A model generated the notes under the pieces. That model saw nothing but the letters and a program-made list of their open reading frames with translations. It had not been told where the DNA came from and searched no databases. From positions 62,001 to 126,000 of IMG/VR virus record IMGVR_UViG_3300010413_000018: DNA of 64,000 nt; one strand, 5' to 3'. Every line of letters begins with the position of its first letter. Position 1 is the first letter of the stretch. A program made the position numbers and the translations under genes. This DNA comes from a virus. Positions 1 to 64,000 of the stretch are shown in pieces.

Positions 1-1
1 A

Positions 2-322
2 AAGCCTAACGCTGAAATCTTTCTCGATGATCATGCTATGCAGTTTGTCGGGCGTTGGCCTACGTTTGAAGAGATCACGTCGTTTAAACCTTGGTATAAG
101 CGCGGCGTTAAAGACATTCCACTCCAAAAAGCGGTGTATGAAGACGCAGCCAGTGAAGAAGAAGCGGAGCTTATTCAAAAGAGTGAGCATAAGTGCTTCT
201 TATGCATGCACGGAGCAGTTTGTGAAGTGGCTAACGCGGCACTGCGCACTGAAATGTACGTAACCGTTTCCCGATGTTTGAGCTTTACCGAGATTCCGGT
301 TCAGTTGGTTGGAGAACTTTAG
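2..322 (+). CDS. Partial rightward gene, unknown function (5' end missing)
   Basis: The reading frame is open from the first bases of the window to a TAG at 320-322, so the start lies outside; the first internal ATG is at 38. The visible 106 residues are mostly soluble, with an acidic stretch (EDAASEEEAEL) followed by a Cys-rich segment (CFLCMHGAVC) that could bind metal. No family was recognised. It runs against the main leftward block, and its last 38 bases overlap the 3' end of the leftward gene at 285-602, so the two converge tail to tail. A spurious ORF is possible, but the frame stays open and the cysteine pattern looks protein-like. Confidence 0.6.
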   Translation, partial: KPNAEIFLDDHAMQFVGRWPTFEEITSFKPWYKRGVKDIPLQKAVYEDAASEEEAELIQKSEHKCFLCMHGAVCEVANAALRTEMYVTVSRCLSFTEIPVQLVGEL

Positions 323-602
323 CGCGCTCGCGGTCAATAATACTTTTGGCCATAACCAATCGCGTTATTGCGTTGTGCAAGTGATCTTCCCCGTCTGGTT
401 TTTTATATCCGTGGTATTGCCCCATACCGTACGCGATGTGCCCAATCGCTTTTAGTATGTGGTCATTGACGTCGTCTTTGGCCCATGTGTAGGGTGCGTG
501 TTTGCTGATGCGATCGTCACTTAACAGGATGGCTACGAGTGCTCTTTTTGCTGTAGCGGTTAGTTCATCGAGTTCTTTTTCAAATTCTTCGTAGGCTGGC
601 AT
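285..602 (-). CDS. Small helical phage protein, unknown function
   Basis: A 105-residue protein with an ATG start, in the ATG-overlap style with the gene at 602-1105. The N-terminus is an amphipathic, acidic helix (residues 1-25). The centre has a His-rich segment (GHIAYGMGQYHGYKKPDGEDHLHNA) reminiscent of small phage proteins of DUF5664 type; this resemblance was judged by eye only. No signal peptide or membrane segment is seen. It is the last leftward gene visible and follows the lysis-like membrane genes. Confidence 0.65.
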   Translation of the reverse strand: MPAYEEFEKELDELTATAKRALVAILLSDDRISKHAPYTWAKDDVNDHILKAIGHIAYGMGQYHGYKKPDGEDHLHNAITRLVMAKSIIDRERAKVLQPTEPESR

Positions 603-1105
603 TATCCTTTAATCCGTTCCCGCCGTTCAAGCCACGACTCGCCTAAGTTACGCAATACTATTACATCGGTTTGAGCGTAAGCAGCACGTTCGTGTTCGGC
701 GTCTCTGTACATGTGTTTAACGCCGTATCTTAACATAGCGGTTACGTAATGTAAAAGAATCCACAGCATGCCTGAGCACCAGATTAGAATCCAGAGCCAC
801 ACGTTCCACGTTAGCAGTCCTGTTATACTTCCAACGACAAAAGCTTTGGTATTTTCGTCAACCATTTGTCGCACATGAACGTGCTCGTGAGCTTTGGGAT
901 GGTGGTTAGGTGCATAAATTACTGCGCGGCCAAACGTGGTGGAATAACCCCAATGACGAAAAAACCATTGGCGCCAAGTAGCTGCTAAAACGTAGTTCTC
1001 TTCCCAGCGTAAGTTAGTGGAAAATTGAAAGATCCAAGCCAAGCATGCTAATAGCCACGAGGCCAATGTCATCGGTAGTGAGGTTATAAATAGAATCCAA
1101 CGCAT
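602..1105 (-). CDS. Membrane protein with HEHVH zincin-like motif
   Basis: A 167-residue protein. The N-terminus has a hydrophobic segment at about residues 3-28, and further hydrophobic stretches span about 88-125. Between them lies HEHVH (residues 73-77), matching the HExxH zinc site of metallopeptidases. A downstream EHERAAYA segment (about 137-144) resembles the helix that supplies the third Glu ligand in gluzincins. That would put the putative active site near the membrane. The start ATG overlaps the preceding stop (ATGA-like coupling). The motif is seen directly; peptidase activity is inferred. It belongs to a run of membrane genes after the tail-fibre genes, so a role in lysis or envelope damage is plausible but unproven. 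Confidence 0.7.
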   Translation of the reverse strand: MRWILFITSLPMTLASWLLACLAWIFQFSTNLRWEENYVLAATWRQWFFRHWGYSTTFGRAVIYAPNHHPKAHEHVHVRQMVDENTKAFVVGSITGLLTWNVWLWILIWCSGMLWILLHYVTAMLRYGVKHMYRDAEHERAAYAQTDVIVLRNLGESWLERRERIKG

Positions 1106-1542
1106 TACTTACTCCCTCCAATTAGTGCTGCTGTTACTCCGCCTGCTACCACTCCAATAAGTAACCATAAGATCGGCTTACCGGCAAACCAGCCATCAAG
1201 CGCCTCTTCTGATTCTCGCTGTACGCGCACCGCTTCTTCTAACGTGGACTTTGCTACTTTGGTTTCTTTTTCACTGATTTCAAGCGCTTCTTTAGTCAAC
1301 GTTAAGCGTTCCATGCGGATTGTCAGCTGTTCGTTCAGAAGAGTTATTTGCTTTTTTACAACAATTAATTCTTCTGAATCTTGCTGGGCTTTTTTTGCAA
1401 TATCAAGCGGTAGCCATACTCCTTCTTTACCGTCATGTGTTAGGGCTACCGCTTGAGCACACACTGGTGCCGCAATATTGCTGAGCCAAATGACTAGTAA
1501 AAAACTAGCGATATAACTGATTAAACCTGGCTGCGATTTCAT
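1105..1542 (-). CDS. Secreted coiled-coil protein with C-terminal membrane segment
   Basis: A 145-residue protein. Residues about 8-30 form a signal-peptide-like hydrophobic segment with a plausible cleavage region around CAQA. Residues about 50-115 are charged and heptad-like (probable coiled coil), and residues about 124-142 are a glycine-rich C-terminal membrane segment. The gene start overlaps the end of the 1505-1840 gene by 38 bases in another frame, an arrangement common for phage spanin pairs. There is no lipobox, so it is not a standard o-spanin. Best read as a periplasmic coiled-coil component of the lysis-like module. Confidence 0.7.
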   Translation of the reverse strand: MKSQPGLISYIASFLLVIWLSNIAAPVCAQAVALTHDGKEGVWLPLDIAKKAQQDSEELIVVKKQITLLNEQLTIRMERLTLTKEALEISEKETKVAKSTLEEAVRVQRESEEALDGWFAGKPILWLLIGVVAGGVTAALIGGSK

Positions 1543-1840
1543 CGGCCGACCTCGTTTCGACTTCTTCCCGTACTTTAATCGCTTCTTTTTGCGTTTTAGT
1601 GATTTCTTTAGCGATCTGTTTGTCTTTTTCTTCGGCGTGCTTTTCTTTTTCTTGAATTACTTTTCGCTTGGTTTCAAGTTTCGCAATCTTACCGATGGCG
1701 TGCTCGACTTTTACCGCATCTTTTAGCTTACCGACTTTGCGTTCGTAAGCGCCCCACGCTAGCCAACCGACAACCATTGCGCTTAGTGCTCCCAGCAATA
1801 CTTGCCAGTGCTCAGTGATCCATTTCCACGCTTTTTTCAT
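1505..1840 (-). CDS. i-spanin-like membrane coiled-coil protein
   Basis: A 111-residue protein with one N-terminal membrane segment (about residues 12-30) followed by a long, highly charged region rich in Lys and Glu (about 35-100) that reads as a coiled coil. This is the layout of inner-membrane spanins (Rz type), which work with a partner to disrupt the outer membrane at lysis. The next gene overlaps its 3' end by 38 bases. It follows the holin-like gene by 5 bases. The topology is seen; the function is inferred from topology and position. Confidence 0.7.
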   Translation of the reverse strand: MKKAWKWITEHWQVLLGALSAMVVGWLAWGAYERKVGKLKDAVKVEHAIGKIAKLETKRKVIQEKEKHAEEKDKQIAKEITKTQKEAIKVREEVETRSADEIAARFNQLYR

Positions 1841-1845
1841 GGCGG

Positions 1846-2229
1846 TTACTTCTTCGCTGGAGGTTCAGATTGATTAAACTCCAGCTCTATACCGCGCCGT
1901 TTGGCTATGCCTTTGATAATGGCAAATGCCCACGTTGAAATGATACCGGCTAACAGAAAATACAAGCACTTCGCGCTAGACGTATCGACGCCAGGCGAGG
2001 CCGGAATACCGGGGATGTAGCCGATGAACCATGCAATAGCTGGCTGGACAGGCATCGTTTTACGAAGCCACCATAGCATTTCGCCAAGCCACGGTTTCGA
2101 CTTTTTGTATTTCAGAATGTTGGCTTTGGTGTAAACCGACGCTTTAAGCGCTTGCATCAACACGGCAAAAAGTAGCATTACAGCTACGAACGGCCAGTGC
2201 GGCATTACTTGGGCTAATAGATCTTCCAT
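1846..2229 (-). CDS. Holin-like three-helix membrane protein
   Basis: A 127-residue protein with three hydrophobic segments at about residues 11-30, 58-76 and 88-106, and a charged C-terminus ending in PPAKK, a layout typical of phage holins. An AGGAG ribosome binding site lies upstream of the ATG at 2229. It sits directly upstream of the spanin-like gene, which supports a lysis role. No endolysin was found beside it, so what it might release is unknown. It could also be another small membrane protein. Confidence 0.6.
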   Translation of the reverse strand: MEDLLAQVMPHWPFVAVMLLFAVLMQALKASVYTKANILKYKKSKPWLGEMLWWLRKTMPVQPAIAWFIGYIPGIPASPGVDTSSAKCLYFLLAGIISTWAFAIIKGIAKRRGIELEFNQSEPPAKK

Positions 2230-2243
2230 TACATTCTCCTGGT

Positions 2244-2846
2244 TTATGGTGTTATTGCTATTCCTAATTTTTTCTCAACTTGCTGGACTAGTCTAGTGAA
2301 TAATCCGTTTTCTCCCCAATATTCTGCTTTTTGATGATTATGGTCTGTGTCGCCGTTGCGTTCTTGGCCTGCGATGTAATGCACTAATTCGTGAATATAG
2401 TAATGGAGGAATTCCGGTGCTCCTGATTCATTCCATACTTTGTAATTTACTGCAATTATAAATGAATCTAGTGCAGACTCATCATAAGTCAACATAGCAG
2501 TATCCGCGTATGAAAGTGACCCATCCGGACTTATGTTATTAAAAGCATCCCAACTGCTAGCTGACGCCGAAACCCACATTGTTATCGATTTCAATGCGGT
2601 ATGTTGCTCTTTTGTATAGTAATAAACTACAGAGTTCACTTTGAGAAGTGTTTGAGGCGCTACTGCTACACGGCTTACGTTGGCAGATTTTTCCATTAGA
2701 AAGTCAATAACGAAGCCTTCAGTATTATCCGTGTACCAATCGTATTCCGTGTGATCTTGAATATATTCGTCGGCTGGACTGTAATAGCATGCGCTAAACA
2801 ATATACTGATTATCCAAATTACTATTAGTAAGTTTAAGTTTTTCAT
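2244..2846 (-). CDS. Lipoprotein with HExxH-x12-H zinc metallopeptidase motif
   Basis: A 200-residue protein. The N-terminus is a lipoprotein signal, with a hydrophobic segment ending in LFSAC (Cys20). The distal half carries HELVH (152-156) followed by TDH (167-169) and a Trp at 177, giving an HExxH-x12-H zinc site. The chosen ATG at 2846 starts the signal peptide exactly; a longer upstream reading would bury it. The same motif and spacing recur in the membrane-anchored proteins at 57439 and, degenerate, at 56797. It lies between the tail-fibre gene and the holin-like gene. A lipid-anchored peptidase acting in the host envelope is inferred. Confidence 0.8.
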   Translation of the reverse strand: MKNLNLLIVIWIISILFSACYYSPADEYIQDHTEYDWYTDNTEGFVIDFLMEKSANVSRVAVAPQTLLKVNSVVYYYTKEQHTALKSITMWVSASASSWDAFNNISPDGSLSYADTAMLTYDESALDSFIIAVNYKVWNESGAPEFLHYYIHELVHYIAGQERNGDTDHNHQKAEYWGENGLFTRLVQQVEKKLGIAITP

Positions 2847-2868
2847 ACTGGTTTCTTCCGTGCATTTA

Positions 2869-4209
2869 TTAAAAACCACACATTACAGGTGCAATTTTTG
2901 TGTGAGAAATACGTATTCTTACATGCGCAATTTGATCAAAGTTTGTGCCGCCATCGTTTCCGGCAGTAATTAGTAGTCCATAAAATTTGGCGCTTGTTGG
3001 TGTTACGGATCCTGAAACTGTAATTAATTGTTTATTTGTCGTCCCGTCATCGTACGCGTCATTTATTACTGAACTATTAGTGACATACGGTGAACTAAAA
3101 TTTGGAGTTGTTTCAACAAGTTGGACGTGTACTCGATCCGTTCCGGTTCTAGTTGCACCTGGCTCTATAATCACATCAACATAAAGTGTAACTGCGCTAT
3201 CTAGCACTGGCGTTTGAAATTGAACGTACAGCTCACCACTGTTTACGCGTGAATACCAAGATCCATAATTCGATGGGTTTCGCCAAGCCGGCACACCAGA
3301 AGCATCCATGTACGGTAAAAAGTTTCCTGCAAGTACATGATCATAATTATGCGACGCATCGTATTCAAGTTCGACAGTAGTGGTTAGTCCATCGTCAAAT
3401 TGAGCGCTAGCATCAAATTGCGCGCCATTTTCAAATGTCGGGACGCTTGTAAAAACTGGAATGCTCCCACTTTCAAATGCCACGTCATCATTGAATGCGA
3501 CGTTGTTGTTGAAAGTATCTGTTCCAGTAAAAACGTTATTACCGGCTAATGTGGCGTTGCCGGTTGCATAAGTGTTTAACTGATCTAGCATTGCTTGCAG
3601 TGCATCTTGCATGCTTTTTTCTTTAATTGACAGTGGCGATCCGGTTAGGTCAAACGGCACTTGAGATCGAGAGTCATCAATGTCACTGTTTTGCACTTGT
3701 GTCATGCTGTACGTAATTAACACGTCAGCGAGTAAAATCTGATCTCCGCGTAGAGCTGGTTTGGTTGCGGTGCCGGTTGGTGCTTCCGTACCTTGTACTA
3801 CATTTATTTTGTAGGATTCAGCGTTATCGAAGAATACGGTCGCCCCAAAGCCGTCCGTTCTTGGGTCAGAAAGATTACGGTCGAACTCGGCAAATATGGA
3901 AAGGTACTTTTCATTGCCAGAAGTTCCAACGGCGGTAGCGGACCCGTTTTCGTCTATTGTGATATCAATGACTTGGGTTGTATTCCATGCTATTCGTTGA
4001 GCTGATTGATCATAAACTAAAGCCGGACCTTCGACGTCTACCGTTAAATTTGGAGTAGGGCTGTGTTCAGTTACTGCGGCGCCGTACACAATGCCAATGT
4101 ACTGGAAGCCTTCTAAAAATGCCGCGATCGCATTTTCTACTGCGTCAAACGCTGCGTCAAGTTCAGATTCTTTAACTTTTTGTAGATAGTAAAAATTGTA
4201 ACGATCCAT
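2869..4209 (-). CDS. Tail fibre / distal baseplate protein
   Basis: A 446-residue protein. The N-terminal 60 residues are helical and resemble baseplate-attachment regions of fibre proteins. Then comes a beta-rich domain (about 60-195), a short Asn/Asp-rich repetitive stretch (about 220-270: NNVFTGTDTFNNNVAF), and a Gly/Ser/Thr-rich beta C-terminus ending in CGF. An AAGGAA ribosome binding site precedes the ATG. It directly follows the tail-protein-I-like gene, the usual place for a receptor-binding fibre. The assignment rests on composition and context. Confidence 0.7.
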   Translation of the reverse strand: MDRYNFYYLQKVKESELDAAFDAVENAIAAFLEGFQYIGIVYGAAVTEHSPTPNLTVDVEGPALVYDQSAQRIAWNTTQVIDITIDENGSATAVGTSGNEKYLSIFAEFDRNLSDPRTDGFGATVFFDNAESYKINVVQGTEAPTGTATKPALRGDQILLADVLITYSMTQVQNSDIDDSRSQVPFDLTGSPLSIKEKSMQDALQAMLDQLNTYATGNATLAGNNVFTGTDTFNNNVAFNDDVAFESGSIPVFTSVPTFENGAQFDASAQFDDGLTTTVELEYDASHNYDHVLAGNFLPYMDASGVPAWRNPSNYGSWYSRVNSGELYVQFQTPVLDSAVTLYVDVIIEPGATRTGTDRVHVQLVETTPNFSSPYVTNSSVINDAYDDGTTNKQLITVSGSVTPTSAKFYGLLITAGNDGGTNFDQIAHVRIRISHTKIAPVMCGF

Positions 4210-4230
4210 TGTTCCTTCTTTCGCCCTAAA

Positions 4231-5991
4231 TTATGGCTCATGTAGGATAAAAGTTCCAGCACTTCCTCCGGCCGTTGTTGTGCCTAGTACAGAAATACCC
4301 AGTTCGACATGGTCAGTGGGAGTTTCTGGTGTTGGGTCTGTAATCATCACTAAATGTGTGTGAGCTGGTTTCATCAGCTCCACTATAGCGGTTATTCTTT
4401 CACGCTCTTCAGTGGTTAAAATTGTAGTTGGGCTATGAATGCTGAAAGAGTAAATTCCAGCTTGGCTTGGTCCGAGAATAGACGGCGTAGCTGCATCTAC
4501 TAGCGGCGCTCCTAATTCAGTGCCAGCTCCTGTAGTGTCGTCTGTAGAAGTCAGTACCCATCCGGTGTAATCATTGAATACATTAATTTCAACATCTATT
4601 CCTAGAAAGAAACGAATTACATCAATGATTCCGGCTGCGGTTCCTTTCAGCTTATAAATTCCAACTAACACACGGAGTAATCGCCGTTTATCAATTTCAG
4701 ACAGATCAAAGTCATCAAATGGATTTCCTAAGTCCGCCAGCATTGCGTCTAAAAAGTCTTCAGGCGCCGTATCAAGGTCGAGGATTTCAGTCCATTGGTC
4801 GACTGAAACTAGCAGTAAGTTTACAATTTCTTGAAAAATACTGATGAATAGTTCCAGCTCTTTATTTGCGTCTTCACTTTTATTAATACCAGGAATAAAA
4901 TCCCAAAGACGAAATCGGCGTCCGTTTGGAAACGGCGGAGAATACGCGTAAAAGTTAGATATGTTGTTGGGAGCAACAAACGCGTTGCCTTCTAGGTCTT
5001 CTACATTAGCAACTATCAGCATGTAAAGCGCGCCAAACGTTAACTCAATATCCGTGGTGAGATCTACTATACGATCGGAGTATTGGCTGACCGCTGTGAC
5101 TTCTACGCTGACTGCCGGTTTTGATAAGCGCTCAATTGTGTAGTTGCTAATGTTAAGCGCGTCAGCTGCACCCGAAGCACTTTCCATTGTTACAGGTTCA
5201 TTGAACGTAACGCGTAGAGTGTTTCCGTCCCGCCCTTGAACACTCGCTATTTGTGGAGCTTCGGTGTCTTCTGCGGTGAATGAATAAGTTTCGCTAAACG
5301 TCGGCGATGATAGCGCAACTTGTACTGAAACAATTTCAGTAGTGGTGAATTCATTAGGTGGTTCAAATTCAAACGCAAGTACGTCTGCAGCTGGGTTTGA
5401 ATGCGTGCCTAAGAAGCCATTCACGAAGTCAGCGCCATCCCACGCTATTACGCCACCGATAGTTACAACTAAGTCAGCATAATCGGGTGCGGTTCCATCG
5501 GTGGAAGCAATCTCAAAATAAATCAGTGAATCGCTAGGTATCCCAATTTGATTTGGTTCTGGATTCCGGTTGATTAAAACAACTGTGTCGTCAGCGTCGG
5601 TGCCGTTTACCGTTACGGAAGATCCGGCTCCAAAACCAAACATCACAACTATAGCCAACGTTCCGTTGGAAATAATTAATTCTGACGTAGTGCCATACAG
5701 ATCGCTGGTTATGCTTATTCCAGTGCTTTCTGCTACGGCCACTGCTCCGGTTAGTTGAGTGTTGATCGACGCAACTACTTCTGCAATTGTGGCCGCGCTT
5801 AAATCAGCAAACTGTGCTTCAGCGAAGGCTATGGTTTGCGCTGACCCTCCATCCACCGCAATAGTAAAGTTGCCACCGGATCCAAGATCAAACGGTCCTA
5901 ATTCATCTCCAGTACAAACCGCTTGCGTTGCGTTGAGTACATCTTCAACGACGTTGTCAACTTGGACGCTAGGTAGATTAATTAACGGCAT
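4231..5991 (-). CDS. Baseplate protein with tail-protein-I-like C-terminus
   Basis: A 586-residue protein. Residues about 32-130 form a beta domain that recurs in this phage's tail sheath. Residues about 135-345 look like Ig-type beta domains (for example TEAPQIASV, LRVTFNEPV). Residues about 360-480 match the tail protein I / phage tail-like pattern: a domain start near the RLWDFIPGIN segment and a KGTAAGI segment before FFLGIDVEINV. In P2-type tails, protein I links the wedge to the fibres. The gene follows small structural proteins and precedes the fibre gene, as expected. The N-terminal extension is unusually long for this family. Confidence 0.75.
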   Translation of the reverse strand: MPLINLPSVQVDNVVEDVLNATQAVCTGDELGPFDLGSGGNFTIAVDGGSAQTIAFAEAQFADLSAATIAEVVASINTQLTGAVAVAESTGISITSDLYGTTSELIISNGTLAIVVMFGFGAGSSVTVNGTDADDTVVLINRNPEPNQIGIPSDSLIYFEIASTDGTAPDYADLVVTIGGVIAWDGADFVNGFLGTHSNPAADVLAFEFEPPNEFTTTEIVSVQVALSSPTFSETYSFTAEDTEAPQIASVQGRDGNTLRVTFNEPVTMESASGAADALNISNYTIERLSKPAVSVEVTAVSQYSDRIVDLTTDIELTFGALYMLIVANVEDLEGNAFVAPNNISNFYAYSPPFPNGRRFRLWDFIPGINKSEDANKELELFISIFQEIVNLLLVSVDQWTEILDLDTAPEDFLDAMLADLGNPFDDFDLSEIDKRRLLRVLVGIYKLKGTAAGIIDVIRFFLGIDVEINVFNDYTGWVLTSTDDTTGAGTELGAPLVDAATPSILGPSQAGIYSFSIHSPTTILTTEERERITAIVELMKPAHTHLVMITDPTPETPTDHVELGISVLGTTTAGGSAGTFILHEP

Positions 5992-6389
5992 TATGCGGTC
6001 ACCAGTTCAAGTTTAATTTTTATCTCATTAGTGGATGGCGGTGTGTTGGCTAAAGCTAATGGTATGGCCATGTCGGTAAGCGTTCGCGTTATGTTGCTGA
6101 CTTCTATGGTTCTAATGGCGCGAGCAGTGCCATTTAGGCTTAAAGTTAGTTTCCAAGCATAGCCAGAAAGTAATGACGACGGCGGAACAATGCGTACGTT
6201 TACTCTAATGAATTTTGCTTCTGGGTCTAAAACTATATCTTGTTTAATTTGATGATAATCACCTAAACCCATACGCATTTCTTGGTTCAATGCGTGCCCA
6301 AGCTCATACGTGTACGATCCATCTGCAGCATAATCAGATGCTATGCGCCCTTGCGCCGTACCAATATCTAATGAAAATGGGCTACCCAC
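5991..6389 (-). CDS. Small beta-rich virion protein, unknown
   Basis: A 132-residue protein with a GTG start preceded by AGGA at a suitable distance. It is soluble and beta-rich, with no signal peptide. Its stop overlaps the ATG of the tail-I-like gene by one base. The position among baseplate and fibre genes suggests a structural or adaptor role. No family was recognised. Confidence 0.6.
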   Translation of the reverse strand: MGSPFSLDIGTAQGRIASDYAADGSYTYELGHALNQEMRMGLGDYHQIKQDIVLDPEAKFIRVNVRIVPPSSLLSGYAWKLTLSLNGTARAIRTIEVSNITRTLTDMAIPLALANTPPSTNEIKIKLELVTA

Positions 6390-6401
6390 GATAATTTCCT
6401 A

Positions 6402-7133
6402 TTAAAGTTGCCTGGCTACCTCGATGTGGTCCACGTACGCTCGTCGGTTTGCGCCGTTACTATAAAATCCAAATCCGGCATATCCCGATGTGTACGGAGA
6501 CAATCCAGTGTTAACGCCTAGCGCGTCATCAATAAAACCTGCAATCGTTGGGTATTGGGCTCCTTCCATTCCTGAAATTAATGACCATGATGGCGCAGTT
6601 ACTGCGTTTACGGTTAAGTCATTAATGTATGCTTGAAGAATGACGTCTCCAGTGCCTTCCACGATCATATCGAGGCGAAGGTGCAGCCAAGTGTCTTCTT
6701 CGTACGCACTGGACGAACGCAATAAAATGCGCGGACTTAGATCTGGGTCTGGAGCAGCATCAGCTAAGCCTTCGCTGAGCGGTCCTTTACGTAGAATAAT
6801 GTGATGCGGGTCATTATCACCTAATCCCAGCATATACGCTGCATCAGAAACAGTAGCGCCTTGTAATCCAAGAAAAATGAATGGTGCGAACTCAGTAGCT
6901 CCGCCACCAGGCGCTCGTTTTATAGCCGCGCGAATACTTCCGCCTTTTGCCATTGGAGCGAAGTTAGCTTGATTGTTATTTAGGGCCACTACGCCTTCGT
7001 CGGTTTCAATACTGTTAAAACCGTACACAAAGCTACTTCCACCGTTAGGTTTAACCACGCCAGCAGTCACACCGCGCTTGATGTAAGATTGTGATAGTGA
7101 GTTAGTGATTACTGTCCAATCTGAGCTTGCCAT
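6402..7133 (-). CDS. Concanavalin/LamG-like tail protein
   Basis: A 243-residue protein of beta-strand character. Segments such as WLHLRLDMIVEGTGDVILQ and GYAGFGFYSN, and a closing YVDHIEV strand, resemble the jelly-roll of laminin-G or concanavalin-like carbohydrate-binding domains. It could serve as a glycan-binding part of the tail tip. It is flanked by the FExxW-repeat protein and a small beta protein. The fold was judged by eye; no ligand is implied. Confidence 0.6.
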   Translation of the reverse strand: MASSDWTVITNSLSQSYIKRGVTAGVVKPNGGSSFVYGFNSIETDEGVVALNNNQANFAPMAKGGSIRAAIKRAPGGGATEFAPFIFLGLQGATVSDAAYMLGLGDNDPHHIILRKGPLSEGLADAAPDPDLSPRILLRSSSAYEEDTWLHLRLDMIVEGTGDVILQAYINDLTVNAVTAPSWSLISGMEGAQYPTIAGFIDDALGVNTGLSPYTSGYAGFGFYSNGANRRAYVDHIEVARQL

Positions 7134-7135
7134 TG

Positions 7136-7996
7136 CTACACTCCTGTTAATTCTTCAGTCCAGTATATTGCTGGATTGGCTTTTACCATTTTTGTTCCAG
7201 TGCCAACTGTAGTGAGGTCGACTGAACCGCTACCTTCTTCTGCTTCTACCTCAAACGTGTCGGTTGTTGCTGAAGCAATCCAATACGGTGTGTCTTCGTC
7301 TAGTCCTTCAGGCACTGAGCTTTCATCATCGTAAGCATAGAAGTAAACAATATCACCGTCTGAGAATCCATGCGCAGTAATCGTAATGGCATTACCGCTT
7401 GTGTCGACTGATTCTATTGTTTGGTCAAAAACTACTGATTCAAAGTTTTCATAGTTGTAAGTTGTAGCGGGATAATTAAAGGCAGCCATGGTGGGTGAAA
7501 AACTAGCGCCTTTAATGTATGAGTTTTCGTTATCTTTCCATCCTGCTTCAAATGCGTCGTATGTCGATGATCCGAACAATGCGCTAGACAAGTCTGCTGC
7601 TTCAAAAGCAAATATAATGGTGCCCCAATCTGATTCAAAGTCTTCGAAGTCTTCGGAATTAAATTCAGCATACTCTATTGAATCCAGGTCAAACGATCCT
7701 TGCGGTAGCGCCCAGTTGTTTTCGTAATCTTCAAAAATTTGTTGGCTTGGCCCGATGTCAAAAATTGCAAATTCATCTACTGTTGGGTCTAACGTAAAAA
7801 TCATTTCTTGGGTGAGATCGGGCCAACCCGTTTCAAATGTTTCACGCGGGTAGCCTTCATCTCCTGGATCTCCTGAATCTGAAAAAGCAGCGTATTCTTC
7901 TTCAGTTCCGTATTCAGTGACAGTCCAGTCCGCAGGTCGGCCGGTCGGTGCCGGTGACGTGGCTGCTGTTTCAAAACTGTTGTTATCTACACTCAT
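7136..7996 (-). CDS. Acidic virion protein with FExxW-type repeats
   Basis: A 286-residue, strongly acidic protein. The central part has four or five copies of a short motif of form F-E-x-x-W: FETGW, FEDYENNW, FEDFESDW, YDAFEAGW and a weaker YNYENFESV. They sit roughly 30-40 residues apart. The C-terminal third is a beta domain (ITITAHGFSDGD...) as seen in phage structural proteins. It overlaps the baseplate J gene by 4 bases (ATGA type). It is probably a virion component; the repeats may mediate assembly. Confidence 0.65.
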   Translation of the reverse strand: MSVDNNSFETAATSPAPTGRPADWTVTEYGTEEEYAAFSDSGDPGDEGYPRETFETGWPDLTQEMIFTLDPTVDEFAIFDIGPSQQIFEDYENNWALPQGSFDLDSIEYAEFNSEDFEDFESDWGTIIFAFEAADLSSALFGSSTYDAFEAGWKDNENSYIKGASFSPTMAAFNYPATTYNYENFESVVFDQTIESVDTSGNAITITAHGFSDGDIVYFYAYDDESSVPEGLDEDTPYWIASATTDTFEVEAEEGSGSVDLTTVGTGTKMVKANPAIYWTEELTGV

Positions 7997-9486
7997 ACTA
8001 GGTCAAGGCCAGTTTCTGCGTTTAAAATAGTTACGGTTCCCAAAATGGGAAACTCGTACGGTTCTACACTTAAATCGCTGGATTCGTCGTTGATCGTCAA
8101 AGATCCAGGACTGTCATTTATTTTTCGCACACCTGTCGTATCTCGTATTACATTGTAAATGTTACTATAGGCTAGTTCGTTGTCAATTTTATACCCAAAG
8201 TCGATGTTTTCATTGGTGCTACCGTCGCTGTTTTCTAAGTCAAAAAACGCTGCTAAGTTGGCGCGGATGGCCGCGTCTACTGTGGCTGCTGACGCTCCAG
8301 ATGATAGGTATACTGATACTTGAATATTAACAGTAAGATATGTCGGATCTTCCATGTTCACAATAAATGTAAGCGTGCATGGATACGTTTCGGTTACTTG
8401 CGTTTCAACCGCATCTTTTAGTGTTTGCGTAGGAGTTCCACTACCAGTAGGTACTACGTATAGTTCACCTTGGTTTTCCGGTATGGTTTCTCTTTCATTA
8501 CTGGTTAACATTAGCGCGCGTGCAACTCCGGATACTTTCAGTGCGTTAATTTCGAAGTCTTCACGTGCTACAGTTCGGTTTAACGTACGAAGAGACAATG
8601 GGGCAAGTTCGCGAATGCTCTCTACTGTTTGGCGATTAGCACCTCCAGACGCCGCTGAAAGGTTTGTAACGGATACTTGGACAGTTGTGCCGAACGAGTC
8701 CGTATACGCGCTGTCAGCACGCACTATAGTGCCAGGATTTACGTTCCCGTCAGTGCCACCACCAGTTTTGTAAGTAAAATTAATAGTTCCTTGTGGTATT
8801 GCTCCATTGACGTCATTTCCAAAGCGAACCGTAGCACGATCATTTTCATCAACCACAACCGTAAAGTGGCGATCTGTAGATTCCGAATCCAAGAAATCAT
8901 CTACTTGAGTGTACGCACCATTATCTGCTGAGATTGTCATTGAATCATCAAGATATGGAGAATCATCTAGTTGATATTCTTGGTTGGCTAAACTGTTGGA
9001 CGCTACTGATTGTGACGACGGGGAGCTGTTTTCTACTTCAAAAATAATTGATGGTGGATTAGTGCCAGCTGGAATTGTTACTGTTGATAGTGCTTGAAAT
9101 ACCACTGGGTTGGAAATCTCTTGAGTGCGAAATGTATCGCCAGCGTTGATCGTTACGCTTCCTGTGGGAACTGCCCCAAGGGTTAGGGTTAGTTCGGCGG
9201 TAGCCGCTGATGCACCTTGCGGAGTGTAGTTTACAAGCTTGGCTAGACCAAGCATTGTCTTTCTAAGCTGAGCCGTTGAAATTCGCGATTCGCGAGATTG
9301 ATTATCTTGATAATAAAGCAGTACATCACTGGTAAAGGCAAACAGCTCTAGCAAAATGTTTCCAAAATTAGCTATGTTAAAATCGGTCCAATCTGGAAAC
9401 GCAGAGCGCACCAGATTAATTAATCTGGAACGTATACTATCGAAGTCTTTATCAGTGTAGTCGAGGTTTGTCGGTAGAATAGTCAT
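7993..9486 (-). CDS. Baseplate J-like wedge protein
   Basis: A 497-residue protein. The N-terminus (DYTDKDFDSIRSRLINLV...FPDWTDF) and a helical segment (LLELFAFTSDVLLYYQDNQSRES) are typical of phage J / T4 gp6-type baseplate wedge proteins. Beta-rich regions follow, and the C-terminal part (VARALMLTSN; INIYN-like segment SNIYNVIRDTTGV) fits the family. Wedge proteins form the ring that triggers sheath contraction. It lies next to the gp25/gpW-like gene as in Mu and P2. The length is normal for the family. Confidence 0.88.
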   Translation of the reverse strand: MTILPTNLDYTDKDFDSIRSRLINLVRSAFPDWTDFNIANFGNILLELFAFTSDVLLYYQDNQSRESRISTAQLRKTMLGLAKLVNYTPQGASAATAELTLTLGAVPTGSVTINAGDTFRTQEISNPVVFQALSTVTIPAGTNPPSIIFEVENSSPSSQSVASNSLANQEYQLDDSPYLDDSMTISADNGAYTQVDDFLDSESTDRHFTVVVDENDRATVRFGNDVNGAIPQGTINFTYKTGGGTDGNVNPGTIVRADSAYTDSFGTTVQVSVTNLSAASGGANRQTVESIRELAPLSLRTLNRTVAREDFEINALKVSGVARALMLTSNERETIPENQGELYVVPTGSGTPTQTLKDAVETQVTETYPCTLTFIVNMEDPTYLTVNIQVSVYLSSGASAATVDAAIRANLAAFFDLENSDGSTNENIDFGYKIDNELAYSNIYNVIRDTTGVRKINDSPGSLTINDESSDLSVEPYEFPILGTVTILNAETGLDLV

Positions 9487-9488
9487 AG

Positions 9489-10004
9489 TTACTCCAGTTC
9501 GACTACAGTGTCGAGATCAGAAACCAGCACTTGGTTACTGCTTGAATTTTCGTCAACTAGATCATAATAAATGCGCGCTGCAAGTATATTTTCTCCCCCT
9601 CCAGTGCTGGATTGACGAGCTAATCTAATTTTGGTTATTCGCACCCATGGCGCCCAGTTAGTTATTGCATCAATAATGTAGCGACGTGCAATTTCTAGCA
9701 TTGCTGGTGAGTTTAATTTATTGCGTAAACGGTAAACTTTTGAACCAAATTCAGTTCTCCATGGTAGCTCGCCACCAGCAAATTCACTGTCACAGCGAGT
9801 TCCTAGTATTTGGCCAATCGCGCTAGCTACCAGGCGTGCACCAGTTGCGCTTACCCAATCAATTTTTTGTTCGCGGCTTAAAGGTCGAATGATTGTTTTA
9901 CCAATAAACGTCCCAATATTAAATTGGGCAGATCCCGGATCATCCGGGTCGGTTACCGGTAATTGGGCAGTCATTGGGTCTTCTAACAAATCCCATTCAC
10001 TCAT
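9489..10004 (-). CDS. gp25/gpW-like baseplate wedge protein
   Basis: A 171-residue protein. The conserved gp25/gpW pattern is visible: a helix before GELPWRTEFGS, then NKLNSPAMLEIARRYI and a basic strand containing WAPWVRITKIRL. These proteins nucleate sheath assembly on the baseplate. The N-terminus carries an extra 30 or so acidic residues. It is three bases upstream of the J-like gene in the direction of transcription. Confidence 0.85.
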   Translation of the reverse strand: MSEWDLLEDPMTAQLPVTDPDDPGSAQFNIGTFIGKTIIRPLSREQKIDWVSATGARLVASAIGQILGTRCDSEFAGGELPWRTEFGSKVYRLRNKLNSPAMLEIARRYIIDAITNWAPWVRITKIRLARQSSTGGGENILAARIYYDLVDENSSSNQVLVSDLDTVVELE

Positions 10005-10471
10005 GAAAAAGCTCCAGTAGTAACGTTTCCTGAAGTATCAACTACAGAAATATCAATTATTATTGGTGTGTTTAACCATCCTCCTGTACGTCGAATTACA
10101 AATCTATAACCGTCTGTGATTTCAACTCTAGATGAGCCGGCTAAAAATCTGGCTTGAAAATTATTGTCGCTCCACACGCATTCAGATGTACCGTCGTTGT
10201 ATCTAGCAATAATAAATACTGCGGCAATGCCTGTTTCATCAGTGACATCAAATTGCACTGGGTCAGTACGAGCTATATCAGTTCCTACAGCTGGGACGAA
10301 ATTATTAATAACTGGATCGGTTGAGTCTACGGGTGGAATATCAGGCGGTTCATAGACACCGAATGCGGCGTTTTCCGGTGCTTCGCGTGGTGGGTATACA
10401 GCGCGACTACCAGTGTATAATAAATCTGTCACTGGGTAGAGCACTGACGCTGAGCATTCGTAAGTAGCCAT
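10001..10471 (-). CDS. Ig-like small structural protein
   Basis: A 156-residue protein. Residues about 50-156 read as a single Ig/cadherin-like beta domain (TDPVINNFVPAVG... VQFDVTDETGI... IDISVVDTSGN). There is no signal peptide. It overlaps the gp25-like gene by 4 bases, so it is translationally coupled with baseplate proteins. A baseplate decoration or adhesion role is an inference. Confidence 0.6.
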   Translation of the reverse strand: MATYECSASVLYPVTDLLYTGSRAVYPPREAPENAAFGVYEPPDIPPVDSTDPVINNFVPAVGTDIARTDPVQFDVTDETGIAAVFIIARYNDGTSECVWSDNNFQARFLAGSSRVEITDGYRFVIRRTGGWLNTPIIIDISVVDTSGNVTTGAFS

Positions 10472-10474
10472 GGT

Positions 10475-11932
10475 TTATAATACTCGCCAAGTTCTAGTTG
10501 TTACGTTCACTCCCGGTGCGTCGCCTCCATCCCACGGAATAGCGAATTGCTGTCCGTCTATATCGGTAGTGCCAAAAAACGCAATGGTTTTTGCTGCGTT
10601 GGTGGTTTCCATCGGTAGGCCATAAACTAGGCTAAGTCTATCCGTTGGAACTTGCCCAATTAAACCAGTGTCGGATCCTTCACTTGCGATAATCACAATA
10701 GGTAGGCGGTCAAACTCTCCCCCCGATACCTGCATGTTTGGTTGCCAAGTTAAATTATGTAGTTCACCAAACCCTAGCATCGTAAATGTTTGCACTTTAT
10801 TTGCGGGAATGTTGCTTAAAAGACCACCTTCGTAGTATGAACTGGAATTGTAAGTACCTACAGCAGACCCTGCTGTTGTAAGCCCAACAACCGCGCTTGT
10901 TTTTTGCGCACATAGTAGATATGGATTTGTGATTGTCATCTCATTACGTGGTGTGTACACACCACCGAAGGTCATAAAATAATTTGACGGAGACCCTAAC
11001 GAACTGGTTTCAGAAGAAAAAATAACAAAAAAGTCTGCGTCACCAATGCACGTTACGCGATTATGGTCGTAATTCAGTGTATTAACCATAAGCATATTTT
11101 CTTTATTAGTAACACACGCTCCCGCTGAACCCATTGCTGTGTCCGAGCAACATCGATCAAGTACATGCAACGTTGACCCGCCGGCTGTCCACACAGTCGC
11201 CGCTTTTGTGTCGCTACCGTCATTGTTGGTTGTGCCAGCCCATGGGCTACCGCCGTCTTCGCGGAACGCCATTTGAATAGCAACGCCGTCGCCGCTTGTG
11301 GAATTATTGAACTTGGCGGGATTTCCCGGTGATGCGCCCCACGAGTCAGTGTAAGCCCATTGAAACATAACGTAAAGATCACTTGCTGACGCCAGCAACT
11401 TGTAAACGACAAATGCGTTTTCTCCGAATGGATTCGCGCCATCCATCCAATCGGTGCCAGTACCACTAGCACCATACTGCAGTGCAACACGCGCCGCGTT
11501 GCCAACCGTCACCATCCGCTCAAAAAACGTAAACATCACCTTAAATAGCGAAAACGCGCGTTGCTGATTGACGGTTTCGTAAACGTAGGCGTCGAGTATT
11601 CCGCAAAGTGTTCCTGACATAGCGTTTAGTAAAGCAACTGCAGATTGTTCACTTTGCTGATTAACGGCTTTATACCCTAGCTGGGCTACTTTCAGTTCTT
11701 GTGTAGATCGTTCTTCAGCGTTGGCAATTTGATTGGCTAGCGCGGTTAGCATTTCTTCAAGTTCGTGTATTTCAACTTTTTCTTGGGTTTCTTGCTTTGT
11801 GCGCAAGCGTGTTGCGATTTGATCTACAGTGTCAGCGCATCCTTTGTAGTAGGTCAGCTCACGTTGTTTTGCATTAATAATCAGCTCGAATGTAAGAGTT
11901 CCAGACGATAGTTTTGTTGGTTGATTTTTCAT
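10475..11932 (-). CDS. Large tail-associated protein, unknown
   Basis: A 485-residue protein. Residues about 20-110 are a charged helical region rich in Glu and Gln (probable coiled coil). The rest is Gly/Ser/Thr-rich beta sequence with several Cys residues (for example RCCSD). This design suggests a trimeric fibre or baseplate spoke: coiled-coil stalk and beta head. It lies within the baseplate operon. No family was recognised. Confidence 0.6.
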   Translation of the reverse strand: MKNQPTKLSSGTLTFELIINAKQRELTYYKGCADTVDQIATRLRTKQETQEKVEIHELEEMLTALANQIANAEERSTQELKVAQLGYKAVNQQSEQSAVALLNAMSGTLCGILDAYVYETVNQQRAFSLFKVMFTFFERMVTVGNAARVALQYGASGTGTDWMDGANPFGENAFVVYKLLASASDLYVMFQWAYTDSWGASPGNPAKFNNSTSGDGVAIQMAFREDGGSPWAGTTNNDGSDTKAATVWTAGGSTLHVLDRCCSDTAMGSAGACVTNKENMLMVNTLNYDHNRVTCIGDADFFVIFSSETSSLGSPSNYFMTFGGVYTPRNEMTITNPYLLCAQKTSAVVGLTTAGSAVGTYNSSSYYEGGLLSNIPANKVQTFTMLGFGELHNLTWQPNMQVSGGEFDRLPIVIIASEGSDTGLIGQVPTDRLSLVYGLPMETTNAAKTIAFFGTTDIDGQQFAIPWDGGDAPGVNVTTRTWRVL

Positions 11933-11948
11933 GTTTCCCTTTAGTTTA

Positions 11949-12659
11949 TCACACCGGTAAAGCGTTGCGAACTCCCTGCAAAAAATCCCTCACATCTTCA
12001 ATGGGTTCAATAGCCGCTGCCGGATCATCCCCTAAGCCACCTTCAAATGAAGGAATAGCTTCCATTCCTGCTAAGCTTCCCAATGAATTCACAACGGTTA
12101 TCAGCGGGTTTATAGAAGCAAAAAGCGCTTCTATGTTGCTTAATTGTGCAGTTACAGTACGCTCACCGCAATCAATAATAGTAGCCAATCCTGGTGCATT
12201 AATTGCTTGGGCGCGGGAAATTCTCGCCAACAAGTTAATTACTGCATTTAGTTCATTAATAATGGCGGTTAGTAAAAGAATGAGAGCATCCAAAAATCCA
12301 GCGATCATTAATGGAACCGACACTTGGGGTAAAAGCAGTAAAAGTTTTTCTACCTTTTCCACCAAATTAGGTATACATTCTGCTAGCTTAGTCGGGTCTG
12401 GTGGTGGCCCTAATGAATCCGGAATTGCTTGGACGCATTCGAGAACGGCGGCGATTGCTCCTATAATGTCAAAGATCGGTGAAAGTGGAGCCATTGCTGA
12501 GTTGGCCTGCCCGAGCAATGATCTAACCAGTTCCAGCACGCTAGGCGGAAACCCTTCAGTGTGTGAACAAACGGTTGCTCCGCCAGGAAATGTAATGCAG
12601 AGATCAAATTGTCCTTCCGGTATGGCGGAACAAAGTTCTTCGATGAGTGGCAGTCCCAT
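11949..12659 (-). CDS. Hydrophobic helical baseplate-region protein
   Basis: A 236-residue protein with several leucine- and isoleucine-rich helices (about 90-180, such as LLLLLPQVSV and ALILLLTAIINELNAVINLL). The N-terminal 40 residues contain paired Cys residues (FDLC, GATVCSH). It lacks a clear signal peptide, so the hydrophobic helices may pack in a virion assembly rather than cross a membrane. It directly follows the gpV-like spike gene (one-base overlap). Function unknown. Confidence 0.6.
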   Translation of the reverse strand: MGLPLIEELCSAIPEGQFDLCITFPGGATVCSHTEGFPPSVLELVRSLLGQANSAMAPLSPIFDIIGAIAAVLECVQAIPDSLGPPPDPTKLAECIPNLVEKVEKLLLLLPQVSVPLMIAGFLDALILLLTAIINELNAVINLLARISRAQAINAPGLATIIDCGERTVTAQLSNIEALFASINPLITVVNSLGSLAGMEAIPSFEGGLGDDPAAAIEPIEDVRDFLQGVRNALPV

Positions 12660-13264
12660 TAAATTGGATCCGTGGTTTCGCGGACTACGCGTCCGTTAAT
12701 GTTTACCTGAAGCGCGTCGATGCTGACTGCTCCAGTGCTCTCAATTCGTACCGCTACGGTTCCTTTAATTCTAACGCCGTGATTTACTCCGTCGATCTCA
12801 ATGATGTCTTCATCAGGCGAGTTTTTGTCTCTAATCGTGAGGCGTTCGTGGCCTTCGTTGTCGTCTATAACTATTTCGTATCCACGTGTTTCAATTGCAG
12901 TTACATTAGGGATTTCATTGGTATCGTATGTGGTGCCGTCTTCTGCCGTTAGCACTGATGATGGAAGTTCAGACTGTCCGCTAGGGCGCCCCCATGCTCC
13001 CGCTAAATATCGCGGATGGTCGACATCCCCCATTTTGAAAAATACAGCAACTTCGGCGCCTACTTCTGGAACAAAAAATAAACCTTTGGCAGCGCTGCCT
13101 GCTCCCGGCATTCCTATGGGAAGTGCCCATACTCCTGGATCGGCGATTAGTCCTGGCACGCGTATGCGCACACGACCAATTTTTTTAGGATCATTACGGT
13201 CAGTAACCACTCCGTCGTACACCGCGTAGTGTTGCGGGTCTGGAGAATTATCGAGCATAGTCAT
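12659..13264 (-). CDS. gpV/gp5-like baseplate spike protein
   Basis: A 201-residue protein. Residues about 10-90 form an OB-fold-like domain (DPKKIGRVRIRVPGL, EVGAEVAVFFKMGD, PRYLAGAW), matching phage baseplate assembly protein V / gp5 N-terminal domains. The C-terminus has short repeats typical of a triple-stranded beta helix (VNHGVRIKGTVAVRIESTG). This forms the central membrane-piercing spike. The two close ATGs (13264 and 13258) make the exact start uncertain by two residues. It overlaps the gpD-like gene by 17 bases. Confidence 0.85.
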   Translation of the reverse strand: MTMLDNSPDPQHYAVYDGVVTDRNDPKKIGRVRIRVPGLIADPGVWALPIGMPGAGSAAKGLFFVPEVGAEVAVFFKMGDVDHPRYLAGAWGRPSGQSELPSSVLTAEDGTTYDTNEIPNVTAIETRGYEIVIDDNEGHERLTIRDKNSPDEDIIEIDGVNHGVRIKGTVAVRIESTGAVSIDALQVNINGRVVRETTDPI

Positions 13265-14549
13265 CGCTCCGTGGTTTACGGCGTTTTTTATTATCTTGAA
13301 ATGACTTTACCGTCTTTCCAGTTTCAGGGTCGATCTTTTCAACTGTAGCTAAATCAGCAGGACCGTCAACTTTTTGCTTGTCGTCTTCTTCTTTTTTGGC
13401 GCGCTTACCGTTAGCCGATGGACCTACTTGAATTCCGGATAAGCCGCTTGCTCGCTTACTTTTAGTGGAGTGCCCTCCCGAGCCGTCTGATATGCCTTCA
13501 ATCAACATTGTGTAGCCAGTTGTGATGGTGTGCACTACTTTGCGAATATAATATTTTTGGCTTAAACGCTTGCCAACGTTTTCAAGTTTAAACACGCTTT
13601 TTGCAACTATTGACGGATCGCCTTCAACGGTTAGTTTAATTTTTACTGCAACTTGCTGCACTTTTCTAAAGCGACCGGCTGCTTGCCGTTTTGCCGCTGC
13701 GTCTGATTCTTCGGAACTAGCTTGAGTGGTTTCTTGGCCTACTTTCGATAAACCTAGACTTTTTCCCGTTTCCGGATCAATAAGTTCAACCAGCTCTGCT
13801 AGCACTCCGCGTTTGTTATCAGAATTGTTATCTGCTTCTTCATCAACGTCTTTTCTGTTTTCTGGGTCGCGCCCTTTTACTTTTACTTTTCCAGGTTTAG
13901 CAGTAACGTCGTTTTCTATTTCTATGTCAATGATTTCCCCTTGGCGTTCATTAATATTGTAGTAAACGTAAGTCTTAATCGCATCTTGAGCGACGTCGCG
14001 TTCGTGGAAGTGAAAACCATCCCAGTCAACGTACCATTCAAACGATTCTTTGTGAGCCAAGCGCCGTAAAAATTGTGCGTCGGTTAAGCCGGCTTGTGCG
14101 ATTGTTTCATACACTACTTCAGTGTCTTGAATATGCACCACATCTTCGCCGGAGTATCCGAGTTCTGCGGCTATTTCTTCAGCGACAGCGGATCTAGTTT
14201 TATTTTCAAAAATTCTGTTCTTCACAACTTTGTTGGCGAGTACTTCTTTTCCGTGTGCTTCGACCGACAACGTAAGAAATCCAGTTACTTTTACAATTTG
14301 AAGCGATCGTATCGGAGCCATTGCGTCGGGGTAACCCCACGAAACTTCGATCATGTTGCCTTTTTTCCAAACTGGGTCTTCGAAATTTGCTAAATCGCTG
14401 TTATCAATAGTAAGGCTTAACTTATCAGCTGCTCGTTCATTGTCTTCATAACTAAACGTCAACACTTGCCCGGTTAGATCGACGCGCTCATCGCCGCCTT
14501 CTTCTGGCTTAACACGAACAAAAAATACTGGCTCATAGCGTTCGGTCAT
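13248..14549 (-). CDS. Late control D-like tail hub protein
   Basis: A 433-residue protein of the phage late-control gpD / T4 gp27-like hub family. Visible signs are the strand LTLTI-like opening (DKLSLTIDN), EVSWGYPD, the central FEWYVDWDGFHFHERD, and the KYYIRKVVHTITTGYTMLIEG closing segment. A Lys-rich, low-complexity tail follows (about 370-433). Hub proteins sit between the tube and the spike. It is next to LysM and gpV-like genes, the conserved order. Confidence 0.85.
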   Translation of the reverse strand: MTERYEPVFFVRVKPEEGGDERVDLTGQVLTFSYEDNERAADKLSLTIDNSDLANFEDPVWKKGNMIEVSWGYPDAMAPIRSLQIVKVTGFLTLSVEAHGKEVLANKVVKNRIFENKTRSAVAEEIAAELGYSGEDVVHIQDTEVVYETIAQAGLTDAQFLRRLAHKESFEWYVDWDGFHFHERDVAQDAIKTYVYYNINERQGEIIDIEIENDVTAKPGKVKVKGRDPENRKDVDEEADNNSDNKRGVLAELVELIDPETGKSLGLSKVGQETTQASSEESDAAAKRQAAGRFRKVQQVAVKIKLTVEGDPSIVAKSVFKLENVGKRLSQKYYIRKVVHTITTGYTMLIEGISDGSGGHSTKSKRASGLSGIQVGPSANGKRAKKEEDDKQKVDGPADLATVEKIDPETGKTVKSFQDNKKRRKPRSDDYAR

Positions 14550-14890
14550 ACCTCTGTTTCTCTGCGCCTTTCTTCGTTGAATATGCGTTCAATTACGGTT
14601 CTTACCGATGGAATTACAATAGTTGTTCCTGCAGCTAATTGAATGGTTGGATCATGAATAGGAGTGGGTTGAAAGTCTGCTATCACCCACCATAAACCGG
14701 CCGGCCGATCAAGAGGCTGAAAATACTTTCCAGCTAAAGTGTATAATGTGTCTCCTTGTTGCACGACTACTTTACGATTATCGTTGAATGCTTTATAGCG
14801 GAACGGAATACGGTCTGTTAGATAACTGAGATCGTCGTCGTCAGTAGTACTCGTGGTAAACGTGTGCCGTGAAAATTGTTTTGGAGGCAT
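14546..14890 (-). CDS. LysM-domain tail protein (gpX/gp53-like)
   Basis: A 114-residue protein. Residues about 40-95 form a LysM-type motif (VQQGDTLYTLAGKYF...GLWWVIADFQ) ending in the strand AAGTTIVIPS. Small LysM proteins of this type (P2 gpX, T4 gp53-like) belong to the baseplate hub region. It overlaps both neighbours by one to four bases. Confidence 0.85.
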   Translation of the reverse strand: MPPKQFSRHTFTTSTTDDDDLSYLTDRIPFRYKAFNDNRKVVVQQGDTLYTLAGKYFQPLDRPAGLWWVIADFQPTPIHDPTIQLAAGTTIVIPSVRTVIERIFNEERRRETEV

Positions 14891-15429
14891 TAGGTACCCT
14901 CATCTTCAAGGCTCAATCCAGAGCCTAGTCGCAAAACGTTGTCTTCAGCAACTTCGTCAAAGTGTAAGCGCACGTCGCGGATTTCTTCAAGATTTATACT
15001 GCAATTAAACTGTGTGGATCGACCTTCGTGGTTGAACAGTTCATGGGTAATACTGGCGCTTCCCATTACGCACTTTAGCGAAAGCATTTTTGGCCAGTAC
15101 AGTAAAAGAGTAGGCGCTCCGCCTCCGACAATATCGTTACTGATACTACGCGGATAAGCCCACGATAGTATCTGACGCCGCGCATAATGAATCTTTTCAA
15201 GTTCATCGCGTGTCATTGCGCGAAAAAACAACTCTAAGCTTATTTTAAAATTGGAAGTGTGAATGAAGTGAAGCTTTTCATGCGATTGGCCAGGCATGGC
15301 TAAGCGTGCCCAGTTTACTTCTATCTGCTCTTGCAGCTTAGTCGGATTAAATTGCACTTCCAGTTCATCTCCGCTAATCAGGTTAGCCAAGATTAGCTTA
15401 GGAGGATTCTTTGTTACAGCATCCATCAT
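14890..15429 (-). CDS. Contractile-injection tube adaptor-like protein
   Basis: A 179-residue protein. The opening (KLILANLISGDELEVQFNP) and the segments LFFRAM and ATLLLYWP-like resemble the N-terminal domain of tube-interface proteins of contractile injection systems (Afp7 / PVC7 type), which connect the tube to the hub. It sits between the tape measure and the LysM protein, as those proteins do. Two consecutive ATGs at 15426-15429 make the start slightly uncertain. Confidence 0.7.
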   Translation of the reverse strand: MMDAVTKNPPKLILANLISGDELEVQFNPTKLQEQIEVNWARLAMPGQSHEKLHFIHTSNFKISLELFFRAMTRDELEKIHYARRQILSWAYPRSISNDIVGGGAPTLLLYWPKMLSLKCVMGSASITHELFNHEGRSTQFNCSINLEEIRDVRLHFDEVAEDNVLRLGSGLSLEDEGT

Positions 15430-17819
15430 TCCTCCGCTACTGGTTGACCAGCGCGCGCTCGTTGACTGCGTTCAGCGCGAGCCACTGCTTCTCCAACGCG
15501 CGATCCATCAATATTCAACGTTACAATGGTGGGTTTCTTTTCTATTGCCTTTTTAAGTTCAGCCAAAGCTTTGTCGCTAGTGTTTGCATTTTTCATTAAA
15601 TTAGCGAGCATTGCTGTTGATTCAGTGACTGCTACACTTGGTGTTGGTGCAGTAGTGGATATGGGTGGAGCAATAATATTGCTGGCCGCTTTTCCTGGTG
15701 CTGGTGGTGCGTTTCCAATTTCATTTGGATTAATTAGCGCGGCGCCTACACCACGTTGGGCAGTACGTGGAACTTCTGGTAGAAACGCATTAAACAATTT
15801 ACCGAACGTGCTCTCACTAATTTTTTCACCTATTTTGACTAGCCAATCCCACACTTCTTTTAGCACGTCGACAAATTTTGCGGTGCTTTCTTTAGCAATG
15901 ATCATGTACTGCGCAAAGGTGTCTCCGATGAATGATCCTATTTTTACTAACCACCCAAAAAACTCAATAAGTCCAGTAATTAACATTGCAATTCCGCTAA
16001 AAAAACTAGCGATAACGTATCCTATACCGGCACCTGCTTCGTTGAACCGGTCTGATGGAACTCCAGATATTCCGCCGATGCTAAACCCGAGTTCACTAAA
16101 TGCTTCCATCAATCGACGAATAGCTTCGCCTAGCCCACCGAACACTGGCGAAAACGCTTCCATTGTTTGAGTGAAGCCTTGCTTAATGCCTTCAAAAAAT
16201 CTTTTTATGCGATAAAAGATCATATAGATGGTGATAACAAATTTACGGATACCTTTGTTTTCCGCTTTACTCATTTCTTTACTTATGGCTTCAGAAAACC
16301 CACCTTTACTAAATAAATCTGTTAGGCCATTCCATAATAGCTTTATGCCATCAACAAAACGTTTCCACATATCGCCTAAACCGCCAATATTGTTGCGAAT
16401 CATGTATGCGGCTAGGGCAACTGCTGCGGCAAAGCCGGCCAGGACTAAAGCCACTATTCCGGCTGCATACGCCATGGCTCCTAATACCATTACAAAGGTT
16501 GACATAAACGGTAGCAGAAGGGTTATTCCACCAGCGATAACGAGTGCGGTTCCCAGTACAACTGCTAGCGCTCCGACTGCGAGCACTAATCCTGCAATAA
16601 GCTTTTTAGTACCTTCTGGCAGAGCTTTAAAAAATCTAATTATTTTGTTTAAACCATCGAGCAGTACTGTGACTAATGGCTTTAGAACTTTAGCAAATGA
16701 CTTTCCGAGTAGTACGCGAAAAGTTTTTACACTGCCTGCTAGTAGTACTTTCTGGCCTTCCCACGTTTCCAGAAGTTTGGCCCGAAATTCAGCAGCGGCA
16801 CCAGCTGCTTCTTTCATTTGTTTGCGTAAGTACGCGACGGCGTCTGCTCCTTTATATATTTTACCGGTGGCGTCTCTTATTCCAGTTTCCAGCTGTTTAC
16901 TAATTCCGGCATATGCTGCTATACCAAATCGTCCAAACAACTTTTGTGCTTTTTCTGCTTTTGCTGCAGCGTTTGGTATGCGCTTTTCTAGCTGCTCACT
17001 GGTATCCATCACGATGTCCATGAACGGTCTAAATTCTCCTTTGGCGTCGGTTACTGCTACGCCTATTTCTTTGAATTTTTTGGCATTCTTGGCCATGAAT
17101 ATTAATGCTGATGAAGTTGCGCTCGCGGCTACTGATGCGTCTACACCAGTGTTTTTAATAAGTCCTATGGAAGGCAGCATTTCGTCAATGGACTGCTTTG
17201 CTAAAACAGCACCGCGCGCTACCGTACCAAGAGCTAATTGTAAGTCGCCGGCTTGAAGCGCAGTTGCGTTTGAAATACGCAGTAATTTGTCCGTTGTGAT
17301 GGTCGCTTGATCTGCTTCTAGCCCAAAGATGCGTAGCGCTGAGGCGGTAGTTTGCGCTGCTTGCGCAACAGAAATTTGTCCGCCAGCCGCTAAGTCTAAC
17401 GCAGGAACAAGGGTTTTAATTTGCTGTGCAGTATTAAAACCCATTGTACCGAGTACGGTTAAACCTTCAGCAGCTTGAGTAGGATCAAACTGTGTGGCAA
17501 TACCTGCATCAATTGCAGCATTTTCCAGTAACTTCATTTCTGCAGCGGTCGCGCGCGATATAGCTCCAGCCTTCGCTAATTGCTGCTCAAAAGCTCCTGC
17601 TTCGTTGGCTAGGTTTAGCGCGCCACTTAACGTTGCCATGCCTGCACCGGCCGTAATTGCGCCAGTAGCGAGCATTACGAACCCACTTCCTACAGTCTTG
17701 GCTAGCTTTTTCGAATCGCCTTCAACTAAGCCAAATTGGCGGCGAATATTTTTCATGACGGGCGTAACTTGATCGCGCCCTTGGAAAACCATACCTAGTC
17801 CGAAGTTGTTTAAAGGCAT
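15426..17819 (-). CDS. Tape measure protein
   Basis: A 797-residue protein that is Ala/Gly-rich and helical, with a TP901-type N-terminal core (AKAGAISRATAAEM, QFDPTQAAEGLTVLGTMGFN). Several hydrophobic stretches lie at about residues 400-475 and 600-635, and the C-terminal tail is disordered and Pro-rich. Tape measures set tail length, occupy the tube and leave on infection. It follows the chaperone pair, which is the expected order. By length it would imply a tail of roughly 120 nm under the usual rule of about 0.15 nm per residue; this is an estimate. No lytic domain was noticed. Confidence 0.9.
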   Translation of the reverse strand: MPLNNFGLGMVFQGRDQVTPVMKNIRRQFGLVEGDSKKLAKTVGSGFVMLATGAITAGAGMATLSGALNLANEAGAFEQQLAKAGAISRATAAEMKLLENAAIDAGIATQFDPTQAAEGLTVLGTMGFNTAQQIKTLVPALDLAAGGQISVAQAAQTTASALRIFGLEADQATITTDKLLRISNATALQAGDLQLALGTVARGAVLAKQSIDEMLPSIGLIKNTGVDASVAASATSSALIFMAKNAKKFKEIGVAVTDAKGEFRPFMDIVMDTSEQLEKRIPNAAAKAEKAQKLFGRFGIAAYAGISKQLETGIRDATGKIYKGADAVAYLRKQMKEAAGAAAEFRAKLLETWEGQKVLLAGSVKTFRVLLGKSFAKVLKPLVTVLLDGLNKIIRFFKALPEGTKKLIAGLVLAVGALAVVLGTALVIAGGITLLLPFMSTFVMVLGAMAYAAGIVALVLAGFAAAVALAAYMIRNNIGGLGDMWKRFVDGIKLLWNGLTDLFSKGGFSEAISKEMSKAENKGIRKFVITIYMIFYRIKRFFEGIKQGFTQTMEAFSPVFGGLGEAIRRLMEAFSELGFSIGGISGVPSDRFNEAGAGIGYVIASFFSGIAMLITGLIEFFGWLVKIGSFIGDTFAQYMIIAKESTAKFVDVLKEVWDWLVKIGEKISESTFGKLFNAFLPEVPRTAQRGVGAALINPNEIGNAPPAPGKAASNIIAPPISTTAPTPSVAVTESTAMLANLMKNANTSDKALAELKKAIEKKPTIVTLNIDGSRVGEAVARAERSQRARAGQPVAEE

Positions 17820-17829
17820 ACTCTTTATT

Positions 17830-18120
17830 CTACTTCTTTTTTGTTGCTCGTGCGATCTCTGCTGCTTCGCGTCGGCGAGTATCGCCTAAACGTTCCGCCA
17901 AGCCGTCGATGTCGTTTAGATCTAAATTTAGCACTTCGGAGTAGGTTATGTTAAGGCCAGAACCTCCGTGTTGATGATAAATCAAATTAAAAATTATGTC
18001 GAGTTCTACGTCTTTATCGATAAATGGCACAAGGCCAAAAATAAAGTCGTACGGATTACTGCCAGCGTCGCTGTTTAAGAGTTCTTCGAGTGACGCCGAG
18101 GTAGAAAGAACTCCGCTCCG
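17830..18120 (-). CDS. -1 frame extension of tail assembly chaperone (GT-like)
   Basis: This frame is open from just upstream of the stop of the 18075-18818 gene and encodes about 96 residues to a stop at 17830. The only visible initiator is a GTG at 18030, giving 66 residues, but the frame upstream is clean and reads as protein (ASLEELLNSDAGSNPYDF). It is therefore best explained as the C-terminal part of a frameshift product made from the CCCTTTC site at 18120-18126. The fusion would be about 329 residues. A separate 66-residue protein from GTG is the alternative. Confidence 0.7.
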   Translation of the reverse strand, partial: RSGVLSTSASLEELLNSDAGSNPYDFIFGLVPFIDKDVELDIIFNLIYHQHGGSGLNITYSEVLNLDLNDIDGLAERLGDTRRREAAEIARATKKK

Positions 18121-18818
18121 AAAGGGAGGTCTACCTCAAACGTATTCCCACAATGTGTGCACTCAATCTCAATAGTGGTTTCTAGACCACCATCTTGTTC
18201 GTCAAACGCATCGAGCATGTCGCGGTACTTACTGAGTTCCAGTTCTTCGAGCCAAGCGCGTTTACGATTGGTGTCGATTCCTTCTATTTCAACAATGCGT
18301 AAGCTCAGCAGATCAAGCAAACGCTGTTCCTGTCCGCGTAAAAACTTTGCGGCTTTCCGTTCGTCTTTTCCAGTGGTCAGGCGGTAGCTTATTGTTTTAC
18401 CGTCGATTTCAGCGGTTACGGGAGCGCCTGCTTTAAACTTGACTAAACTGTCTTCTGGTACTGGTTTAACGGGTAGGTCGTCAAAATCAATTTCCCAGCT
18501 AAAAGTTTCTTCACACGCTCGATTCGGGCAGGTTACTTTGAAACTGTATGGGTCGTTTGGATAAGTGGCTTGGCGTATTTGAATTAAAATATACAGGCGA
18601 TCGGCCACCAGTACGTCGAGCCAGTTTGGGTTGCCTCTATCGTTCAGTTCATACGGTCCAGCATCGTCTGTTTGCAGCCAACACGCGTTCAAAAGGTTGT
18701 CGAACAGTTCGCCTGTTTTGGCTGCTTTTCTGTTGCCCAACAGATTCATTTCACGACCTTTTAAACCTCTAACGCGTCCAGATAAACCTGACGGACAAGT
18801 TATTGATTTTTCTGGCAT
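18075..18818 (-). CDS. Tail assembly chaperone with zinc-ribbon motifs (G-like)
   Basis: A 247-residue protein located between the tail tube and tape measure, the position of tail assembly chaperones. It carries two Cys pairs: CPNRACEETF (about 109-114) and CTHCGNTF (about 226-231), which could form a zinc ribbon. Phage chaperones of this type often give a second, longer product by -1 frameshift into a downstream frame. A candidate site is present near the end of this gene. It is preceded by a strong hairpin at 18840-18861. Assignment is mostly from position. Confidence 0.7.
   Translation of the reverse strand: MPEKSITCPSGLSGRVRGLKGREMNLLGNRKAAKTGELFDNLLNACWLQTDDAGPYELNDRGNPNWLDVLVADRLYILIQIRQATYPNDPYSFKVTCPNRACEETFSWEIDFDDLPVKPVPEDSLVKFKAGAPVTAEIDGKTISYRLTTGKDERKAAKFLRGQEQRLLDLLSLRIVEIEGIDTNRKRAWLEELELSKYRDMLDAFDEQDGGLETTIEIECTHCGNTFEVDLPFGAEFFLPRRHSKNS
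18120..18126 (-). promoter_or_regulatory. Candidate programmed -1 frameshift site C CCT TTC
   Basis: On the minus strand the heptamer C CCT TTC lies in the reading frame of the 18075-18818 gene (codons CTC CCT TTC at 18128-18120). It fits the X XXY YYZ rule: both tRNAs can re-pair as CCC TTT. The -1 frame is closed by TGA shortly upstream and open from here to 17830, so a slip at this point gives 233 zero-frame plus 96 new residues. No downstream pseudoknot was worked out. Confidence 0.6.
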
Positions 18819-18839
18819 AATGTCCTTCCTAACGCTAAT

Positions 18840-18861
18840 GCGGCACCACTAAGGGTGCCGC
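18840..18861 (-). terminator. GC-rich hairpin between tail tube and chaperone genes
   Basis: A perfect 8-bp stem, GCGGCACC / GGTGCCGC, with a 6-base loop lies in the 69-base gap after the tube gene. No T-run follows on the minus strand, so it is not a complete intrinsic terminator. It may partly terminate or protect the 3' end of tube mRNA, which must be made in excess over the chaperone. Confidence 0.5.
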
Positions 18862-18887
18862 TTGTGGTTTCTTGAAGCGTATCGCGA

Positions 18888-19349
18888 TTACTGAACTAGG
18901 TCAAAGTAATCGTAAGTGAGAGTCACTGACTCGATATTGTTTTCGTCAGCTTCGTTGTCCCAATCGCCGCCAGTAAACTTTACCGGCCAAGCGTTGGTAA
19001 TTCGCCAACGGCGCAGTTCCGATCCGTCACGATCTTGCTGCACAATATCGAGAGTGCGCTTGTAGTCGTCGTCGATCAAGCCAGCGTTAGCTGCCGCATC
19101 AGCGACTTGCTTTACCCAATCCCAAAAGTCGCGGTCATTTGTAGCACCGCGTTCGAGCGTGACGTCGGTAAACGACACCAAGCCAGGGCTTTTGTTGGGA
19201 ATAAGCACTCCGCCTTCGCGGTGTTCAACTTTGGCTATTTCCACCGACAACTCCGAACACGTCTTGAAAGCCGCGCTGGCTATGCTGTCGATTTCAACAA
19301 CAAACTTAAACCGCTTATGGAATGATCTGGGATTTCCGATTACAGCCAT
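18888..19349 (-). CDS. Tail tube protein (T4 gp19-like)
   Basis: A 153-residue protein matching the conserved tube family: a short N-terminus, [19 protein letters not shown], the [10 protein letters not shown] loop, [20 protein letters not shown], and the closing [13 protein letters not shown]. Tube proteins stack as hexamers inside the sheath and are made in high copy. It is adjacent to the sheath gene. The length is typical. Confidence 0.93.
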
Positions 19350-19363
19350 TGTTTAGCCTCCGT

Positions 19364-21628
19364 CTAACTGGTACCCGCTGCCAGCTCCTCGTCTAGGGCT
19401 CTGGTATCTTGCGAGAAGGTGAGTACGATAAACTCGGCCGGCTTTTGAGTGGCCAGACCGATTCGAGCGTTTAGTTTGCCAGCAAATACTTCACTGGCAG
19501 GATTGAGCGCTTCGGACACGTCAACATAAAACGCCGTTGCCGGATCCGTAGAACGGAAAGCACCGACTTTCATTTGAGTGACCAAAAACGCGGTTATGGT
19601 TCTTGCTACGGTTGCGCGTAGTACGGCGTCGTTGTTCTTGTTGCGCGCGAACTCAAGGCCGGCTTTTACCGACTGCTCAATAAAAATAACTCCACGTCGT
19701 TCACTAACGCTCGGGAAGTTTCCGCCACCTTTGAGTGTGCGCGCGCCGTCGATCGCTATGGGTTGACCGGAAAGCTTGGTAATCGGGTTGATGCGCTTCG
19801 GAAAAACTAGGTCTCTTCGCGCTTCTTCGATTACTTCGTCCGTTTCCAAGCCAATAACGCCCATCAGGCGTCCTTTTTCATTACTGGGAGGATCGTAAAC
19901 GCCACCCACTCGGTCGCCGTCTGTGCGGGCATAACAGCCTGCAATGTGCCCACTGGGCGGGACGGTGATACTCGCAACGTTTCCGAATACGGTAGTGGAA
20001 GGATTGAGAACTTTCACTTGCGGCCAGTAAATAGCTGCAAACTCGGAAAGGTTCATCAGCGCTGCCGTAGTGTCGACGTACGTTATGATTCCGGAAGCGT
20101 CGAGACCGGCCGGAGGATCAAGCACTGCAAACATCGACATGTCGCGCGTTACCTCGCAGTAGGTAATCATAGCGTTATGCACCGCTGCCGTCGGCCGATC
20201 CGGAATGAACAGCACGCGAAGATCCAACGTGGTGTCAAAGGAACGTATACCGGTTTTACCCGTTTCGTCACCAATGAAATCGTTGTCATCGATGCTGGTC
20301 AGCCCGTCGTCACCGCCAGTCAACGGACCGTATGCCACCGGAGTAGCGCCAGGGCTATTTGCCGGTCGCGCCGCAGAGGCGTCAGTAGGATCAACGTCAA
20401 GGTCAACGACGGCTATATACTTGCTGCCGTTGTCTTCATCGTTGATTATAGTTTCGGCGTAGTCGTCATCGTTCGGATCCATGGTCAGATTGGGATAGCG
20501 CTCAACAATAACGCCACCGAACAACACGACCAGATTGAAGCGTGCTGCTTCGCCGGAAGTGGCCGCGCTTATTAGAATAGTGATGCTGTTTCCGTACGTA
20601 CCGTCGTACTTACCATTTACGGTCAGTGTGTCGACGGCTGCTCCGGAAGATCCGGTATGCACCGCGTTATCCAACCCAAGCTCATCATCGAGGGTTGAAG
20701 TGGCTTCGACTTGGATCGTACTGGTGGGTCCAGGTACGTTTCCGTCCGCAGCAACTTGAACTGCTCCGCCTACGTTAGTGACGACTACGTCAGTTACGTC
20801 AGCTTCTATAACAGTTTTTAGTTCCGCTACAGTTACGGCGTCGATGTCACCTACATCACCGGTTCCTTGCACCTCAGTGGTGGAAAAACCGAGCGCGGTA
20901 TTGGCTGTTCCGCCAGTAACCTGCACGTACGAATCAGTGCCTTGAACATCGCTGTTAATGCGCGGGTCACCAGCATTTAGATCGGCGTAACCACCGCTCA
21001 TCTTTGCATTAATCACTGCGATTACTTCCGCACCAGTCGCTGCCGCTATGTTAGCGAATTCAGACGTCAAGAACGTAATGGTTTGTTCTGATCCTTGGTC
21101 GATTTTAATCAACAAGGTTTGCCCATCGGACAACGCATAAGTCGGAGAGTTACTGGCCGTTAGTGTCGCGCGCGCGGCGTCTACCGTGGCCGTGTCCGTC
21201 GCTCCGCCGTCTACGCTAAAGTCTAGCGTTCCGCCTGGATTAAGCGCAAAAGGCTCGGTCGCAGTGCCAAGCACAATCCCAGCAGAAGCGGAAGCTACCG
21301 CTGTTTCCAGATTAAGCGTTGCCGCTACACTGGTCTTGGTGGCCGGAGTTGATACATCAGTGTAGTGAACGGTACGCGTAAAATACAGCACTTGCCCACC
21401 GTTTTCGAAAAAACCACGTACTGCTTGTGCCGCGTATCCATCCGCTATGTCACCGCCGAATACGTTCCTCCACTGAGCGAACGAAGTGCAAAGTGTCGCG
21501 GTTCCGATCGGTCCTTTTTCGGTAATACCAACGCACGCTGCCGTAGCGGTTTGAACGCCAGTTATTGTACGAATCTGAGGTTCTTCCTCTTGTACAACGA
21601 TTTTACTTGCTAAAAGTTCTGCACTCAT
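19364..21628 (-). CDS. Tail sheath protein
   Basis: A 754-residue sheath protein. The N-terminus (GVQTATAACVGITEKGPIG, FAQWRNVFGGD, FFENGGQVLYFTR) and the C-terminal domain (KGRLMGVIGLETDEV, NPITKLSGQPIAIDGARTL, VNVSEALNP-like YVDVSEALNP) match the contractile sheath family. It is longer than usual because of a beta-rich insertion at about residues 125-370. Part of this insertion resembles a domain in the tail-I-like protein at 4231-5991. Sheath subunits contract to drive the tube through the envelope. Confidence 0.93.
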   Translation of the reverse strand: MSAELLASKIVVQEEEPQIRTITGVQTATAACVGITEKGPIGTATLCTSFAQWRNVFGGDIADGYAAQAVRGFFENGGQVLYFTRTVHYTDVSTPATKTSVAATLNLETAVASASAGIVLGTATEPFALNPGGTLDFSVDGGATDTATVDAARATLTASNSPTYALSDGQTLLIKIDQGSEQTITFLTSEFANIAAATGAEVIAVINAKMSGGYADLNAGDPRINSDVQGTDSYVQVTGGTANTALGFSTTEVQGTGDVGDIDAVTVAELKTVIEADVTDVVVTNVGGAVQVAADGNVPGPTSTIQVEATSTLDDELGLDNAVHTGSSGAAVDTLTVNGKYDGTYGNSITILISAATSGEAARFNLVVLFGGVIVERYPNLTMDPNDDDYAETIINDEDNGSKYIAVVDLDVDPTDASAARPANSPGATPVAYGPLTGGDDGLTSIDDNDFIGDETGKTGIRSFDTTLDLRVLFIPDRPTAAVHNAMITYCEVTRDMSMFAVLDPPAGLDASGIITYVDTTAALMNLSEFAAIYWPQVKVLNPSTTVFGNVASITVPPSGHIAGCYARTDGDRVGGVYDPPSNEKGRLMGVIGLETDEVIEEARRDLVFPKRINPITKLSGQPIAIDGARTLKGGGNFPSVSERRGVIFIEQSVKAGLEFARNKNNDAVLRATVARTITAFLVTQMKVGAFRSTDPATAFYVDVSEALNPASEVFAGKLNARIGLATQKPAEFIVLTFSQDTRALDEELAAGTS

Positions 21629-22023
21629 TCTTCTTTACCTCCGTCGTCGTCGGGAGTCGGGTTAGACGCTTCAGCTTGTAGTGCTTGCGCACGTTGCATT
21701 TTGCGAGTTCGCGGTGACCGCATTGTTGGGATTGCAATTTTTTCTTCTTGGCGAGTGACTGTAATCCTACCAGATTTCACCAAGTTTTTAATCTGGAGGC
21801 ATCCTTCTATTTCAAGAGGAAGATCGCGCAGTATTCCACGTGCCGGTATTGTTAGCGATCCAGGAATCTTTCTTTGCACGAAACTTTGCTGTTTATTTCC
21901 ATCGCGCTGGTCGGTGGTTTTTACCATTCTCTTTACCTGATAACCCCAGCGTTTCTTCCAGAACGCTGGATGATTCAGAATAAGAACGATTGCCCGTGCG
22001 GTCTTATTACAAATTGTTATCAT
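21625..22023 (-). CDS. Small basic protein before the sheath, unknown
   Basis: A 132-residue, Arg/Lys-rich protein. The central part (PGSLTIPARGILRDLPLEI) looks like a short beta domain and the C-terminus is polar and probably disordered. The ATG overlaps the previous stop by one base, and its end overlaps the sheath start by 4 bases. A role in tail completion or sheath assembly would fit the location. No family was recognised. Confidence 0.6.
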   Translation of the reverse strand: MITICNKTARAIVLILNHPAFWKKRWGYQVKRMVKTTDQRDGNKQQSFVQRKIPGSLTIPARGILRDLPLEIEGCLQIKNLVKSGRITVTRQEEKIAIPTMRSPRTRKMQRAQALQAEASNPTPDDDGGKEE

Positions 22024-23054
22024 TAAATTCCTCCACTACCTTTTGGACTTGGTCCTGTCTTGTATGATGCGCCGAGTTGGTAGGAAGTCAAACGTACTCC
22101 TTCGTCGTTAGTGGACGCGGTTTTCCCAATTACTTGATCATCAGGGAAACCGGTTAGATCTTGCATGTCGAATCCTCGTATTACAAATCTACCACTAAAA
22201 GCCCTAATGTTCGAATCGTTTGGTGTTTCAATGGCTTTTAAATCACCGTCCGGCATCAGGTCTATCTCATACTGTACCGTACCTTTTGACGAATCAGAAG
22301 GATCTCTTGCGAATTCAATGTATTTGTTGCGTTCAAAATAGCTGTATACTGCTGCCATTAAATTCAACAATTCCATCTTCAAGTCGGATACGCCAACAAT
22401 TCCAAATTCCATGTCTACAGTGTAACCTACTCTGCGCTTCAAGTATTCTCCTGCAGCCAGGCCTGCTTCGATTGGCGGTTGATTCTGTGAATAAAATCTA
22501 TTCTCAACCAAATCTGGACCGATTAGTGCTATTCCTGGAAGTTCGGCCAATTCTGTAATGTTTAACAGATCTCCGGTGTCGCCGTCAAATTCTGTGTGAG
22601 TGGATACTGAAACATTTGGAATTGTTTGTAGTTTGAATTCGTGAATTATGGCGCGAATTATTCTTGCGAAATCGCTTTGAGTAGCTAGCTGAGCACGGGA
22701 ATAAGTTAGTCCGTCTGATAGAATTACTTCTTCCCCAACAATTGGATCGCCATTATCGTCGAGGTTTCGTAAGGTTACATCTACTGTGCCTTCACCATAG
22801 TTGTTGGCTTTATCCACGGTTATTGGTGACTTTGGCACAAGCACAAATAATCTGGTTGCGCTGACTACCGCGACTTCTGTTCCGTATGAAGTGCCAAATA
22901 AAATTTCAACAGTAGGGATAGGATCGGCAGCGGGTTCTGAAGTGGCAGGTGGAAGTGTTGGAACTTTAAAATTAGTTCCAGTAATTTCAATTAAAGTTTT
23001 ACCTCCAGTAGGCACGCTGGGAGGAGAAACGTCAGTGATAGTAGGTACTGCCAT
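22023..23054 (-). CDS. Neck/tail terminator-region protein with IPT/TIG domain
   Basis: A 343-residue protein. Residues about 1-115 form an IPT/TIG Ig-like domain (ITDVSPPSVPTGGKTLIEITGTNF). The rest is a mixed domain (FARIIRAIIHEFKL... VDMEFGIVGV...) reminiscent of tail-completion proteins. It lies between head-tail joining genes and the sheath, supporting a neck or tail-terminator function. Ig-like domains often decorate virion proteins and bind surfaces weakly. Confidence 0.6.
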   Translation of the reverse strand: MAVPTITDVSPPSVPTGGKTLIEITGTNFKVPTLPPATSEPAADPIPTVEILFGTSYGTEVAVVSATRLFVLVPKSPITVDKANNYGEGTVDVTLRNLDDNGDPIVGEEVILSDGLTYSRAQLATQSDFARIIRAIIHEFKLQTIPNVSVSTHTEFDGDTGDLLNITELAELPGIALIGPDLVENRFYSQNQPPIEAGLAAGEYLKRRVGYTVDMEFGIVGVSDLKMELLNLMAAVYSYFERNKYIEFARDPSDSSKGTVQYEIDLMPDGDLKAIETPNDSNIRAFSGRFVIRGFDMQDLTGFPDDQVIGKTASTNDEGVRLTSYQLGASYKTGPSPKGSGGI

Positions 23055-23074
23055 AGCTTGATTATACCATACGA

Positions 23075-23719
23075 TTAAAATAACCCGACAGTTCCTTTTG
23101 AAATTTTGGCAATCCGTATTTTCATGTTTGCCAGTACGCGTTTACGGGTCATCTTGGCGTACACTGGTGCAATAAATGGACGTGCTGGAATTTGAATAAC
23201 CATAACACCGCGCGCTAAGCCTCCCCCAGTTTTACGGCGCTTTCCCCCTTTTACCGTTGCGTTAAGTCCACCGCGCCGCATCATGGCGTAAAAATACTTT
23301 CGCATTTTTTCTGTGACTTTAATGACCACAACGCGCCCTTCTTCGTGCACGCGCGCGATGTTGACTAAATCTTTTCCGTCGCTAGTCCGCGTTCCTCGCA
23401 GCACGCCAATAAAAATCTGATGCGAGCGTTCAACCAAGGCAATGTTTCGCCGTAAAGTAGCGGTACGAATTAACGCTTTACGGCCGGCGAAGCCTTCCGC
23501 GCGGCGTTTAGCGCGCGTCAATGGCGACAGTTTTTTAAAACGCTTGCCTCCTGGTGCTTGTTTCGTAATTCCCTGCACTACTTGCTTGTGCCAAAAGCGC
23601 GCTTCTTGAAGTAAAGCGCGGCGCCAAACCATATCAATTTTCTTTTGTCCGGCTGGTCCTAATGCATGACGAGCGCGCGCCCAGTCGCCAAATGGCTTAA
23701 TGATTATTCCACTGCTCAT
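23075..23719 (-). CDS. Virion morphogenesis / tail completion protein (gpG-like)
   Basis: A 214-residue, very basic protein. WHKQVVQGITKQAPGGKRFKKLSPLT and the IPARPFIAPV segment near the C-terminus are typical of phage virion morphogenesis proteins (Mu gpG / P2 gpS type), which complete the tail and help join it to the head. The start overlaps the end of the next upstream gene by 4 bases. Position among neck genes agrees. Confidence 0.75.
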   Translation of the reverse strand: MSSGIIIKPFGDWARARHALGPAGQKKIDMVWRRALLQEARFWHKQVVQGITKQAPGGKRFKKLSPLTRAKRRAEGFAGRKALIRTATLRRNIALVERSHQIFIGVLRGTRTSDGKDLVNIARVHEEGRVVVIKVTEKMRKYFYAMMRRGGLNATVKGGKRRKTGGGLARGVMVIQIPARPFIAPVYAKMTRKRVLANMKIRIAKISKGTVGLF

Positions 23720-24231
23720 CCAGCACCGCGTACGCCAAGATCACGCGTTTCAAACGTAACCAGTAAAAGATTTCTTTGGAGGCTTGAAAGCCCAAAGCCG
23801 CGCGACTGTACTTGCGTCACGAACAACCCTGGAGGGTTGGGAATCTGCTCGATAAGTTCTTCGGTGAGATCGTGTTTAATGGCGTCTAGCCGATCGTTTA
23901 CCCGTATCAGCGGTCTACCAGTAGCTGCTTCTACTAAGCCGGCATCTTCAAGATCGCGGTAGTGCATAATAACAGTAATTTGTGACGAAGGAGATCGTCC
24001 GTTCACCATCATTTCCAATTCTTCAAAAGTGCCTGGTTCTATTTGTGCTCTGCAGGTCACGATACTTTCTGATCGACTAATCGTACCGCGCCCCGAACCA
24101 CTAGCTGGAGGCACCATTATCGGCTCACGAAAATCTTCGTCGTAACCGCCGTCTGTAATAACCGCAGTCGCGTCAGTATCGAGCTGGGCTATATCCAACT
24201 TGAAAGGAAATATTAAACGCCCACGAGCCAT
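23716..24231 (-). CDS. Neck-region protein, unknown
   Basis: A 171-residue protein. The N-terminal half is beta-rich and acidic; the sequence SRSESIVTCRAQIEPGTFEELEMM suggests a compact mixed fold. It is coupled (one- to four-base overlaps) with both the gp6-like connector and the tail-completion protein, so a head-tail joining role is likely. No family was recognised. Confidence 0.6.
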   Translation of the reverse strand: MARGRLIFPFKLDIAQLDTDATAVITDGGYDEDFREPIMVPPASGSGRGTISRSESIVTCRAQIEPGTFEELEMMVNGRSPSSQITVIMHYRDLEDAGLVEAATGRPLIRVNDRLDAIKHDLTEELIEQIPNPPGLFVTQVQSRGFGLSSLQRNLLLVTFETRDLGVRGAG

Positions 24232-25304
24232 TACACTGACCTCAATCTAACGGGTGCGGAATACATTAGAAGAATGTTATCGATACGCGGATCGCCGGTA
24301 AACGGGCCAACGCCTTGGCGTCCTAACGACACCGGATTCACAAAAGAAATGGATTGGTCACGGGTCTTTTGCGATGTTATTCTCCACCATGCTCCGGTGC
24401 GCTCATCAGTTGGGTCAGCAGTGTAAAGTGAGGGTAGTTCTCGCATTGCCATCATTTTAGCCGCATGCTGAATGGCAAGTGGCGTCATACCGGTGGCAGA
24501 ACCGTCGTAGTCAGTGTATCCAAATACACCTTCAACCGTGACGTTTAATTGTCCGCGCGGAAACCAAGTCAGCCCAAACTTAAACAGCAGGTCGTCATCA
24601 AACGGCTGACTTATTTCAAGGCGTGGGTTTTCGCGATCGTCCGGATTTGTTAGGCCTTGTGTAATGTGCCGATTATAAACGATTATTTCACTGGTTGAAT
24701 ACGATACACCATCAAGTTGCACATCAGTTATTGATATAATAGGTTGTTCCAGAAGGATAGCTGGAGTGCCGGATCCGTCTAAGTTGAAGGTTAAGGTTCG
24801 TGGTTCGAACCATCTTCCGGTGTACCGCTCGATATCTTTTGAGACGCGTTGAATAATCGTTTCGAGGTATGAGTCTGAGTATGAAGTTGGCACACCCTCG
24901 TCACGGAGATCTTGTACCGTACAGTACATGGTTTCTGTGCCTGGTGACCCGGTCGATTCGACAAGAACTTCAAAATCTTCCTCGCCAGTTTGATACGACG
25001 ACGTCGATTGATACTTCCATCTCCAATAGATGCGGTAAGTTCCGAGGTCAGCTGAAACGTCTGGCGTCCATCCTTGTCCTTCAGTGTTGTCGTAGGCATA
25101 GTAGGAACCCTCCGCGAAGCGTCCAGGAGCGCTTGTGACGTCTTCCCATCCAGTTACCGGAAATACCTGAGTGCCTGGTAAGCCTCCCTCGATATTGAAG
25201 ATTTGGAACTCCACCAGATACATGTCGGTTTTAACATTGTTGATGCTGATGAACCAATTTATGTTATCGGTAGTGTTTTCTTGTCCGCGCGGTATGGATG
25301 GCAT
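24231..25304 (-). CDS. Head-tail connector (gp6-like) with N-terminal beta domain
   Basis: A 357-residue protein. The C-terminal part, from about residue 130, carries the connector pattern: a helical YCTVQDLRDEGVP segment, YLETIIQRVSKDIERYTGRWFEP, then LEQPIISITDVQLDG. These adaptors form a ring under the portal. Residues 1-125 are a beta domain not found in short connectors, so this is a longer, fused version. Neighbours are neck proteins. Confidence 0.75.
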   Translation of the reverse strand: MPSIPRGQENTTDNINWFISINNVKTDMYLVEFQIFNIEGGLPGTQVFPVTGWEDVTSAPGRFAEGSYYAYDNTEGQGWTPDVSADLGTYRIYWRWKYQSTSSYQTGEEDFEVLVESTGSPGTETMYCTVQDLRDEGVPTSYSDSYLETIIQRVSKDIERYTGRWFEPRTLTFNLDGSGTPAILLEQPIISITDVQLDGVSYSTSEIIVYNRHITQGLTNPDDRENPRLEISQPFDDDLLFKFGLTWFPRGQLNVTVEGVFGYTDYDGSATGMTPLAIQHAAKMMAMRELPSLYTADPTDERTGAWWRITSQKTRDQSISFVNPVSLGRQGVGPFTGDPRIDNILLMYSAPVRLRSV

Positions 25305-25319
25305 AGTGAACCCTTTCTG

Positions 25320-25598
25320 TTATGGTAGCACACCGTCCGGATCGTATGGACTGCCAACTACTGGAATGTCACCGTAGAATGCTTGAATTCTAAAACCCGT
25401 TTTGGGAGCAACATTGAACTGGAACTCGGTGTCTGATATTTCAGTGATACCAAAATTATCGTCGTCTACCGGATAAATCAACCCATTGACCACACCGCGT
25501 AAAGTTCCTGCTAGATACGGAGTGGGTGTAGTAAAGTTACGGTTAACGCCATCGACGTCACCAGTAACATCAAAAATACCTGAACTTGCATCGCTCAC
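25320..25598 (-). CDS. Small beta-rich protein, unknown
   Basis: A 92-residue soluble protein, beta-rich with conserved-looking VDGVNRNFTTPTPY and TEFQFNVAPKTGFRIQAFY segments. Such sequences appear in phage fibre or adaptor proteins. It overlaps the patatin-like gene end by 4 bases and precedes the connector. A virion role is likely from position only. Confidence 0.6.
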   Translation of the reverse strand: MSDASSGIFDVTGDVDGVNRNFTTPTPYLAGTLRGVVNGLIYPVDDDNFGITEISDTEFQFNVAPKTGFRIQAFYGDIPVVGSPYDPDGVLP

Positions 25599-26482
25599 AC
25601 TTTCATTCTACCACTTTGTTTAGCTTCAAACACTTTCTTGGCGTCTGCATAACCTAGTGTCATCAATTTGCGATTTTTACTGGGAGAAAAGTCTAGACTA
25701 TCGCCAAGAGATTTTTCCGGTTGAACTACCGTAATATCGACCCACCGCTTATCATAAGCGTTACCTAGGTTCGCCGCCAGTTCATTGTGCAATTCTGCTT
25801 TTCGCAGGTCATCGCGACTAATTTCGCTGCACATAATATCCAGTACTCTTGAAACTTGTTCTAAGATGCTGGGATTGTTTTCTTTTTGAAAGTCAACTTT
25901 TTGAGGCCCACATGTAACTACAATTATTTTAGTAGCACCTAAGTCGAAGGCGGATCGTAACGGTGTGATATTTCTCAAGCCACCGTCGCTGTAAATTATT
26001 TCTTTTATTTTAACCGGTGAAAAGAAAATAGGGAAACTGCTCGATGCTTGAACACCTTGTACGATGTCCGGGCTTTTTTCATTCCACGTAGCGCATTCAC
26101 CGTCATTTAACGAAACACCGGTAATACGCAGTAGCTTTCCGGAACTGCGCAGCCGATCTACGTTCAAGTGCTTGTGTAGTAAGTTCCGCACTGGTTCAGT
26201 GTTGTAAACGCTGCCTTTCCAAAAAGCGGGTAAATACCACAACAATCCCCAGCACCATTTTTTATAAATCCAACTAGTATCAAGCTTAAGCCAAAGCTTT
26301 TCTAACTCAACCAACCCTGCGTATTCTTTACCGTGGCTGAACTGAGCTAGAAAAGCTGAATTAATTGCTCCTACAGAAACGCCGCAGTAAGCATCAGGAC
26401 GATAGCATTGGAGAATGTAGTCTAAAGCGCCTACTTCGTAGGCACCATTCGCTCCGCCACCTGATAGTACTACTGCTAGCAT
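25595..26482 (-). CDS. Patatin-like phospholipase
   Basis: A 295-residue protein with the full patatin signature: glycine-rich oxyanion segment SGGGANGAYE (7-16), nucleophile elbow GVSVG (34-38, Ser36), and DGG (166-168) for the Ser-Asp dyad. It should hydrolyse acyl ester bonds of lipids, probably phospholipids. There is no signal peptide or membrane anchor. A GGAGG site precedes the ATG. It is embedded in the virion gene block, after a GH16-like lipoprotein and before a connector, so it might be carried in the virion or used inside the cell late in infection; the sequence does not decide this. Confidence 0.85.
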   Translation of the reverse strand: MLAVVLSGGGANGAYEVGALDYILQCYRPDAYCGVSVGAINSAFLAQFSHGKEYAGLVELEKLWLKLDTSWIYKKWCWGLLWYLPAFWKGSVYNTEPVRNLLHKHLNVDRLRSSGKLLRITGVSLNDGECATWNEKSPDIVQGVQASSSFPIFFSPVKIKEIIYSDGGLRNITPLRSAFDLGATKIIVVTCGPQKVDFQKENNPSILEQVSRVLDIMCSEISRDDLRKAELHNELAANLGNAYDKRWVDITVVQPEKSLGDSLDFSPSKNRKLMTLGYADAKKVFEAKQSGRMKV

Positions 26483-26520
26483 TTCCGCCTCCGTGTTAAA
26501 TTGTGAGTTTACTTACAGTA

Positions 26521-28020
26521 CTAATTGTATCCGCAAACTTCTTCGACGCCAGTGTATTGCGTGCAGGTTCCGCTTGTTGAAGTATCAAGCGAGCATGCCC
26601 ACATATATTCAGGACTGGCTTGATCCGGCCACTGATTCAAGTTCATCGTTACTCCGTCGCCGGTTCCGTACACGTCGGTGGAGGCGTCGTGTAAGCTTAC
26701 CCAAATACAAGTAGTTGTACTCCAATCTCCCCACAGTCCATTAGTAGCGTAGAACGAATTATTGCTGGAATCTACTGTAAGGTCTTTACCTTCGCGGTAC
26801 ATCTTATTGGTTTGTACCCATGATCGCGCGTGCCAACTTCCGGATGGTATATCAGTAATAGTTCCAGAAACGTAGCCACTCCATCCAATAAATGAAAACG
26901 CAATCGCTGACAAACTTGGGTCTCCACCTCCACCGTCTACTCCTGCATCTGGATCGGCGTCAGTAGTATCTTGTGCTTCACTGGAATACGTGCTTATTTC
27001 ATCCCCATCATTAACGGCAGCTATTCGATAAATGTACGTAGTACTCGCGCTCAGACTGACATCAGTATAATCAGTGGCTTCTGCGTCAGTAGTAGTGACA
27101 ACAGAATACGAACCTCCTGATTCTTTTCGCTCTATTTGGTAACCATACTCGCCGCTTGACGTGTCGTTCCATTCTAAGTCAATGCTGGAACTAGACGTTG
27201 CGGTAGCTGATAATCCGGTTGGTTGGTTGAGTAATACCAATGGAATAAATTCAAAGTCGTCTATAACTACTTCTTGCCAAGACGCAGGATCGTTGCCGTC
27301 CACTAACCAAAAATTTAATCGTGCATAAATTGGTTCAGTAGGGCATGGGTATACGCCATCACCGGTGCGTACTCCATCCGCAATGTAAACGCCATCTTTT
27401 ATTGAACTAAAAGTAATCGATGAAGGCATCCAACTAAACGAATGCTCGATGGCTCCAGTTCCAAACGTTTTTAAACTGTGGTCAGCCGTCGACGAGCTAT
27501 CTAGCCAGGTTACATACCATAAATTGTAATCCGGTGTTGAATCTCCCCAGTCACTTATTTCAATGTCAATCTCGTAATTATCGTACGCTGGCACGTCGTC
27601 ATAAGTAAACATTCCAAACACTACGTTCGGATCAAATGAATCTGGAGATCCGTTAGGCCCATTGTTCACGGTATATTTATAAATTCCGCAACCACTCACT
27701 GGCGTTTTAATTGAAACTGCTCCGTAATGGCTTAGGGCGGATTTGTAGTTCATTTTCATATGTAGACTGCCATATGCGTCGACCCATATGTCTTCTTCGT
27801 CGCCGCACCAATAGTTCGGGCCAGGACCGGCTGTGTTGCCTACTGAGCAGTAACCGCTTTTCACGTCCCACGTATAACCCGCAAAGTCAATGGTATCCAG
27901 CACTACTGCTGAAGACGTTTTACTTATTGGATCGTTTTGTGGTAACTGTGCGCAGCTATACACAATAGTTAGTGTCATGCTTATTATTAGCATAAGCAGT
28001 ATTTTAGTTAGGTGTTTCAT
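26521..28020 (-). CDS. Secreted lipoprotein: GH16-like domain plus FnIII
   Basis: A 499-residue protein. A lipoprotein signal ends at VYSC (Cys23). Residues about 45-260 look like a jelly-roll of the GH16 glucanase/lyase type, containing EIDIE (150-154), which matches the ExDxE catalytic motif of that family. Residues about 268-355 form a fibronectin type III domain (PTGLSATATSSSSIDLEW). A linker with PDAGVDGGGGD leads to a C-terminal beta domain. Start ATG has a GGAG-type site. A lipid-anchored glycan-active enzyme is inferred; substrate unknown. Confidence 0.75.
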   Translation of the reverse strand: MKHLTKILLMLIISMTLTIVYSCAQLPQNDPISKTSSAVVLDTIDFAGYTWDVKSGYCSVGNTAGPGPNYWCGDEEDIWVDAYGSLHMKMNYKSALSHYGAVSIKTPVSGCGIYKYTVNNGPNGSPDSFDPNVVFGMFTYDDVPAYDNYEIDIEISDWGDSTPDYNLWYVTWLDSSSTADHSLKTFGTGAIEHSFSWMPSSITFSSIKDGVYIADGVRTGDGVYPCPTEPIYARLNFWLVDGNDPASWQEVVIDDFEFIPLVLLNQPTGLSATATSSSSIDLEWNDTSSGEYGYQIERKESGGSYSVVTTTDAEATDYTDVSLSASTTYIYRIAAVNDGDEISTYSSEAQDTTDADPDAGVDGGGGDPSLSAIAFSFIGWSGYVSGTITDIPSGSWHARSWVQTNKMYREGKDLTVDSSNNSFYATNGLWGDWSTTTCIWVSLHDASTDVYGTGDGVTMNLNQWPDQASPEYMWACSLDTSTSGTCTQYTGVEEVCGYN

Positions 28021-28037
28021 ACTTCTCTCCGGTTGGG

Positions 28038-28595
28038 TTAACGGGTATCAATGATTGCGTTAACCTCGTCAATGGTTGTGGCAGCGTTAATTGCTACCTT
28101 CAAATTTGTGCCGATGTCTATCTTGCCTTTTAAAGTTCCTAAGCCAGTAGCGTAAAAAGCAAGCATTGTCGCGACGTCTTCAACGTCATAGTAGGTAGTG
28201 TCATCTTTTGACATCCAACGAATTGGAAATGGAGCGTTGGCTCCTGCAATTACGCAACCCATAATACGCGCTTGGGATTCAACAGACGCGGAAAATTTAA
28301 TTCCTTCAAATTCAAAACCTTCATCAACTAGTTCGCGCGTGCGCTTATCAATTTCTTCGCGCCGTTGGACCTTTAAGTTTTCCAGTACTTGAGGATCATG
28401 CGCGGCTATTAATGCATCCAGAGTAGCGGTTTGCTCAACAGAAAGTTCGTCAGCAAACGTTAATACCAACGATAACCCATCTTTTGAAAAAGCAATTCCT
28501 GCTGGGTCTGGAATGGTTTCTTCTGCTTCTAGCTGATTCAGCAAAAACGTAAAGTTAATGGAGTCTTTTTCTATGCTATAACTTGTACTATACAT
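28038..28595 (-). CDS. Tail-fibre assembly-like protein (DUF4376-like)
   Basis: A 185-residue protein. The segment EIDKRTRELVDEGFEFEG... followed by SASVESQARIMG resembles the DUF4376 region found in phage tail-fibre-associated proteins. The N-terminal 60 residues are mixed. It overlaps the end of the fibre-like gene at 28588 by 8 bases. Role inferred as a fibre or fibre-assembly component. Confidence 0.65.
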   Translation of the reverse strand: MYSTSYSIEKDSINFTFLLNQLEAEETIPDPAGIAFSKDGLSLVLTFADELSVEQTATLDALIAAHDPQVLENLKVQRREEIDKRTRELVDEGFEFEGIKFSASVESQARIMGCVIAGANAPFPIRWMSKDDTTYYDVEDVATMLAFYATGLGTLKGKIDIGTNLKVAINAATTIDEVNAIIDTR

Positions 28596-29337
28596 AACGC
28601 CGTACCTTCATGGAGCGCGCCTCGGCTATTACTTTGCGCCCTCTGTATGCCCACCATCTCATGCTAATGATTTGTCCTACTTGTAAGTTTGGAATACCAG
28701 CATCGGTTTGTACTGCAACGTACGATTCTGCTTCAACAATACGCCGTGTTTCAGGTAACATTTCATCATCCACGTAAATTGCTACAAATACAGTTTCAGA
28801 ACTTTTCAAGCATGCAAACTGTCCGTTGAATTCTACTTCATAATTACCCGCGATTTCAACAAGTTTTTCCATCCCATACATTAAGATCGGTTCTGTTGAT
28901 TTAGTGTAAATCAATCCGGTTTCTACGATGCGTTCTGGAGTAAAAATAATTGTGCCTGCTCCAACGAATATGACGTTAGATGATTTAACTTTCTTTTTTC
29001 GCCACCCGTCTTCACTATCTTCTACTAAAAAAATGTCGTCTTCGTCTACCAGTTCTTTTTCCGGTGCATCGTTGAAACTGTAAATACTAGCAGTGCTAAC
29101 CACTGGCATTGCAACATTTAGCGATTCATCTTGAGAAAGGTCACGCGAACCGTCATTTAAAATGCACTTCCCAGTTGTAATGTAAGCTTGTAATTGTGGA
29201 TCCGCTTGAATCTCATACACTTTGTTGGTAGCAGTTAGGTCAACATCAACACCAGGTAAAAGCGTGCGGTTTTCTACGTTTAAATTGTCAATAGGAAGCG
29301 CAGCTGCCGTGACGTTTCGCACAATAATAGTGGCCAC
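28588..29337 (-). CDS. Fibre-block structural protein, unknown
   Basis: A 249-residue protein with a GTG start preceded by GGAGGG. Two beta-rich halves: residues 1-60 (IIVRNVTAAALPIDNL) and a C-terminal jelly-roll-like region (about 120-249). An acidic linker (ELVDEDDIFLVEDSEDG) separates them. It lies in a fibre gene run. No enzyme motif was seen. Confidence 0.6.
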   Translation of the reverse strand: MATIIVRNVTAAALPIDNLNVENRTLLPGVDVDLTATNKVYEIQADPQLQAYITTGKCILNDGSRDLSQDESLNVAMPVVSTASIYSFNDAPEKELVDEDDIFLVEDSEDGWRKKKVKSSNVIFVGAGTIIFTPERIVETGLIYTKSTEPILMYGMEKLVEIAGNYEVEFNGQFACLKSSETVFVAIYVDDEMLPETRRIVEAESYVAVQTDAGIPNLQVGQIISMRWWAYRGRKVIAEARSMKVRRYV

Positions 29338-29338
29338 G

Positions 29339-30052
29339 TTACACCCTCCATCTTATTTCTAAATCCACGGATGCGTATTGAGTTGGGTTCCCTCCGGCTT
29401 TATTACGTACCGCGATTATGTCTCCTTGCTCAAAATCGCCATCAAGGTGATTATAGAAACCACTTATTTCGGTGGACGCGAGTTCAGCTATTGGATTGCC
29501 TGATGCTGTTACTTCAAACGTTGCAGCAACAGGTGTGTCCCGCGTGTAATTTATTGAAACTACTGTTCCTTTATACTTGGCTGCGAGACCTCGTGTAGCT
29601 GACATTGCACGCCCATCACTGCCGCGATAGTACGCACCCGCTGCCGTGACACCATTTCGTTCAGCGTGAAGTTGAAATGTAACTGTTGATAGCCACTTTC
29701 CACACACTATATCGTACTGCATTTCCATGCCGATTAACGTGTTAAAGTATCGATCGCCATCTTCACCTTCTTCCGGATCCGCTTCAGAATCTGGGTAACG
29801 GCGAGAAGTGTGTTTGGGCGTTAAACCAGCGACTACTACTGCGGCTTTTTCTGCTTCTGTCATTTCTATAAAATAGGCGCTTGCAATTTTCTGGTAGCAT
29901 AACAGCACGTTTTTTACTGGAGTGGCGCTCCAATCAAGTGGAACGATCGTATTTTCTGCCGGATCATAGTCGTTTAAAAAATCAGAAAAACCATACCGTA
30001 GCACGGCACCGGTTACAGTATGAATTACAGCATTTCGATTATCAGTAGGCAT
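29339..30052 (-). CDS. Fibre-block structural protein, unknown
   Basis: A 237-residue protein. Its N-terminus (AVIHTVTGAVLRYGFSDF) is of a kind often seen at the start of phage fibre or head-fibre proteins. The rest is beta-rich with a Gly/Ala-rich C-terminal half. It is separated by one base from its neighbours, indicating a tight operon. Assigned as structural from composition and place. Confidence 0.6.
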   Translation of the reverse strand: MPTDNRNAVIHTVTGAVLRYGFSDFLNDYDPAENTIVPLDWSATPVKNVLLCYQKIASAYFIEMTEAEKAAVVVAGLTPKHTSRRYPDSEADPEEGEDGDRYFNTLIGMEMQYDIVCGKWLSTVTFQLHAERNGVTAAGAYYRGSDGRAMSATRGLAAKYKGTVVSINYTRDTPVAATFEVTASGNPIAELASTEISGFYNHLDGDFEQGDIIAVRNKAGGNPTQYASVDLEIRWRV

Positions 30053-31210
30053 TTAGCAAAAATCCCAAAATCCTTTTGCCCAAACTGTAAGAGCACAGCT
30101 TGCGCTGAAGTTAATGTATTGAATGTAGCGGGTGGTGGATGCCCAAATCTTAAATACTGCGGCAGAAGTTGCGCTGTTACCATTGGCTCCAGCATAAATG
30201 ATAAATGGTGGATCGCCTTGCGACGAATCTTTATTTCGCATCGCCGCGCTCTGATCATAATTCGCCGCCGTATAACGACACATTAAATAAACAAACAAGC
30301 CGGTTGGAGGAATACGAGCGCCAAGATAAATATCAGTCCATGAAGTCGCAGCACCGTTTGTTAGCATTTCAATATTGTCTTCATCTTCTTCATCGTACGA
30401 GCAGTAACGTTCTCGTCCTAGGTCGCTCTTGTAATCAAACATAAAAAAGTCGCTGCTACCATTGTTTATTACGCTGCCAATTCTACGGTATTTTGTGTAC
30501 CCACTCGGTAACGTCGGTGATGTTGAGCTTAGGCTAAGCAAACCGGCATAAGTGGTGGTGGTCGGATTGTAAATCACGTAGATATAGTACCAATACCACG
30601 CGCCCTCACTACCCGTGTCGAGTCCATTGGCTCCAGATTGTGAAATGTCTACCGTTAGCGTAGATGTTAAAACCATATTAAACGTGTCGGCTTGATCGCG
30701 ACATACACCTGCCTCAATATCGATTTGGTAAGCAGGATTTGACGCATTATTGTACGTCTTAAAGCCGTACATGTAGCCGGTCGGAAAAACAGTTTCCCCA
30801 CCCCCAGCTCCTGGCGGTTCCGCCCAATTACCATCAGCGCGTAAATAATTTGTAGTGCCTCCTCCTAGCTTCGGCAGTAAACCGTGGGCACTGGTTGAAG
30901 CATTAAGATCTGTATTGTCGTCGGCTGCAGCAAGATCATCAATTTTTATCGCGTCGCCACCGCCACTTTGATGGGTGGATGCATGAGCACTTACGTCTGC
31001 AGTTACATCGTCCCATGCGTCGTTCGCATCATTGCGCCGGTATAATTTGTCTTCGTCAGATCGCCAGAACAATTCTTTAGCGGTAGGAGTGCCTGGAAAA
31101 CTGGTACCGCTAGGAACAATCAGTGTTCCGCCGTTATCTCGATCAAAAATGTACTGGCCGGTTATTGTTCTAGGCGTTGAGCTGTCGATAACTATGTATG
31201 AAACTGGCAT
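30053..31210 (-). CDS. Fibre-like protein with collar-type N-terminus
   Basis: A 385-residue protein. Residues about 75-135 contain the fibre-associated pattern HASTHQSGGGDAI and NYLRADGNW, common in phage fibres and adhesins. The C-terminal 240 residues are Gly/Ser/Tyr-rich beta sequence with a short acidic patch (YDEEDEDN). Likely a host- or surface-binding appendage. It is in a block between the head and neck genes, so it may decorate the head. Confidence 0.7.
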   Translation of the reverse strand: MPVSYIVIDSSTPRTITGQYIFDRDNGGTLIVPSGTSFPGTPTAKELFWRSDEDKLYRRNDANDAWDDVTADVSAHASTHQSGGGDAIKIDDLAAADDNTDLNASTSAHGLLPKLGGGTTNYLRADGNWAEPPGAGGGETVFPTGYMYGFKTYNNASNPAYQIDIEAGVCRDQADTFNMVLTSTLTVDISQSGANGLDTGSEGAWYWYYIYVIYNPTTTTYAGLLSLSSTSPTLPSGYTKYRRIGSVINNGSSDFFMFDYKSDLGRERYCSYDEEDEDNIEMLTNGAATSWTDIYLGARIPPTGLFVYLMCRYTAANYDQSAAMRNKDSSQGDPPFIIYAGANGNSATSAAVFKIWASTTRYIQYINFSASCALTVWAKGFWDFC

Positions 31211-31834
31211 CTAACTTCTCACACAGGTGACTGATTGAATTTTTCCGCTACTGTAAGTGTATGTGTACGTAAGTGTTTCTACCAAAGTTCCTGCACCGTT
31301 ATATTGCTTGGTCGTTTCTGTAGCAACACGACCACTTGAATAAGTGTAATCGTACTCACGTATCTTTAAAGTTTTACCAGAATTTGTCCAAACAGTCACA
31401 TTGCTGATTTCGTTGCCGTTGTAAGTGTATTCTTCGTAGTAGTCTTCATCTAACTCATGCGCTAACGTGTCGAGGGTACGATGATTGTCTGCCGACAGTT
31501 TATCGGTTAGGTCGATTTCACTGCCGGCAGAATCCGGAATCCAGAATAACCCATCGTCGCCAGTCTTTTTGTAAAGACGCCCTTCACCGTCTGACGGATT
31601 GCCAGGCGCAGAAGTGTCTTCCAGCTCGATATAACCATCAATACGGCTATCACCGAGCATATGCGCTAATGCGCTGGTTGAACCAATCTGAAGCTCCTCG
31701 CCAGCACCTAACGTTGAACCTATTACTAAGTCACCAGATGCTTGCTTTCTCTCGAACGCGTCTGCCTGCAAGGCCTCATCATTAGCTACTTGCGCCAGGA
31801 AACCGTCAGATCCGAGTATTAGTGCGAGTGCCAT
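31211..31834 (-). CDS. Short fibre-like protein, N-terminus shared with 32781-34652
   Basis: A 207-residue protein. Its N-terminal segment (VIGSTLGAGEELQIG...MLGD) closely resembles TIGANLGAGDELQLG...VMGD in the larger protein at 32781-34652, so the two probably share an attachment domain. The C-terminal half has YD-like repeats (REYDYTYSSGR, YTYTYSSGK), as in some fibre and Rhs proteins. A short decoration or fibre protein is inferred. Confidence 0.65.
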   Translation of the reverse strand: MALALILGSDGFLAQVANDEALQADAFERKQASGDLVIGSTLGAGEELQIGSTSALAHMLGDSRIDGYIELEDTSAPGNPSDGEGRLYKKTGDDGLFWIPDSAGSEIDLTDKLSADNHRTLDTLAHELDEDYYEEYTYNGNEISNVTVWTNSGKTLKIREYDYTYSSGRVATETTKQYNGAGTLVETLTYTYTYSSGKIQSVTCVRS

Positions 31835-32733
31835 TATTTGCCAATTTTAAACCTCTTCCCAACTTGTTCCGGTGCGTAACGGCAAATAACGACTTTGTCT
31901 TTCGCTAGAATGTTCGTGATCGCATACCCTTCAGGCAGCTGTGATTGCATCAAGTCGAGAACTTCGTTTACTGCTATTTCCATGTCCGCTTGCGCGGCTT
32001 GATAGCGTTCGTTGGCGCGTAGAGCTTGCGCTATTTCCATGTTCAGTCGACGTTGAGCTTCTTCTTTTGCTTTAGTGCGTATCGGATTGGCGATGTTTGC
32101 CATGGCCAATTCAGACGCTTGCACTTTGTACGCTTGCAAATCTGGAAGAGTTAGTTGGATGACTGGATTCTCGCCGTCATTTTGACCTTGTACCGCTTGC
32201 TTTGGGATTAACGGTTGAACGGTAGCTGGTTTATTTACAGCTACTGGTGAGGGTTGAATTGGAGGCGCAGCCGCTATTTTAGGCTGACCAGTCGGTGGTG
32301 ACGGTGGTTTGACTTCAGCTTTGGGCTTTACAGCGCTCGCAATAGGCGTGATGTTGCCTATTTCCGCAGCTCTATTTGCCATTTCACGTCGTCTGGCACG
32401 TTCTTCCATTTCGCGCTTTTTTCTTTCTAGGCGCGCTTGCCGCGCTGCATCTCGATCATCGTCACCGTTTTCAGGTTCCGGAGGTTCACTCATCGGTTGA
32501 ACAACTGGCTGAGCAACTTGCACAGGAGCGGGCTCTAAAGGTGTAAGTTGCTCAGCTATTGGTTGAGTGGGTTCCGGGTCTAACGCCGTTTGTTCGTCAG
32601 CAGCCGTATCCATTTGAAGTTGCGGCTCTTCTACTTTCTTTCTACGTGTGTACTTTCTCTTCGGCGCGGTAGACGTTTTAACACTCTTCTTTTTAGTTGT
32701 TGCTTTTTTAGTTCTGGCTTTCTTTTCTGGCAT
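31834..32733 (-). CDS. Lys/Pro/Ala-rich low-complexity protein
   Basis: A 299-residue protein. Residues 1-33 are extremely basic (KKARTKKATTKKKSV), 35-185 are Pro/Ala/Gln-rich with an Arg/Glu helical stretch (RLERKKREMEERARRREM), and 200-299 form a folded helical domain (EEAQRRLNMEIAQALRANERYQ). The basic tail may contact DNA or capsid. It lies inside the fibre block between two related fibre proteins. Function unknown. Confidence 0.6.
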   Translation of the reverse strand: MPEKKARTKKATTKKKSVKTSTAPKRKYTRRKKVEEPQLQMDTAADEQTALDPEPTQPIAEQLTPLEPAPVQVAQPVVQPMSEPPEPENGDDDRDAARQARLERKKREMEERARRREMANRAAEIGNITPIASAVKPKAEVKPPSPPTGQPKIAAAPPIQPSPVAVNKPATVQPLIPKQAVQGQNDGENPVIQLTLPDLQAYKVQASELAMANIANPIRTKAKEEAQRRLNMEIAQALRANERYQAAQADMEIAVNEVLDLMQSQLPEGYAITNILAKDKVVICRYAPEQVGKRFKIGK

Positions 32734-32780
32734 AACGGTCCTTTCCTTCCCTTTTGGAAACGTTATTTATGGGTTACTGA

Positions 32781-34652
32781 TTATCCACGAATGATCGTGG
32801 GTCCGGGATCCAAGAAGAACTGCGTGGACGTAAAGGCCCAACCCAAACGCTTGAACGCATCTCCCGCATCCGACGGCGCCGAACCTAACGCAACCGGTCG
32901 GCCGGTTCCATCGGGTCCAAATAGAGCCGCAGCAGCGGTGAACGAAGCACCCGAGTCGGTAACCAAGCTGCCCGGCATGGCTATTTCCGCTCGAACCGTA
33001 CCACCCGCGTCACCGGTTCCGCCCGTAAGCGCAATACCGATAAACTTCGAGTTGGTGTTCGCGTTGCCGTTCCATTGAGTGATCCGACCAGAAGTCGAAG
33101 ACTGCGCCAAGCAGTCACCGGCCGTAATCGTTACACCGTTTTCAATCGGCAGTTCTTGAGTCGCGCCAGTAGCAACAACCGAAGCCAACGCATTCAAAGC
33201 ACCGATGATGCTCGTAATGCCTTCAAAAACTTCGCCAGTGCCAGTCGCGTCGAGGGTACGATCGCCAGTTTGTGACAGCGTAATACCGCTGTTACCAACG
33301 TCGTCTAGTACTAGTTCGCCAGCTGCTGAATCCAAGCTGAGGTTTCCAGCCGAAGTCGAAATGGCTGAAGCAGCTCCGCCCGAGATGTCAAACCCACCAG
33401 CACCCGCGTTCAGGTCGAGCGCGATCGCGTTGAGTTCAACTTCAGTTGAGGAACCGTTACCAACAACGATGGTTCGCGCTGCAGCGCCAGTACCAATGTT
33501 GATGTTCTGTGCTACTGCGTCAGCGCCGATGCTTATTGCTCCACCGGAACTTTCAATGGCGATAGCGCCAGTTGCGTCTATTTCGATGGTAGAAGCGTCT
33601 ACGTCTAGCAGAGCCGCTGACGAAATTGCCAACGTTCCTAAAGTCGTGGTTGACAAAGTCAATCCAGCACTCGCAACCGTGAAATAGGAAGCTGCCGCAG
33701 CATCCAGCTCGATTCCGCCAGCTGCACTTACGTCTAACTTCCCAGCACCCGCTGCAGTGATCGCAACGTTCTGGCCGCTGGTCGGAGTAAGAGCAACCGC
33801 ACCTGCACCGTCAACTACCATCACGCTGGAACCGCCGTCTTGCACGTCGAGAGCGTTGCCGCTTCCGCCGTTGTCGATTTCCACGCCAGTGCCAGTCGCG
33901 TTGGCACCCATGGTAACCTGCAAACCAATACCACCAGTTGACGAAGTCGGAGTACGACTAACGGTCAACACGGTCGTGGTGTCACTATTGGTGTCGTTAG
34001 CGAAGTCGATGGTGCCTTCCGCCGACGTTACGTCGATGGTGCTACCTGCTTCGTACGCAGTTTGCAAAGTGTCCGCACCCGCTGCCGTAATGGCCGCGTC
34101 CAACTGGTCTAGTGCAGTCATCAGGTCGGTCGCTGTTACATTTGCTAGTAGCGATGGATCAACGCCTATTGAGTAGGCACCACAGTTTGTACCAGAGGCT
34201 GCCAAGTTATACGCTGCATTGTCTGGCCCATTGTCGTTGACGGCAACTAGCCACAACGCCGATAGGTAATCGGTTACCGAGCTACCTATTGAGACAAGAC
34301 CAGCACCAAGAACAAGGTTTTCTTCCAAGTTCACAGTGTCGCCAGAACCCGAACCGAGATTGATCGTGTCGTCGCCGGAACCTAGGTTTACGTTACCATT
34401 CGCAGTAAACGTACCCGTTACGGTTTCGTTGGTTGATACGATTTCGGATCCGTCAACAGTCAGGTCACCCATGACGCGGACAAGTTCGCCGGACTTACCT
34501 AGTTGCAGTTCGTCGCCTGCTCCTAGGTTTGCACCGATCGTCATATCCGCGCCAGCAGTGCGCTGGCTAATTACGTTTACGTCAAGGTCGTCGCTAGTTC
34601 CTAGCTGTGCGACATACCCAGTGGTGGTATCTAATTTTAATGCAATGGCCAT
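32781..34652 (-). CDS. Large repetitive fibre/decoration protein
   Basis: A 623-residue protein. After the shared N-terminal domain (about 1-65) it has a long Gly/Ser/Thr/Ala-rich repetitive body with many short VDASTIEIDATG-like and LTVDG-like beta repeats, consistent with a beta-helical trimeric shaft. Residues about 500-623 are a folded C-terminal domain similar in style to the end of the 35104-35691 protein (both close with a T-x-(F/L)-F-D-P segment). Probably a head fibre or appendage. No enzyme motif was seen. Confidence 0.7.
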   Translation of the reverse strand: MAIALKLDTTTGYVAQLGTSDDLDVNVISQRTAGADMTIGANLGAGDELQLGKSGELVRVMGDLTVDGSEIVSTNETVTGTFTANGNVNLGSGDDTINLGSGSGDTVNLEENLVLGAGLVSIGSSVTDYLSALWLVAVNDNGPDNAAYNLAASGTNCGAYSIGVDPSLLANVTATDLMTALDQLDAAITAAGADTLQTAYEAGSTIDVTSAEGTIDFANDTNSDTTTVLTVSRTPTSSTGGIGLQVTMGANATGTGVEIDNGGSGNALDVQDGGSSVMVVDGAGAVALTPTSGQNVAITAAGAGKLDVSAAGGIELDAAAASYFTVASAGLTLSTTTLGTLAISSAALLDVDASTIEIDATGAIAIESSGGAISIGADAVAQNINIGTGAAARTIVVGNGSSTEVELNAIALDLNAGAGGFDISGGAASAISTSAGNLSLDSAAGELVLDDVGNSGITLSQTGDRTLDATGTGEVFEGITSIIGALNALASVVATGATQELPIENGVTITAGDCLAQSSTSGRITQWNGNANTNSKFIGIALTGGTGDAGGTVRAEIAMPGSLVTDSGASFTAAAALFGPDGTGRPVALGSAPSDAGDAFKRLGWAFTSTQFFLDPGPTIIRG

Positions 34653-34688
34653 CTTTTACTTTCTCCTTAGTGTGTGCCTTGGTTAGGA

Positions 34689-35096
34689 TTAAACGCTATC
34701 GAAAATAGCATCCAGATCTACGTCGTACTCAGTTTCGGTAGCGGTTACGTCTACGAATAGATGACCCGCTTCCCTTGTTGCTCCATTCCGTACCGTGTTT
34801 GTTGGTACGATGAAATTTTCAAGCATGCGCTGTGCCGTTTCGTTTTCAGTCTGCAGCACTTCTTCCGGTGATATTTGTATGATCGGGCATTTTGTACGTT
34901 CAAAGAACTTAAGGGTGTCGTCTTGAATTCTATCAAACGCTACCCGAAATTGAAACTTTCCGTCGCGCATGAACGGTGCCGCTAAAGTTTCATTAAGCTG
35001 ATACAGCTTAACGGGTATAGTGTCCGACAATGACTGGTCTTCGACGAACACGCGGCGTTCTTTGTCCGACGCGATTTTTACTGGTAATTTTGCCAT
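34689..35096 (-). CDS. Small head-region protein, unknown
   Basis: A 135-residue protein, mixed alpha/beta, moderately acidic. No motif was recognised. It lies 7 bases from the next gene and between the decoration-type proteins, so a virion or assembly role is plausible. Confidence 0.6.
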   Translation of the reverse strand: MAKLPVKIASDKERRVFVEDQSLSDTIPVKLYQLNETLAAPFMRDGKFQFRVAFDRIQDDTLKFFERTKCPIIQISPEEVLQTENETAQRMLENFIVPTNTVRNGATREAGHLFVDVTATETEYDVDLDAIFDSV

Positions 35097-35103
35097 GAGT
35101 ACC

Positions 35104-35691
35104 TCATAGGATTATTGGGTTGTCCGGATCAAATAGTATAGTCGTAGCACTTAATACTTGACCAATTTTTTGAATTACTGTTCCTGGCGTAGTTGGTAAA
35201 GGTGGTGTTATTAATCCACCTGATACTCCTAAAAATAGATCATCGCCTGGCGTAAGTCCAGTAAACCCAGTAATTACTCCAAAGAACGCAAGCGTGGCAG
35301 TCGCCGTTGACGGCTTTTCAATTATTACGCCTACCACCGGAGCAGTCGCCACGCTTGTGTTATCAGCGATGTTCGCTTCATTACTACCCGTCGCGTAAAC
35401 TAGGTTACGGATTGCTGAAGAAACTGGAACCGAAAACTGGCCTGAACTGGAAACGACTTTAGATGAATCACCTAGTGCGTTTAAAAGAGATTGGAGGGAA
35501 GTGACCGGATCGTCGTACCATTTACCAAATCCGCTCCCGTAAAGAATGCGTTTAATTTGAGAGCGTAGCGCATTAAGATCATCGCGGAGACTTTCTGCAT
35601 CGGTCTGAAGTGTTGAACCGGCCGGTTGATTGTCCGTATAATCATCCGACCGGTTTACTTGTAACTCTTGATCGAGTAGCTGTTTGGCCAA
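35104..35691 (-). CDS. Small fibre/decoration protein
   Basis: A 195-residue protein. A helical N-terminus (about 1-55) leads into a beta-rich C-terminal domain (about 85-195: PGDDLFLGVSGGLITPP... GQVLSATTILFDP) of the kind seen in capsid decoration and fibre collar proteins. The start is a TTG with GGAG seven bases upstream; the first ATG is far inside, so TTG is favoured. It might decorate the capsid. Confidence 0.6.
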   Translation of the reverse strand: MAKQLLDQELQVNRSDDYTDNQPAGSTLQTDAESLRDDLNALRSQIKRILYGSGFGKWYDDPVTSLQSLLNALGDSSKVVSSSGQFSVPVSSAIRNLVYATGSNEANIADNTSVATAPVVGVIIEKPSTATATLAFFGVITGFTGLTPGDDLFLGVSGGLITPPLPTTPGTVIQKIGQVLSATTILFDPDNPIIL

Positions 35692-35770
35692 AATACCGCT
35701 CCTTGCTTTATAGTATCACGGATACGGTAGCCAGTCAGCGCGTTCCGCAAGCGAAATAAGGAGCGTGTGT

Positions 35771-36376
35771 TTAGCCAATACCCTTCGCCCGAAGTAGCTT
35801 TTTAAGAATACGGGGACTGTACTTTTCTGGAATACTTACGCCGCTATCTTCGCACAATTCAAGCAGTGCGGAAGGTGACATAGCATCCAAGTTTATGCTT
35901 TCGCGGTCTTCGTCGTTTTCTAGCTCAGTGTCGTCAACTTCCAACGCTTTATGCACTACGTCTTCCGTCATCACAACGTTGTTGTCTCGCATTACACCTT
36001 CTTTTTTCAAGTCAACGTCGGAAACGTCTTTGCCGAAATCAGCAAAATCACTCTTCTTTTGCTTCTTTGACTTCGGAGGGCGCACGGTCGGTTCCGGTAA
36101 TGCTCCTTGAAATGCTAGTCCTTGAAGACCGGCTGCTCGCATTGCGAGCGCAAGTTCTTCTCGTGCGGTTGCTCTGAACTGCTCTTCAGTCATTACGTCG
36201 AAGTATAGCGCCCCACTGTCCTGCTTTAAGTCAGCAATTTTTGCCGCGTTAGCAGGTTTCATTTGATACCATTCACCGGACACGAAAAGCTTATCGCCAA
36301 CGGTCACACGTCGCGCCAATTGGCCTTGAGCCTTACTGTACGGTTTAATTCGCACATAACGTATTTCGTCTGACAT
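35771..36376 (-). CDS. Head-region protein with C-terminal LEM/HeH-like helices
   Basis: A 201-residue protein. Residues 1-65 are beta-rich (RYVRIKPYSKAQ... VTVGDKLFVSGEWYQM). Residues 100-150 are an acidic, polar linker. Residues about 160-201 (SPSALLELCEDSG... RILKKLLRAKGIG) resemble the two-helix SAP/LEM/HeH motif that can bind DNA. It follows the decoration gene, from which a strong hairpin separates it. Role in head completion inferred. Confidence 0.6.
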   Translation of the reverse strand: MSDEIRYVRIKPYSKAQGQLARRVTVGDKLFVSGEWYQMKPANAAKIADLKQDSGALYFDVMTEEQFRATAREELALAMRAAGLQGLAFQGALPEPTVRPPKSKKQKKSDFADFGKDVSDVDLKKEGVMRDNNVVMTEDVVHKALEVDDTELENDEDRESINLDAMSPSALLELCEDSGVSIPEKYSPRILKKLLRAKGIG

Positions 36377-36404
36377 AATAATACCTATCCTTCCCTAGTA
36401 AGCA

Positions 36405-36428
36405 CCATCCCCGAATTAACGGGGATGG
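36405..36428 (-). terminator. GC-rich hairpin after the decoration gene
   Basis: A perfect 9-bp stem, CCATCCCCG / CGGGGATGG, with a 6-base loop lies in the 85-base gap between the capsid/decoration genes and the gene at 35771. No U-tract follows in the direction of transcription, so it may attenuate transcription or protect the highly expressed capsid mRNA rather than fully terminate. Confidence 0.5.
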
Positions 36429-36461
36429 CGGTGGTTTTGTTAGTCTACTTCGTTCGGAGGC

Positions 36462-36788
36462 CTATTGACACCATACCGAAATTTCAATACCGGTATGACC
36501 GGATACGTCGGTTCCGTTAGCCACTTGCGCTCCAACGGCGCCGTTGGTCGACGCAGCGTACGCGCGTAGCACGCCGCTGGAGTCAACTTTCACGAAGCGA
36601 AGAACGGTTCCGTTGTCGGATCCAACAGTCTCGGAATACTTAACGGTTCCGCCATCAAGTTGATCCGAAACGTCGTAGCCATCCGGATTCGGGTACGAAC
36701 TGTCCAGGTCGACGTTGAGTTTAACCCAGTAACCCGGAGCTTTGGTCGTCCGATGGGACTTTGCATTGCTATTGATCGTGATTGCCAT
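36462..36788 (-). CDS. Probable capsid decoration protein
   Basis: A 108-residue beta-rich protein directly following the major capsid gene. The small size, lack of charge extremes, and position match head decoration or cement proteins. AGGAGAAC precedes the ATG. Its high expression is suggested by the hairpin that follows. No family was named with confidence. Confidence 0.65.
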   Translation of the reverse strand: MAITINSNAKSHRTTKAPGYWVKLNVDLDSSYPNPDGYDVSDQLDGGTVKYSETVGSDNGTVLRFVKVDSSGVLRAYAASTNGAVGAQVANGTDVSGHTGIEISVWCQ

Positions 36789-36832
36789 GATGTTCTCCTA
36801 AACCAAAAGGTTAGTGTTATGCTCGGGACTGA

Positions 36833-37771
36833 TTAGACAGCCTGGATGCCCGTGGTTTTGACGACGGCCGGCTCGTGCGCAAATTTGAAATCTACGCGAG
36901 CGGTCACGACCATAATCCATACACCAGCGGAAATATCTTTGTCGGTTTCGACGCGAATATTGCGCCACACGCCAAACAGCATGTTGGCCGGATCCAGCAG
37001 AAGCATTACGGTTTCGTTCGTGCCTGCGCCCAAGTTGATCGGGAAAACTGGAACGCCTTCAACCGGAATGCCTTCGAACCCACGAGTCATCGCGCCGACA
37101 ACATGCTCGTCGCCTAGCGGAGTTGCGCGATCGCCTAGTTCTTCGTGGTAGTCGATGACGGATTCGTCAGCGGTGTAGAAACGCAGTGCGCGCCGATCTT
37201 GTCGGAACTCACTCGGCATGGTCTTTAGCGCGCCCTTACAGATGGGGCGATCCAAAGTGGCGGTTCCGCCCAAAGACACGTTCGTGGACGCTTGCTTGAT
37301 AAACCCATTGAGGGTTACCAACAACGTGTCGGAGCTGGTCGTGTCGCCGTTGAAAGCCAAGTCTTCGAGGTCCAACGAAATCCGTTCCGCCAAGGTTTCT
37401 TGTACGGTCGTCTCGAAGTTACCACGCTCGATGGAATCTTCGAGAGCTTCAAACGAGACGCGAGTTTCCGCCTTTACGAGCTGAGCATCCAGTTCGATCT
37501 TGTCGGTGTCGGGTCGGGCTCGGTTAGCTTCGGATAGCGCCGTATTCTCGTAACCCTTCCGGAGCGCGCGCGATCCATATCGGATCTTCTCGCGGAGTTC
37601 CTTCGGAGCTTTCATCGAGACGTACGTCATCTTCGGCATAACGACTGCCTTGTCGATCGCTAGACGAATGAAACGATCAAGCTGTGCTGAGTTGAGGAGG
37701 CCTCCGGGTGCAAGTTGAGCCAACGCGAAGTCCGCCTTTTCTATGATGGTTCGATTTTCTTCCATGGACAT
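36833..37771 (-). CDS. Major capsid protein (HK97 fold)
   Basis: A 312-residue protein that fits HK97-type capsid proteins: a helical N-terminal arm, the DLAF-like helix (ERISLDLEDLAFNGD), the P-domain EGIPVEGVPVFP, and a closing beta strand region (GVWRNIRVETDKDI... RVDFKFAHEPAVV). A strong AAGGAG lies nine bases upstream of the ATG at 37771. It follows the scaffold gene, as expected. Packing of hundreds of copies into the capsid shell is its role by family. Confidence 0.88.
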   Translation of the reverse strand: MSMEENRTIIEKADFALAQLAPGGLLNSAQLDRFIRLAIDKAVVMPKMTYVSMKAPKELREKIRYGSRALRKGYENTALSEANRARPDTDKIELDAQLVKAETRVSFEALEDSIERGNFETTVQETLAERISLDLEDLAFNGDTTSSDTLLVTLNGFIKQASTNVSLGGTATLDRPICKGALKTMPSEFRQDRRALRFYTADESVIDYHEELGDRATPLGDEHVVGAMTRGFEGIPVEGVPVFPINLGAGTNETVMLLLDPANMLFGVWRNIRVETDKDISAGVWIMVVTARVDFKFAHEPAVVKTTGIQAV

Positions 37772-37809
37772 GAGTTGTTACTCCTTGTGTGTTAAGTCAC
37801 CAGTATCGC

Positions 37810-39117
37810 TTAGTAAATCCACTTATTTGGTCTGTCATTGGAACGCGAGTCCGGTGACACCTTACCCGCTCCCACTTCTTCTTGCCGAGACGCCGGAGCT
37901 TCCGGAGTTTTTAGCAAGCTCGAAATTTGTTTTTCCATGCTCTCCATGCGTTTCATCACAGGAGCAAGAATGTTGGTTGGATCGTCTTTCATAGCGTCCG
38001 CAACTGACTTATCTTCTGGAGACCCGCCAGTGCCAATGCTACCGATCGCGTTAGGCTTCTGTTCGTTGTTGGCTAGAATTTCATCAGCGCTTTTTTGAGC
38101 CACATCGGCCGGACTGATTTCTTCAACCAGTGCGCTGAGAGTTTTGATGGCGCCGCGCAACGTTGCCAAACGCTTAGAACTCATCTTCGCGCCCTTTTTG
38201 GCTACGGCAGTAATAAGCCCAGAAACGTACTCAGCGGATTTGGAGAGTATTTCACTGTCGCTTTCGTCGATGTCCCCTACGACATCTTTATCCGCCGAAG
38301 CTTCATCTTTCTTTTCGGTCGCAGCCGGCTCTTGCGCTGTAGGCTTATCTTCCGGTTTGGCGTCTTCTTTCTTTTCGGTCGCAGCCGGTTCAGCCGGAGT
38401 TTCTTCTTTCTTCTCAGTGGCTGCTGGAGCTGCATCTTCTTTCTTGTCTTCCGGCTTTACGTCTTCTTTCTTCTCGGCCGGAGTAGCTTCTTCCTGCTTG
38501 GGCATAAGCACTTTTACGGCGTCCAATAGCTTTTGAAGCTTCTTGGCGTTTTCTTCTGTCGGTTCCGCGTTCTTATCAACGCCAAACAATCGACCCATGA
38601 TGTCTGCAACCTCGTCCGGTCCGCCTGCTTCAGCGATCTCAGCCATAATAGCTGCCATTGCCTTTAGCTTATCCGAAGCTTCCGTTCCTAGCGCAGAAAT
38701 AGGATCTCCCTTTTCGACTTCGTTCGGAAACTTAACGAGCAGGTCGTTCAGTTGCACGACGATGTCTTTGATCTCAACTGCTGCTTCACCGGGCATGGGC
38801 TTTTCGCTGGCTTCGGTGGTCTCTTCCGCTTTGCTGATTGCTTCATTGAGATTGACGAGTTTTTCCAGAGCTGCGGTAAGCGCGTTATCCATTTCTTGCC
38901 GCGCGGCAGCCGGAATCTTTTTGGTGAACAGTGCGGGCATAGTATGTACTCCCTTTTCTTGTTTTACAGTTATAAACCTTCGCTTATTCGCAGCACGATC
39001 TACAAGAGATACTTCTTCCGGAAGTATATCATGTAGGCGAAACCTTGCATCTGGGTCAACCTTTAAAATAAAATTTATTGCTCTTAGCCAAGCTTCTTTA
39101 TTTTGCGGTTTTGCCAT
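37810..39117 (-). CDS. Capsid scaffold / prohead core protein
   Basis: A 435-residue acidic protein from ATG at 39117. Residues 1-65 resemble the XkdF-type N-terminal region (LPEEVSLVDRAANKR). Residues 70-200 are helical, 215-285 are a low-complexity Lys/Glu/Ala/Pro repeat, and the C-terminus is charged and helical. This design fits a scaffold that fills the prohead. A TTG further upstream would lengthen it by 11 residues. An internal ATG at 38940, with a better ribosome binding site, could give a shorter form. Confidence 0.75.
   Translation of the reverse strand: MAKPQNKEAWLRAINFILKVDPDARFRLHDILPEEVSLVDRAANKRRFITVKQEKGVHTMPALFTKKIPAAARQEMDNALTAALEKLVNLNEAISKAEETTEASEKPMPGEAAVEIKDIVVQLNDLLVKFPNEVEKGDPISALGTEASDKLKAMAAIMAEIAEAGGPDEVADIMGRLFGVDKNAEPTEENAKKLQKLLDAVKVLMPKQEEATPAEKKEDVKPEDKKEDAAPAATEKKEETPAEPAATEKKEDAKPEDKPTAQEPAATEKKDEASADKDVVGDIDESDSEILSKSAEYVSGLITAVAKKGAKMSSKRLATLRGAIKTLSALVEEISPADVAQKSADEILANNEQKPNAIGSIGTGGSPEDKSVADAMKDDPTNILAPVMKRMESMEKQISSLLKTPEAPASRQEEVGAGKVSPDSRSNDRPNKWIY
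38306..38490 (-). repeat. Tandem low-complexity repeat in scaffold gene
   Basis: A 23-base segment is repeated exactly at 38306-38328 and 38366-38388 (60-base period), with diverged copies near 38404 and 38463. It encodes the Ala/Pro/Lys/Glu repeat (PAATEKKE type) in the scaffold protein. Such repeats can expand or contract. Confidence 0.75.
38940..38957 (-). promoter_or_regulatory. Internal ribosome binding site within scaffold gene
   Basis: On the minus strand, AAGGGAG lies eight bases before an in-frame ATG at 38940, a far better site than that preceding the full-length start. It would initiate a 376-residue form beginning MPALFTKK, lacking the XkdF-like N-terminal region. Confidence 0.5.
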
Positions 39118-39156
39118 GTTTTGACTCTTATCTCTAAGTAAACCATTCAATTAAGT

Positions 39157-40554
39157 TTAGCGCAAGCTTTCTCTGATAGCAGTTCCGCCAATTGAGAATC
39201 CAGTAAAAACGCCTGTTTTGACCGAATCCCATAGTTTATCATCGATAACGCGTACCGCCATTAGCCAAGTTCCTACTGGAAGAGTCTCGCCACCATGCAC
39301 TTCTTCCGTCTTAGTGACGTAAGTTTCCAGTACGCGCACGCCGTCAATAGGCTGGCCAGCGTGCATTAGTTTGAATACGCCGCTTGATTTTTCCATATAA
39401 GCGTGTGCGGCTTTTTTCACTTCGTCTGCGCTGTAAATTTCACCTTGAGAGTCTACCTCATCAGGCACCAATACTACGCCAAAAACAAAACGTTCGTCTT
39501 TAGCTCCACCGGTATCCTCTGAGCTGTCAGCTTTTAGAATGCGCACCGCAGCACCTTCACTTTTATTAACGCTTTTTTCCGCGTTTTCAAGCATACGCCG
39601 CGCTTTATCTTGCAATTTCTTTTGCGCCGCAGCATCAAAACCCGGTATCTTTGCTTGAGGAATACGGGCTATTGCGTTACGAAGGTGAGGAAGATCGACT
39701 TTACCGTTCTGATCTTTTACTGGAAAATGCCGTAGGCTTCTTGGCGTAGTTTTTCCTTCTCCATCTTTTTTACCACCGGACTCAATCAGCAAAAATGAGC
39801 TGTCTGGTAAGTTATTAATAAACGCGGCAGACCATACGGCTTTTTCTGTTGCATCCGCACTTTTAGTTGGCATCAAGCCGCGTTCTTTTAGTTCTTGCAC
39901 GATCAGACCGTGTGCGTGTTGAATCTTGCCTATTTCCGCACTCGGTAGCTCGTCGTCTGAAACCATATCGATAAGGCTACCGCGTAGTAGCAATAACTCT
40001 TCATACGGCGCGTTTTTGATGTCCAGTATTTCTGGATTATTAATAAAAGCTTGTGGGTCTACCATCGGATCGGCAGCGTCTACTGCTAGGTCTACTGAAG
40101 ATCCGTGCTTTTTCAACACAACAGGAATCGGAAAAGCTTGCACCAAGCTGAATGGAATGTAGTAGAATTTTTCTACGTCTTCGAATTCACCACGGTTCTT
40201 ACTGCACACGCTATTGTCTACTTGCTCGACAAACTGCTCAACGTTAGTACTACACACTGGTGCGCCTTGCTGCACAATTCCGTACGCAATAGGAGAACCA
40301 TCTGACGCCATTAAAACTTGCTGTTCACCAATCTTTGAAATTTGTGGACGTTGGGAAAACAAGCCAGCGCTTTTTTCTGCCAATAAGCGCTGTAGAATAA
40401 AAGCTGGCGACTCTACTTTCACAGTGGGCATAATCCCGCTGGGCAATTCTACTTTCCGACTACGGCGTTCTTTTTCTTTTCCGCCTTTACCGCCACAACG
40501 TTTTTCATCGAGAATACGCTTTGCTTCAAGTAGAATTTGTTCTTTTGTCGCCAT
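39157..40554 (-). CDS. XkdF-like prohead serine protease
   Basis: A 465-residue protein from ATG at 40554; an earlier TTG would add 19 residues. The C-terminal 120 residues match the XkdF protease family (FVFGVVLVPDEVDSQGEI, HAYMEKSSGVFKLMHAG, VGTWLMAVRVIDDKLWDSV, GFSIGG). The family processes capsid proteins or the scaffold. The N-terminal 330 residues are Lys-rich and partly Glu-rich, with central DNA-binding-like helices. Position between the gpF-like and scaffold genes agrees. Confidence 0.75.
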   Translation of the reverse strand: MATKEQILLEAKRILDEKRCGGKGGKEKERRSRKVELPSGIMPTVKVESPAFILQRLLAEKSAGLFSQRPQISKIGEQQVLMASDGSPIAYGIVQQGAPVCSTNVEQFVEQVDNSVCSKNRGEFEDVEKFYYIPFSLVQAFPIPVVLKKHGSSVDLAVDAADPMVDPQAFINNPEILDIKNAPYEELLLLRGSLIDMVSDDELPSAEIGKIQHAHGLIVQELKERGLMPTKSADATEKAVWSAAFINNLPDSSFLLIESGGKKDGEGKTTPRSLRHFPVKDQNGKVDLPHLRNAIARIPQAKIPGFDAAAQKKLQDKARRMLENAEKSVNKSEGAAVRILKADSSEDTGGAKDERFVFGVVLVPDEVDSQGEIYSADEVKKAAHAYMEKSSGVFKLMHAGQPIDGVRVLETYVTKTEEVHGGETLPVGTWLMAVRVIDDKLWDSVKTGVFTGFSIGGTAIRESLR

Positions 40555-40559
40555 TGTAA

Positions 40560-40904
40560 TTAAACTTTCTGGATTCCCCAGCTGGCACGTTCCGTTGGAG
40601 GCGGTTCCCAATGACCCGTATCTAACTTAGTGCGTAAAGCCACGGGTAGCATGTCGAGCGCTCGGGTAATAGAGTACTTCATGTCACCACGCATGACCAT
40701 GAATAAATCATAGCACATGTTGGTGCGTTGTTTAATTTCTCCCCGAGTTGGATTTGTCGCCAACGAGATGATTTTGCTTTGTAGTCGGCCGGCATCTGTC
40801 GCGAACGACTTCGCTACTGCATCGACGCAAGCTTTGGTGAAGCGCGCTAATTCCTGCTGGTTTAGCATACTTTCGAGTATTTCTTTTTTTGATTTCACGA
40901 TCAT
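40560..40904 (-). CDS. Small head-block protein, unknown
   Basis: A 114-residue, basic, helical protein (KKEILESMLNQQELARFTKAC). No motif was recognised. It starts 39 bases after the gpF-like gene and ends 5 bases before the protease ATG, so it is cotranscribed with capsid maturation genes. Confidence 0.6.
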   Translation of the reverse strand: MIVKSKKEILESMLNQQELARFTKACVDAVAKSFATDAGRLQSKIISLATNPTRGEIKQRTNMCYDLFMVMRGDMKYSITRALDMLPVALRTKLDTGHWEPPPTERASWGIQKV

Positions 40905-40943
40905 GCGTCTAATTTACCGTGTTCAAAAAGATACGTCCAATTT

Positions 40944-42221
40944 TTATACGACTGGAACCGTAATGCACCGACATAAACCGTGCGCCGGAGGAGTCTGTGT
41001 CGCATTGGTTGACAAGAAATCTTTGACTGTTTTAAATGATCCGCGTTGATCTTCTTGCCCTACAGCGCTTCGAATTACATCCGCAATTTTAGTACCTAAC
41101 GGGCCACCACGTTCTTTTGGCGCAACGTAAATTGCTCCGCCTTGTTCACGGAACCAAGCCTGTTCTTCCATCAAACCTTTTTCCGGATCTGAAGGTTGTT
41201 CAGCGGCGTCAAATTGCGCGAGCGCGCCATCCACCGGTATTTTTGTTCCGTGTAAAAACCGACAGATATTACATGTCGCACCATCGAGTACTGCTTCCCA
41301 CTCAAGAAATTCAATGCCTGCGTCTCGGTATCCGGTGAGTTGTCCGTAGCTGCTTGCGCGTCCAAGCGTCACGTTAGCCAGCATTCTAAAGTACGCTTCA
41401 GACCGATTTGTTATTCTTTGCGCTAGCGCTCCGTGTAGGTCTTTACCTATTAAGCGATCGTCAAATCCTCTTCGTAATCCTCTGGCAATAATCGCGCGTG
41501 CGTCCCGTTCCGCCCAACTGTTTGCCCGGCGACCGTAGTCTCCTTTGATAAAAAACGGCATGTTGCCAGCGATGCGTTTAATAGCCGCACGATCTGGACG
41601 AGCTAGATCGGTGGCAATGTGCAGCACACTGGCACGTCGTGAGGCTGCACCGGTTTCCAATAAAGTGACTCCCGCTTTTGTCGTCGCTGCCGTCATACCA
41701 GATCCAGCACCGATGCTCGCCGCTGCCGCGCGCGTTTCCGCTACTACCGCGTCAATTTGTGCCTCTGAAAGATTGGACCAATTAATCGCTAATGAATCTA
41801 ACGCTTCGTCAAGGTAGGCTGCTTCTTCACCGCGCGCCGCTTTCAGTAAGTTGCTTTGAAGCTTCGCTGCTATTACTGCGCGATCGGCCGGCTTTAGTGG
41901 GTCGAGCTTCTTGGCTACTTTTACCCGTTTTGTTACGAATGGCCAATACCATAATCCGGAGCGTAATCGCATCGCACCGTGTAGCGTAATCACCGTGCCT
42001 TGGCTTTTATAGGCACCAATTTCCGCGCGCAGTTCTGCTTCTTGTAAGTTTTTACAGCGTATTAATCGACGCTGCTGTGGATAATAAATTGCTACCGCAC
42101 AGCAGTCGTGTAATGTTGGAGGATCAAACGCGAGTGCTTCCACTGGAAGTCGCTTAATAATTTTCCAAGGTGGACCAATAACCCCATCAGGGTAGTCTAC
42201 CGTCGGGATGTGGTTGCACAT
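40944..42221 (-). CDS. Head morphogenesis protein (Mu gpF / SPP1 gp7-like)
   Basis: A 425-residue protein from ATG at 42221, which follows the previous stop by one base; an upstream GTG would extend it by 20 residues into that gene. The C-terminal region carries the family signature: YFRMLANVTLGRASSYGQLTGY... followed by DGATCNICRFLHGTKIPVD. These minor head proteins associate with the portal and are ejected with DNA. It lies directly after the portal-proximal gene, as usual. Confidence 0.8.
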   Translation of the reverse strand: MCNHIPTVDYPDGVIGPPWKIIKRLPVEALAFDPPTLHDCCAVAIYYPQQRRLIRCKNLQEAELRAEIGAYKSQGTVITLHGAMRLRSGLWYWPFVTKRVKVAKKLDPLKPADRAVIAAKLQSNLLKAARGEEAAYLDEALDSLAINWSNLSEAQIDAVVAETRAAAASIGAGSGMTAATTKAGVTLLETGAASRRASVLHIATDLARPDRAAIKRIAGNMPFFIKGDYGRRANSWAERDARAIIARGLRRGFDDRLIGKDLHGALAQRITNRSEAYFRMLANVTLGRASSYGQLTGYRDAGIEFLEWEAVLDGATCNICRFLHGTKIPVDGALAQFDAAEQPSDPEKGLMEEQAWFREQGGAIYVAPKERGGPLGTKIADVIRSAVGQEDQRGSFKTVKDFLSTNATQTPPAHGLCRCITVPVV

Positions 42222-42222
42222 G

Positions 42223-42612
42223 CTACCGCTTAATAACTCTTTCTCCGCCAGTGACGCGAACCTTCGCGCTTGTGGTTCCACCCAAAGTTAGTGCGGTTAC
42301 GCGAAACGCAGTCACGTGTCCGTTGATTTCTACCGTCCCTTCGGCGCCTTTCGCTAATACGATCGGAGTAAGCGCAGTCCATTGAACTCCGCTTGCCATT
42401 TGAAGCTGAATCAGCGGTTCAACCGTTAAGGTTGGGCTGGTTGGCGTACCGCCTACAAATTCACAGTACACGCGTACCTTTTTCCAAATACGGCCGTCGA
42501 AAATATCCGCATCACTGGAAGGTTCCCAAGCGGCTGCGTCGGCTGCCGTTAGGGTGTCACGCACTATTGCGGTGCCGCTTTCACCCATCAATTTGCTGTA
42601 AGCGTTATCCAT
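42223..42612 (-). CDS. Small portal-linked structural protein
   Basis: A 129-residue beta-rich protein (LTVEPLIQLQMASGVQW... EINGHVTAFRVTAL). It is coupled with the portal gene (42614) by a one-base gap. Proteins in this slot of Mu-like heads have structural or chaperone roles. No family was recognised. Confidence 0.6.
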   Translation of the reverse strand: MDNAYSKLMGESGTAIVRDTLTAADAAAWEPSSDADIFDGRIWKKVRVYCEFVGGTPTSPTLTVEPLIQLQMASGVQWTALTPIVLAKGAEGTVEINGHVTAFRVTALTLGGTTSAKVRVTGGERVIKR

Positions 42613-42613
42613 G

Positions 42614-44350
42614 TTAATCCTCGTTTGATTGTTGGTGTTCTTCTTCCACGGCAGCGCGCATTGTGCGAACTGCTACCTGCCTCAGTGCTTTCACTGCACG
42701 ATCTTGATCTTCCGCAAGAGTGCGCGCTTCGTCTGCCATTATGTCAAGGTCAGAGTTTTCGTCGCGTTCATCAGTTGGATTAGCAAGCTGATGCCCGGCT
42801 AGGGTTAGTTCAAGCGGTTGCTTCGCCCAATCGTACGGAAGCGCTGGGATGGTCATTCCAAGAGCGTCAGCGAGAATGGCGCGCGCTTCGTTGATCGTCA
42901 ACACGTTGACTTTTACCAAACGTTCCATCACTTCAGAAACTATGTCTGGGTCTCGGGTGCGATTACCCGCTGACTTAAACTTCCAAAGCATGATGCCCAG
43001 TTCCGGAAGAATCTTACGATTTATGAATGCGTCAAATTCTTTACGTTCCGGTTCGAACACTTGTTCTTCAGCGAAGCGCAAGCTAGCCATCGCCGTGCTT
43101 TTATTGAAATCTCGTACGTCTCCGCGCATCAAACGTGGTAGCCTAAACGCAGAACCTATCTTATCGATGTTGCGTTCATCGTACGTTTGAAATTGACCGT
43201 CGTTCAGTTGAGTTTCTGTTAATGGTTTAAACTCAATTTTTGGTGCTGCTGCAACGCCTGAAAGTTGCTGTGCATCAGAAACGTTTGCTTCAAGAATTAG
43301 AATTTTGTGAAAGTTGCGTCGACCCTTAATTTGATCGCGAATGTAAGTTTCAATTTTTGAATGGTCATCTTTACCGAGGCGACCACCTTGCACAAGAATA
43401 GCCAACGGCGGAATAGTCTTATTTTCGAAATAGTCGAAGTTGACTTCATCAGCGGCGCGCGATCCTAATGCGGCAAGCAACACGCCTACCCAACGCGGCA
43501 TACCGTAAGCTTCGCCAGGGCGCGGTAGTTTAAAGTGCAGCATTTCAGTAGCCGGCTTATCGTTCTCTGCTTTGTTAGCCTCAAACTCATCCATGTCCTT
43601 GTATACGTTTCCGGTCTTACGCGATACTACCCGAGGGTCGCCAAACTCTTTAAAATAAACCGCCGTTCGGCTAATCACTTGAACGTAGCGCCTAAAAAAG
43701 CGGTATTGTACGATGGTTTCAGTTTGAAGTGGGCCGGACGGAACTTCATCTTCAACAGCGATAGGATCTTTATCTTGCTTGGTTAGGCGAACGTGTGTCG
43801 CCGGCACTAGCAAAGCGCGAGAAACTTTTCCTTCTTTGTTGCGAAGAATCTCCCAATACGCGTTGCCGATTGTCTCAAGATGCTGGCGTGTTTGGCGCCG
43901 TAGCGACGTGAATGACCCTTCCGGATTGATGTACTCTAAAAAGTTGCGTAGCATTAATTCTTCAAACCGCGCGCGCGTCCGTAGGCTTTTCATCTCTTCT
44001 TCAACTTCATCATCAGACGGCATGTTTTCCAGTTCGCCAGTTTTCAGCCACATTGCTTCCCGCACCTTTTCGTGCACTTCGTCGCTTTCAAAGTCAAAGA
44101 CTGGTTCTAAACGGTAGCCTAACCCGTCGATATTGGTCGAGTACGATTCGATATTTTGGTTGAGCGCACTGCTGTTTTCAACAATACGCATCAGCTTTAG
44201 TGGATCGTACGGTGGCATCAGCAAATTGTCGCTTGCTACTAAATCGCGTAGCGTGTTGCTGGTGTCATCCTGTAATGACGCTGGTTGTTCAGTGGCGCCT
44301 GCTTCGGCGACGGTTGCTTTAAAAATTGTAACTTTTTCTCTATTGTCCAT
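42614..44350 (-). CDS. Portal protein (PBSX/Mu gp29-like)
   Basis: A 578-residue protein. The family pattern is visible: the N-terminal segment YDPLKLMRIVENSSALNQNIESYSTNIDGLGY, the clip/stem (ETIGNAYWEILRN, ALLVPATHVRL), EMLHFKLPRPGEAYGMPRW, then FDYFENKTIPPLAILVQGG. Portals form the dodecameric channel at one vertex for packaging and tail attachment. Terminase lies directly upstream. The acidic N- and C-termini are longer than minimal. Confidence 0.88.
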   Translation of the reverse strand: MDNREKVTIFKATVAEAGATEQPASLQDDTSNTLRDLVASDNLLMPPYDPLKLMRIVENSSALNQNIESYSTNIDGLGYRLEPVFDFESDEVHEKVREAMWLKTGELENMPSDDEVEEEMKSLRTRARFEELMLRNFLEYINPEGSFTSLRRQTRQHLETIGNAYWEILRNKEGKVSRALLVPATHVRLTKQDKDPIAVEDEVPSGPLQTETIVQYRFFRRYVQVISRTAVYFKEFGDPRVVSRKTGNVYKDMDEFEANKAENDKPATEMLHFKLPRPGEAYGMPRWVGVLLAALGSRAADEVNFDYFENKTIPPLAILVQGGRLGKDDHSKIETYIRDQIKGRRNFHKILILEANVSDAQQLSGVAAAPKIEFKPLTETQLNDGQFQTYDERNIDKIGSAFRLPRLMRGDVRDFNKSTAMASLRFAEEQVFEPERKEFDAFINRKILPELGIMLWKFKSAGNRTRDPDIVSEVMERLVKVNVLTINEARAILADALGMTIPALPYDWAKQPLELTLAGHQLANPTDERDENSDLDIMADEARTLAEDQDRAVKALRQVAVRTMRAAVEEEHQQSNED

Positions 44351-44351
44351 A

Positions 44352-47105
44352 TTACCCTACCGTTTGGACGCCAATACTATTATGAGCGCCAGCTACTCTA
44401 CGCGCCAGTTCTCGCGCAAACCAGCTCGCCATCAAACGATCGCCTGTGTGTGCTTTTGGATCATAGTACAGCATTTCTTCAATCCATAGCCTAATTTGTG
44501 GGTCGGTTGCTTCTTTACCTTTACTAGGAATAATCCATCGGTGATTAGCAAATTCAGTAGCTAGAGCTTCAATACCGAACGTGGGATTAGCCTTGTTTTT
44601 TCCAGTGGTGAACGGCACTAACGGGATCAATTCTGGCCCTTGCTCTAGCACAAACTGAAGAATAAAGTCTTGGGCATTGTGCACTATAAAATCTTCAACG
44701 GTAAAACTTTCGTCTTCTTCTACAACTAAATTGTATACTGTTTGGTTGCATTGTGTGTAAGGATCTTGTTCGATACTTGGGACTTTAGCCCAAGCATGCC
44801 CATCTTCAAATAGTAGTTGGCCTCTATGGTCTTTGTATCCTTTAATTTTGTCTTGTTCCCACCACGTATGCCAATGTATGCGTTCAACGTCTAAAGTCAT
44901 CTGCTGTTTTAATTTTTTTGTAGCGCTGCGGCTCATTAATAAATTATAAATTTGGTTTCTGTTGATGACTCTACCTTCAATAATTGATGGTTGCGCGCCT
45001 CTTCTACCAATGCGTAAAGATGTTGACAGCTCAGCTTCTGATAAGGTAGTGCGGGCAAACAGCATCCAATTGCGAGAAATGCTAGTTCCGCGCATAACAA
45101 ATGATGGATGATTTGTTGTTTTGTTTATAACACTAATATTACCATCCCCTAATAACCATCCACGTACGATAGCTAGTCTAAGTTCTAACGGCCATCCTAG
45201 CCATTTTATAGGCAAACATTTTTTAGTACCAACCCCACATTTTAACGCATCAGCTAATGCGGCACTGTTGGCAATTACGCGTAGGGTGCTTGGTGTTGAA
45301 CCAACTGTTACGCGTACTTTGCAGCCAATTTTTTCTTGCACAGTTTGTTGTATAAATTGAGCTAGATGTTGTTCTTTACTGGATAAAGTCCATGTTACTT
45401 GGCTTCGTGTCGTATGTCCTTCAGCCATAAATAATCCAAGCACAACCGCAAAGTTTTCATCTATAACAATGCGTTTTGAGCAATCTCTGGTCGTTTTTCT
45501 TAATATAATTTGTGCTTTTTTCTTTGGCCATTTAGGCACCGCAATAGCTGTGTAAGCCGCTTTATCGCGAAATCCATAACTAATCCATTGTGCTTTTCCA
45601 GTTGGGCGATGCTTTCCTACATCTGGGTTTTTATAAGAACCTTTTATCCGTCCAGCTTCACGCATATAAAACCAGTGATTGGGTGTAGTTTCAACTGGTA
45701 GGCAACCTTTTCCTTGAGCAGTTACTTTTGTACGAGATTGGCCTTTTATAAGATCTTTTACTGCTCTCCAGCGATTATTATGGGTCCAAACTAATTCACC
45801 AATTTTAATATTTTCTATAGGCTTATAACCGGTTTTTGTTAGCACTAAGGTACCTTCAGGAAAACAAGAATTGTTCTCGACGCACACTATGCTACCAAAC
45901 CGACGGTGTACGTTTATAATCTTAGCCACTATTTCCGGTCCGGTCCATTTCCCAGCTTGGACTTCTACCACTTGACGAAAGTTGTTCGGATGCAAAAAGA
46001 TAGTGAATATTACCGTTTCATCAGCGCTCGCGTTGCGTTGAACCCCTAAGTCAACACCGGTTAAAAAGCCACCTTCTACACCTTCCGTTAGTTTGGCAAT
46101 TGCTTCGACAATTTCAATACGTTCGTCTACTTCTTCAACTTCGTCCAGCCAACTAGCAGGGGCAAGGTCTGGATGGTAAGCATAAAATTCTGACGCGGTA
46201 GTAGCGGTGCAGCATTTATCCCCAGCCTCTAAACACGCATCCATCCATTCTTGCTTGAATCGCGATTCTGAATCATCCCGCGCTTTACACATCATCTGCC
46301 GCGCAAATTCAGTTGGTCCAAGTTCAACGCGCTTTCTGGTAATACGATCTTGCGGCCAAGCTTCCGGCCATGCAGCGGCACCCTTTGAGTCTATTAACGG
46401 AAATCGCATGGTGTGCCAAACTGCGGTTTGTTTTTCAAATCGGTGCAACATATCGTCCGGATGCCACGCGGTACCAATAATAATCACGCGTGCATGTCGT
46501 GTTAAAGTACCAACTATAGTTGCATGATACCAGTCATACAAATCACGCCGTTGTGACGGATTCATTGTATTTTCAAAGCTTAGAATATCGTCCAAAATGG
46601 CCAAGTCGATACGTGCGCCGAGAACCTGTCCGTGGACACCGATTGCTTGTACTGAAGGATCTCTTTTCGGGCGTTCCGATCGTACGGTAATAGCCGATGA
46701 AGTCCACGGTTCTCCAGGTATCAAACGTGGAAAAATTAACCGTAGCATTTCATTGGTTTCAATATAGTTAGCAATGTTCCGTACGATTTTTTCCGCTTGT
46801 CTGAAAGTGTTCGAGATTATTGCTATTCTTATGTCTGGATTTTTTCCCAGCTCGAATAACGGCCGGCCGACTGCCATTTGGGTCGTTTTACCAGATTCGC
46901 GATGTGCGTAAAGTAGTACTCGGTCGTGAATGTCGCAGGCTTCATGCCATATTTCATGGCATGGTGCTTGAATAACGGTGTTCCCGGAAAACTCATCTTT
47001 CAAAACTAACTCAAGAAAGGTATTAATTTCAGACCGTGCAGTAACTATGCGCGCTTGTCTGGCACGTTCAGCGATTGTGAATTGGTCGGTTTGGTTTTTT
47101 TCCAT
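44352..47105 (-). CDS. terL: Terminase large subunit interrupted by an intein
   Basis: A 917-residue precursor from ATG at 47105; the TTG two codons earlier is less likely. The N-terminal ATPase has a deviant Walker A (HRESGKTTQ) and Walker B (IDLAILDDI). The nuclease starts at GVDLGVQRNASADETV. After CVENNS, at the nuclease motif carrying a catalytic acid, a 397-residue intein (414-810) is inserted, and the host protein resumes with AQDFILQ. The spliced enzyme would be about 520 residues, the usual length. Terminase cuts the concatemer and pumps DNA into the prohead. Confidence 0.9.
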   Translation of the reverse strand: MEKNQTDQFTIAERARQARIVTARSEINTFLELVLKDEFSGNTVIQAPCHEIWHEACDIHDRVLLYAHRESGKTTQMAVGRPLFELGKNPDIRIAIISNTFRQAEKIVRNIANYIETNEMLRLIFPRLIPGEPWTSSAITVRSERPKRDPSVQAIGVHGQVLGARIDLAILDDILSFENTMNPSQRRDLYDWYHATIVGTLTRHARVIIIGTAWHPDDMLHRFEKQTAVWHTMRFPLIDSKGAAAWPEAWPQDRITRKRVELGPTEFARQMMCKARDDSESRFKQEWMDACLEAGDKCCTATTASEFYAYHPDLAPASWLDEVEEVDERIEIVEAIAKLTEGVEGGFLTGVDLGVQRNASADETVIFTIFLHPNNFRQVVEVQAGKWTGPEIVAKIINVHRRFGSIVCVENNSCFPEGTLVLTKTGYKPIENIKIGELVWTHNNRWRAVKDLIKGQSRTKVTAQGKGCLPVETTPNHWFYMREAGRIKGSYKNPDVGKHRPTGKAQWISYGFRDKAAYTAIAVPKWPKKKAQIILRKTTRDCSKRIVIDENFAVVLGLFMAEGHTTRSQVTWTLSSKEQHLAQFIQQTVQEKIGCKVRVTVGSTPSTLRVIANSAALADALKCGVGTKKCLPIKWLGWPLELRLAIVRGWLLGDGNISVINKTTNHPSFVMRGTSISRNWMLFARTTLSEAELSTSLRIGRRGAQPSIIEGRVINRNQIYNLLMSRSATKKLKQQMTLDVERIHWHTWWEQDKIKGYKDHRGQLLFEDGHAWAKVPSIEQDPYTQCNQTVYNLVVEEDESFTVEDFIVHNAQDFILQFVLEQGPELIPLVPFTTGKNKANPTFGIEALATEFANHRWIIPSKGKEATDPQIRLWIEEMLYYDPKAHTGDRLMASWFARELARRVAGAHNSIGVQTVG
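44676..45866 (-). mobile_element. Intein with LAGLIDADG homing endonuclease
   Basis: The 397-residue insert starts with Cys (CFPEGTLVLTKTG, block A), contains the block B-like segment TTPNHW, two LAGLIDADG-type helices (VLGLFMAEG and VRGWLLGDG), and ends with FIVHN. It interrupts the terminase at its conserved nuclease site, a typical intein target. The residue after the terminal Asn is Ala, not Cys, Ser or Thr, and the penultimate block F His is also replaced (DESF). This puts standard splicing chemistry in doubt. Confidence 0.88.
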
Positions 47106-47138
47106 GCTCAATTTTAGCCTGATTTGCCCAGATCTGCT

Positions 47139-47166
47139 ATTTTATCACTATGGCACACAATATCAA
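47139..47166 (-). promoter_or_regulatory. Candidate sigma70-type promoter for the terminase operon
   Basis: On the minus strand, TTGATA (47166-47161) and TAAAAT (47144-47139) are separated by 16 bases; each matches 5 of 6 consensus positions. Transcription would start near 47132, giving a short leader to the terminase ATG at 47105. The box overlaps the start of the divergent gene at 47150, so the two directions may interfere. Confidence 0.45.
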
Positions 47167-47518
47167 AAAAGTTAACCAATGCCTACGTACCCTCAAAACC
47201 TTGATCCAAGCGGCGCCGCGCAATTCACAGCACACTTTGTATTTGCTTTGGGATGTCGCATATTACGCCTACCTTGCAGCAAAACGTGAAAAAAACGTTG
47301 AAGCTGAAATGCTCGCGGTAGCTTCCCATCTTGAAAAATTGGTTGGTGATTTACGGGATTGTGGAGTCGCTATTTCCAACGAACCTTTCATACTGAACGT
47401 TATTAGTGAACTTCATGATCGTTACGATCCACCGCCAGTCGAAATTAAATATGAGCCGGCAGCGCCAACTTTTCGCATGGGTCCAGCTGGCGCACCACGG
47501 ATTAAAAATGGACGCTGA
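47150..47518 (+). CDS. Small helical protein 1 of the rightward island
   Basis: A 122-residue helical protein, cysteine-poor, with a Pro-rich C-terminus (PPPVEIKYEPAAPTFRM). The ATG has no Shine-Dalgarno; an AT-rich TATTTT box lies six bases before it, suggesting a leaderless or near-leaderless transcript. It is divergent from terminase (44 bases between start codons). The next gene overlaps its end (ATGGACGCTGA). Function unknown. Confidence 0.65.
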   Translation: MAHNIKKVNQCLRTLKTLIQAAPRNSQHTLYLLWDVAYYAYLAAKREKNVEAEMLAVASHLEKLVGDLRDCGVAISNEPFILNVISELHDRYDPPPVEIKYEPAAPTFRMGPAGAPRIKNGR

Positions 47519-47807
47519 ATTAGCTTTTTCATATGCTGAAAAAATTGATCTCGCGCTCGGAAATCTTCACAATATTGGGGTAAAAGTAAATCTACAGCAA
47601 ACACGTCGCGCATATTTAGACACTAAGCGATCCTTTCAAACAGCGCGGTGTGAACGTCGACGCCGACGAAATTTTACAAAAAATCTAGAAGCTTTTGTAT
47701 TAACCAGTAAGAAGCTATGCGAACTCGCAGAAAAAGCCGGAGAGCACCCAGAGATTCCGTTAAGCGTAAAAGCGTCTATCAATGCTATGGACGCCGCATT
47801 GAAATAG
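47508..47807 (+). CDS. Small helical protein 2 of the rightward island
   Basis: A 99-residue protein from the ATG at 47508, which overlaps the previous gene's stop by 11 bases; this start is preferred over the upstream open frame within the first gene. A very Arg-rich stretch (RCERRRRRNF) lies in the middle; the rest is helical. It is probably translated by coupling to the first gene. Function unknown. Confidence 0.6.
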   Translation: MDAELAFSYAEKIDLALGNLHNIGVKVNLQQTRRAYLDTKRSFQTARCERRRRRNFTKNLEAFVLTSKKLCELAEKAGEHPEIPLSVKASINAMDAALK

Positions 47808-48145
47808 CCGGCCGAGACATTCGCAGTATTGTGGGTAACGTATTGCAAAAAGCAAACCGTTGCATCCACACCAGTTCACCTCGCACGCACATTGAAAGCA
47901 TCAGCAGTTTGTCTGCATTTATTGTTTCGTTGCTCAAACAAGAAGAGCTTTCTTCTAAAGATTTTGATCGGTTACAGCGCGGTATGAAGCTTATACTAGA
48001 GCACGCCGATGCAATTTTTCACGATGAATGCTGGGGTGCGCCGGTTAATTCTATGATTGAATTTACTGAAGCAATGGTTTTGCTACGAAAAGAAATCGAT
48101 ATAATTGAAACTTCACGAAAACTTTTAGAGGAAGTGGTTTTGTAG
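47717..48145 (+). CDS. Helical protein 3 of the rightward island
   Basis: A 142-residue frame from ATG at 47717, overlapping gene 2 by 91 bases; a GTG at 47831 is an alternative start giving a shorter protein and removing most of the Arg-rich N-terminus. The core is helical (LSAFIVSLLKQEEL... LQRGMKLILEHADAIF...) and ends in a helix rich in Glu and Leu. Its C-terminal pattern resembles other small proteins of this phage. Function unknown. Confidence 0.55.
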   Translation: MRTRRKSRRAPRDSVKRKSVYQCYGRRIEIAGRDIRSIVGNVLQKANRCIHTSSPRTHIESISSLSAFIVSLLKQEELSSKDFDRLQRGMKLILEHADAIFHDECWGAPVNSMIEFTEAMVLLRKEIDIIETSRKLLEEVVL

Positions 48146-48480
48146 TGCAACTTTTAGAATTTCAAGCTGCAAATGCCGTCAACCCCCATATTGATAATAT
48201 GCTGCGCTTAATGAACAGCATGTGTATTGCAATGCAAAAAGCTCCCAGCGTTAGCTTATTAAAATTAAAGCGCGCGGCTATTCTACGAGTACTTGATACC
48301 GAAACGTGTGTTTGTCCTGGTGTTTTTAAATTTCGAGAATTTGCGCACGTCGCCAGCGGTTTAATTGCTGCAGCCGGGCACAGTGCGGATCCTAGCTGGG
48401 CACCACTAGTGCGCCGATTCAATGCAGAGATTGAATTATACGAAACCGCGTTAGCGTTGGTACGAGAAACGGTTGTATAA
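48145..48480 (+). CDS. Helical protein 4 of the rightward island
   Basis: A 111-residue helical protein with a GTG start overlapping the previous TAG (TAGTG). It has several Cys residues in the middle (TCVCPGVF). The C-terminal helix (EIELYETALALVRE) resembles that of the leftward gene at 63279 (SIEFFQTAFALV). Its 3' end overlaps the end of the leftward glycosyltransferase gene by 30 bases. Function unknown. Confidence 0.6.
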   Translation: MQLLEFQAANAVNPHIDNMLRLMNSMCIAMQKAPSVSLLKLKRAAILRVLDTETCVCPGVFKFREFAHVASGLIAAAGHSADPSWAPLVRRFNAEIELYETALALVRETVV

Positions 48481-49152
48481 ATCACTTAAGCACAGCTGTA
48501 GAGCTTCGAGAATGCTGTCTTGATTTAAGTGAGAGCTGGAGTTGCGGTATTCAATGGGAATTTCGATGTACGACAATTTACTCGCTAGCGCTCGCGCGCG
48601 CACTTCGCTTTGATAGTAATGGCCTTCAGCTTTAAAACTATGCTGATGGGTATGAAGTAAAGCTCCACGCGTATATCCTATGAAACCACTAGTTGCGTCC
48701 TTGAATTTAGATCTGTGGCAAAAATTAAAAAGCCAGGTTCCAAGCTTACTGAGCCAGTAGCGTTTTCTGGATCCTAGATACGATCCGTGATACAAGCGTT
48801 CGCCAAATACAATATCCACGTTGGTGTGTTTTGCCATTCGTATGAAACGCGGTATTTCTGTTGGATCATGACTACCGCCAGCATCCATTTCAATAATAAA
48901 ATCCACATTATCATGCAACGCGGCTAGTAAACCGGTCGAATAAACTGCGGGCAGTCCACGCCGAGTTGGAGGCACATTAATTACTATTGCTCCAGCTTCA
49001 CGCGCTACTTCCGCTGTGTTATCTACGCTTGTATCGTTGCAGACGTAAACACAGTCTGCATGCTTAAGCGCTTCTTTTACTATTGCCCCTATACTTAACT
49101 CTTCGTCCCGACACGGTATTACTACCGCACAATACGCGTTGGATGAAATCAT
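48451..49152 (-). CDS. GT2 glycosyltransferase, DPM1-like
   Basis: A 233-residue protein. The fold signature is clear: VVIPCRDEELSIGAIVKEAL at the start, VCNDTSVDNT, then EMDAGGSHDP (about 88-97) at the position of the DxD metal site, followed by VFGERL and GFIGYTRGALL. The DxD Asp-x-Asp is Asp-Ala-Gly here, so metal handling may differ. Family members transfer sugar from a nucleotide to a polyprenol or acceptor. It is coupled (ATGA) to the BGT-like gene, suggesting a joint role. Confidence 0.8.
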   Translation of the reverse strand: MISSNAYCAVVIPCRDEELSIGAIVKEALKHADCVYVCNDTSVDNTAEVAREAGAIVINVPPTRRGLPAVYSTGLLAALHDNVDFIIEMDAGGSHDPTEIPRFIRMAKHTNVDIVFGERLYHGSYLGSRKRYWLSKLGTWLFNFCHRSKFKDATSGFIGYTRGALLHTHQHSFKAEGHYYQSEVRARALASKLSYIEIPIEYRNSSSHLNQDSILEALQLCLSDLYNRFSYQR

Positions 49153-50225
49153 TTGAGGTTCCTTATTGCTTCTTTAAGGGTAATACCTTGCTTGAATCTT
49201 GTGATGTTAGTGATCATATTCCAATGCCGTTTAACGGCTGCCATACGCGCGTCTGACGATAGCTTTAATAAGGCATCAAATTGTTCTTTGAATTCAACCG
49301 TTGAAACTACAATCAGATCAGAACAACCTGTAGCTTCTAAAGTGGTCTTTACACTGGGCTGGATAAAGTTGCTGTATAAAACTGGTAGTCCAGCGCGCCC
49401 ATTTTCAAAGAAGCGCTCCGCAACAAAATCGTTTTTGGCGTAAGCCGGATCCGTCATGTACAGTGTGCATAAATACTTGTTCAAGAGTGAAGCTACCGCG
49501 TCTTCCCGCACGCGCCCTTTAAAAGTTATGTTGGGGGCGCGTAACTGCACACGACTTCGCCGACTCCACTGACCGTAAATGTCCACCGGAATACCGGTGC
49601 CTTTAAACCAGCGGGTTAACTCTTTCATTCTACCTGGACGGTCAGACCCAAAGTACGCGACTTTGGGTATTGGATCTAAATGCACTTCTTGGCGACGTCG
49701 TTCTAATTCAACCAGTTCAAAGAAGCACTGACAGTGGGTGTAATTCACTTCACCGTAGCCAGAACTCTTACTCTTGCTGGCGCGCACTAACCGTTCGTCG
49801 ACTTGAGTCATTAAAACCCAGTCCTTATTCAGCATTGGATCGGGCAGTGCCTTTCCTTTGATTGGACTGGGTTGAAACATGAACGGTAAAGCTACGTCCC
49901 ATTGGGCGTAAACTGCCTTTCCAGAGTAGGTCGATAGTAACTGGTACGTTCGCTCGTATCCTGGAAACATTGCGTTCGACGGACCGGTTAGGATGAACGC
50001 TAGGTCAAAGTCTTGGATACTGGGAATCGACGGGATGTACGCAGTAATTCCAGACCCTGGACGCTTCAAGCTACAAGCTGTCGCTTTAGTGGCCTGGTCT
50101 ACGACAAAAACATCGCCCAGTTCGGCCAAATACTTAATCACGAAGCTTGTTATAGTACCACCACCAACCGCGCTTTCGATGTCAGTTTGGAGCGGTAGTC
50201 CGTATCTCCATAAAGCGATCTTCAC
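49149..50225 (-). CDS. GT-B glycosyltransferase, T4 DNA beta-glucosyltransferase-like
   Basis: A 358-residue protein with a GTG start behind AAGGAG. Aligned by eye with T4 beta-glucosyltransferase: QWDVALPF (Asp110) pairs with the T4 catalytic-site Asp100 motif, YFGSDRPGR with the UDP-contact arginine loop, IYGQW with the following strand, and ERFFE (Arg271, Glu274) with Arg269/Glu272. The T4 enzyme glucosylates 5-hydroxymethylcytosine in DNA. A DNA sugar-transfer role is therefore the leading guess; the acceptor base is unknown. Confidence 0.7.
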   Translation of the reverse strand: MKIALWRYGLPLQTDIESAVGGGTITSFVIKYLAELGDVFVVDQATKATACSLKRPGSGITAYIPSIPSIQDFDLAFILTGPSNAMFPGYERTYQLLSTYSGKAVYAQWDVALPFMFQPSPIKGKALPDPMLNKDWVLMTQVDERLVRASKSKSSGYGEVNYTHCQCFFELVELERRRQEVHLDPIPKVAYFGSDRPGRMKELTRWFKGTGIPVDIYGQWSRRSRVQLRAPNITFKGRVREDAVASLLNKYLCTLYMTDPAYAKNDFVAERFFENGRAGLPVLYSNFIQPSVKTTLEATGCSDLIVVSTVEFKEQFDALLKLSSDARMAAVKRHWNMITNITRFKQGITLKEAIRNLK

Positions 50226-50228
50226 CGG

Positions 50229-51485
50229 CTACTCCTTAGTTGGATCGTATTCGTAAACAACGTTGCCGTTATCATCCAGTTTAACCGGTTTCATGATACC
50301 GCCAAAAAGAGTGTACGGTGCTTGGCCCATGCGTGGATGATTCCATAGCCAGCGCATGTATTCGAACATCGACATGTCGGCGTATTTTGATCGGTTAGTA
50401 GCGGATCCGGTATTAAACCCTTCGGCTTGGCGGAACAAAAAATCTTTAAGATGCTCCATTTCGCCGGACACTTCGTCCCAACGTACTGACCCGTTTTTCT
50501 TGCACTTCAATAGCGCAACAGTAAATTGACCTTGGCTGTAATTCCAATCAGGCGGAAGTCCGCAACACGATCCGTTATGGCAACGCTCTTTGAAGTGCGC
50601 GTCTGAAACGTAAAAACGAATGCCGGCCAAGTTGGCCGCCTTTTCCATCTGATCAACGAACGGTCGTTTTAGGTTGCGATTCAAGCGTAGATAGCCACTG
50701 CCCAACGAATATTTTTTGTAAAAATCGGTGTAGTCAAAACCGGCTTGTGCCGAAATTATTGGCAAACGTTTTTGCAGTAATACCGCGCGCGTTTCATAAC
50801 AGAAAAACTCAGTACTCATAGCAGTCGCACCTGCTTCACCGGCTAGCCGAATTAATTCTGTATGAGTTGGGTCAGTAATTCCAATCATGAATGGACGCAA
50901 CCTAAGAGTGGCACCACCACAGTCGAGTTTGGCTATCTTTTCAATAGCCTTCAACCGCTCTTTTGGAGTAGGAACGCCGCGCTCAATAACTCTGGCTTTG
51001 CGTTCATCCAGCGTTATAATGCTGACTTTTACGTTCCAGTTCTTTTGGCCGCGAAACAAATCGGTGTAGCGTTCATCGTCAAGCCACCATGTCCCTTTCG
51101 TGGAAAAGCACAGCGGATAGTTCAACTCTTTGAAAAACTGGAGCAGTTCGAGGCCTACTCCGTGCTTCTTTTCAAACCAGCAAAATGGATCGGATAACCC
51201 TCCCCATTGCATTACTTTACGTGCGTCGACGTATTTACGAAATTGTCCGAGTCCGCGATTTACTTTTTCGTTCAAGAAAATCGCTTTTACCTTTTCAATG
51301 TTTACCGGTCTGACTTCACCGGCTCCATACGCTTCTTTACCACCACCGACTGAACGGCGGTAAGAAGCGAAGCAGTACAAGCATCCAAAGCTACAGTTGG
51401 AATACTGGTCAAACGTCATCGGCATTGAACAGTCAGCTACCTCAGCAGACCAGCGTGGAGAAGGATAAAACTTACCGCACGCCAT
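50229..51485 (-). CDS. Radical SAM protein
   Basis: A 418-residue protein. Cys31, Cys35 and Cys38 form the CxxxCxxC iron-sulfur motif (CSFGCLYCF), followed by segments typical of SPL-type radical SAM enzymes (VMQWGGLSDPF, LCFSTKG, VKVSIITLD). A second Cys cluster (CHNGSCCG) lies near residue 315. Radical SAM enzymes use S-adenosylmethionine to make a 5'-deoxyadenosyl radical. It is coupled to the ParB-like and BGT-like genes. A base-modifying or repair role is possible. Confidence 0.85.
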   Translation of the reverse strand: MACGKFYPSPRWSAEVADCSMPMTFDQYSNCSFGCLYCFASYRRSVGGGKEAYGAGEVRPVNIEKVKAIFLNEKVNRGLGQFRKYVDARKVMQWGGLSDPFCWFEKKHGVGLELLQFFKELNYPLCFSTKGTWWLDDERYTDLFRGQKNWNVKVSIITLDERKARVIERGVPTPKERLKAIEKIAKLDCGGATLRLRPFMIGITDPTHTELIRLAGEAGATAMSTEFFCYETRAVLLQKRLPIISAQAGFDYTDFYKKYSLGSGYLRLNRNLKRPFVDQMEKAANLAGIRFYVSDAHFKERCHNGSCCGLPPDWNYSQGQFTVALLKCKKNGSVRWDEVSGEMEHLKDFLFRQAEGFNTGSATNRSKYADMSMFEYMRWLWNHPRMGQAPYTLFGGIMKPVKLDDNGNVVYEYDPTKE

Positions 51486-51487
51486 GA

Positions 51488-52147
51488 TTAATTCTTCCCC
51501 AGTATTTCTGAAGCCATGTACATGGTTTTATGACCGTCGATTCCTAAGTAATCGACGATCTCTTGGCGCTCTTCTTCCGACGTGTACACGATGATAAAAC
51601 TTTGCGTGCGGTTGTCTTCGCCTTCAATAGGTGGAGGCGGTAGCGCGTCCGGAATACCGGGATCTTCGAAGTCGTCCAGCATACCTTCAAGCACGTCTTC
51701 GTGAATACCGGTTAGGCTCAAATCAAACTGAGAATCGTCCAACATGGTGACGATTTCTTTCAACATGTCTTGATCAAGGTGTGCTAATTCTGGGATGGTA
51801 TTGTCGGCTACTAAATCAGCCAACTCTGCTCGTTCATCGGCATAGTCTTGGTAGTCAACAGGTACCGATGACATACCTAACCGTTCAGCTGCCATTAAAC
51901 GACCATGTCCACGAATTATAAAGCCGGAAAGTTTGCTTACAGTGATAGGTGAGCGCCATCCATTGCCTTGAAACACTTTGGCTAGCGCGGTTACCTGATG
52001 GTCTGGGTGTACGTTTGGATTCTTTGGGTGAGGTTTCATTTCACCAATGGGTACCAACTCGTCGTGCCCACAGTAAATTTTAATTCCATCTACTTCAGCT
52101 TGTTTAACAATCGGATCGCTAGTTTCTGTTTTCTTAGATTTGCCCAT
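51488..52147 (-). CDS. ParB/Srx-domain protein
   Basis: A 219-residue protein. Residues about 30-135 show the ParB N-terminal/sulfiredoxin-like domain: PIGEMKPHPKNPNVHP, then GFIIRGHGRLMAAERLG (80-87 GHGRLMAA), then ADERAELADLVADNTI. Such domains, often next to DNA methylases in phages, act as nucleotide-using (CTPase-like) or regulatory modules. The acidic C-terminus lacks the ParB HTH domain. It heads the cassette with the radical SAM gene. Confidence 0.8.
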   Translation of the reverse strand: MGKSKKTETSDPIVKQAEVDGIKIYCGHDELVPIGEMKPHPKNPNVHPDHQVTALAKVFQGNGWRSPITVSKLSGFIIRGHGRLMAAERLGMSSVPVDYQDYADERAELADLVADNTIPELAHLDQDMLKEIVTMLDDSQFDLSLTGIHEDVLEGMLDDFEDPGIPDALPPPPIEGEDNRTQSFIIVYTSEEERQEIVDYLGIDGHKTMYMASEILGKN

Positions 52148-52358
52148 TTTCCCTCATCCTTGTAAAGACTTCTTCTACCATTTTTCGGGTTACGAAGTCG
52201 TTATCAATTTTTGTATTGCCGTACGCAAAGCTTTTCATCTGTGCGTCGCGTTCTTCTGACGTCATGGTTATCTTTTTACTTTTGTGAAGTAACCAACGAA
52301 AGCGCATGCTGGAGGCATAGCGTGAAACTGGTATTGTTGGAATGGTTGCCTCTTGCAT
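52134..52358 (-). CDS. Small basic protein, unknown
   Basis: A 74-residue protein from ATG at 52358, chosen because AAGGAAGG lies directly upstream; a GTG/other start a few codons earlier lacks this. It overlaps the ParB-like gene by 14 bases, so it is cotranscribed with the cassette. Basic N-terminal half and helical C-terminus; no family recognised. Confidence 0.6.
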   Translation of the reverse strand: MQEATIPTIPVSRYASSMRFRWLLHKSKKITMTSEERDAQMKSFAYGNTKIDNDFVTRKMVEEVFTRMRENGQI

Positions 52359-52478
52359 AATCCTTCCTTTCTTACGCAAGCTTAATGTAAAAATACTAAG
52401 TAGTAAAATTTACGAATACTGGTTATTTAAAAATAAGCTAAGCAGATTGGTGGTTTGATTAGTCTGGTCAGTGAGCTG

Positions 52479-52865
52479 TTACTCCTCTTCTTCGTCCTCC
52501 AAAACGAAGTCTTCTTCGCAATGCGGGCAAACGTACACGACGTTTTCGCCTTCGATCGCTTCGACGCAAACGTCTTCACCGCAATGAGGACACTCATACA
52601 TGTCGCACTCTTCTTCTTCTTCTTCTTCTTCTTCGTCTTCTTCATCTTCTTCCATGACGAACTCTTCGCCACAGTGCGGACACTTGTAGCACTCTTCTTC
52701 TTCTTCTTCGTCCATGTCTTCGTCGTACGCTTCGTACGCTAGTTGAAGGTAAAACGCTGAGTTCAGCGTCCAGCCTTCCAGTTCCATTTCATCGTGGCAC
52801 CAACCGTACTCATCGTCGTAGTACCAACCGCAGCTCTCAAGATATTCCATTCTTTCTTCCGGCAT
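52479..52865 (-). CDS. Extremely acidic protein with three CPHC zinc motifs
   Basis: A 128-residue protein in which about half the residues are Asp or Glu. CPHC occurs at 62-65, 92-95 and 113-116; extra Cys residues at 59, 87 and 100 could complete zinc sites. Long Glu runs separate the motifs (for example about 74-86). Start ATG has AGGAG. The negative charge suggests DNA mimicry or binding of a basic partner; zinc-ribbon plus acid-rich designs occur in anti-host proteins, but this is only a guess. Confidence 0.7.
   Translation of the reverse strand: MPEERMEYLESCGWYYDDEYGWCHDEMELEGWTLNSAFYLQLAYEAYDEDMDEEEEEECYKCPHCGEEFVMEEDEEDEEEEEEEEECDMYECPHCGEDVCVEAIEGENVVYVCPHCEEDFVLEDEEEE
52611..52709 (-). 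repeat. Trinucleotide (TTC/GAA) repeat tracts
   Basis: The + strand has eight perfect TTC units at 52611-52634, extended with interruptions to about 52653, and five more at 52695-52709. They encode the polyglutamate runs of the acidic zinc protein. Such tracts can slip and vary in length. Confidence 0.9.
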
Positions 52866-52989
52866 TGTTATCTCCTGTGTGTGTTGTGGGTCAAAGTAAA
52901 GATCGCTGCTACTGCGTTAGATATAAGGAAAACGGGTAAAGTGTTGAAATCATATCGTAATACGGTAGCCGCGAACATCAGTAGAATTT

Positions 52990-53019
52990 AGTATCCCATC
53001 GAGGTGCGACTATCGTCAA
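52990..53019 (-). promoter_or_regulatory. Candidate promoter upstream of the acidic zinc protein
   Basis: On the minus strand, TTGACG (53019-53014; 5 of 6) and GATACT (52995-52990; 4 of 6) are spaced by 18 bases, upstream of the gene at 52865. It could drive the run of genes down to the glycosyltransferase at 48451. Strength uncertain. Confidence 0.35.
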
Positions 53020-53042
53020 TACTTTTTACAGCCATCCCGCGT

Positions 53043-53088
53043 ATCCTCAAAGATCCTCAACACATACGGATCAAGATTTAAACTTGAT
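53043..53088. repeat. Direct repeats and palindrome, operator candidate
   Basis: ATCCTCAA is repeated at 53043-53050 and 53053-53060, exactly one helical turn apart. Twelve bases to the right, ATCAAG (53070-53075) and CTTGAT (53083-53088) form an inverted repeat around TTTAAA. They sit between the metallophosphoesterase stop and the candidate promoter at 52990. No T-run follows, so a terminator is unlikely. Confidence 0.4.
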
Positions 53089-53102
53089 GTCGCAATTTGC
53101 GA

Positions 53103-54431
53103 TTAGCCGTCCAAGTGAATCTTATAAAACCAAGTCATTCCGCGCTTTTCCGTGACGCCGAATGTTACTTGCTTGGGTGATGTACCGAGACCCATACGTT
53201 TCAGTACATACTGGTCGTCTGACTTAAACGTGCCGTTTGTTATGATTTCCAGGTTTCCAACTTCAAAATTCGTTATGTGGTGGAAATGTCCAAGAATAAA
53301 ATAACTGAACGGCGCTGACGTCAGCCGGTTGATAGCATGCTCAGGCGTCATGCCTTCTTCTTTTACCGCGTTGATAATTCCAGAAACCAATTCGCGCTTC
53401 ATTGATTCAACGGCGTGCATTTTTAGGGCGCGGTTAGTGATACCGTAAATTGGTGTAGCCAAATATGACGGTATGTGGTCGCCGTGCTGAAGCAGAAAGT
53501 AATACCCTTTCACGTCAACGATCTGATAGTGACTTTGCGTTTCGATATTAAACTCAAGATTGGGAATGTCCTTCAATAGCGCGGAAACATGCCGCATGCT
53601 GATGACGTCCCAGTTCGTTGAGTACGCGGAGTCCCGACCGGCCGGCGAACCGTGGTTGCCGTAAATCACGTGAACGTATACGTGCTCGTAAAAGTTGCAG
53701 AACGTCAACAGCATTTTACACACTGCTGGTGCGAATATTTCGAAGATCTGCTTATCAACTGAGCATTCAAACTCATCCATGTTGACGTTCTTATTGACCT
53801 TCTCGCCGTTTACAAGATCGCCTAGCATGAAAATGTGTAGCTCGCGAATGGGACGCCGTAAGCTATGGATTTGGCCCAGCTCGATGACCTTTCGCGTGAA
53901 TATGTCGACGCGTTTAGCAAACACGCGACTATTAAACGATTTTGTCAAAACACCTGGATGCGCGTCTGAAAAAAGTGCGACTTGAGATTCATCAGATACC
54001 GGCTTAGTTGTGAAGTCAGGTATGTGTACCAGTTCTTTGATGTTGGGGATTGAGTGTGTAAATTCAACCTGACGCGAAATAGCTGCCGCGTACAATTCGT
54101 CTCGCTTTTGTTTCTTCGGCTTTTCAAAATCACGCACCGACATTTCCACCATGATGGTGTCTTGGCGTTTGTTTTTGACCTTGGAGTATTTCAACCCTTT
54201 ACCGCGCTGAAGGCTTTTTGCAGTGCGTTGACCAGGGCGCCTAAACGGTAAGTAACCTTTTTGACGCCATGCGTTTAACGCCGCTTTATTTATACCAAAC
54301 TTCTCAGCGATCTGGGCTTTTGTCTCGGTGCCCTCCCACATTTCCCGCAATGCTTTCCACTCTACCTCGCTCTTCCCCCAATTCTCTGGAACCTGTCCGT
54401 CTTTATGTTCAAGGTTACTTTCTTCAGGCAT
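53103..54431 (-). CDS. Metallophosphoesterase with N-terminal HTH
   Basis: A 442-residue protein. Residues about 22-56 form a helix-turn-helix (EWKALREMWEGTETKAQIAEKF). The catalytic domain has the calcineurin-like motifs: FSDAHPG (Asp156, His158), GDLVNG (204-205), YGNHG (259-260), QHGDH and LGHFHH. Two metal ions should cut phosphoester bonds, probably of nucleic acid given the HTH. Start ATG has a perfect GGAGGTGA site. Located among early-type genes. Confidence 0.82.
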   Translation of the reverse strand: MPEESNLEHKDGQVPENWGKSEVEWKALREMWEGTETKAQIAEKFGINKAALNAWRQKGYLPFRRPGQRTAKSLQRGKGLKYSKVKNKRQDTIMVEMSVRDFEKPKKQKRDELYAAAISRQVEFTHSIPNIKELVHIPDFTTKPVSDESQVALFSDAHPGVLTKSFNSRVFAKRVDIFTRKVIELGQIHSLRRPIRELHIFMLGDLVNGEKVNKNVNMDEFECSVDKQIFEIFAPAVCKMLLTFCNFYEHVYVHVIYGNHGSPAGRDSAYSTNWDVISMRHVSALLKDIPNLEFNIETQSHYQIVDVKGYYFLLQHGDHIPSYLATPIYGITNRALKMHAVESMKRELVSGIINAVKEEGMTPEHAINRLTSAPFSYFILGHFHHITNFEVGNLEIITNGTFKSDDQYVLKRMGLGTSPKQVTFGVTEKRGMTWFYKIHLDG

Positions 54432-54648
54432 TAATCACCTCCGCGCTAAATGGACACACCTATTTACCTAACAGCAGATCTGTCCAACATTCGCGTACAT
54501 TGTTTTTGGAAAGAGCAAGAAGAACGATCGTTGACGAGATCTTCCGGCTCAGTGTATTAGTCATATGAACCTTTTACTAAAAAAGTCGTTCATCTGACAA
54601 ATTATGCGCCAAAAGGTGCAGCCCGACAACTTTTTATCAGCAAATTCC
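54432..54648. other. Intergenic region, 217 bases, no gene
   Basis: It holds the strong GGAGGTGA ribosome binding site of the metallophosphoesterase next to its ATG. Farther upstream is a weak hairpin-like segment (TGCACC TTTT GGCGCA) and TTGTCA/TAAAAG boxes at 18-base spacing as a possible minus-strand promoter. Nothing else recognised. Confidence 0.35.
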
Positions 54649-54981
54649 CTACAGAAGTAACATTAAAGCTGGAGTAATTTCATGCAAGCGTCGCATTGAA
54701 ATATTGTAGCAATTGACGTAATGCTTCTCTTTGAAAAAAGTGCATAAGCAACTAGCGCTTTCTTCAAGCTCTGAAACCGCTTCAAGCGCTTGATCTATGC
54801 TGCCCGGCATTAAACGCATACGGCGCTTAATTCTACTTTCATGAAATTGAAATACACGCCGATCGTACTCATCGAAATCATGCGCGCAGTACAACCAAAT
54901 AGAATCATAAAGTTGCTTCGCAACAGCACAAGTTGCAAGCTTGTAATACTTTTCCGAACCAACTTCAATTTTAATTGGCAT
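54649..54981 (-). CDS. Small helical protein, unknown
   Basis: A 110-residue protein from ATG at 54981; a GTG at 55014 is an alternative giving 121 residues. Cysteines at several positions (ATCAVA, CLCTF, NCYN) and a helical C-terminus (RRLHEITPALMLL). The start lacks a clear Shine-Dalgarno. It may belong to the same loose family as the small proteins at 63279 and 48145. Function unknown. Confidence 0.55.
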   Translation of the reverse strand: MPIKIEVGSEKYYKLATCAVAKQLYDSIWLYCAHDFDEYDRRVFQFHESRIKRRMRLMPGSIDQALEAVSELEESASCLCTFFKEKHYVNCYNISMRRLHEITPALMLLL

Positions 54982-55062
54982 CTTTATAAAACGATAGGCC
55001 AAGCTCGCTACCACCTGGCCTATCTATCCCCAGAAGCAAACTTTATCTCGTTATCACTACAG

Positions 55063-55617
55063 TCACGGTTTTGCCGTGATAGTTACTGCTTTTCCGCTAG
55101 CTCGATATACGCGATTCTTTTCGTAGTCTACTTTTACCGGATAAGGAAATACTGTGACTCGCGTTTCAACGTAGTGCGGTTCAAGCGCGCCTCCAGGTCC
55201 TGTACAAATAACCCATGTAGCCGATGTATTCTTTGATGAGTATACTCCGTTAGGTTCTGGTTGTTCTATCACTGCTGCTCCAACGTTATGCTCAGCGTAA
55301 CCGACTTTTAAGGGATTAGTTAAACTGGTATCGTATGGAAGACCAAAGCCTAGGCTGGGACAGTCAAACTCAATTGTTCCTAACGCGGAACGCCATACTG
55401 AATGCGTCGCTACCATTTGATTTCGAAGACCATAAAGCTTGATCACAAGTTCGCGTTCCAACGACCAGTCAAACACTGGTATCGGCTGCCGCTTGGAATA
55501 CTGTTGCATCTGCTGTTCAGCTGTCCGGCGATCTTTTACTTCTTGATCTTGCTCATGCGCTGGAAAACATGCGGTCAGCGCAAACGCGGATATTAGTATT
55601 ATGATAAGGTTTTTCAT
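55063..55617 (-). CDS. Lipoprotein of unknown function
   Basis: A 184-residue protein from ATG at 55617, where the lipoprotein signal begins: the hydrophobic ILISAFALTAC ends in the lipobox Cys18. The longer upstream frame would spoil the signal. The mature part is polar with a repeated Tyr/Gly-rich pattern. Its ATG follows the stop of the 55619 gene by one base, so it pairs with a coiled-coil inner-membrane protein. A spanin-like pairing is possible but it is long for an o-spanin. Confidence 0.7.
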   Translation of the reverse strand: MKNLIIILISAFALTACFPAHEQDQEVKDRRTAEQQMQQYSKRQPIPVFDWSLERELVIKLYGLRNQMVATHSVWRSALGTIEFDCPSLGFGLPYDTSLTNPLKVGYAEHNVGAAVIEQPEPNGVYSSKNTSATWVICTGPGGALEPHYVETRVTVFPYPVKVDYEKNRVYRASGKAVTITAKP

Positions 55618-55618
55618 G

Positions 55619-55936
55619 TTACTTTCTGCTTTCTGCTGCATCGCGCAGCACTTCAATAGAAGCGCGTTGCGCCTCCAAGGTTGATCGTTCATCGTCACTT
55701 ATGTTTGGGTTTGATAGTTTGGTGCGGATTTGTGCTAGTTGTGCGTCGAACGTGGACAGCTCGGATTCGCGTGCTTCCTTGTACTGGAAACTGTTCTTGT
55801 AGATAACGCGCTCAGCCACGGTATGGCCAAACATACCAACGTATTGGCATGTTCCAACGACAGCTCCCGTCGCTACCAATAGTAGTAAAATCCAAAACCA
55901 CCAACCGGCGAATAGCCGTTTTTCAGGGTCAACCAT
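55619..55936 (-). CDS. Membrane-anchored coiled-coil protein
   Basis: A 105-residue protein. Residues about 10-35 are a single membrane segment ([19 protein letters not shown]), followed by a charged coiled-coil-like region (about 50-100: [19 protein letters not shown]). It overlaps the exonuclease gene by 8 bases. Directly followed by a lipoprotein gene. The topology suggests an envelope-spanning pair. Confidence 0.65.
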
Positions 55937-56555
55937 TTCGTTTGTCCTTCCTTTGTATTTTGTTTATTAGTTGTAATATATCTCGTGCTTTCAAATTATC
56001 TCGAAGCATCGAGCAAAAAAGTTCGCCTTGTTCAATGGCGTCGTCTAGTGCTACGTGCGTGTGCTTGTGGTTTGGATTAAACCATTCCTTCGGCATTTTC
56101 TTTTTTACTGTTTTTCTAAACGTCTTACCCAGCACCGCCATAGCGTACGACTTAACGTCAAGAGCAGAAAAGCCAAACGGCGATCCTCCCGTAAACATCA
56201 CTAGATACCAGTACACGAACATGAAGTCGTACGTTGCTGGATATCCGACAAAAACCGGTTTACCGCCCAGTTCTTCAACCCATTTACGGTATTCCCGCAT
56301 TACAATAAGCGGCGCGCGCGTATTCATACGGCACGCTTCCCAAGCGCTCGGGTTCTTTTCCCAAAATTCACTCATTGTAACTGGGTCTGCTTCAGCATCC
56401 GGTAAAGTGTCAAGGTTGGCGGAATACACTGCTAGCAGCTCGCGTTCAGCCGAGTATGCGGCAGAAGCTAAACTCAGCATAGAATTCACACCAGGCAACG
56501 GTCCGTCTGATTCTATGTCGGTGCTTATGTAAATCTCTTGGTATTTGTCTACCAT
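55929..56555 (-). CDS. DnaQ-like DEDDh exonuclease
   Basis: A 208-residue protein. The first acidic motif is TDIESDG (Asp13, Glu15), the second lies in YPATYDFMF, and the third is THVALDD with the His and Asp of the DEDDh type. A 3'-5' exonuclease of DNA or RNA is expected, perhaps proofreading or host RNA turnover. It overlaps the next gene by 7 bases. No other domain is fused. Confidence 0.8.
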
Positions 56556-56800
56556 TCTTGGTTCTCCACCGGATCGCCGATAATGAGCTTCTTTTTCTTA
56601 TTGAACCAAGCAACAAAAAATCGTATCGCTTGGCCTCCCATCTTGTCTACAAACTCATCGGTAAGCTCGACGCGTGCGTACACTTTACGAAAACGATCGT
56701 ACGCAGTGGCCGACGGAACCACCCAGCGGCCACTTTTCTTCATCGGTAAAACTACTTTAACCGTAAAGCACTCTTTTACTGCGTACGGCGTTACACTCAT
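56549..56800 (-). CDS. Small beta-rich protein, unknown
   Basis: An 83-residue protein, basic and beta-like ([16 protein letters not shown]). It sits between the zincin-like paralogue and the exonuclease with overlaps on both sides. No family was recognised. Confidence 0.6.
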
Positions 56801-57435
56801 AGCGTAGTAATCCTCTTTTGAATTTCAACCTGAGCTGCATGGGGGCTAGCTTCTTTCCAAATTAATGGATTACCGTGTGACGCGAGTACGTCAAAGTTGC
56901 CTTGATAAGCGTGAAGTAAACCGTGAACGAGCGGTTCACCATGCAGCATTAGGCATTTGCATTGGCTGCTACGAATAGTGATCATCGTCCAGGCCTTACC
57001 GTAAAAGCGAGTGTGGCACTTGCTAATAAACGCGTCTGTCGCATCAACATAGTCCTGGCCGCGAGCGCGTTTTAGCCGGACTTTAAATAAAATATCAAAT
57101 AACCTATCGTTTATTATATTAACAACAATATTGCGCTGTCTCTCCATTAAAGGCCTTAACAGATTTCGCTCATACAGGACGTCGTGAACTACATTGTTGA
57201 TTTTGCAGCAGTGCTGAGCGACCATCGGACCGTTATACGGTAAAAGTCCAACAGTTTCATCAGCCACTACGATCGCTCTCATGTAACGCGCGCCGTTGAT
57301 CTGTATGGTGGCTCCCCACTTACGACCTTCCGGAAGTTCTAGATTACCACCAACGTAGATCCAGAGCTTTTTCGAGACCCACCAAAAAATGCAAGCTAAG
57401 CTTGCGGTAAAAGCTATGGCAGTAAATGTGAGCAT
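56797..57435 (-). CDS. Membrane-anchored zincin paralogue, degenerate HGLLH
   Basis: A 212-residue protein with an N-terminal membrane segment (about 5-28) and the rest exposed. GEPLVHGLLHAY (about 166-177) aligns with GEPLIHEACHAY of the next gene, but the catalytic Glu is Gly, so it may be inactive. A His at 187 and Trp at 193 align with the partner's third ligand region (H-x11-H here, not x12). The two genes are 3 bases apart, consistent with a duplication. Confidence 0.7.
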   Translation of the reverse strand: MLTFTAIAFTASLACIFWWVSKKLWIYVGGNLELPEGRKWGATIQINGARYMRAIVVADETVGLLPYNGPMVAQHCCKINNVVHDVLYERNLLRPLMERQRNIVVNIINDRLFDILFKVRLKRARGQDYVDATDAFISKCHTRFYGKAWTMITIRSSQCKCLMLHGEPLVHGLLHAYQGNFDVLASHGNPLIWKEASPHAAQVEIQKRITTL

Positions 57436-57438
57436 GAT

Positions 57439-58074
57439 CTATAAACCTTCGTTGTACGTTTTAGCAAAGTCAAGGATGGCTAGTTTAGCCCGACCTTGTG
57501 CGGTTGTTTCAAATCCTCCGGCAGCGATCCATACTCGTTTATCTGAATGATCGGTGGAATCTGCAATGTAGTCGTCTAGGTACGCGTGGCAAGCTTCATG
57601 AATCAATGGTTCACCGGATAAAATCATAATGTCGATGCATTGTTCACGAATAACCGCACGCGGAATTGGAGTGCCCCAAAAATACTTTCCACACCGAGTG
57701 ATGTAAGCTGCGGCGTGCTTAGCGTACTCAATATATTTTTTACCCATTGATTGATTGAACTCGTCGTCTGTCAAAAAGTGTACGGCGAATTCCCGGCACT
57801 TATTAAAGACATCGGCGTTGTACAGACCGTCTTCAGTAAATTCAGCGCGTATAGCGACATGTACTTTATGACAAAATCGCGCTAGCTGCCAGCGATCTTT
57901 GGTGTAGCGGACGTTTTTACTAATGATAAGGTGAAGCTTCATTGTCCCTTCGGTGTAAGTGTACCGATCGCCGTCCGGAAACTTAATCTTTCCACCGCGT
58001 ACGATGAGTATGATGGCGAACACAATAAGCGCGACGCCGACTAGTGCTAACGTTATTATTGCTCCTATTGGCAT
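57439..58074 (-). CDS. Membrane-anchored HExxH-x12-H metallopeptidase-like protein
   Basis: A 211-residue protein. Residues about 4-26 form one membrane segment. HEACH (159-163) with TDH (174-176) and Trp182 match the HExxH-x12-H site of the lipoprotein at 2244. Start ATG has AGGAGG at good spacing. It appears to be the first gene of its transcription unit after a hairpin and promoter candidate at 58129-58173. A zinc peptidase of unknown substrate is inferred. Confidence 0.75.
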   Translation of the reverse strand: MPIGAIITLALVGVALIVFAIILIVRGGKIKFPDGDRYTYTEGTMKLHLIISKNVRYTKDRWQLARFCHKVHVAIRAEFTEDGLYNADVFNKCREFAVHFLTDDEFNQSMGKKYIEYAKHAAAYITRCGKYFWGTPIPRAVIREQCIDIMILSGEPLIHEACHAYLDDYIADSTDHSDKRVWIAAGGFETTAQGRAKLAILDFAKTYNEGL

Positions 58075-58128
58075 TGTAACCTCCTAATGGTTTACTTGTT
58101 CACTTGGTTAATATTCAAAAGCAAAAAC

Positions 58129-58158
58129 TTTATACTTTAAAAGTGAAACGCCTGACAA
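58129..58158 (-). promoter_or_regulatory. Candidate promoter for the 58.1-52.4 kb leftward genes
   Basis: On the minus strand, TTGTCA (58158-58153) and TATAAA (58134-58129) are spaced by 18 bases; both match 5 of 6. Predicted start is near 58122, upstream of the AGGAGG and ATG at 58074. The -35 box overlaps the hairpin just described downstream of 58275. Confidence 0.4.
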
Positions 58159-58173
58159 AAAATCATCAGGCGT
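58148..58173 (-). terminator. Hairpin in the 58 kb gap
   Basis: A perfect 8-bp stem, ACGCCTGA / TCAGGCGT, with a 10-base A-rich loop. On the minus strand it is followed by TTTCACTTTT, a broken U-tract, so weak intrinsic termination of the upstream clamp-like gene is possible. The stem overlaps the candidate promoter. Confidence 0.45.
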
Positions 58174-58274
58174 CTCGTACGTAATGCGGCTTTTTGTTGG
58201 TAGTAATGGCGGGAAGTGATCCCGTTAAGACTATAGTACTCATATGCTCCATTTTTGCAAATTTTTAGCAAACG

Positions 58275-58910
58275 TTATTGTTGGATCGGGTGAACAAATA
58301 ATTCTAAGTCAACATCGCCGAGTGCGTTGGCGTTCCTTACGCGCACAGTGTCAGTGCTACTACCAAACATTAAGCGAATCCCGTACGCCGAGTTAAATGT
58401 CGCTTTTCCTACTTTAGAGTAGTAGATAGTTGAAAATAAGTCGTAAATTAATTTTAAATGTTCCGGATTTAAAATGATTCCGGATTCGTTCAAACTGCAC
58501 GGCAACGGCGCAATTTCTTCAGAGGGTAAACGGGCTGCCCAAAACCGTTGAGATGGTGTGGAATACTCGTACACTTTTCCCATTACAGTAAATTGCACAT
58601 ACCGCTCTGTCACCATCACTTGAGTTGGCAGATCGCACGCTTTACGCAACGCAGGTAAAAGTTTGTGTAAAGACTTTGCTGCAATAGAAAATTCTACTGG
58701 TGGAACGTGTGTAGTGCGCACTGTACAAATTGCCGTCAAGCGTGAACTATAAGCGGTAGCCTTGATGTATTCATCAGTAGCGTAAACGTATACGCTAGGC
58801 GACGACGTAGCTACACTTTTTTTACCGGCGACCCGCTGTACTTGAAACAAGTCAAATAATTGTTCGGATGACAGCTCAAATTTAACTGGGTAAACTGCAG
58901 GCCAATTCAT
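58275..58910 (-). CDS. DNA clamp-like protein
   Basis: A 211-residue protein from ATG at 58910 (TGATG overlap with the previous stop; a GTG one codon earlier is possible). The first half resembles a DNA polymerase beta-clamp domain: ATDEYIKATAYSSRLTAICTV, EFSIAAKSLHKLLPALRK, then ERYVQFTVMGKVYEY and RFWAARLP. The second half may hold another, less clear clamp-like domain. A sliding clamp-like or processivity role is inferred; sequence evidence is by eye. Confidence 0.5.
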   Translation of the reverse strand: MNWPAVYPVKFELSSEQLFDLFQVQRVAGKKSVATSSPSVYVYATDEYIKATAYSSRLTAICTVRTTHVPPVEFSIAAKSLHKLLPALRKACDLPTQVMVTERYVQFTVMGKVYEYSTPSQRFWAARLPSEEIAPLPCSLNESGIILNPEHLKLIYDLFSTIYYSKVGKATFNSAYGIRLMFGSSTDTVRVRNANALGDVDLELFVHPIQQ

Positions 58911-59143
58911 CACATGTCCTTCAGGTAAAACTTTTCGTCTAAGACCACCGCTTCACCACGATGGCCTGCCAAAGTAGGCGCGTCAGCCGGAAACTTAAGC
59001 CGTAATATGATTCTACGCGACGTTTGCTTAGAGAACCTCTCGGCTGACAAAATGGACTTCCAGGCGCGCACTGGCGGAAGGATGTAACCAACCGCCAGGA
59101 ACTTCGCCAATTTTTTACGTGTTGTGACGTGGTACACTACCAT
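58910..59143 (-). CDS. Small YHVTT-type protein, unknown
   Basis: A 77-residue protein starting MVVYHVTTRKKLAKFLAV, a pattern seen in small phage proteins and loosely in nucleotidyl/ADP-ribosyl folds. It overlaps the clamp-like gene. No catalytic motif was identified. It lies between the repeat protein and the clamp-like protein, in one tight operon. Confidence 0.6.
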   Translation of the reverse strand: MVVYHVTTRKKLAKFLAVGYILPPVRAWKSILSAERFSKQTSRRIILRLKFPADAPTLAGHRGEAVVLDEKFYLKDM

Positions 59144-59830
59144 TTACTGCCACCGCTTCATAACGGACGGCTCGCCGTGCATTGACCAAACTTCGCCTTT
59201 GGGTCCAACGAGATCCATGGCTATTTTGACGCCTAGTTCGCGCGCCACATCAACCGGATATTCCGCCTTACCCATGTACGCAACTCTACGAGTGTTGAAA
59301 GGCTGGTCGCCAGTGTCATACCGGCCGGTATATATGCGAACGCGTGCTACATAACCAGTGGTTTTGTTGATGATTTCGTTGCGTACAATCACAACTTCCG
59401 CCGTTTCAGACGGAGACACTGCTTTTTGGTATGAAACACAGAGATCGCGCGCGGTAGCTAGCGTCGCCCCAGTGCGTTCGCGGTACATTCTGATCGCCTT
59501 GATTACCGCGTTGTTTTTGATAGTTTTCTTTTCTTCTTCGGTCAAACCAAACTTGTCGCGGCAGCGATCACACACGCACTTTGAAATTGACAGGCCATGT
59601 CCAGTGCGCTCGCGGTACGATTTGATCGCGGCTACATGCCGGCCGCCTTCGATAAGTTTGCGCTCTTCTTCAGTGACAGCTGGTGGATTCAAGTAATCCA
59701 TTACGACTGCGAGCGCGGTTTCCCGGCCAACGCCAACGCGATCTTCATATGCTCCGATCGCGGCTTGTGCTTTTTCTTCAGCCAGTAGGTCTTTTTCGTT
59801 TTGGTTTAGTGCTACTCGATACTCTTCCAT
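59144..59830 (-). CDS. Protein with three L7/L12 C-terminal-like helical hairpins
   Basis: A 228-residue protein. Three repeated units at about 17-47, 58-90 and 101-135 share the pattern AIKxYRERTGxGL followed by a second helix, like the ribosomal L7/L12 C-terminal motif. The remaining C-terminal half is beta-rich and ends VWSMHGEPSVMKRW. Start ATG has GGAGGG. L7/L12 C-terminal domains bind translation factors, so a translation-linked target is one idea; the similarity could also be only structural. Confidence 0.65.
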   Translation of the reverse strand: MEEYRVALNQNEKDLLAEEKAQAAIGAYEDRVGVGRETALAVVMDYLNPPAVTEEERKLIEGGRHVAAIKSYRERTGHGLSISKCVCDRCRDKFGLTEEEKKTIKNNAVIKAIRMYRERTGATLATARDLCVSYQKAVSPSETAEVVIVRNEIINKTTGYVARVRIYTGRYDTGDQPFNTRRVAYMGKAEYPVDVARELGVKIAMDLVGPKGEVWSMHGEPSVMKRWQ

Positions 59831-59892
59831 GTTGTCCCTCCAAACGTAAATAAAGTGTTGTTTCTTTTCCTTAGCGCTTAGTAAACAAAAAT

Positions 59893-60123
59893 TTATTTTC
59901 TTTGCTTAGGCGGTTCCCAGTCTTCACACATCAACCGGGCAACGTACTGCTTGCTGTGCTTGAAGCAGCGTATTACCGAGTTTTTAGGTAATACGTACAT
60001 TAGCCTACAAGAAAAGCATGTTTTATGCTTCGGATTGTGGCTGCAGCCTTCTTCGTGCTCAACCGCGCTACGCGGATCATCAAACTCTTTACCGCAAAAG
60101 CCGCATCGATAAATTGTGATCAC
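59893..60123 (-). CDS. C2H2-like zinc-finger small protein
   Basis: A 76-residue protein with a GTG start behind GGAGA. CGFCGKEFDDPRSAVEHEEGC forms a C2H2-type zinc finger, followed by CFSCRLMYVLP and a further Cys/His pair. It probably binds DNA, RNA or a protein with one or two zinc ions. Overlaps the next gene by 4 bases. Confidence 0.7.
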   Translation of the reverse strand: MITIYRCGFCGKEFDDPRSAVEHEEGCSHNPKHKTCFSCRLMYVLPKNSVIRCFKHSKQYVARLMCEDWEPPKQRK

Positions 60124-60347
60124 TTCAGCTCTCCTTTACCGTACTTCTCCCACCAGTCCGGGCTCGTTTCACGTAACGCGAGTAGGTCGCTTTCAGTTAC
60201 GTTGACGCGGATTCGCCAGTACTTATTACCTTCGCCATCAAGGATTTTCCAATCGATAGCCGTGCCCATTAAAGTGGCTTGGCCTTCGCTCAACAGTTCT
60301 TCAATTTGATCTTGGGAAAGCGGTTTTTGTTGATATTTGTCACGCAT
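60120..60347 (-). CDS. Small phage protein, unknown
   Basis: A 75-residue protein from ATG at 60347; the longer frame begins with TTG and a hydrophobic segment and is less likely. It has a compact helical then beta pattern (DKYQQKPLSQDQIEELLSE... YWRIRVNVTESD). Acidic and soluble. Overlaps the zinc-finger gene by 4 bases. Confidence 0.6.
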   Translation of the reverse strand: MRDKYQQKPLSQDQIEELLSEGQATLMGTAIDWKILDGEGNKYWRIRVNVTESDLLALRETSPDWWEKYGKGELK

Positions 60348-60406
60348 AAGATTCAGTATAACGGAAACCGGTAAGAATGCAAATAAAAAGTAAACGTGCA
60401 AGTAAA

Positions 60407-60592
60407 CTACTGTAAACTACGCTTCAATTTAAAAATATTCGCATCAGAAACATATCCTTGCTCAGTAGCTAACAACGCATAGGCTACAGCTAATTCTTCA
60501 TCAACTTGACCAGTGTTTCCGCACAACGCACAAGTTCTTCCAAAATCTGCGTGTTTACTTAACCATTCACACTCTGGACACTTTACTTGCAT
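60407..60592 (-). CDS. Small zinc-ribbon protein A
   Basis: A 61-residue protein: CPEC and CALC Cys pairs in the first 25 residues form a zinc ribbon, then a short helical tail with LAVAYALLATEQGY. The same layout and AxAYxLL motif occur in the proteins at 62265 and 63813. The ATG directly follows the MTase stop (TAAATG), so translation is coupled. Function unknown. Confidence 0.65.
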   Translation of the reverse strand: MQVKCPECEWLSKHADFGRTCALCGNTGQVDEELAVAYALLATEQGYVSDANIFKLKRSLQ

Positions 60593-61423
60593 TTACAGTT
60601 TTCTGTATTCCGGCTCAAACTCAGCAAGACGCGCGCGCATGATCGTCACCGCATCCGGATTGTTATCCACCATCACAAACTGGCGTCCAAGCCGGCCGGC
60701 TGCTTCACCGAATGAACCACTGCCGGCAAAGAAGTCGAGCAGCAGTTCGCCGGGATTGGAGTGCACTTTGACGATTCTGTTCAATATTCCCAACGGTTTC
60801 TGGGTAGCGTAACCGGTTTTCTCTTTGCCGTTAGTAGCTACGATCGTGTGCCACCAACAGTCGGTCAGCGTCTTACCGCGCGCGGCTTTTTCCGGGCCAA
60901 CCATTTCCGGAGCCATGTACGGTATGCGCTCAATCTCGTTATAATGGAACGTGTATGAGCGCGGATTCTTGGCATACCAAAGGATTGTGTCATGCTTCGC
61001 CGACCAACGTGTCTTTGAGCGTGCGCCGTAGTCGTAAGCCCAAACTATTTCGTTGATGAAGGACGGCCGGCCGAAGATTTCGTCCAGCATGATCTTACAG
61101 TAGTGCACTTCGCGATAGTCCATGTGAAGAAATAAGCTTCCAGTCGGTTTCAAAACTCGGAACGCTTCCGCTAAGCGCACCCGAATAAACGCGTGGAAGT
61201 TGAAGAACGTGTCGTTGTAACCTACACTCGGCCGTTTTTTCGTTTTGTAGCGGCGCCCTCCGAAACCTATACGATCGCCTTGAGCGTCTTTTTCCACCGC
61301 GATCCGGTTACGTTGCTGCTTCTTACCGGTGTTGAACGGTGGATCAACGTAAATCAAATCCACCGATCCGTCCGGCAGTGACTTTAAAAAACGTAAGTTA
61401 TCGCCGAGCACAATCGCGTTCAT
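60593..61423 (-). CDS. DNA methyltransferase (N6-adenine or N4-cytosine)
   Basis: A 276-residue protein. DPPF (27-30) is the catalytic motif IV; FAGSG (232-236) is the SAM-binding motif I, in the order IV then I that marks the beta class. GLGLF-type elements and a variable target-recognition segment lie between (about 100-200). It may protect phage DNA from host restriction. Target unknown. It is separate from the glycosylation cassette. Confidence 0.88.
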   Translation of the reverse strand: MNAIVLGDNLRFLKSLPDGSVDLIYVDPPFNTGKKQQRNRIAVEKDAQGDRIGFGGRRYKTKKRPSVGYNDTFFNFHAFIRVRLAEAFRVLKPTGSLFLHMDYREVHYCKIMLDEIFGRPSFINEIVWAYDYGARSKTRWSAKHDTILWYAKNPRSYTFHYNEIERIPYMAPEMVGPEKAARGKTLTDCWWHTIVATNGKEKTGYATQKPLGILNRIVKVHSNPGELLLDFFAGSGSFGEAAGRLGRQFVMVDNNPDAVTIMRARLAEFEPEYRKL

Positions 61424-61686
61424 TATTCACCTGGACGTCGTGAAGTTGGATCATTGCGTGGGCCACCGCGATCAGAGTTAGCACGTTGTTTTTTATTTTC
61501 AACAATGCACTCAAGTTGCGCTTCGTCAAACCATTGCGCTTCTATTGGTTTTCCTTCATGCAGGCCTTTAGGTTGTACTCCATAACGATTGCAGCCGTAC
61601 AACCAGTGTGTAACAGCTATGACAATCCCTTCAAACCCACTTAAAGTGTCTTTAACATGGCTACCTAATTTAATTTCTGCCGACAC
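61423..61686 (-). CDS. Small phage protein with GFEG/YGVQP pattern
   Basis: An 87-residue protein with a GTG start. KDTLSGFEGIVIAVTHWLYGCNRYGVQP is a pattern recurrent in small phage proteins of unknown role; the C-terminal 20 residues are polar and disordered. It ends at the MTase start (one-base overlap), suggesting joint expression. Confidence 0.6.
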   Translation of the reverse strand: MSAEIKLGSHVKDTLSGFEGIVIAVTHWLYGCNRYGVQPKGLHEGKPIEAQWFDEAQLECIVENKKQRANSDRGGPRNDPTSRRPGE

Positions 61687-61719
61687 AGTTAGTATTTTCC
61701 TTTCTGTTTGATAGGCGGT

Positions 61720-61917
61720 TCAGTGACTGTATTCACACCCGTCGCAGGATGATTTACAGCACGCTTGCTTTTCCATGATCGGCGCTGAGCATAAGCCGAG
61801 CTTCATAGGTTTTTCACAAATAATTTCTTGAATTCGAGGCAATACTGTTGGATCGCCAGGTTCCGCGAAGTACACTAAACGTGAAATGGCTTCGAGTTTT
61901 GCTTTATCTGTTCGCAT
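61720..61917 (-). CDS. Small Cys-rich protein
   Basis: A 65-residue protein from ATG at 61917, which overlaps the previous TAA (TAATG). The C-terminus has CCKSSCDGCEYSH and one more CSAP, likely a metal or disulfide site. Helical N-terminus. No family recognised. Confidence 0.6.
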   Translation of the reverse strand: MRTDKAKLEAISRLVYFAEPGDPTVLPRIQEIICEKPMKLGLCSAPIMEKQACCKSSCDGCEYSH

Positions 61918-62237
61918 TACAAAGATCCTTCGACCGGACACGTATCTGTGTACCGCTGTTCGAGCATAGCGGTGTACGCTTCAACGCGCGCGGTATGCAA
62001 GCCTAGCTCAATGCAGTAAAGGTCGTACACCGCGCCTTCGTTAGCAGGGTCGCAGTAGTAAGTACGCTGTTGCCGTGCGGCCAGCAACACGTTGTACCAT
62101 TCAACGTACTCATTGTACGCGGCTTGTTTGTCGCCTGGAATGCAGATCGGTTCTTTGTACGGAATTCCGCCGTACGTAATGCTGGATCCGCAACCTATCA
62201 GCAACGCAAATAAAAGTATCCACAACCAATGTTTCAT
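61917..62237 (-). CDS. Small lipoprotein
   Basis: A 106-residue protein. The signal peptide (about 2-15) ends in LLIGC, a lipobox with Cys16. The rest is helical with four Cys residues that could form disulfides (CIPG, YYCDP, LYCIEL, DTCP). A GGAGG site precedes the ATG. It is probably anchored in the outer or inner membrane. Unknown function; a superinfection or envelope role is possible. Confidence 0.75.
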   Translation of the reverse strand: MKHWLWILLFALLIGCGSSITYGGIPYKEPICIPGDKQAAYNEYVEWYNVLLAARQQRTYYCDPANEGAVYDLYCIELGLHTARVEAYTAMLEQRYTDTCPVEGSL

Positions 62238-62264
62238 CGTAACCTCCGTTACTTGGTTAATGCT

Positions 62265-62486
62265 CTATTCGTTTTTATTTGAAGCGCAATCTTCCCAATC
62301 AATAGAGTGAAGTTCGTTTGATTCTGCAGCAGACAGATAACCTTGTGAGTTTTGTAAGAGTTGATAAGCAGCAGCCTTTTCCGGTGTAACGCCTTTACCG
62401 AAACAGGTGCCGCAAATGTTGTGTGGCTTTTTTGCATCCGGATGGAACCCGCAATACGAGCACGGCACGTACTTAGGCTTCTTCAT
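62265..62486 (-). CDS. Small zinc-ribbon protein B
   Basis: A 73-residue protein with CSYC and CGTC pairs (zinc ribbon) and AAAYQLLQNSQGYLS matching the motif in proteins at 60407 and 63813. Its ATG overlaps the stop of the 44-residue membrane gene upstream (ATGA). Polar C-terminus. Function unknown. Confidence 0.65.
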   Translation of the reverse strand: MKKPKYVPCSYCGFHPDAKKPHNICGTCFGKGVTPEKAAAYQLLQNSQGYLSAAESNELHSIDWEDCASNKNE

Positions 62487-62617
62487 ATCAGTGTCATCAG
62501 CTTGAAGACAAAATGTTTAAAAAACATTCCGAATAATGTGATCACAATAATGGCGAACATTAAAGCCGGCCACCTACTGTGCTCGTCTTCGTATCTGTGG
62601 TTTGATTCGTCACTCAC
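62483..62617 (-). CDS. 44-residue membrane protein
   Basis: A small ORF with GTG at 62617, five bases after a GGAGGG site, and a stop at 62483 that overlaps the next ATG. Residues 1-17 are polar and charged; about 18-38 are one hydrophobic membrane segment (PALMFAIIVITLFGMFF). The start overlaps the end of the gene at 62610, and the stop overlaps the zinc-ribbon ATG. This chain of overlaps and the strong ribosome binding site support a real gene. Confidence 0.65.
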   Translation of the reverse strand: MSDESNHRYEDEHSRWPALMFAIIVITLFGMFFKHFVFKLMTLI

Positions 62618-62828
62618 AGGAACCCTCCAAACGTTTGATGCTGGCTTCAAAGGTGTCTACCTTTTTTCCTAAACGCACGAACTTTCCAGCGGTAGTTCTG
62701 ATAGCCGGATTGCGTGCTATTACAGAAACGTCGCGCGCTCCTGTTAATAGCTTATTAAACAAAATGCGCATAGCTTTCACTTCATCAATGGTGAACGTAG
62801 TGGCTAAACCGGTTAGGCGTTGATTCAT
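62610..62828 (-). CDS. Small basic helical protein
   Basis: A 72-residue protein from ATG at 62828, with AGGAG before it; a longer frame to 62867 overlaps the previous gene and lacks this site. Helical and Arg/Lys-rich (DEVKAMRILFNKLLTGARDVSV). No family recognised. Tight operon with both neighbours. Confidence 0.6.
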   Translation of the reverse strand: MNQRLTGLATTFTIDEVKAMRILFNKLLTGARDVSVIARNPAIRTTAGKFVRLGKKVDTFEASIKRLEGSCE

Positions 62829-62835
62829 GTTTCTC

Positions 62836-63270
62836 CTAGTACCATAAAAATGGTGATATTTCGACAAGACGGTGAAGGTTACGAATATCCTCTTCCGCCC
62901 ATTCTGTTTCTAAGCGATCGGATTCTGCTCCAGCGACTATGAATGCGTCATGACCGGGATGGCTTTCATCCAATCCAATAAATTCAACTTCATCATCACT
63001 GCCTTCAATAGGTTTAAAAATCATTTCTGGTACGTCTTCTTCTTGAATGTCGTCTAGCGGATCGTGGCGTTTAGGGCGCTCTTCAACCCACCATTTATAC
63101 AGCGCTGTCATTTCCTCCCACACTTTAAGGTGTGGTTCCGTTGCCTTCCAGTCTATTTTTTCAGCGTCGCCTTCCATAAATTCCACCAAGCACTGGAACG
63201 CACCATGTAAAATCAACTCGCGCGGTTCGCAGTAACCGTCTTCAAGATCTTTCAAAACTATAGTCTGCAT
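62836..63270 (-). CDS. Acidic phage protein, unknown
   Basis: A 144-residue protein. The first half is helical with a pattern common in phage proteins (ELILHGAFQCLVEFMEGDAEKIDWK... YKWWVEERPKRHDP); the second half is very acidic with an ESHPGHDAF segment. Start ATG has a weak AGAGG-type site. Unknown function; in an early-type operon. Confidence 0.6.
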   Translation of the reverse strand: MQTIVLKDLEDGYCEPRELILHGAFQCLVEFMEGDAEKIDWKATEPHLKVWEEMTALYKWWVEERPKRHDPLDDIQEEDVPEMIFKPIEGSDDEVEFIGLDESHPGHDAFIVAGAESDRLETEWAEEDIRNLHRLVEISPFLWY

Positions 63271-63278
63271 AATAACCT

Positions 63279-63716
63279 CTAATCAGGCGCTACAAGGGCA
63301 AACGCCGTTTGAAAAAATTCAATACTGTCCAACAATTCTTGCTGATGTCGTCTAATTAAACTGCCTGGCACCGCGAACTCGCACAACGTGGCTAGTGCTA
63401 ACACTTGATACTGGGACATTTTCATTATCCCAAATTGCGCCGACCAACGCGTTGACTGGTGCGACTGGGTGTACATCGCGTGAGCAATCATAAAAGCGTC
63501 AATACTGCAAGCAGGCTGTTCGCGTAATGTGTGCATTCTTTTTTCTGTAAAGCGCGGCGCCAACTTATTTCGATATTTCCGTGGAAACTTAAACGCGGAA
63601 CCGCGTACTAAAGCCTGTATTTGGCGATCAATAACTATGATGCTTTTCCATCCAGCAGTATGCGGGTACGGGCTAGACATTAGGCGCTCCAGCTGCTTTG
63701 TATACGATTTACCCAT
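63279..63716 (-). CDS. Helical protein with possible leaderless start
   Basis: A 145-residue helical, basic protein (SSPYPHTAGWKSIIVIDRQI). Its C-terminal helix (LDSIEFFQTAFALV) resembles that of 48145-48480. No Shine-Dalgarno precedes the ATG; a TATTAA box is six bases upstream, with TTTACA 18 bases beyond, so the mRNA may begin at or near the ATG. Divergent from 63813. Function unknown. Confidence 0.6.
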   Translation of the reverse strand: MGKSYTKQLERLMSSPYPHTAGWKSIIVIDRQIQALVRGSAFKFPRKYRNKLAPRFTEKRMHTLREQPACSIDAFMIAHAMYTQSHQSTRWSAQFGIMKMSQYQVLALATLCEFAVPGSLIRRHQQELLDSIEFFQTAFALVAPD

Positions 63717-63812
63717 ATTTGGTTAATACCTCAATCGTCAGATTTTTGTAAACTATCGATAGATTATCGAAAGTTTTTTGTCAAAATACTGCGCGGCGCC
63801 TATTAATAATTC
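63717..63812. promoter_or_regulatory. Divergent promoter/operator region
   Basis: Contains a perfect palindrome CTATCGATAG (63753-63762) and a second TATCGA (63765-63770) one turn away. For the minus gene, TTTACA (63752-63747) and TATTAA (63728-63723) lie 18 bases apart. For the plus gene, TTGTCA (63778-63783) and TATTAA (63801-63806) lie 17 bases apart. Both -10 boxes end six bases before an ATG. Confidence 0.45.
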
Positions 63813-64000
63813 ATGGTCAAAAAGTTTGAAGAAGAGCACACCGTATGTCCAATGTGCGGAGCGACTGGTGCGATTATTGCTCCGGTGATGCCTGGCTACG
63901 GCGATGAATGGTTTTCCGGAACGTGTCCGCTGTGCGACGATAACAAATTCATCAGTCACGACTTAGCCACCGCGTATTTACTGCTGGCGGATAACTTAGA
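63813..64000 (+). CDS. Zinc-ribbon protein C, partial (3' end outside window)
   Basis: The frame opens with ATG at 63813 and stays open to the window end (62 residues seen). CPMCG (12-16) and CPLC (36-39) are spaced Cys pairs of a zinc ribbon, followed by LATAYLLL, as in the proteins at 60407 and 62265. No Shine-Dalgarno; an AT-rich TATTAA is six bases before the ATG. It runs right, divergent from the 63279 gene. Confidence 0.65.
   Translation, partial: MVKKFEEEHTVCPMCGATGAIIAPVMPGYGDEWFSGTCPLCDDNKFISHDLATAYLLLADNL

What the first reader, a model, noticed from the sequence alone, without database searches (positions are those of the whole stretch)
48451..52147. Candidate DNA glycosylation/hypermodification cassette
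Four coupled genes encode a ParB/Srx-like protein, a CxxxCxxC radical SAM protein, a GT-B enzyme that aligns with T4 DNA beta-glucosyltransferase, and a GT2 enzyme. In T-even phages beta-glucosyltransferase adds glucose to hydroxymethylcytosine. Radical SAM enzymes are known in phage thymidine hypermodification pathways. This set, with no hydroxymethylase gene visible in the window, could be a distinct base- or sugar-modification pathway. Inferred from motifs and gene coupling.
Basis: partly seen in the sequence, partly recalled or inferred. Interest (0 to 1): 0.78.

Follow-up and report, generated by a model that had tools for sequence, protein, structure and literature searches.

The report
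Radical-SAM DNA hypermodification cassette in phage
A virus of unknown host carries a four-gene cassette that very likely decorates its own DNA with sugar, and comparison with over a hundred related loci suggests that its radical-SAM enzyme makes the chemical handle on the base without oxygen, standing where oxygen-dependent TET enzymes stand in relatives.

Summary
In detail: ParB-like, radical SAM (rSAM), T4-BGT-like GT-B and GT2 genes lie head to tail with junctions of 2, 3 and -4 nt. The GT-B is a remote homologue of T4 DNA beta-glucosyltransferase (hhalign 98.7%, E 3e-16, full length, catalytic Asp100 kept). The rSAM model is confident (pLDDT 91.6); its best solved match is spore photoproduct lyase, which acts on thymine in DNA. 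The rSAM family is large (398 IMG/VR loci). Its neighbours are the known DNA-hypermodification kit: ParB, TAGT glycosyltransferases, amino-acid:DNA transferase (ADDT), P-loop kinases, SAM synthetase, terminase. TET/JBP contigs carry the same kit, but all TET contigs examined outside one lineage lack the rSAM, and thymidylate-synthase-fold hydroxymethylases are nearly absent. One sister pair differs by insertion of ParB-rSAM as a unit. Named hosts of the rSAM are anaerobes; TET-carrying phage isolates infect aerobes. Best reading: the rSAM installs the acceptor (likely hydroxymethyl on thymine) in DNA without O2, and the BGT-like GT-B, perhaps with GT2, glycosylates it. DNA hypermodification is about 0.85 likely, the rSAM as handle-maker about 0.55; the exact base is open. 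No biochemistry exists, and key papers could not be read.

The parts
51488..52147 (-). ParB/Srx-fold protein (219 aa, GxGR box 'RGHGRLMAA'), the constant partner of the rSAM and also of phage TET; probable DNA-binding or targeting subunit
   Evidence: PHROG ParB families to 9e-37; found with rSAM in 22/31 and with TET in 9/11 dereplicated lineages
50229..51485 (-). radical SAM enzyme (418 aa), spore-photoproduct-lyase-like fold; proposed maker of the acceptor group on a DNA base
   Evidence: PF04055; AF2 pLDDT 91.6; Foldseek top PDB hits all SPL (E 3.4e-8); C31/C35/C38 98-100% conserved, plus C19, C307, C308 (~99%) and C229 (95%)
51372..51395 (-). CxxxCxxC motif (C31, C35, C38) for the [4Fe-4S] cluster
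   Evidence: alignment; in L042/L043 an intein is inserted directly before the third Cys
49149..50225 (-). GT-B glycosyltransferase, remote homologue of T4 DNA beta-glucosyltransferase; proposed sugar transfer to the base handle
   Evidence: hhalign 98.7% / E 3e-16 over profile columns 1-344; D110 = T4 D100, R196/R199 = T4 R191/R195, D259 = D258, Y262 = Y261
48451..49152 (-). GT2 glycosyltransferase (233 aa, no C-terminal membrane region seen by eye); adds a second sugar or makes a sugar donor - role uncertain
   Evidence: PF00535 8e-15; GtrB-like PHROG 5e-12; AglJ-like NCBIfam 5e-15, the NCBIfam hits far below curated cut-offs
52134..52379 (-). 81-aa ORF overlapping the ParB start; possible first gene of the cluster, function unknown, membership uncertain
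   Evidence: no meaningful family hit

Best explanation
This is a post-replicative DNA hypermodification cassette. Step 1 (inferred): the ParB-like protein brings the spore-photoproduct-lyase-like rSAM to DNA. The enzyme cleaves SAM, and the 5'-deoxyadenosyl radical abstracts hydrogen from a pyrimidine C5-methyl, most likely of thymine. The resulting radical is converted to a hydroxymethyl-type handle without molecular oxygen. Step 2 (inferred from homology): the BGT-like GT-B transfers a sugar from a nucleotide sugar to that handle, giving a base resembling base J or glucosyl-hmC. Step 3 (weak): GT2 adds a second sugar or supplies a donor. In relatives the same ParB-rSAM core feeds other decorators: TAGT glycosyltransferases, or a kinase plus ADDT. 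The core thus does the job that ParB-TET/JBP does in phages of aerobic hosts, and dUMP/dCMP hydroxymethylases do in T4- or ViI-type phages. Shown: homologies, conserved gene partnership, near-exclusion of rSAM and TET. Inferred: the reaction, the base, the sugar, protection from host nucleases.
For: (a) GT-B = BGT homologue with catalytic and UDP-site residues aligned. (b) rSAM fold = SPL, a DNA-thymine enzyme, whose published mechanism passes through a thymine methyl/allylic radical (PMC3742179, PMC5368176). (c) Partners of the rSAM: ParB, TAGT, ADDT, kinase, SAM synthetase, TerL. (d) TAGT-selected contigs not chosen by rSAM: 5 have rSAM without TET, 5 TET without rSAM, none both or neither. 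TET-selected contigs L101-L111: none carries the rSAM (L105 was searched as L085). (e) Hydroxymethylase fold PF00303 in 1/39 and 0/25 rSAM contigs; TET in 3/39 (one lineage) and 0/25. (f) L101 (parb-tet-tagt-spasm) against L164 (parb-tet-[parb-rsam]-tagt-spasm): the core inserts as a unit. (g) On the TAGT tree rSAM and TET labels swap at least 3 times. (h) SAM synthetase near rSAM in 4/31 lineages (26/99 at 95% identity), 0/11 TET lineages. (i) Named hosts of rSAM contigs are anaerobes; TET phage isolates infect aerobes, and Tonitrus of Rhodococcus has ParB + TET/JBP + aGPT-PPlase2 + 5hmU kinase (PMC11955845): the rSAM kit with TET in the rSAM's place.
Against: No activity is known for any member. 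No conserved Cys lies at the sequence distance of the SPL H-donor, so the chemistry must differ from SPL. rSAM enzymes do not usually hydroxylate; water or another oxygen donor is assumed. One lineage (L016-L018) has rSAM and TET together, so rSAM may do a further step. Contigs are mostly fragments, so absences are soft. HMMs for the decorators were built mainly from rSAM loci. The host of this virus is unknown, so oxygen status is untested for the window itself.
Confidence: 0.57

Rival explanations
1. DNA hypermodification, but the rSAM acts late: it rearranges or tailors the sugar or amino-acid adduct (like the rSAM reported, from memory, in the phage M6 thymidine pathway), while the handle comes from an unseen or host enzyme.
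For: rSAM enzymes are known tailoring enzymes in phage pathways (general knowledge). One lineage has TET and rSAM together. Additional tailoring-type rSAMs (SPASM, B12-binding) sit in some loci.
Against: The rSAM family is constant while decorators change (TAGT only, ADDT+kinase, BGT-like), so there is no common late substrate. TET and PF00303 are absent from nearly all contigs with the rSAM. No relative of this rSAM is found in INPHARED by tblastn.
Confidence: 0.25
2. The two glycosyltransferases are unrelated to ParB-rSAM and glycosylate a virion protein or the host surface; ParB-rSAM is a separate DNA-repair or packaging module.
For: GT2 is closest to GtrB/polyprenyl-phosphate sugar transferases. 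ParB-rSAM pairs sit near terminase, and ~340-aa relatives occur without decorators.
Against: The GT-B is homologous to BGT, a DNA enzyme, full length. A BGT-like gene lies beside ParB-rSAM in a second virus (L029) and a second BGT-like type in L024/L025. TAGT and ADDT recur in the same place. The four genes are tightly coupled.
Confidence: 0.1
3. The rSAM is a repair photolyase (true spore photoproduct lyase) of the virus.
For: SPL is the best structural match.
Against: No conserved Cys where SPL has C141; partners are modification enzymes; many host bins are gut bacteria.
Confidence: 0.05

Closest known systems
Thymidine hypermodification system of TET/JBP type (ParB + TET/JBP + aGPT-PPlase2/ADDT + 5hmU DNA kinase, e.g. 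Rhodococcus phage Tonitrus, PMC11955845) and TET-TAGT phage systems
   Same: ParB-like partner, TAGT or ADDT+kinase decorators, often next to terminase
   Different: TET/JBP (O2-dependent) is absent and an SPL-like rSAM takes its place; the window uses a BGT-like GT-B and a GT2 instead of TAGT
T4 DNA beta-glucosyltransferase system
   Same: GT-B homologous over its full length with D100, R191, R195, D258, Y261 aligned
   Different: no dCMP hydroxymethylase (PF00303) in the record; no close sequence similarity
Spore photoproduct lyase / PA0069-Rv2578c rSAM proteins
   Same: radical SAM fold closest to SPL, CxxxCxxC
   Different: about 16% identity, extra conserved Cys pair CC307-308, no Cys at the C141 distance, different partners
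hmdU-based thymidine hypermodification (M6, ViI, phiW-14; PMC6449724) and E. coli phage EP_H11 (L064)
   Same: EP_H11 operon holds a GT-B of the BGT-like L024/L025 type, a GT-A and, by reading the sequences, ADDT-like and kinase-like genes
   Different: EP_H11 has a thymidylate-synthase-fold gene (the hydroxymethylase route) instead of the rSAM

Membership tests
T4-type DNA beta-glucosyltransferase (GT63) | homology to T4 BGT over both Rossmann domains | tested here: met
   hhalign 98.7%, E 3e-16, columns 1-344; controls at most 0.2%. Low-confidence AF2 model, top Foldseek hit 1j39 E 7e-7
T4-type DNA beta-glucosyltransferase (GT63) | catalytic Asp100 and UDP-site Arg191/Arg195 | tested here: met
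   D110, R196, R199 aligned
T4-type DNA beta-glucosyltransferase (GT63) | glucose transfer from UDP-glucose to 5hmC in DNA | not testable with these tools
   needs enzyme assay
T4-type hmC pathway | dCMP hydroxymethylase (thymidylate synthase fold) in the genome | tested here: not met
   no PF00303 in the 140,728-bp record (completeness unknown); ThyX present
TET/TAGT or JBP-type DNA hypermodification | Tet_JBP dioxygenase | tested here: not met
   none in G000
TET/TAGT or JBP-type DNA hypermodification | ParB-like partner plus DNA-base decorating enzymes (TAGT, ADDT, kinase) around the acceptor-maker | tested here: met
   met for the rSAM family; in the window itself the decorators are GT-B and GT2
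Radical SAM superfamily, SPL-like | CxxxCxxC and SPL fold | tested here: met
Spore photoproduct lyase proper | H-donor Cys (C141 in B. subtilis), 43 residues after the third cluster Cys | tested here: inconclusive
   no conserved Cys at that sequence distance (126, 229, 307, 308 instead); spatial equivalence not testable

The most novel reading that the evidence does not exclude
ParB-rSAM is an oxygen-independent counterpart of TET/JBP: an SPL-like radical SAM enzyme that functionalises the C5-methyl of thymine (or 5-methylcytosine) in intact DNA, used by viruses of anaerobes in place of O2-dependent dioxygenases as the first step of many hypermodification pathways. Here it feeds a BGT-like transferase to make a base-J-like DNA.
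Probability: 0.48. Interest if true: 0.93.

Novelty: new variant of a known kind. Interest (0 to 1): 0.82.

Why it matters
To my knowledge the established makers of the hydroxymethyl handle on DNA pyrimidines either act on the nucleotide pool (hydroxymethylases) or need O2 (TET/JBP). An anaerobic on-DNA alternative would explain how gut and rumen viruses modify their genomes, add a new reaction to radical SAM chemistry, and offer an enzyme tool for writing or reading base modifications. It also points to cultured strains (Bacteroides fragilis S82, Selenomonas ruminantium S137) whose prophage-like loci can be tested directly.

Tried and rejected
phmmer of the GT-B alone against PDB: no hit. Two-row profile against PDB: no BGT hit, so the 3-row profile hit needed the L025 protein; resolved by hhalign against a BGT family alignment with controls. 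AF2 of the GT-B is poor (pLDDT 47), so its Foldseek result is only supporting. GT-B relatives in IMG/VR: only one other contig, that of L029/L061. A TAGT alignment of 9 rows was too diverse to scan, so narrower alignments were used. Anaerobic ribonucleotide reductase NrdD as an oxygen marker: absent from all 41 contigs, rSAM and TET alike, so uninformative. Promoters and terminators: no more promoter-like sites than shuffles, terminator-like sites slightly more. Considered and rejected: T-even hmC pathway (no PF00303). The Iyer et al. 2013 and Lee et al. 2018/2022 papers are not held, so earlier mention of ParB-rSAM pairs in phages cannot be excluded; full-text searches found none.

Full report
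1. What is there. The window is 62001-126000 of a 140,728-bp virus record. On the minus strand four ORFs run head to tail: ParB-like 52147-51488, rSAM 51485-50229, GT-B 50225-49149, GT2 49152-48451, with junctions of 2, 3 and -4 nt. An 81-aa ORF overlaps the ParB start. Downstream, after four small plus-strand ORFs, lies an intein-bearing TerL (44352-47111). Domain searches confirm each call.

2. The GT-B is a BGT relative. One sequence alone finds nothing. A three-row profile finds T4 BGT at 1.5e-11, but that profile depends on a protein from L025. An independent test settles it: window + L029 GT-B against seven phage BGTs (T4, AB1I1L, Muldoon, S16, vipetofem, ATCCB, G3F9) gives 98.7%, E 3e-16, profile columns 1-344, while a generic GT-B, TAGT and ADDT give at most 0.2%. 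T4 D100 aligns with D110, R191/R195 with R196/R199, D258/Y261 with D259/Y262. The poor AF2 model still returns T4 BGT first.

3. The rSAM. Thirty-eight relatives came from IMG/VR in a first scan (31-63% identity over the 25 aligned) and 398 with the profile. None was found among 50,697 phage records by tblastn; only remote hits of a ~340-aa relative appear there. AF2 is confident (91.6) and the top PDB hits are all spore photoproduct lyase. SPL chemistry runs through a thymine methyl/allylic radical that is quenched by C141; if that Cys is lost, an external agent adds to the methyl (PMC3742179, PMC5368176). In 139 family members C31, C35, C38, C19, C307 and C308 are 98-100% conserved and C229 95%, but there is no conserved Cys at the C141 distance. 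The extra cysteines could form a catalytic thiol or a second cluster; that is speculation.

4. The company it keeps. Around the rSAM lie a ParB-like gene and a changing set: TAGT, ADDT, P-loop kinases, Tet_JBP (one lineage), SPASM or B12 rSAMs, Gly_transf_sug, SAM synthetase and TerL. Dereplicated at 70% identity of the key protein: 31 rSAM lineages with ParB 22, TAGT 14, ADDT 9, kinase 9, SAM synthetase 4, TET 1; 11 TET-only lineages with ParB 9, TAGT 9, ADDT 1, kinase 2, SAM synthetase 0. A phage-borne SAM synthetase fits an enzyme that consumes SAM for every base modified.

5. rSAM and TET take the same place. TAGT-selected contigs not chosen for rSAM split 5:5 into rSAM-only and TET-only, none with both or neither (four of the five rSAM contigs are near-identical, so about 2 against 5 lineages). 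TET-selected contigs L101-L111 carry no rSAM (L105 is the contig searched as L085). Hydroxymethylase-fold genes are nearly absent from rSAM contigs (1/39, 0/25), as is TET (3/39, one lineage; 0/25). rang nowhere, but the same search finds TET. The exception is instructive: L101 reads parb-tet-tagt-spasm, while its relatives L159/L164/L165 read parb-tet-parb-rsam-tagt-spasm, so ParB-rSAM moves as a unit. On the TAGT tree the labels are interspersed, with at least three changes forced by starred branches (quick tree, weak deep forks).

6. Oxygen. In the species-genome collection the close rSAM relatives (L188-L218) lie in contigs assigned to Bacteroides, Phocaeicola, Prevotella, Lachnospiraceae, Clostridia, Selenomonas, Methanobrevibacter, gut Spirochaetaceae and the like. 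Three titles (a Bacteroidetes/Chlorobi bin, a Patescibacterium, an unnamed bacterium) are undetermined, and none names a known aerobe (anaerobic habit from general knowledge of the taxa). TET-like genes in phage isolates belong to phages of Pelagibacter, Nonlabens/Persicivirga, Caulobacter, Synechococcus, Stenotrophomonas and Methylophilales; Tonitrus of Rhodococcus carries ParB + TET/JBP + aGPT-PPlase2 + 5hmU kinase. TET needs O2 (general knowledge). Host bins can be wrong and no background rate was computed, so this is a strong pattern, not a test. NrdD as a marker was uninformative.

7. Mechanism proposed. ParB + rSAM put a hydroxymethyl-type handle on a pyrimidine methyl in DNA, most likely thymine. 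This record encodes ThyX, dCMP deaminase and dUTPase, all of which feed thymidylate; kinase/ADDT partners elsewhere act on hmU in known systems (PMC6449724); and T4 BGT can glucosylate hmU (PMC4111573, abstract). The GT-B then glycosylates; GT2 may extend. Homology and partnership are shown; reaction, base and sugar are inferred.

8. Verdict. DNA hypermodification about 0.85; rSAM as acceptor-maker about 0.55. It is a new variant of a known kind; if the rSAM step is proven, the enzyme class itself would be new.

Noticed in passing
window 44352-47111 (-): Terminase large subunit with an in-frame intein (Hint_2 and LAGLIDADG_3 domains).
   Followed up: partly
L042 and L043, about 5790-8227 (+): The rSAM gene is interrupted by an intein inserted directly before the third Cys of CxxxCxxC; the N-part with the intein start and the C-part with the intein end are in separate ORFs.
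   Followed up: partly
L036:7001-8251 and L037:7001-8251 (+): TGA appears inside the rSAM where relatives have Gly (12 TGA also in TAGT of the same contigs), as in genetic code 25; probably viruses of Gracilibacteria/Absconditabacteria-like hosts.
   Followed up: partly
G000, e.g. window 60407-60592 (-) and many ORFs in L002: A family of about 33 small Cys-rich (CPxC...CPLC) zinc-ribbon-like ORFs repeated in this one genome.
   Followed up: no
G000 L002-L004 (first 60 kb of the record): SAM decarboxylase, ThyX, dCMP deaminase, dUTPase and uracil-DNA glycosylase genes in the same virus record.
   Followed up: no
window 60593-61423 (-): N4/N6-type DNA methyltransferase (PF01555, E 9e-45).
   Followed up: no
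L220-L239 (species-genome contigs, Clostridia, Faecalibacterium, Fusobacterium and others): Distant ~340-aa ParB-rSAM pairs in prophage-like regions, some upstream of terminase, without TAGT or ADDT: an older, unstudied branch.
   Followed up: partly
L029:8683-9963 (+): A B12-binding radical SAM protein between the rSAM and the BGT-like gene, suggesting an extra tailoring step in that virus.
   Followed up: no
L064 (Escherichia phage EP_H11, OP688485): Mostly unannotated operon with GT-A, BGT-like GT-B, ADDT-like, kinase-like and thymidylate-synthase-fold genes: a likely hypermodified coliphage that can be tested in the laboratory.
   Followed up: partly
window 52479-52865 (-): Very acidic protein with three CPHC zinc-ribbon motifs and poly-Glu/Asp runs just upstream of the cassette.
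   Followed up: no
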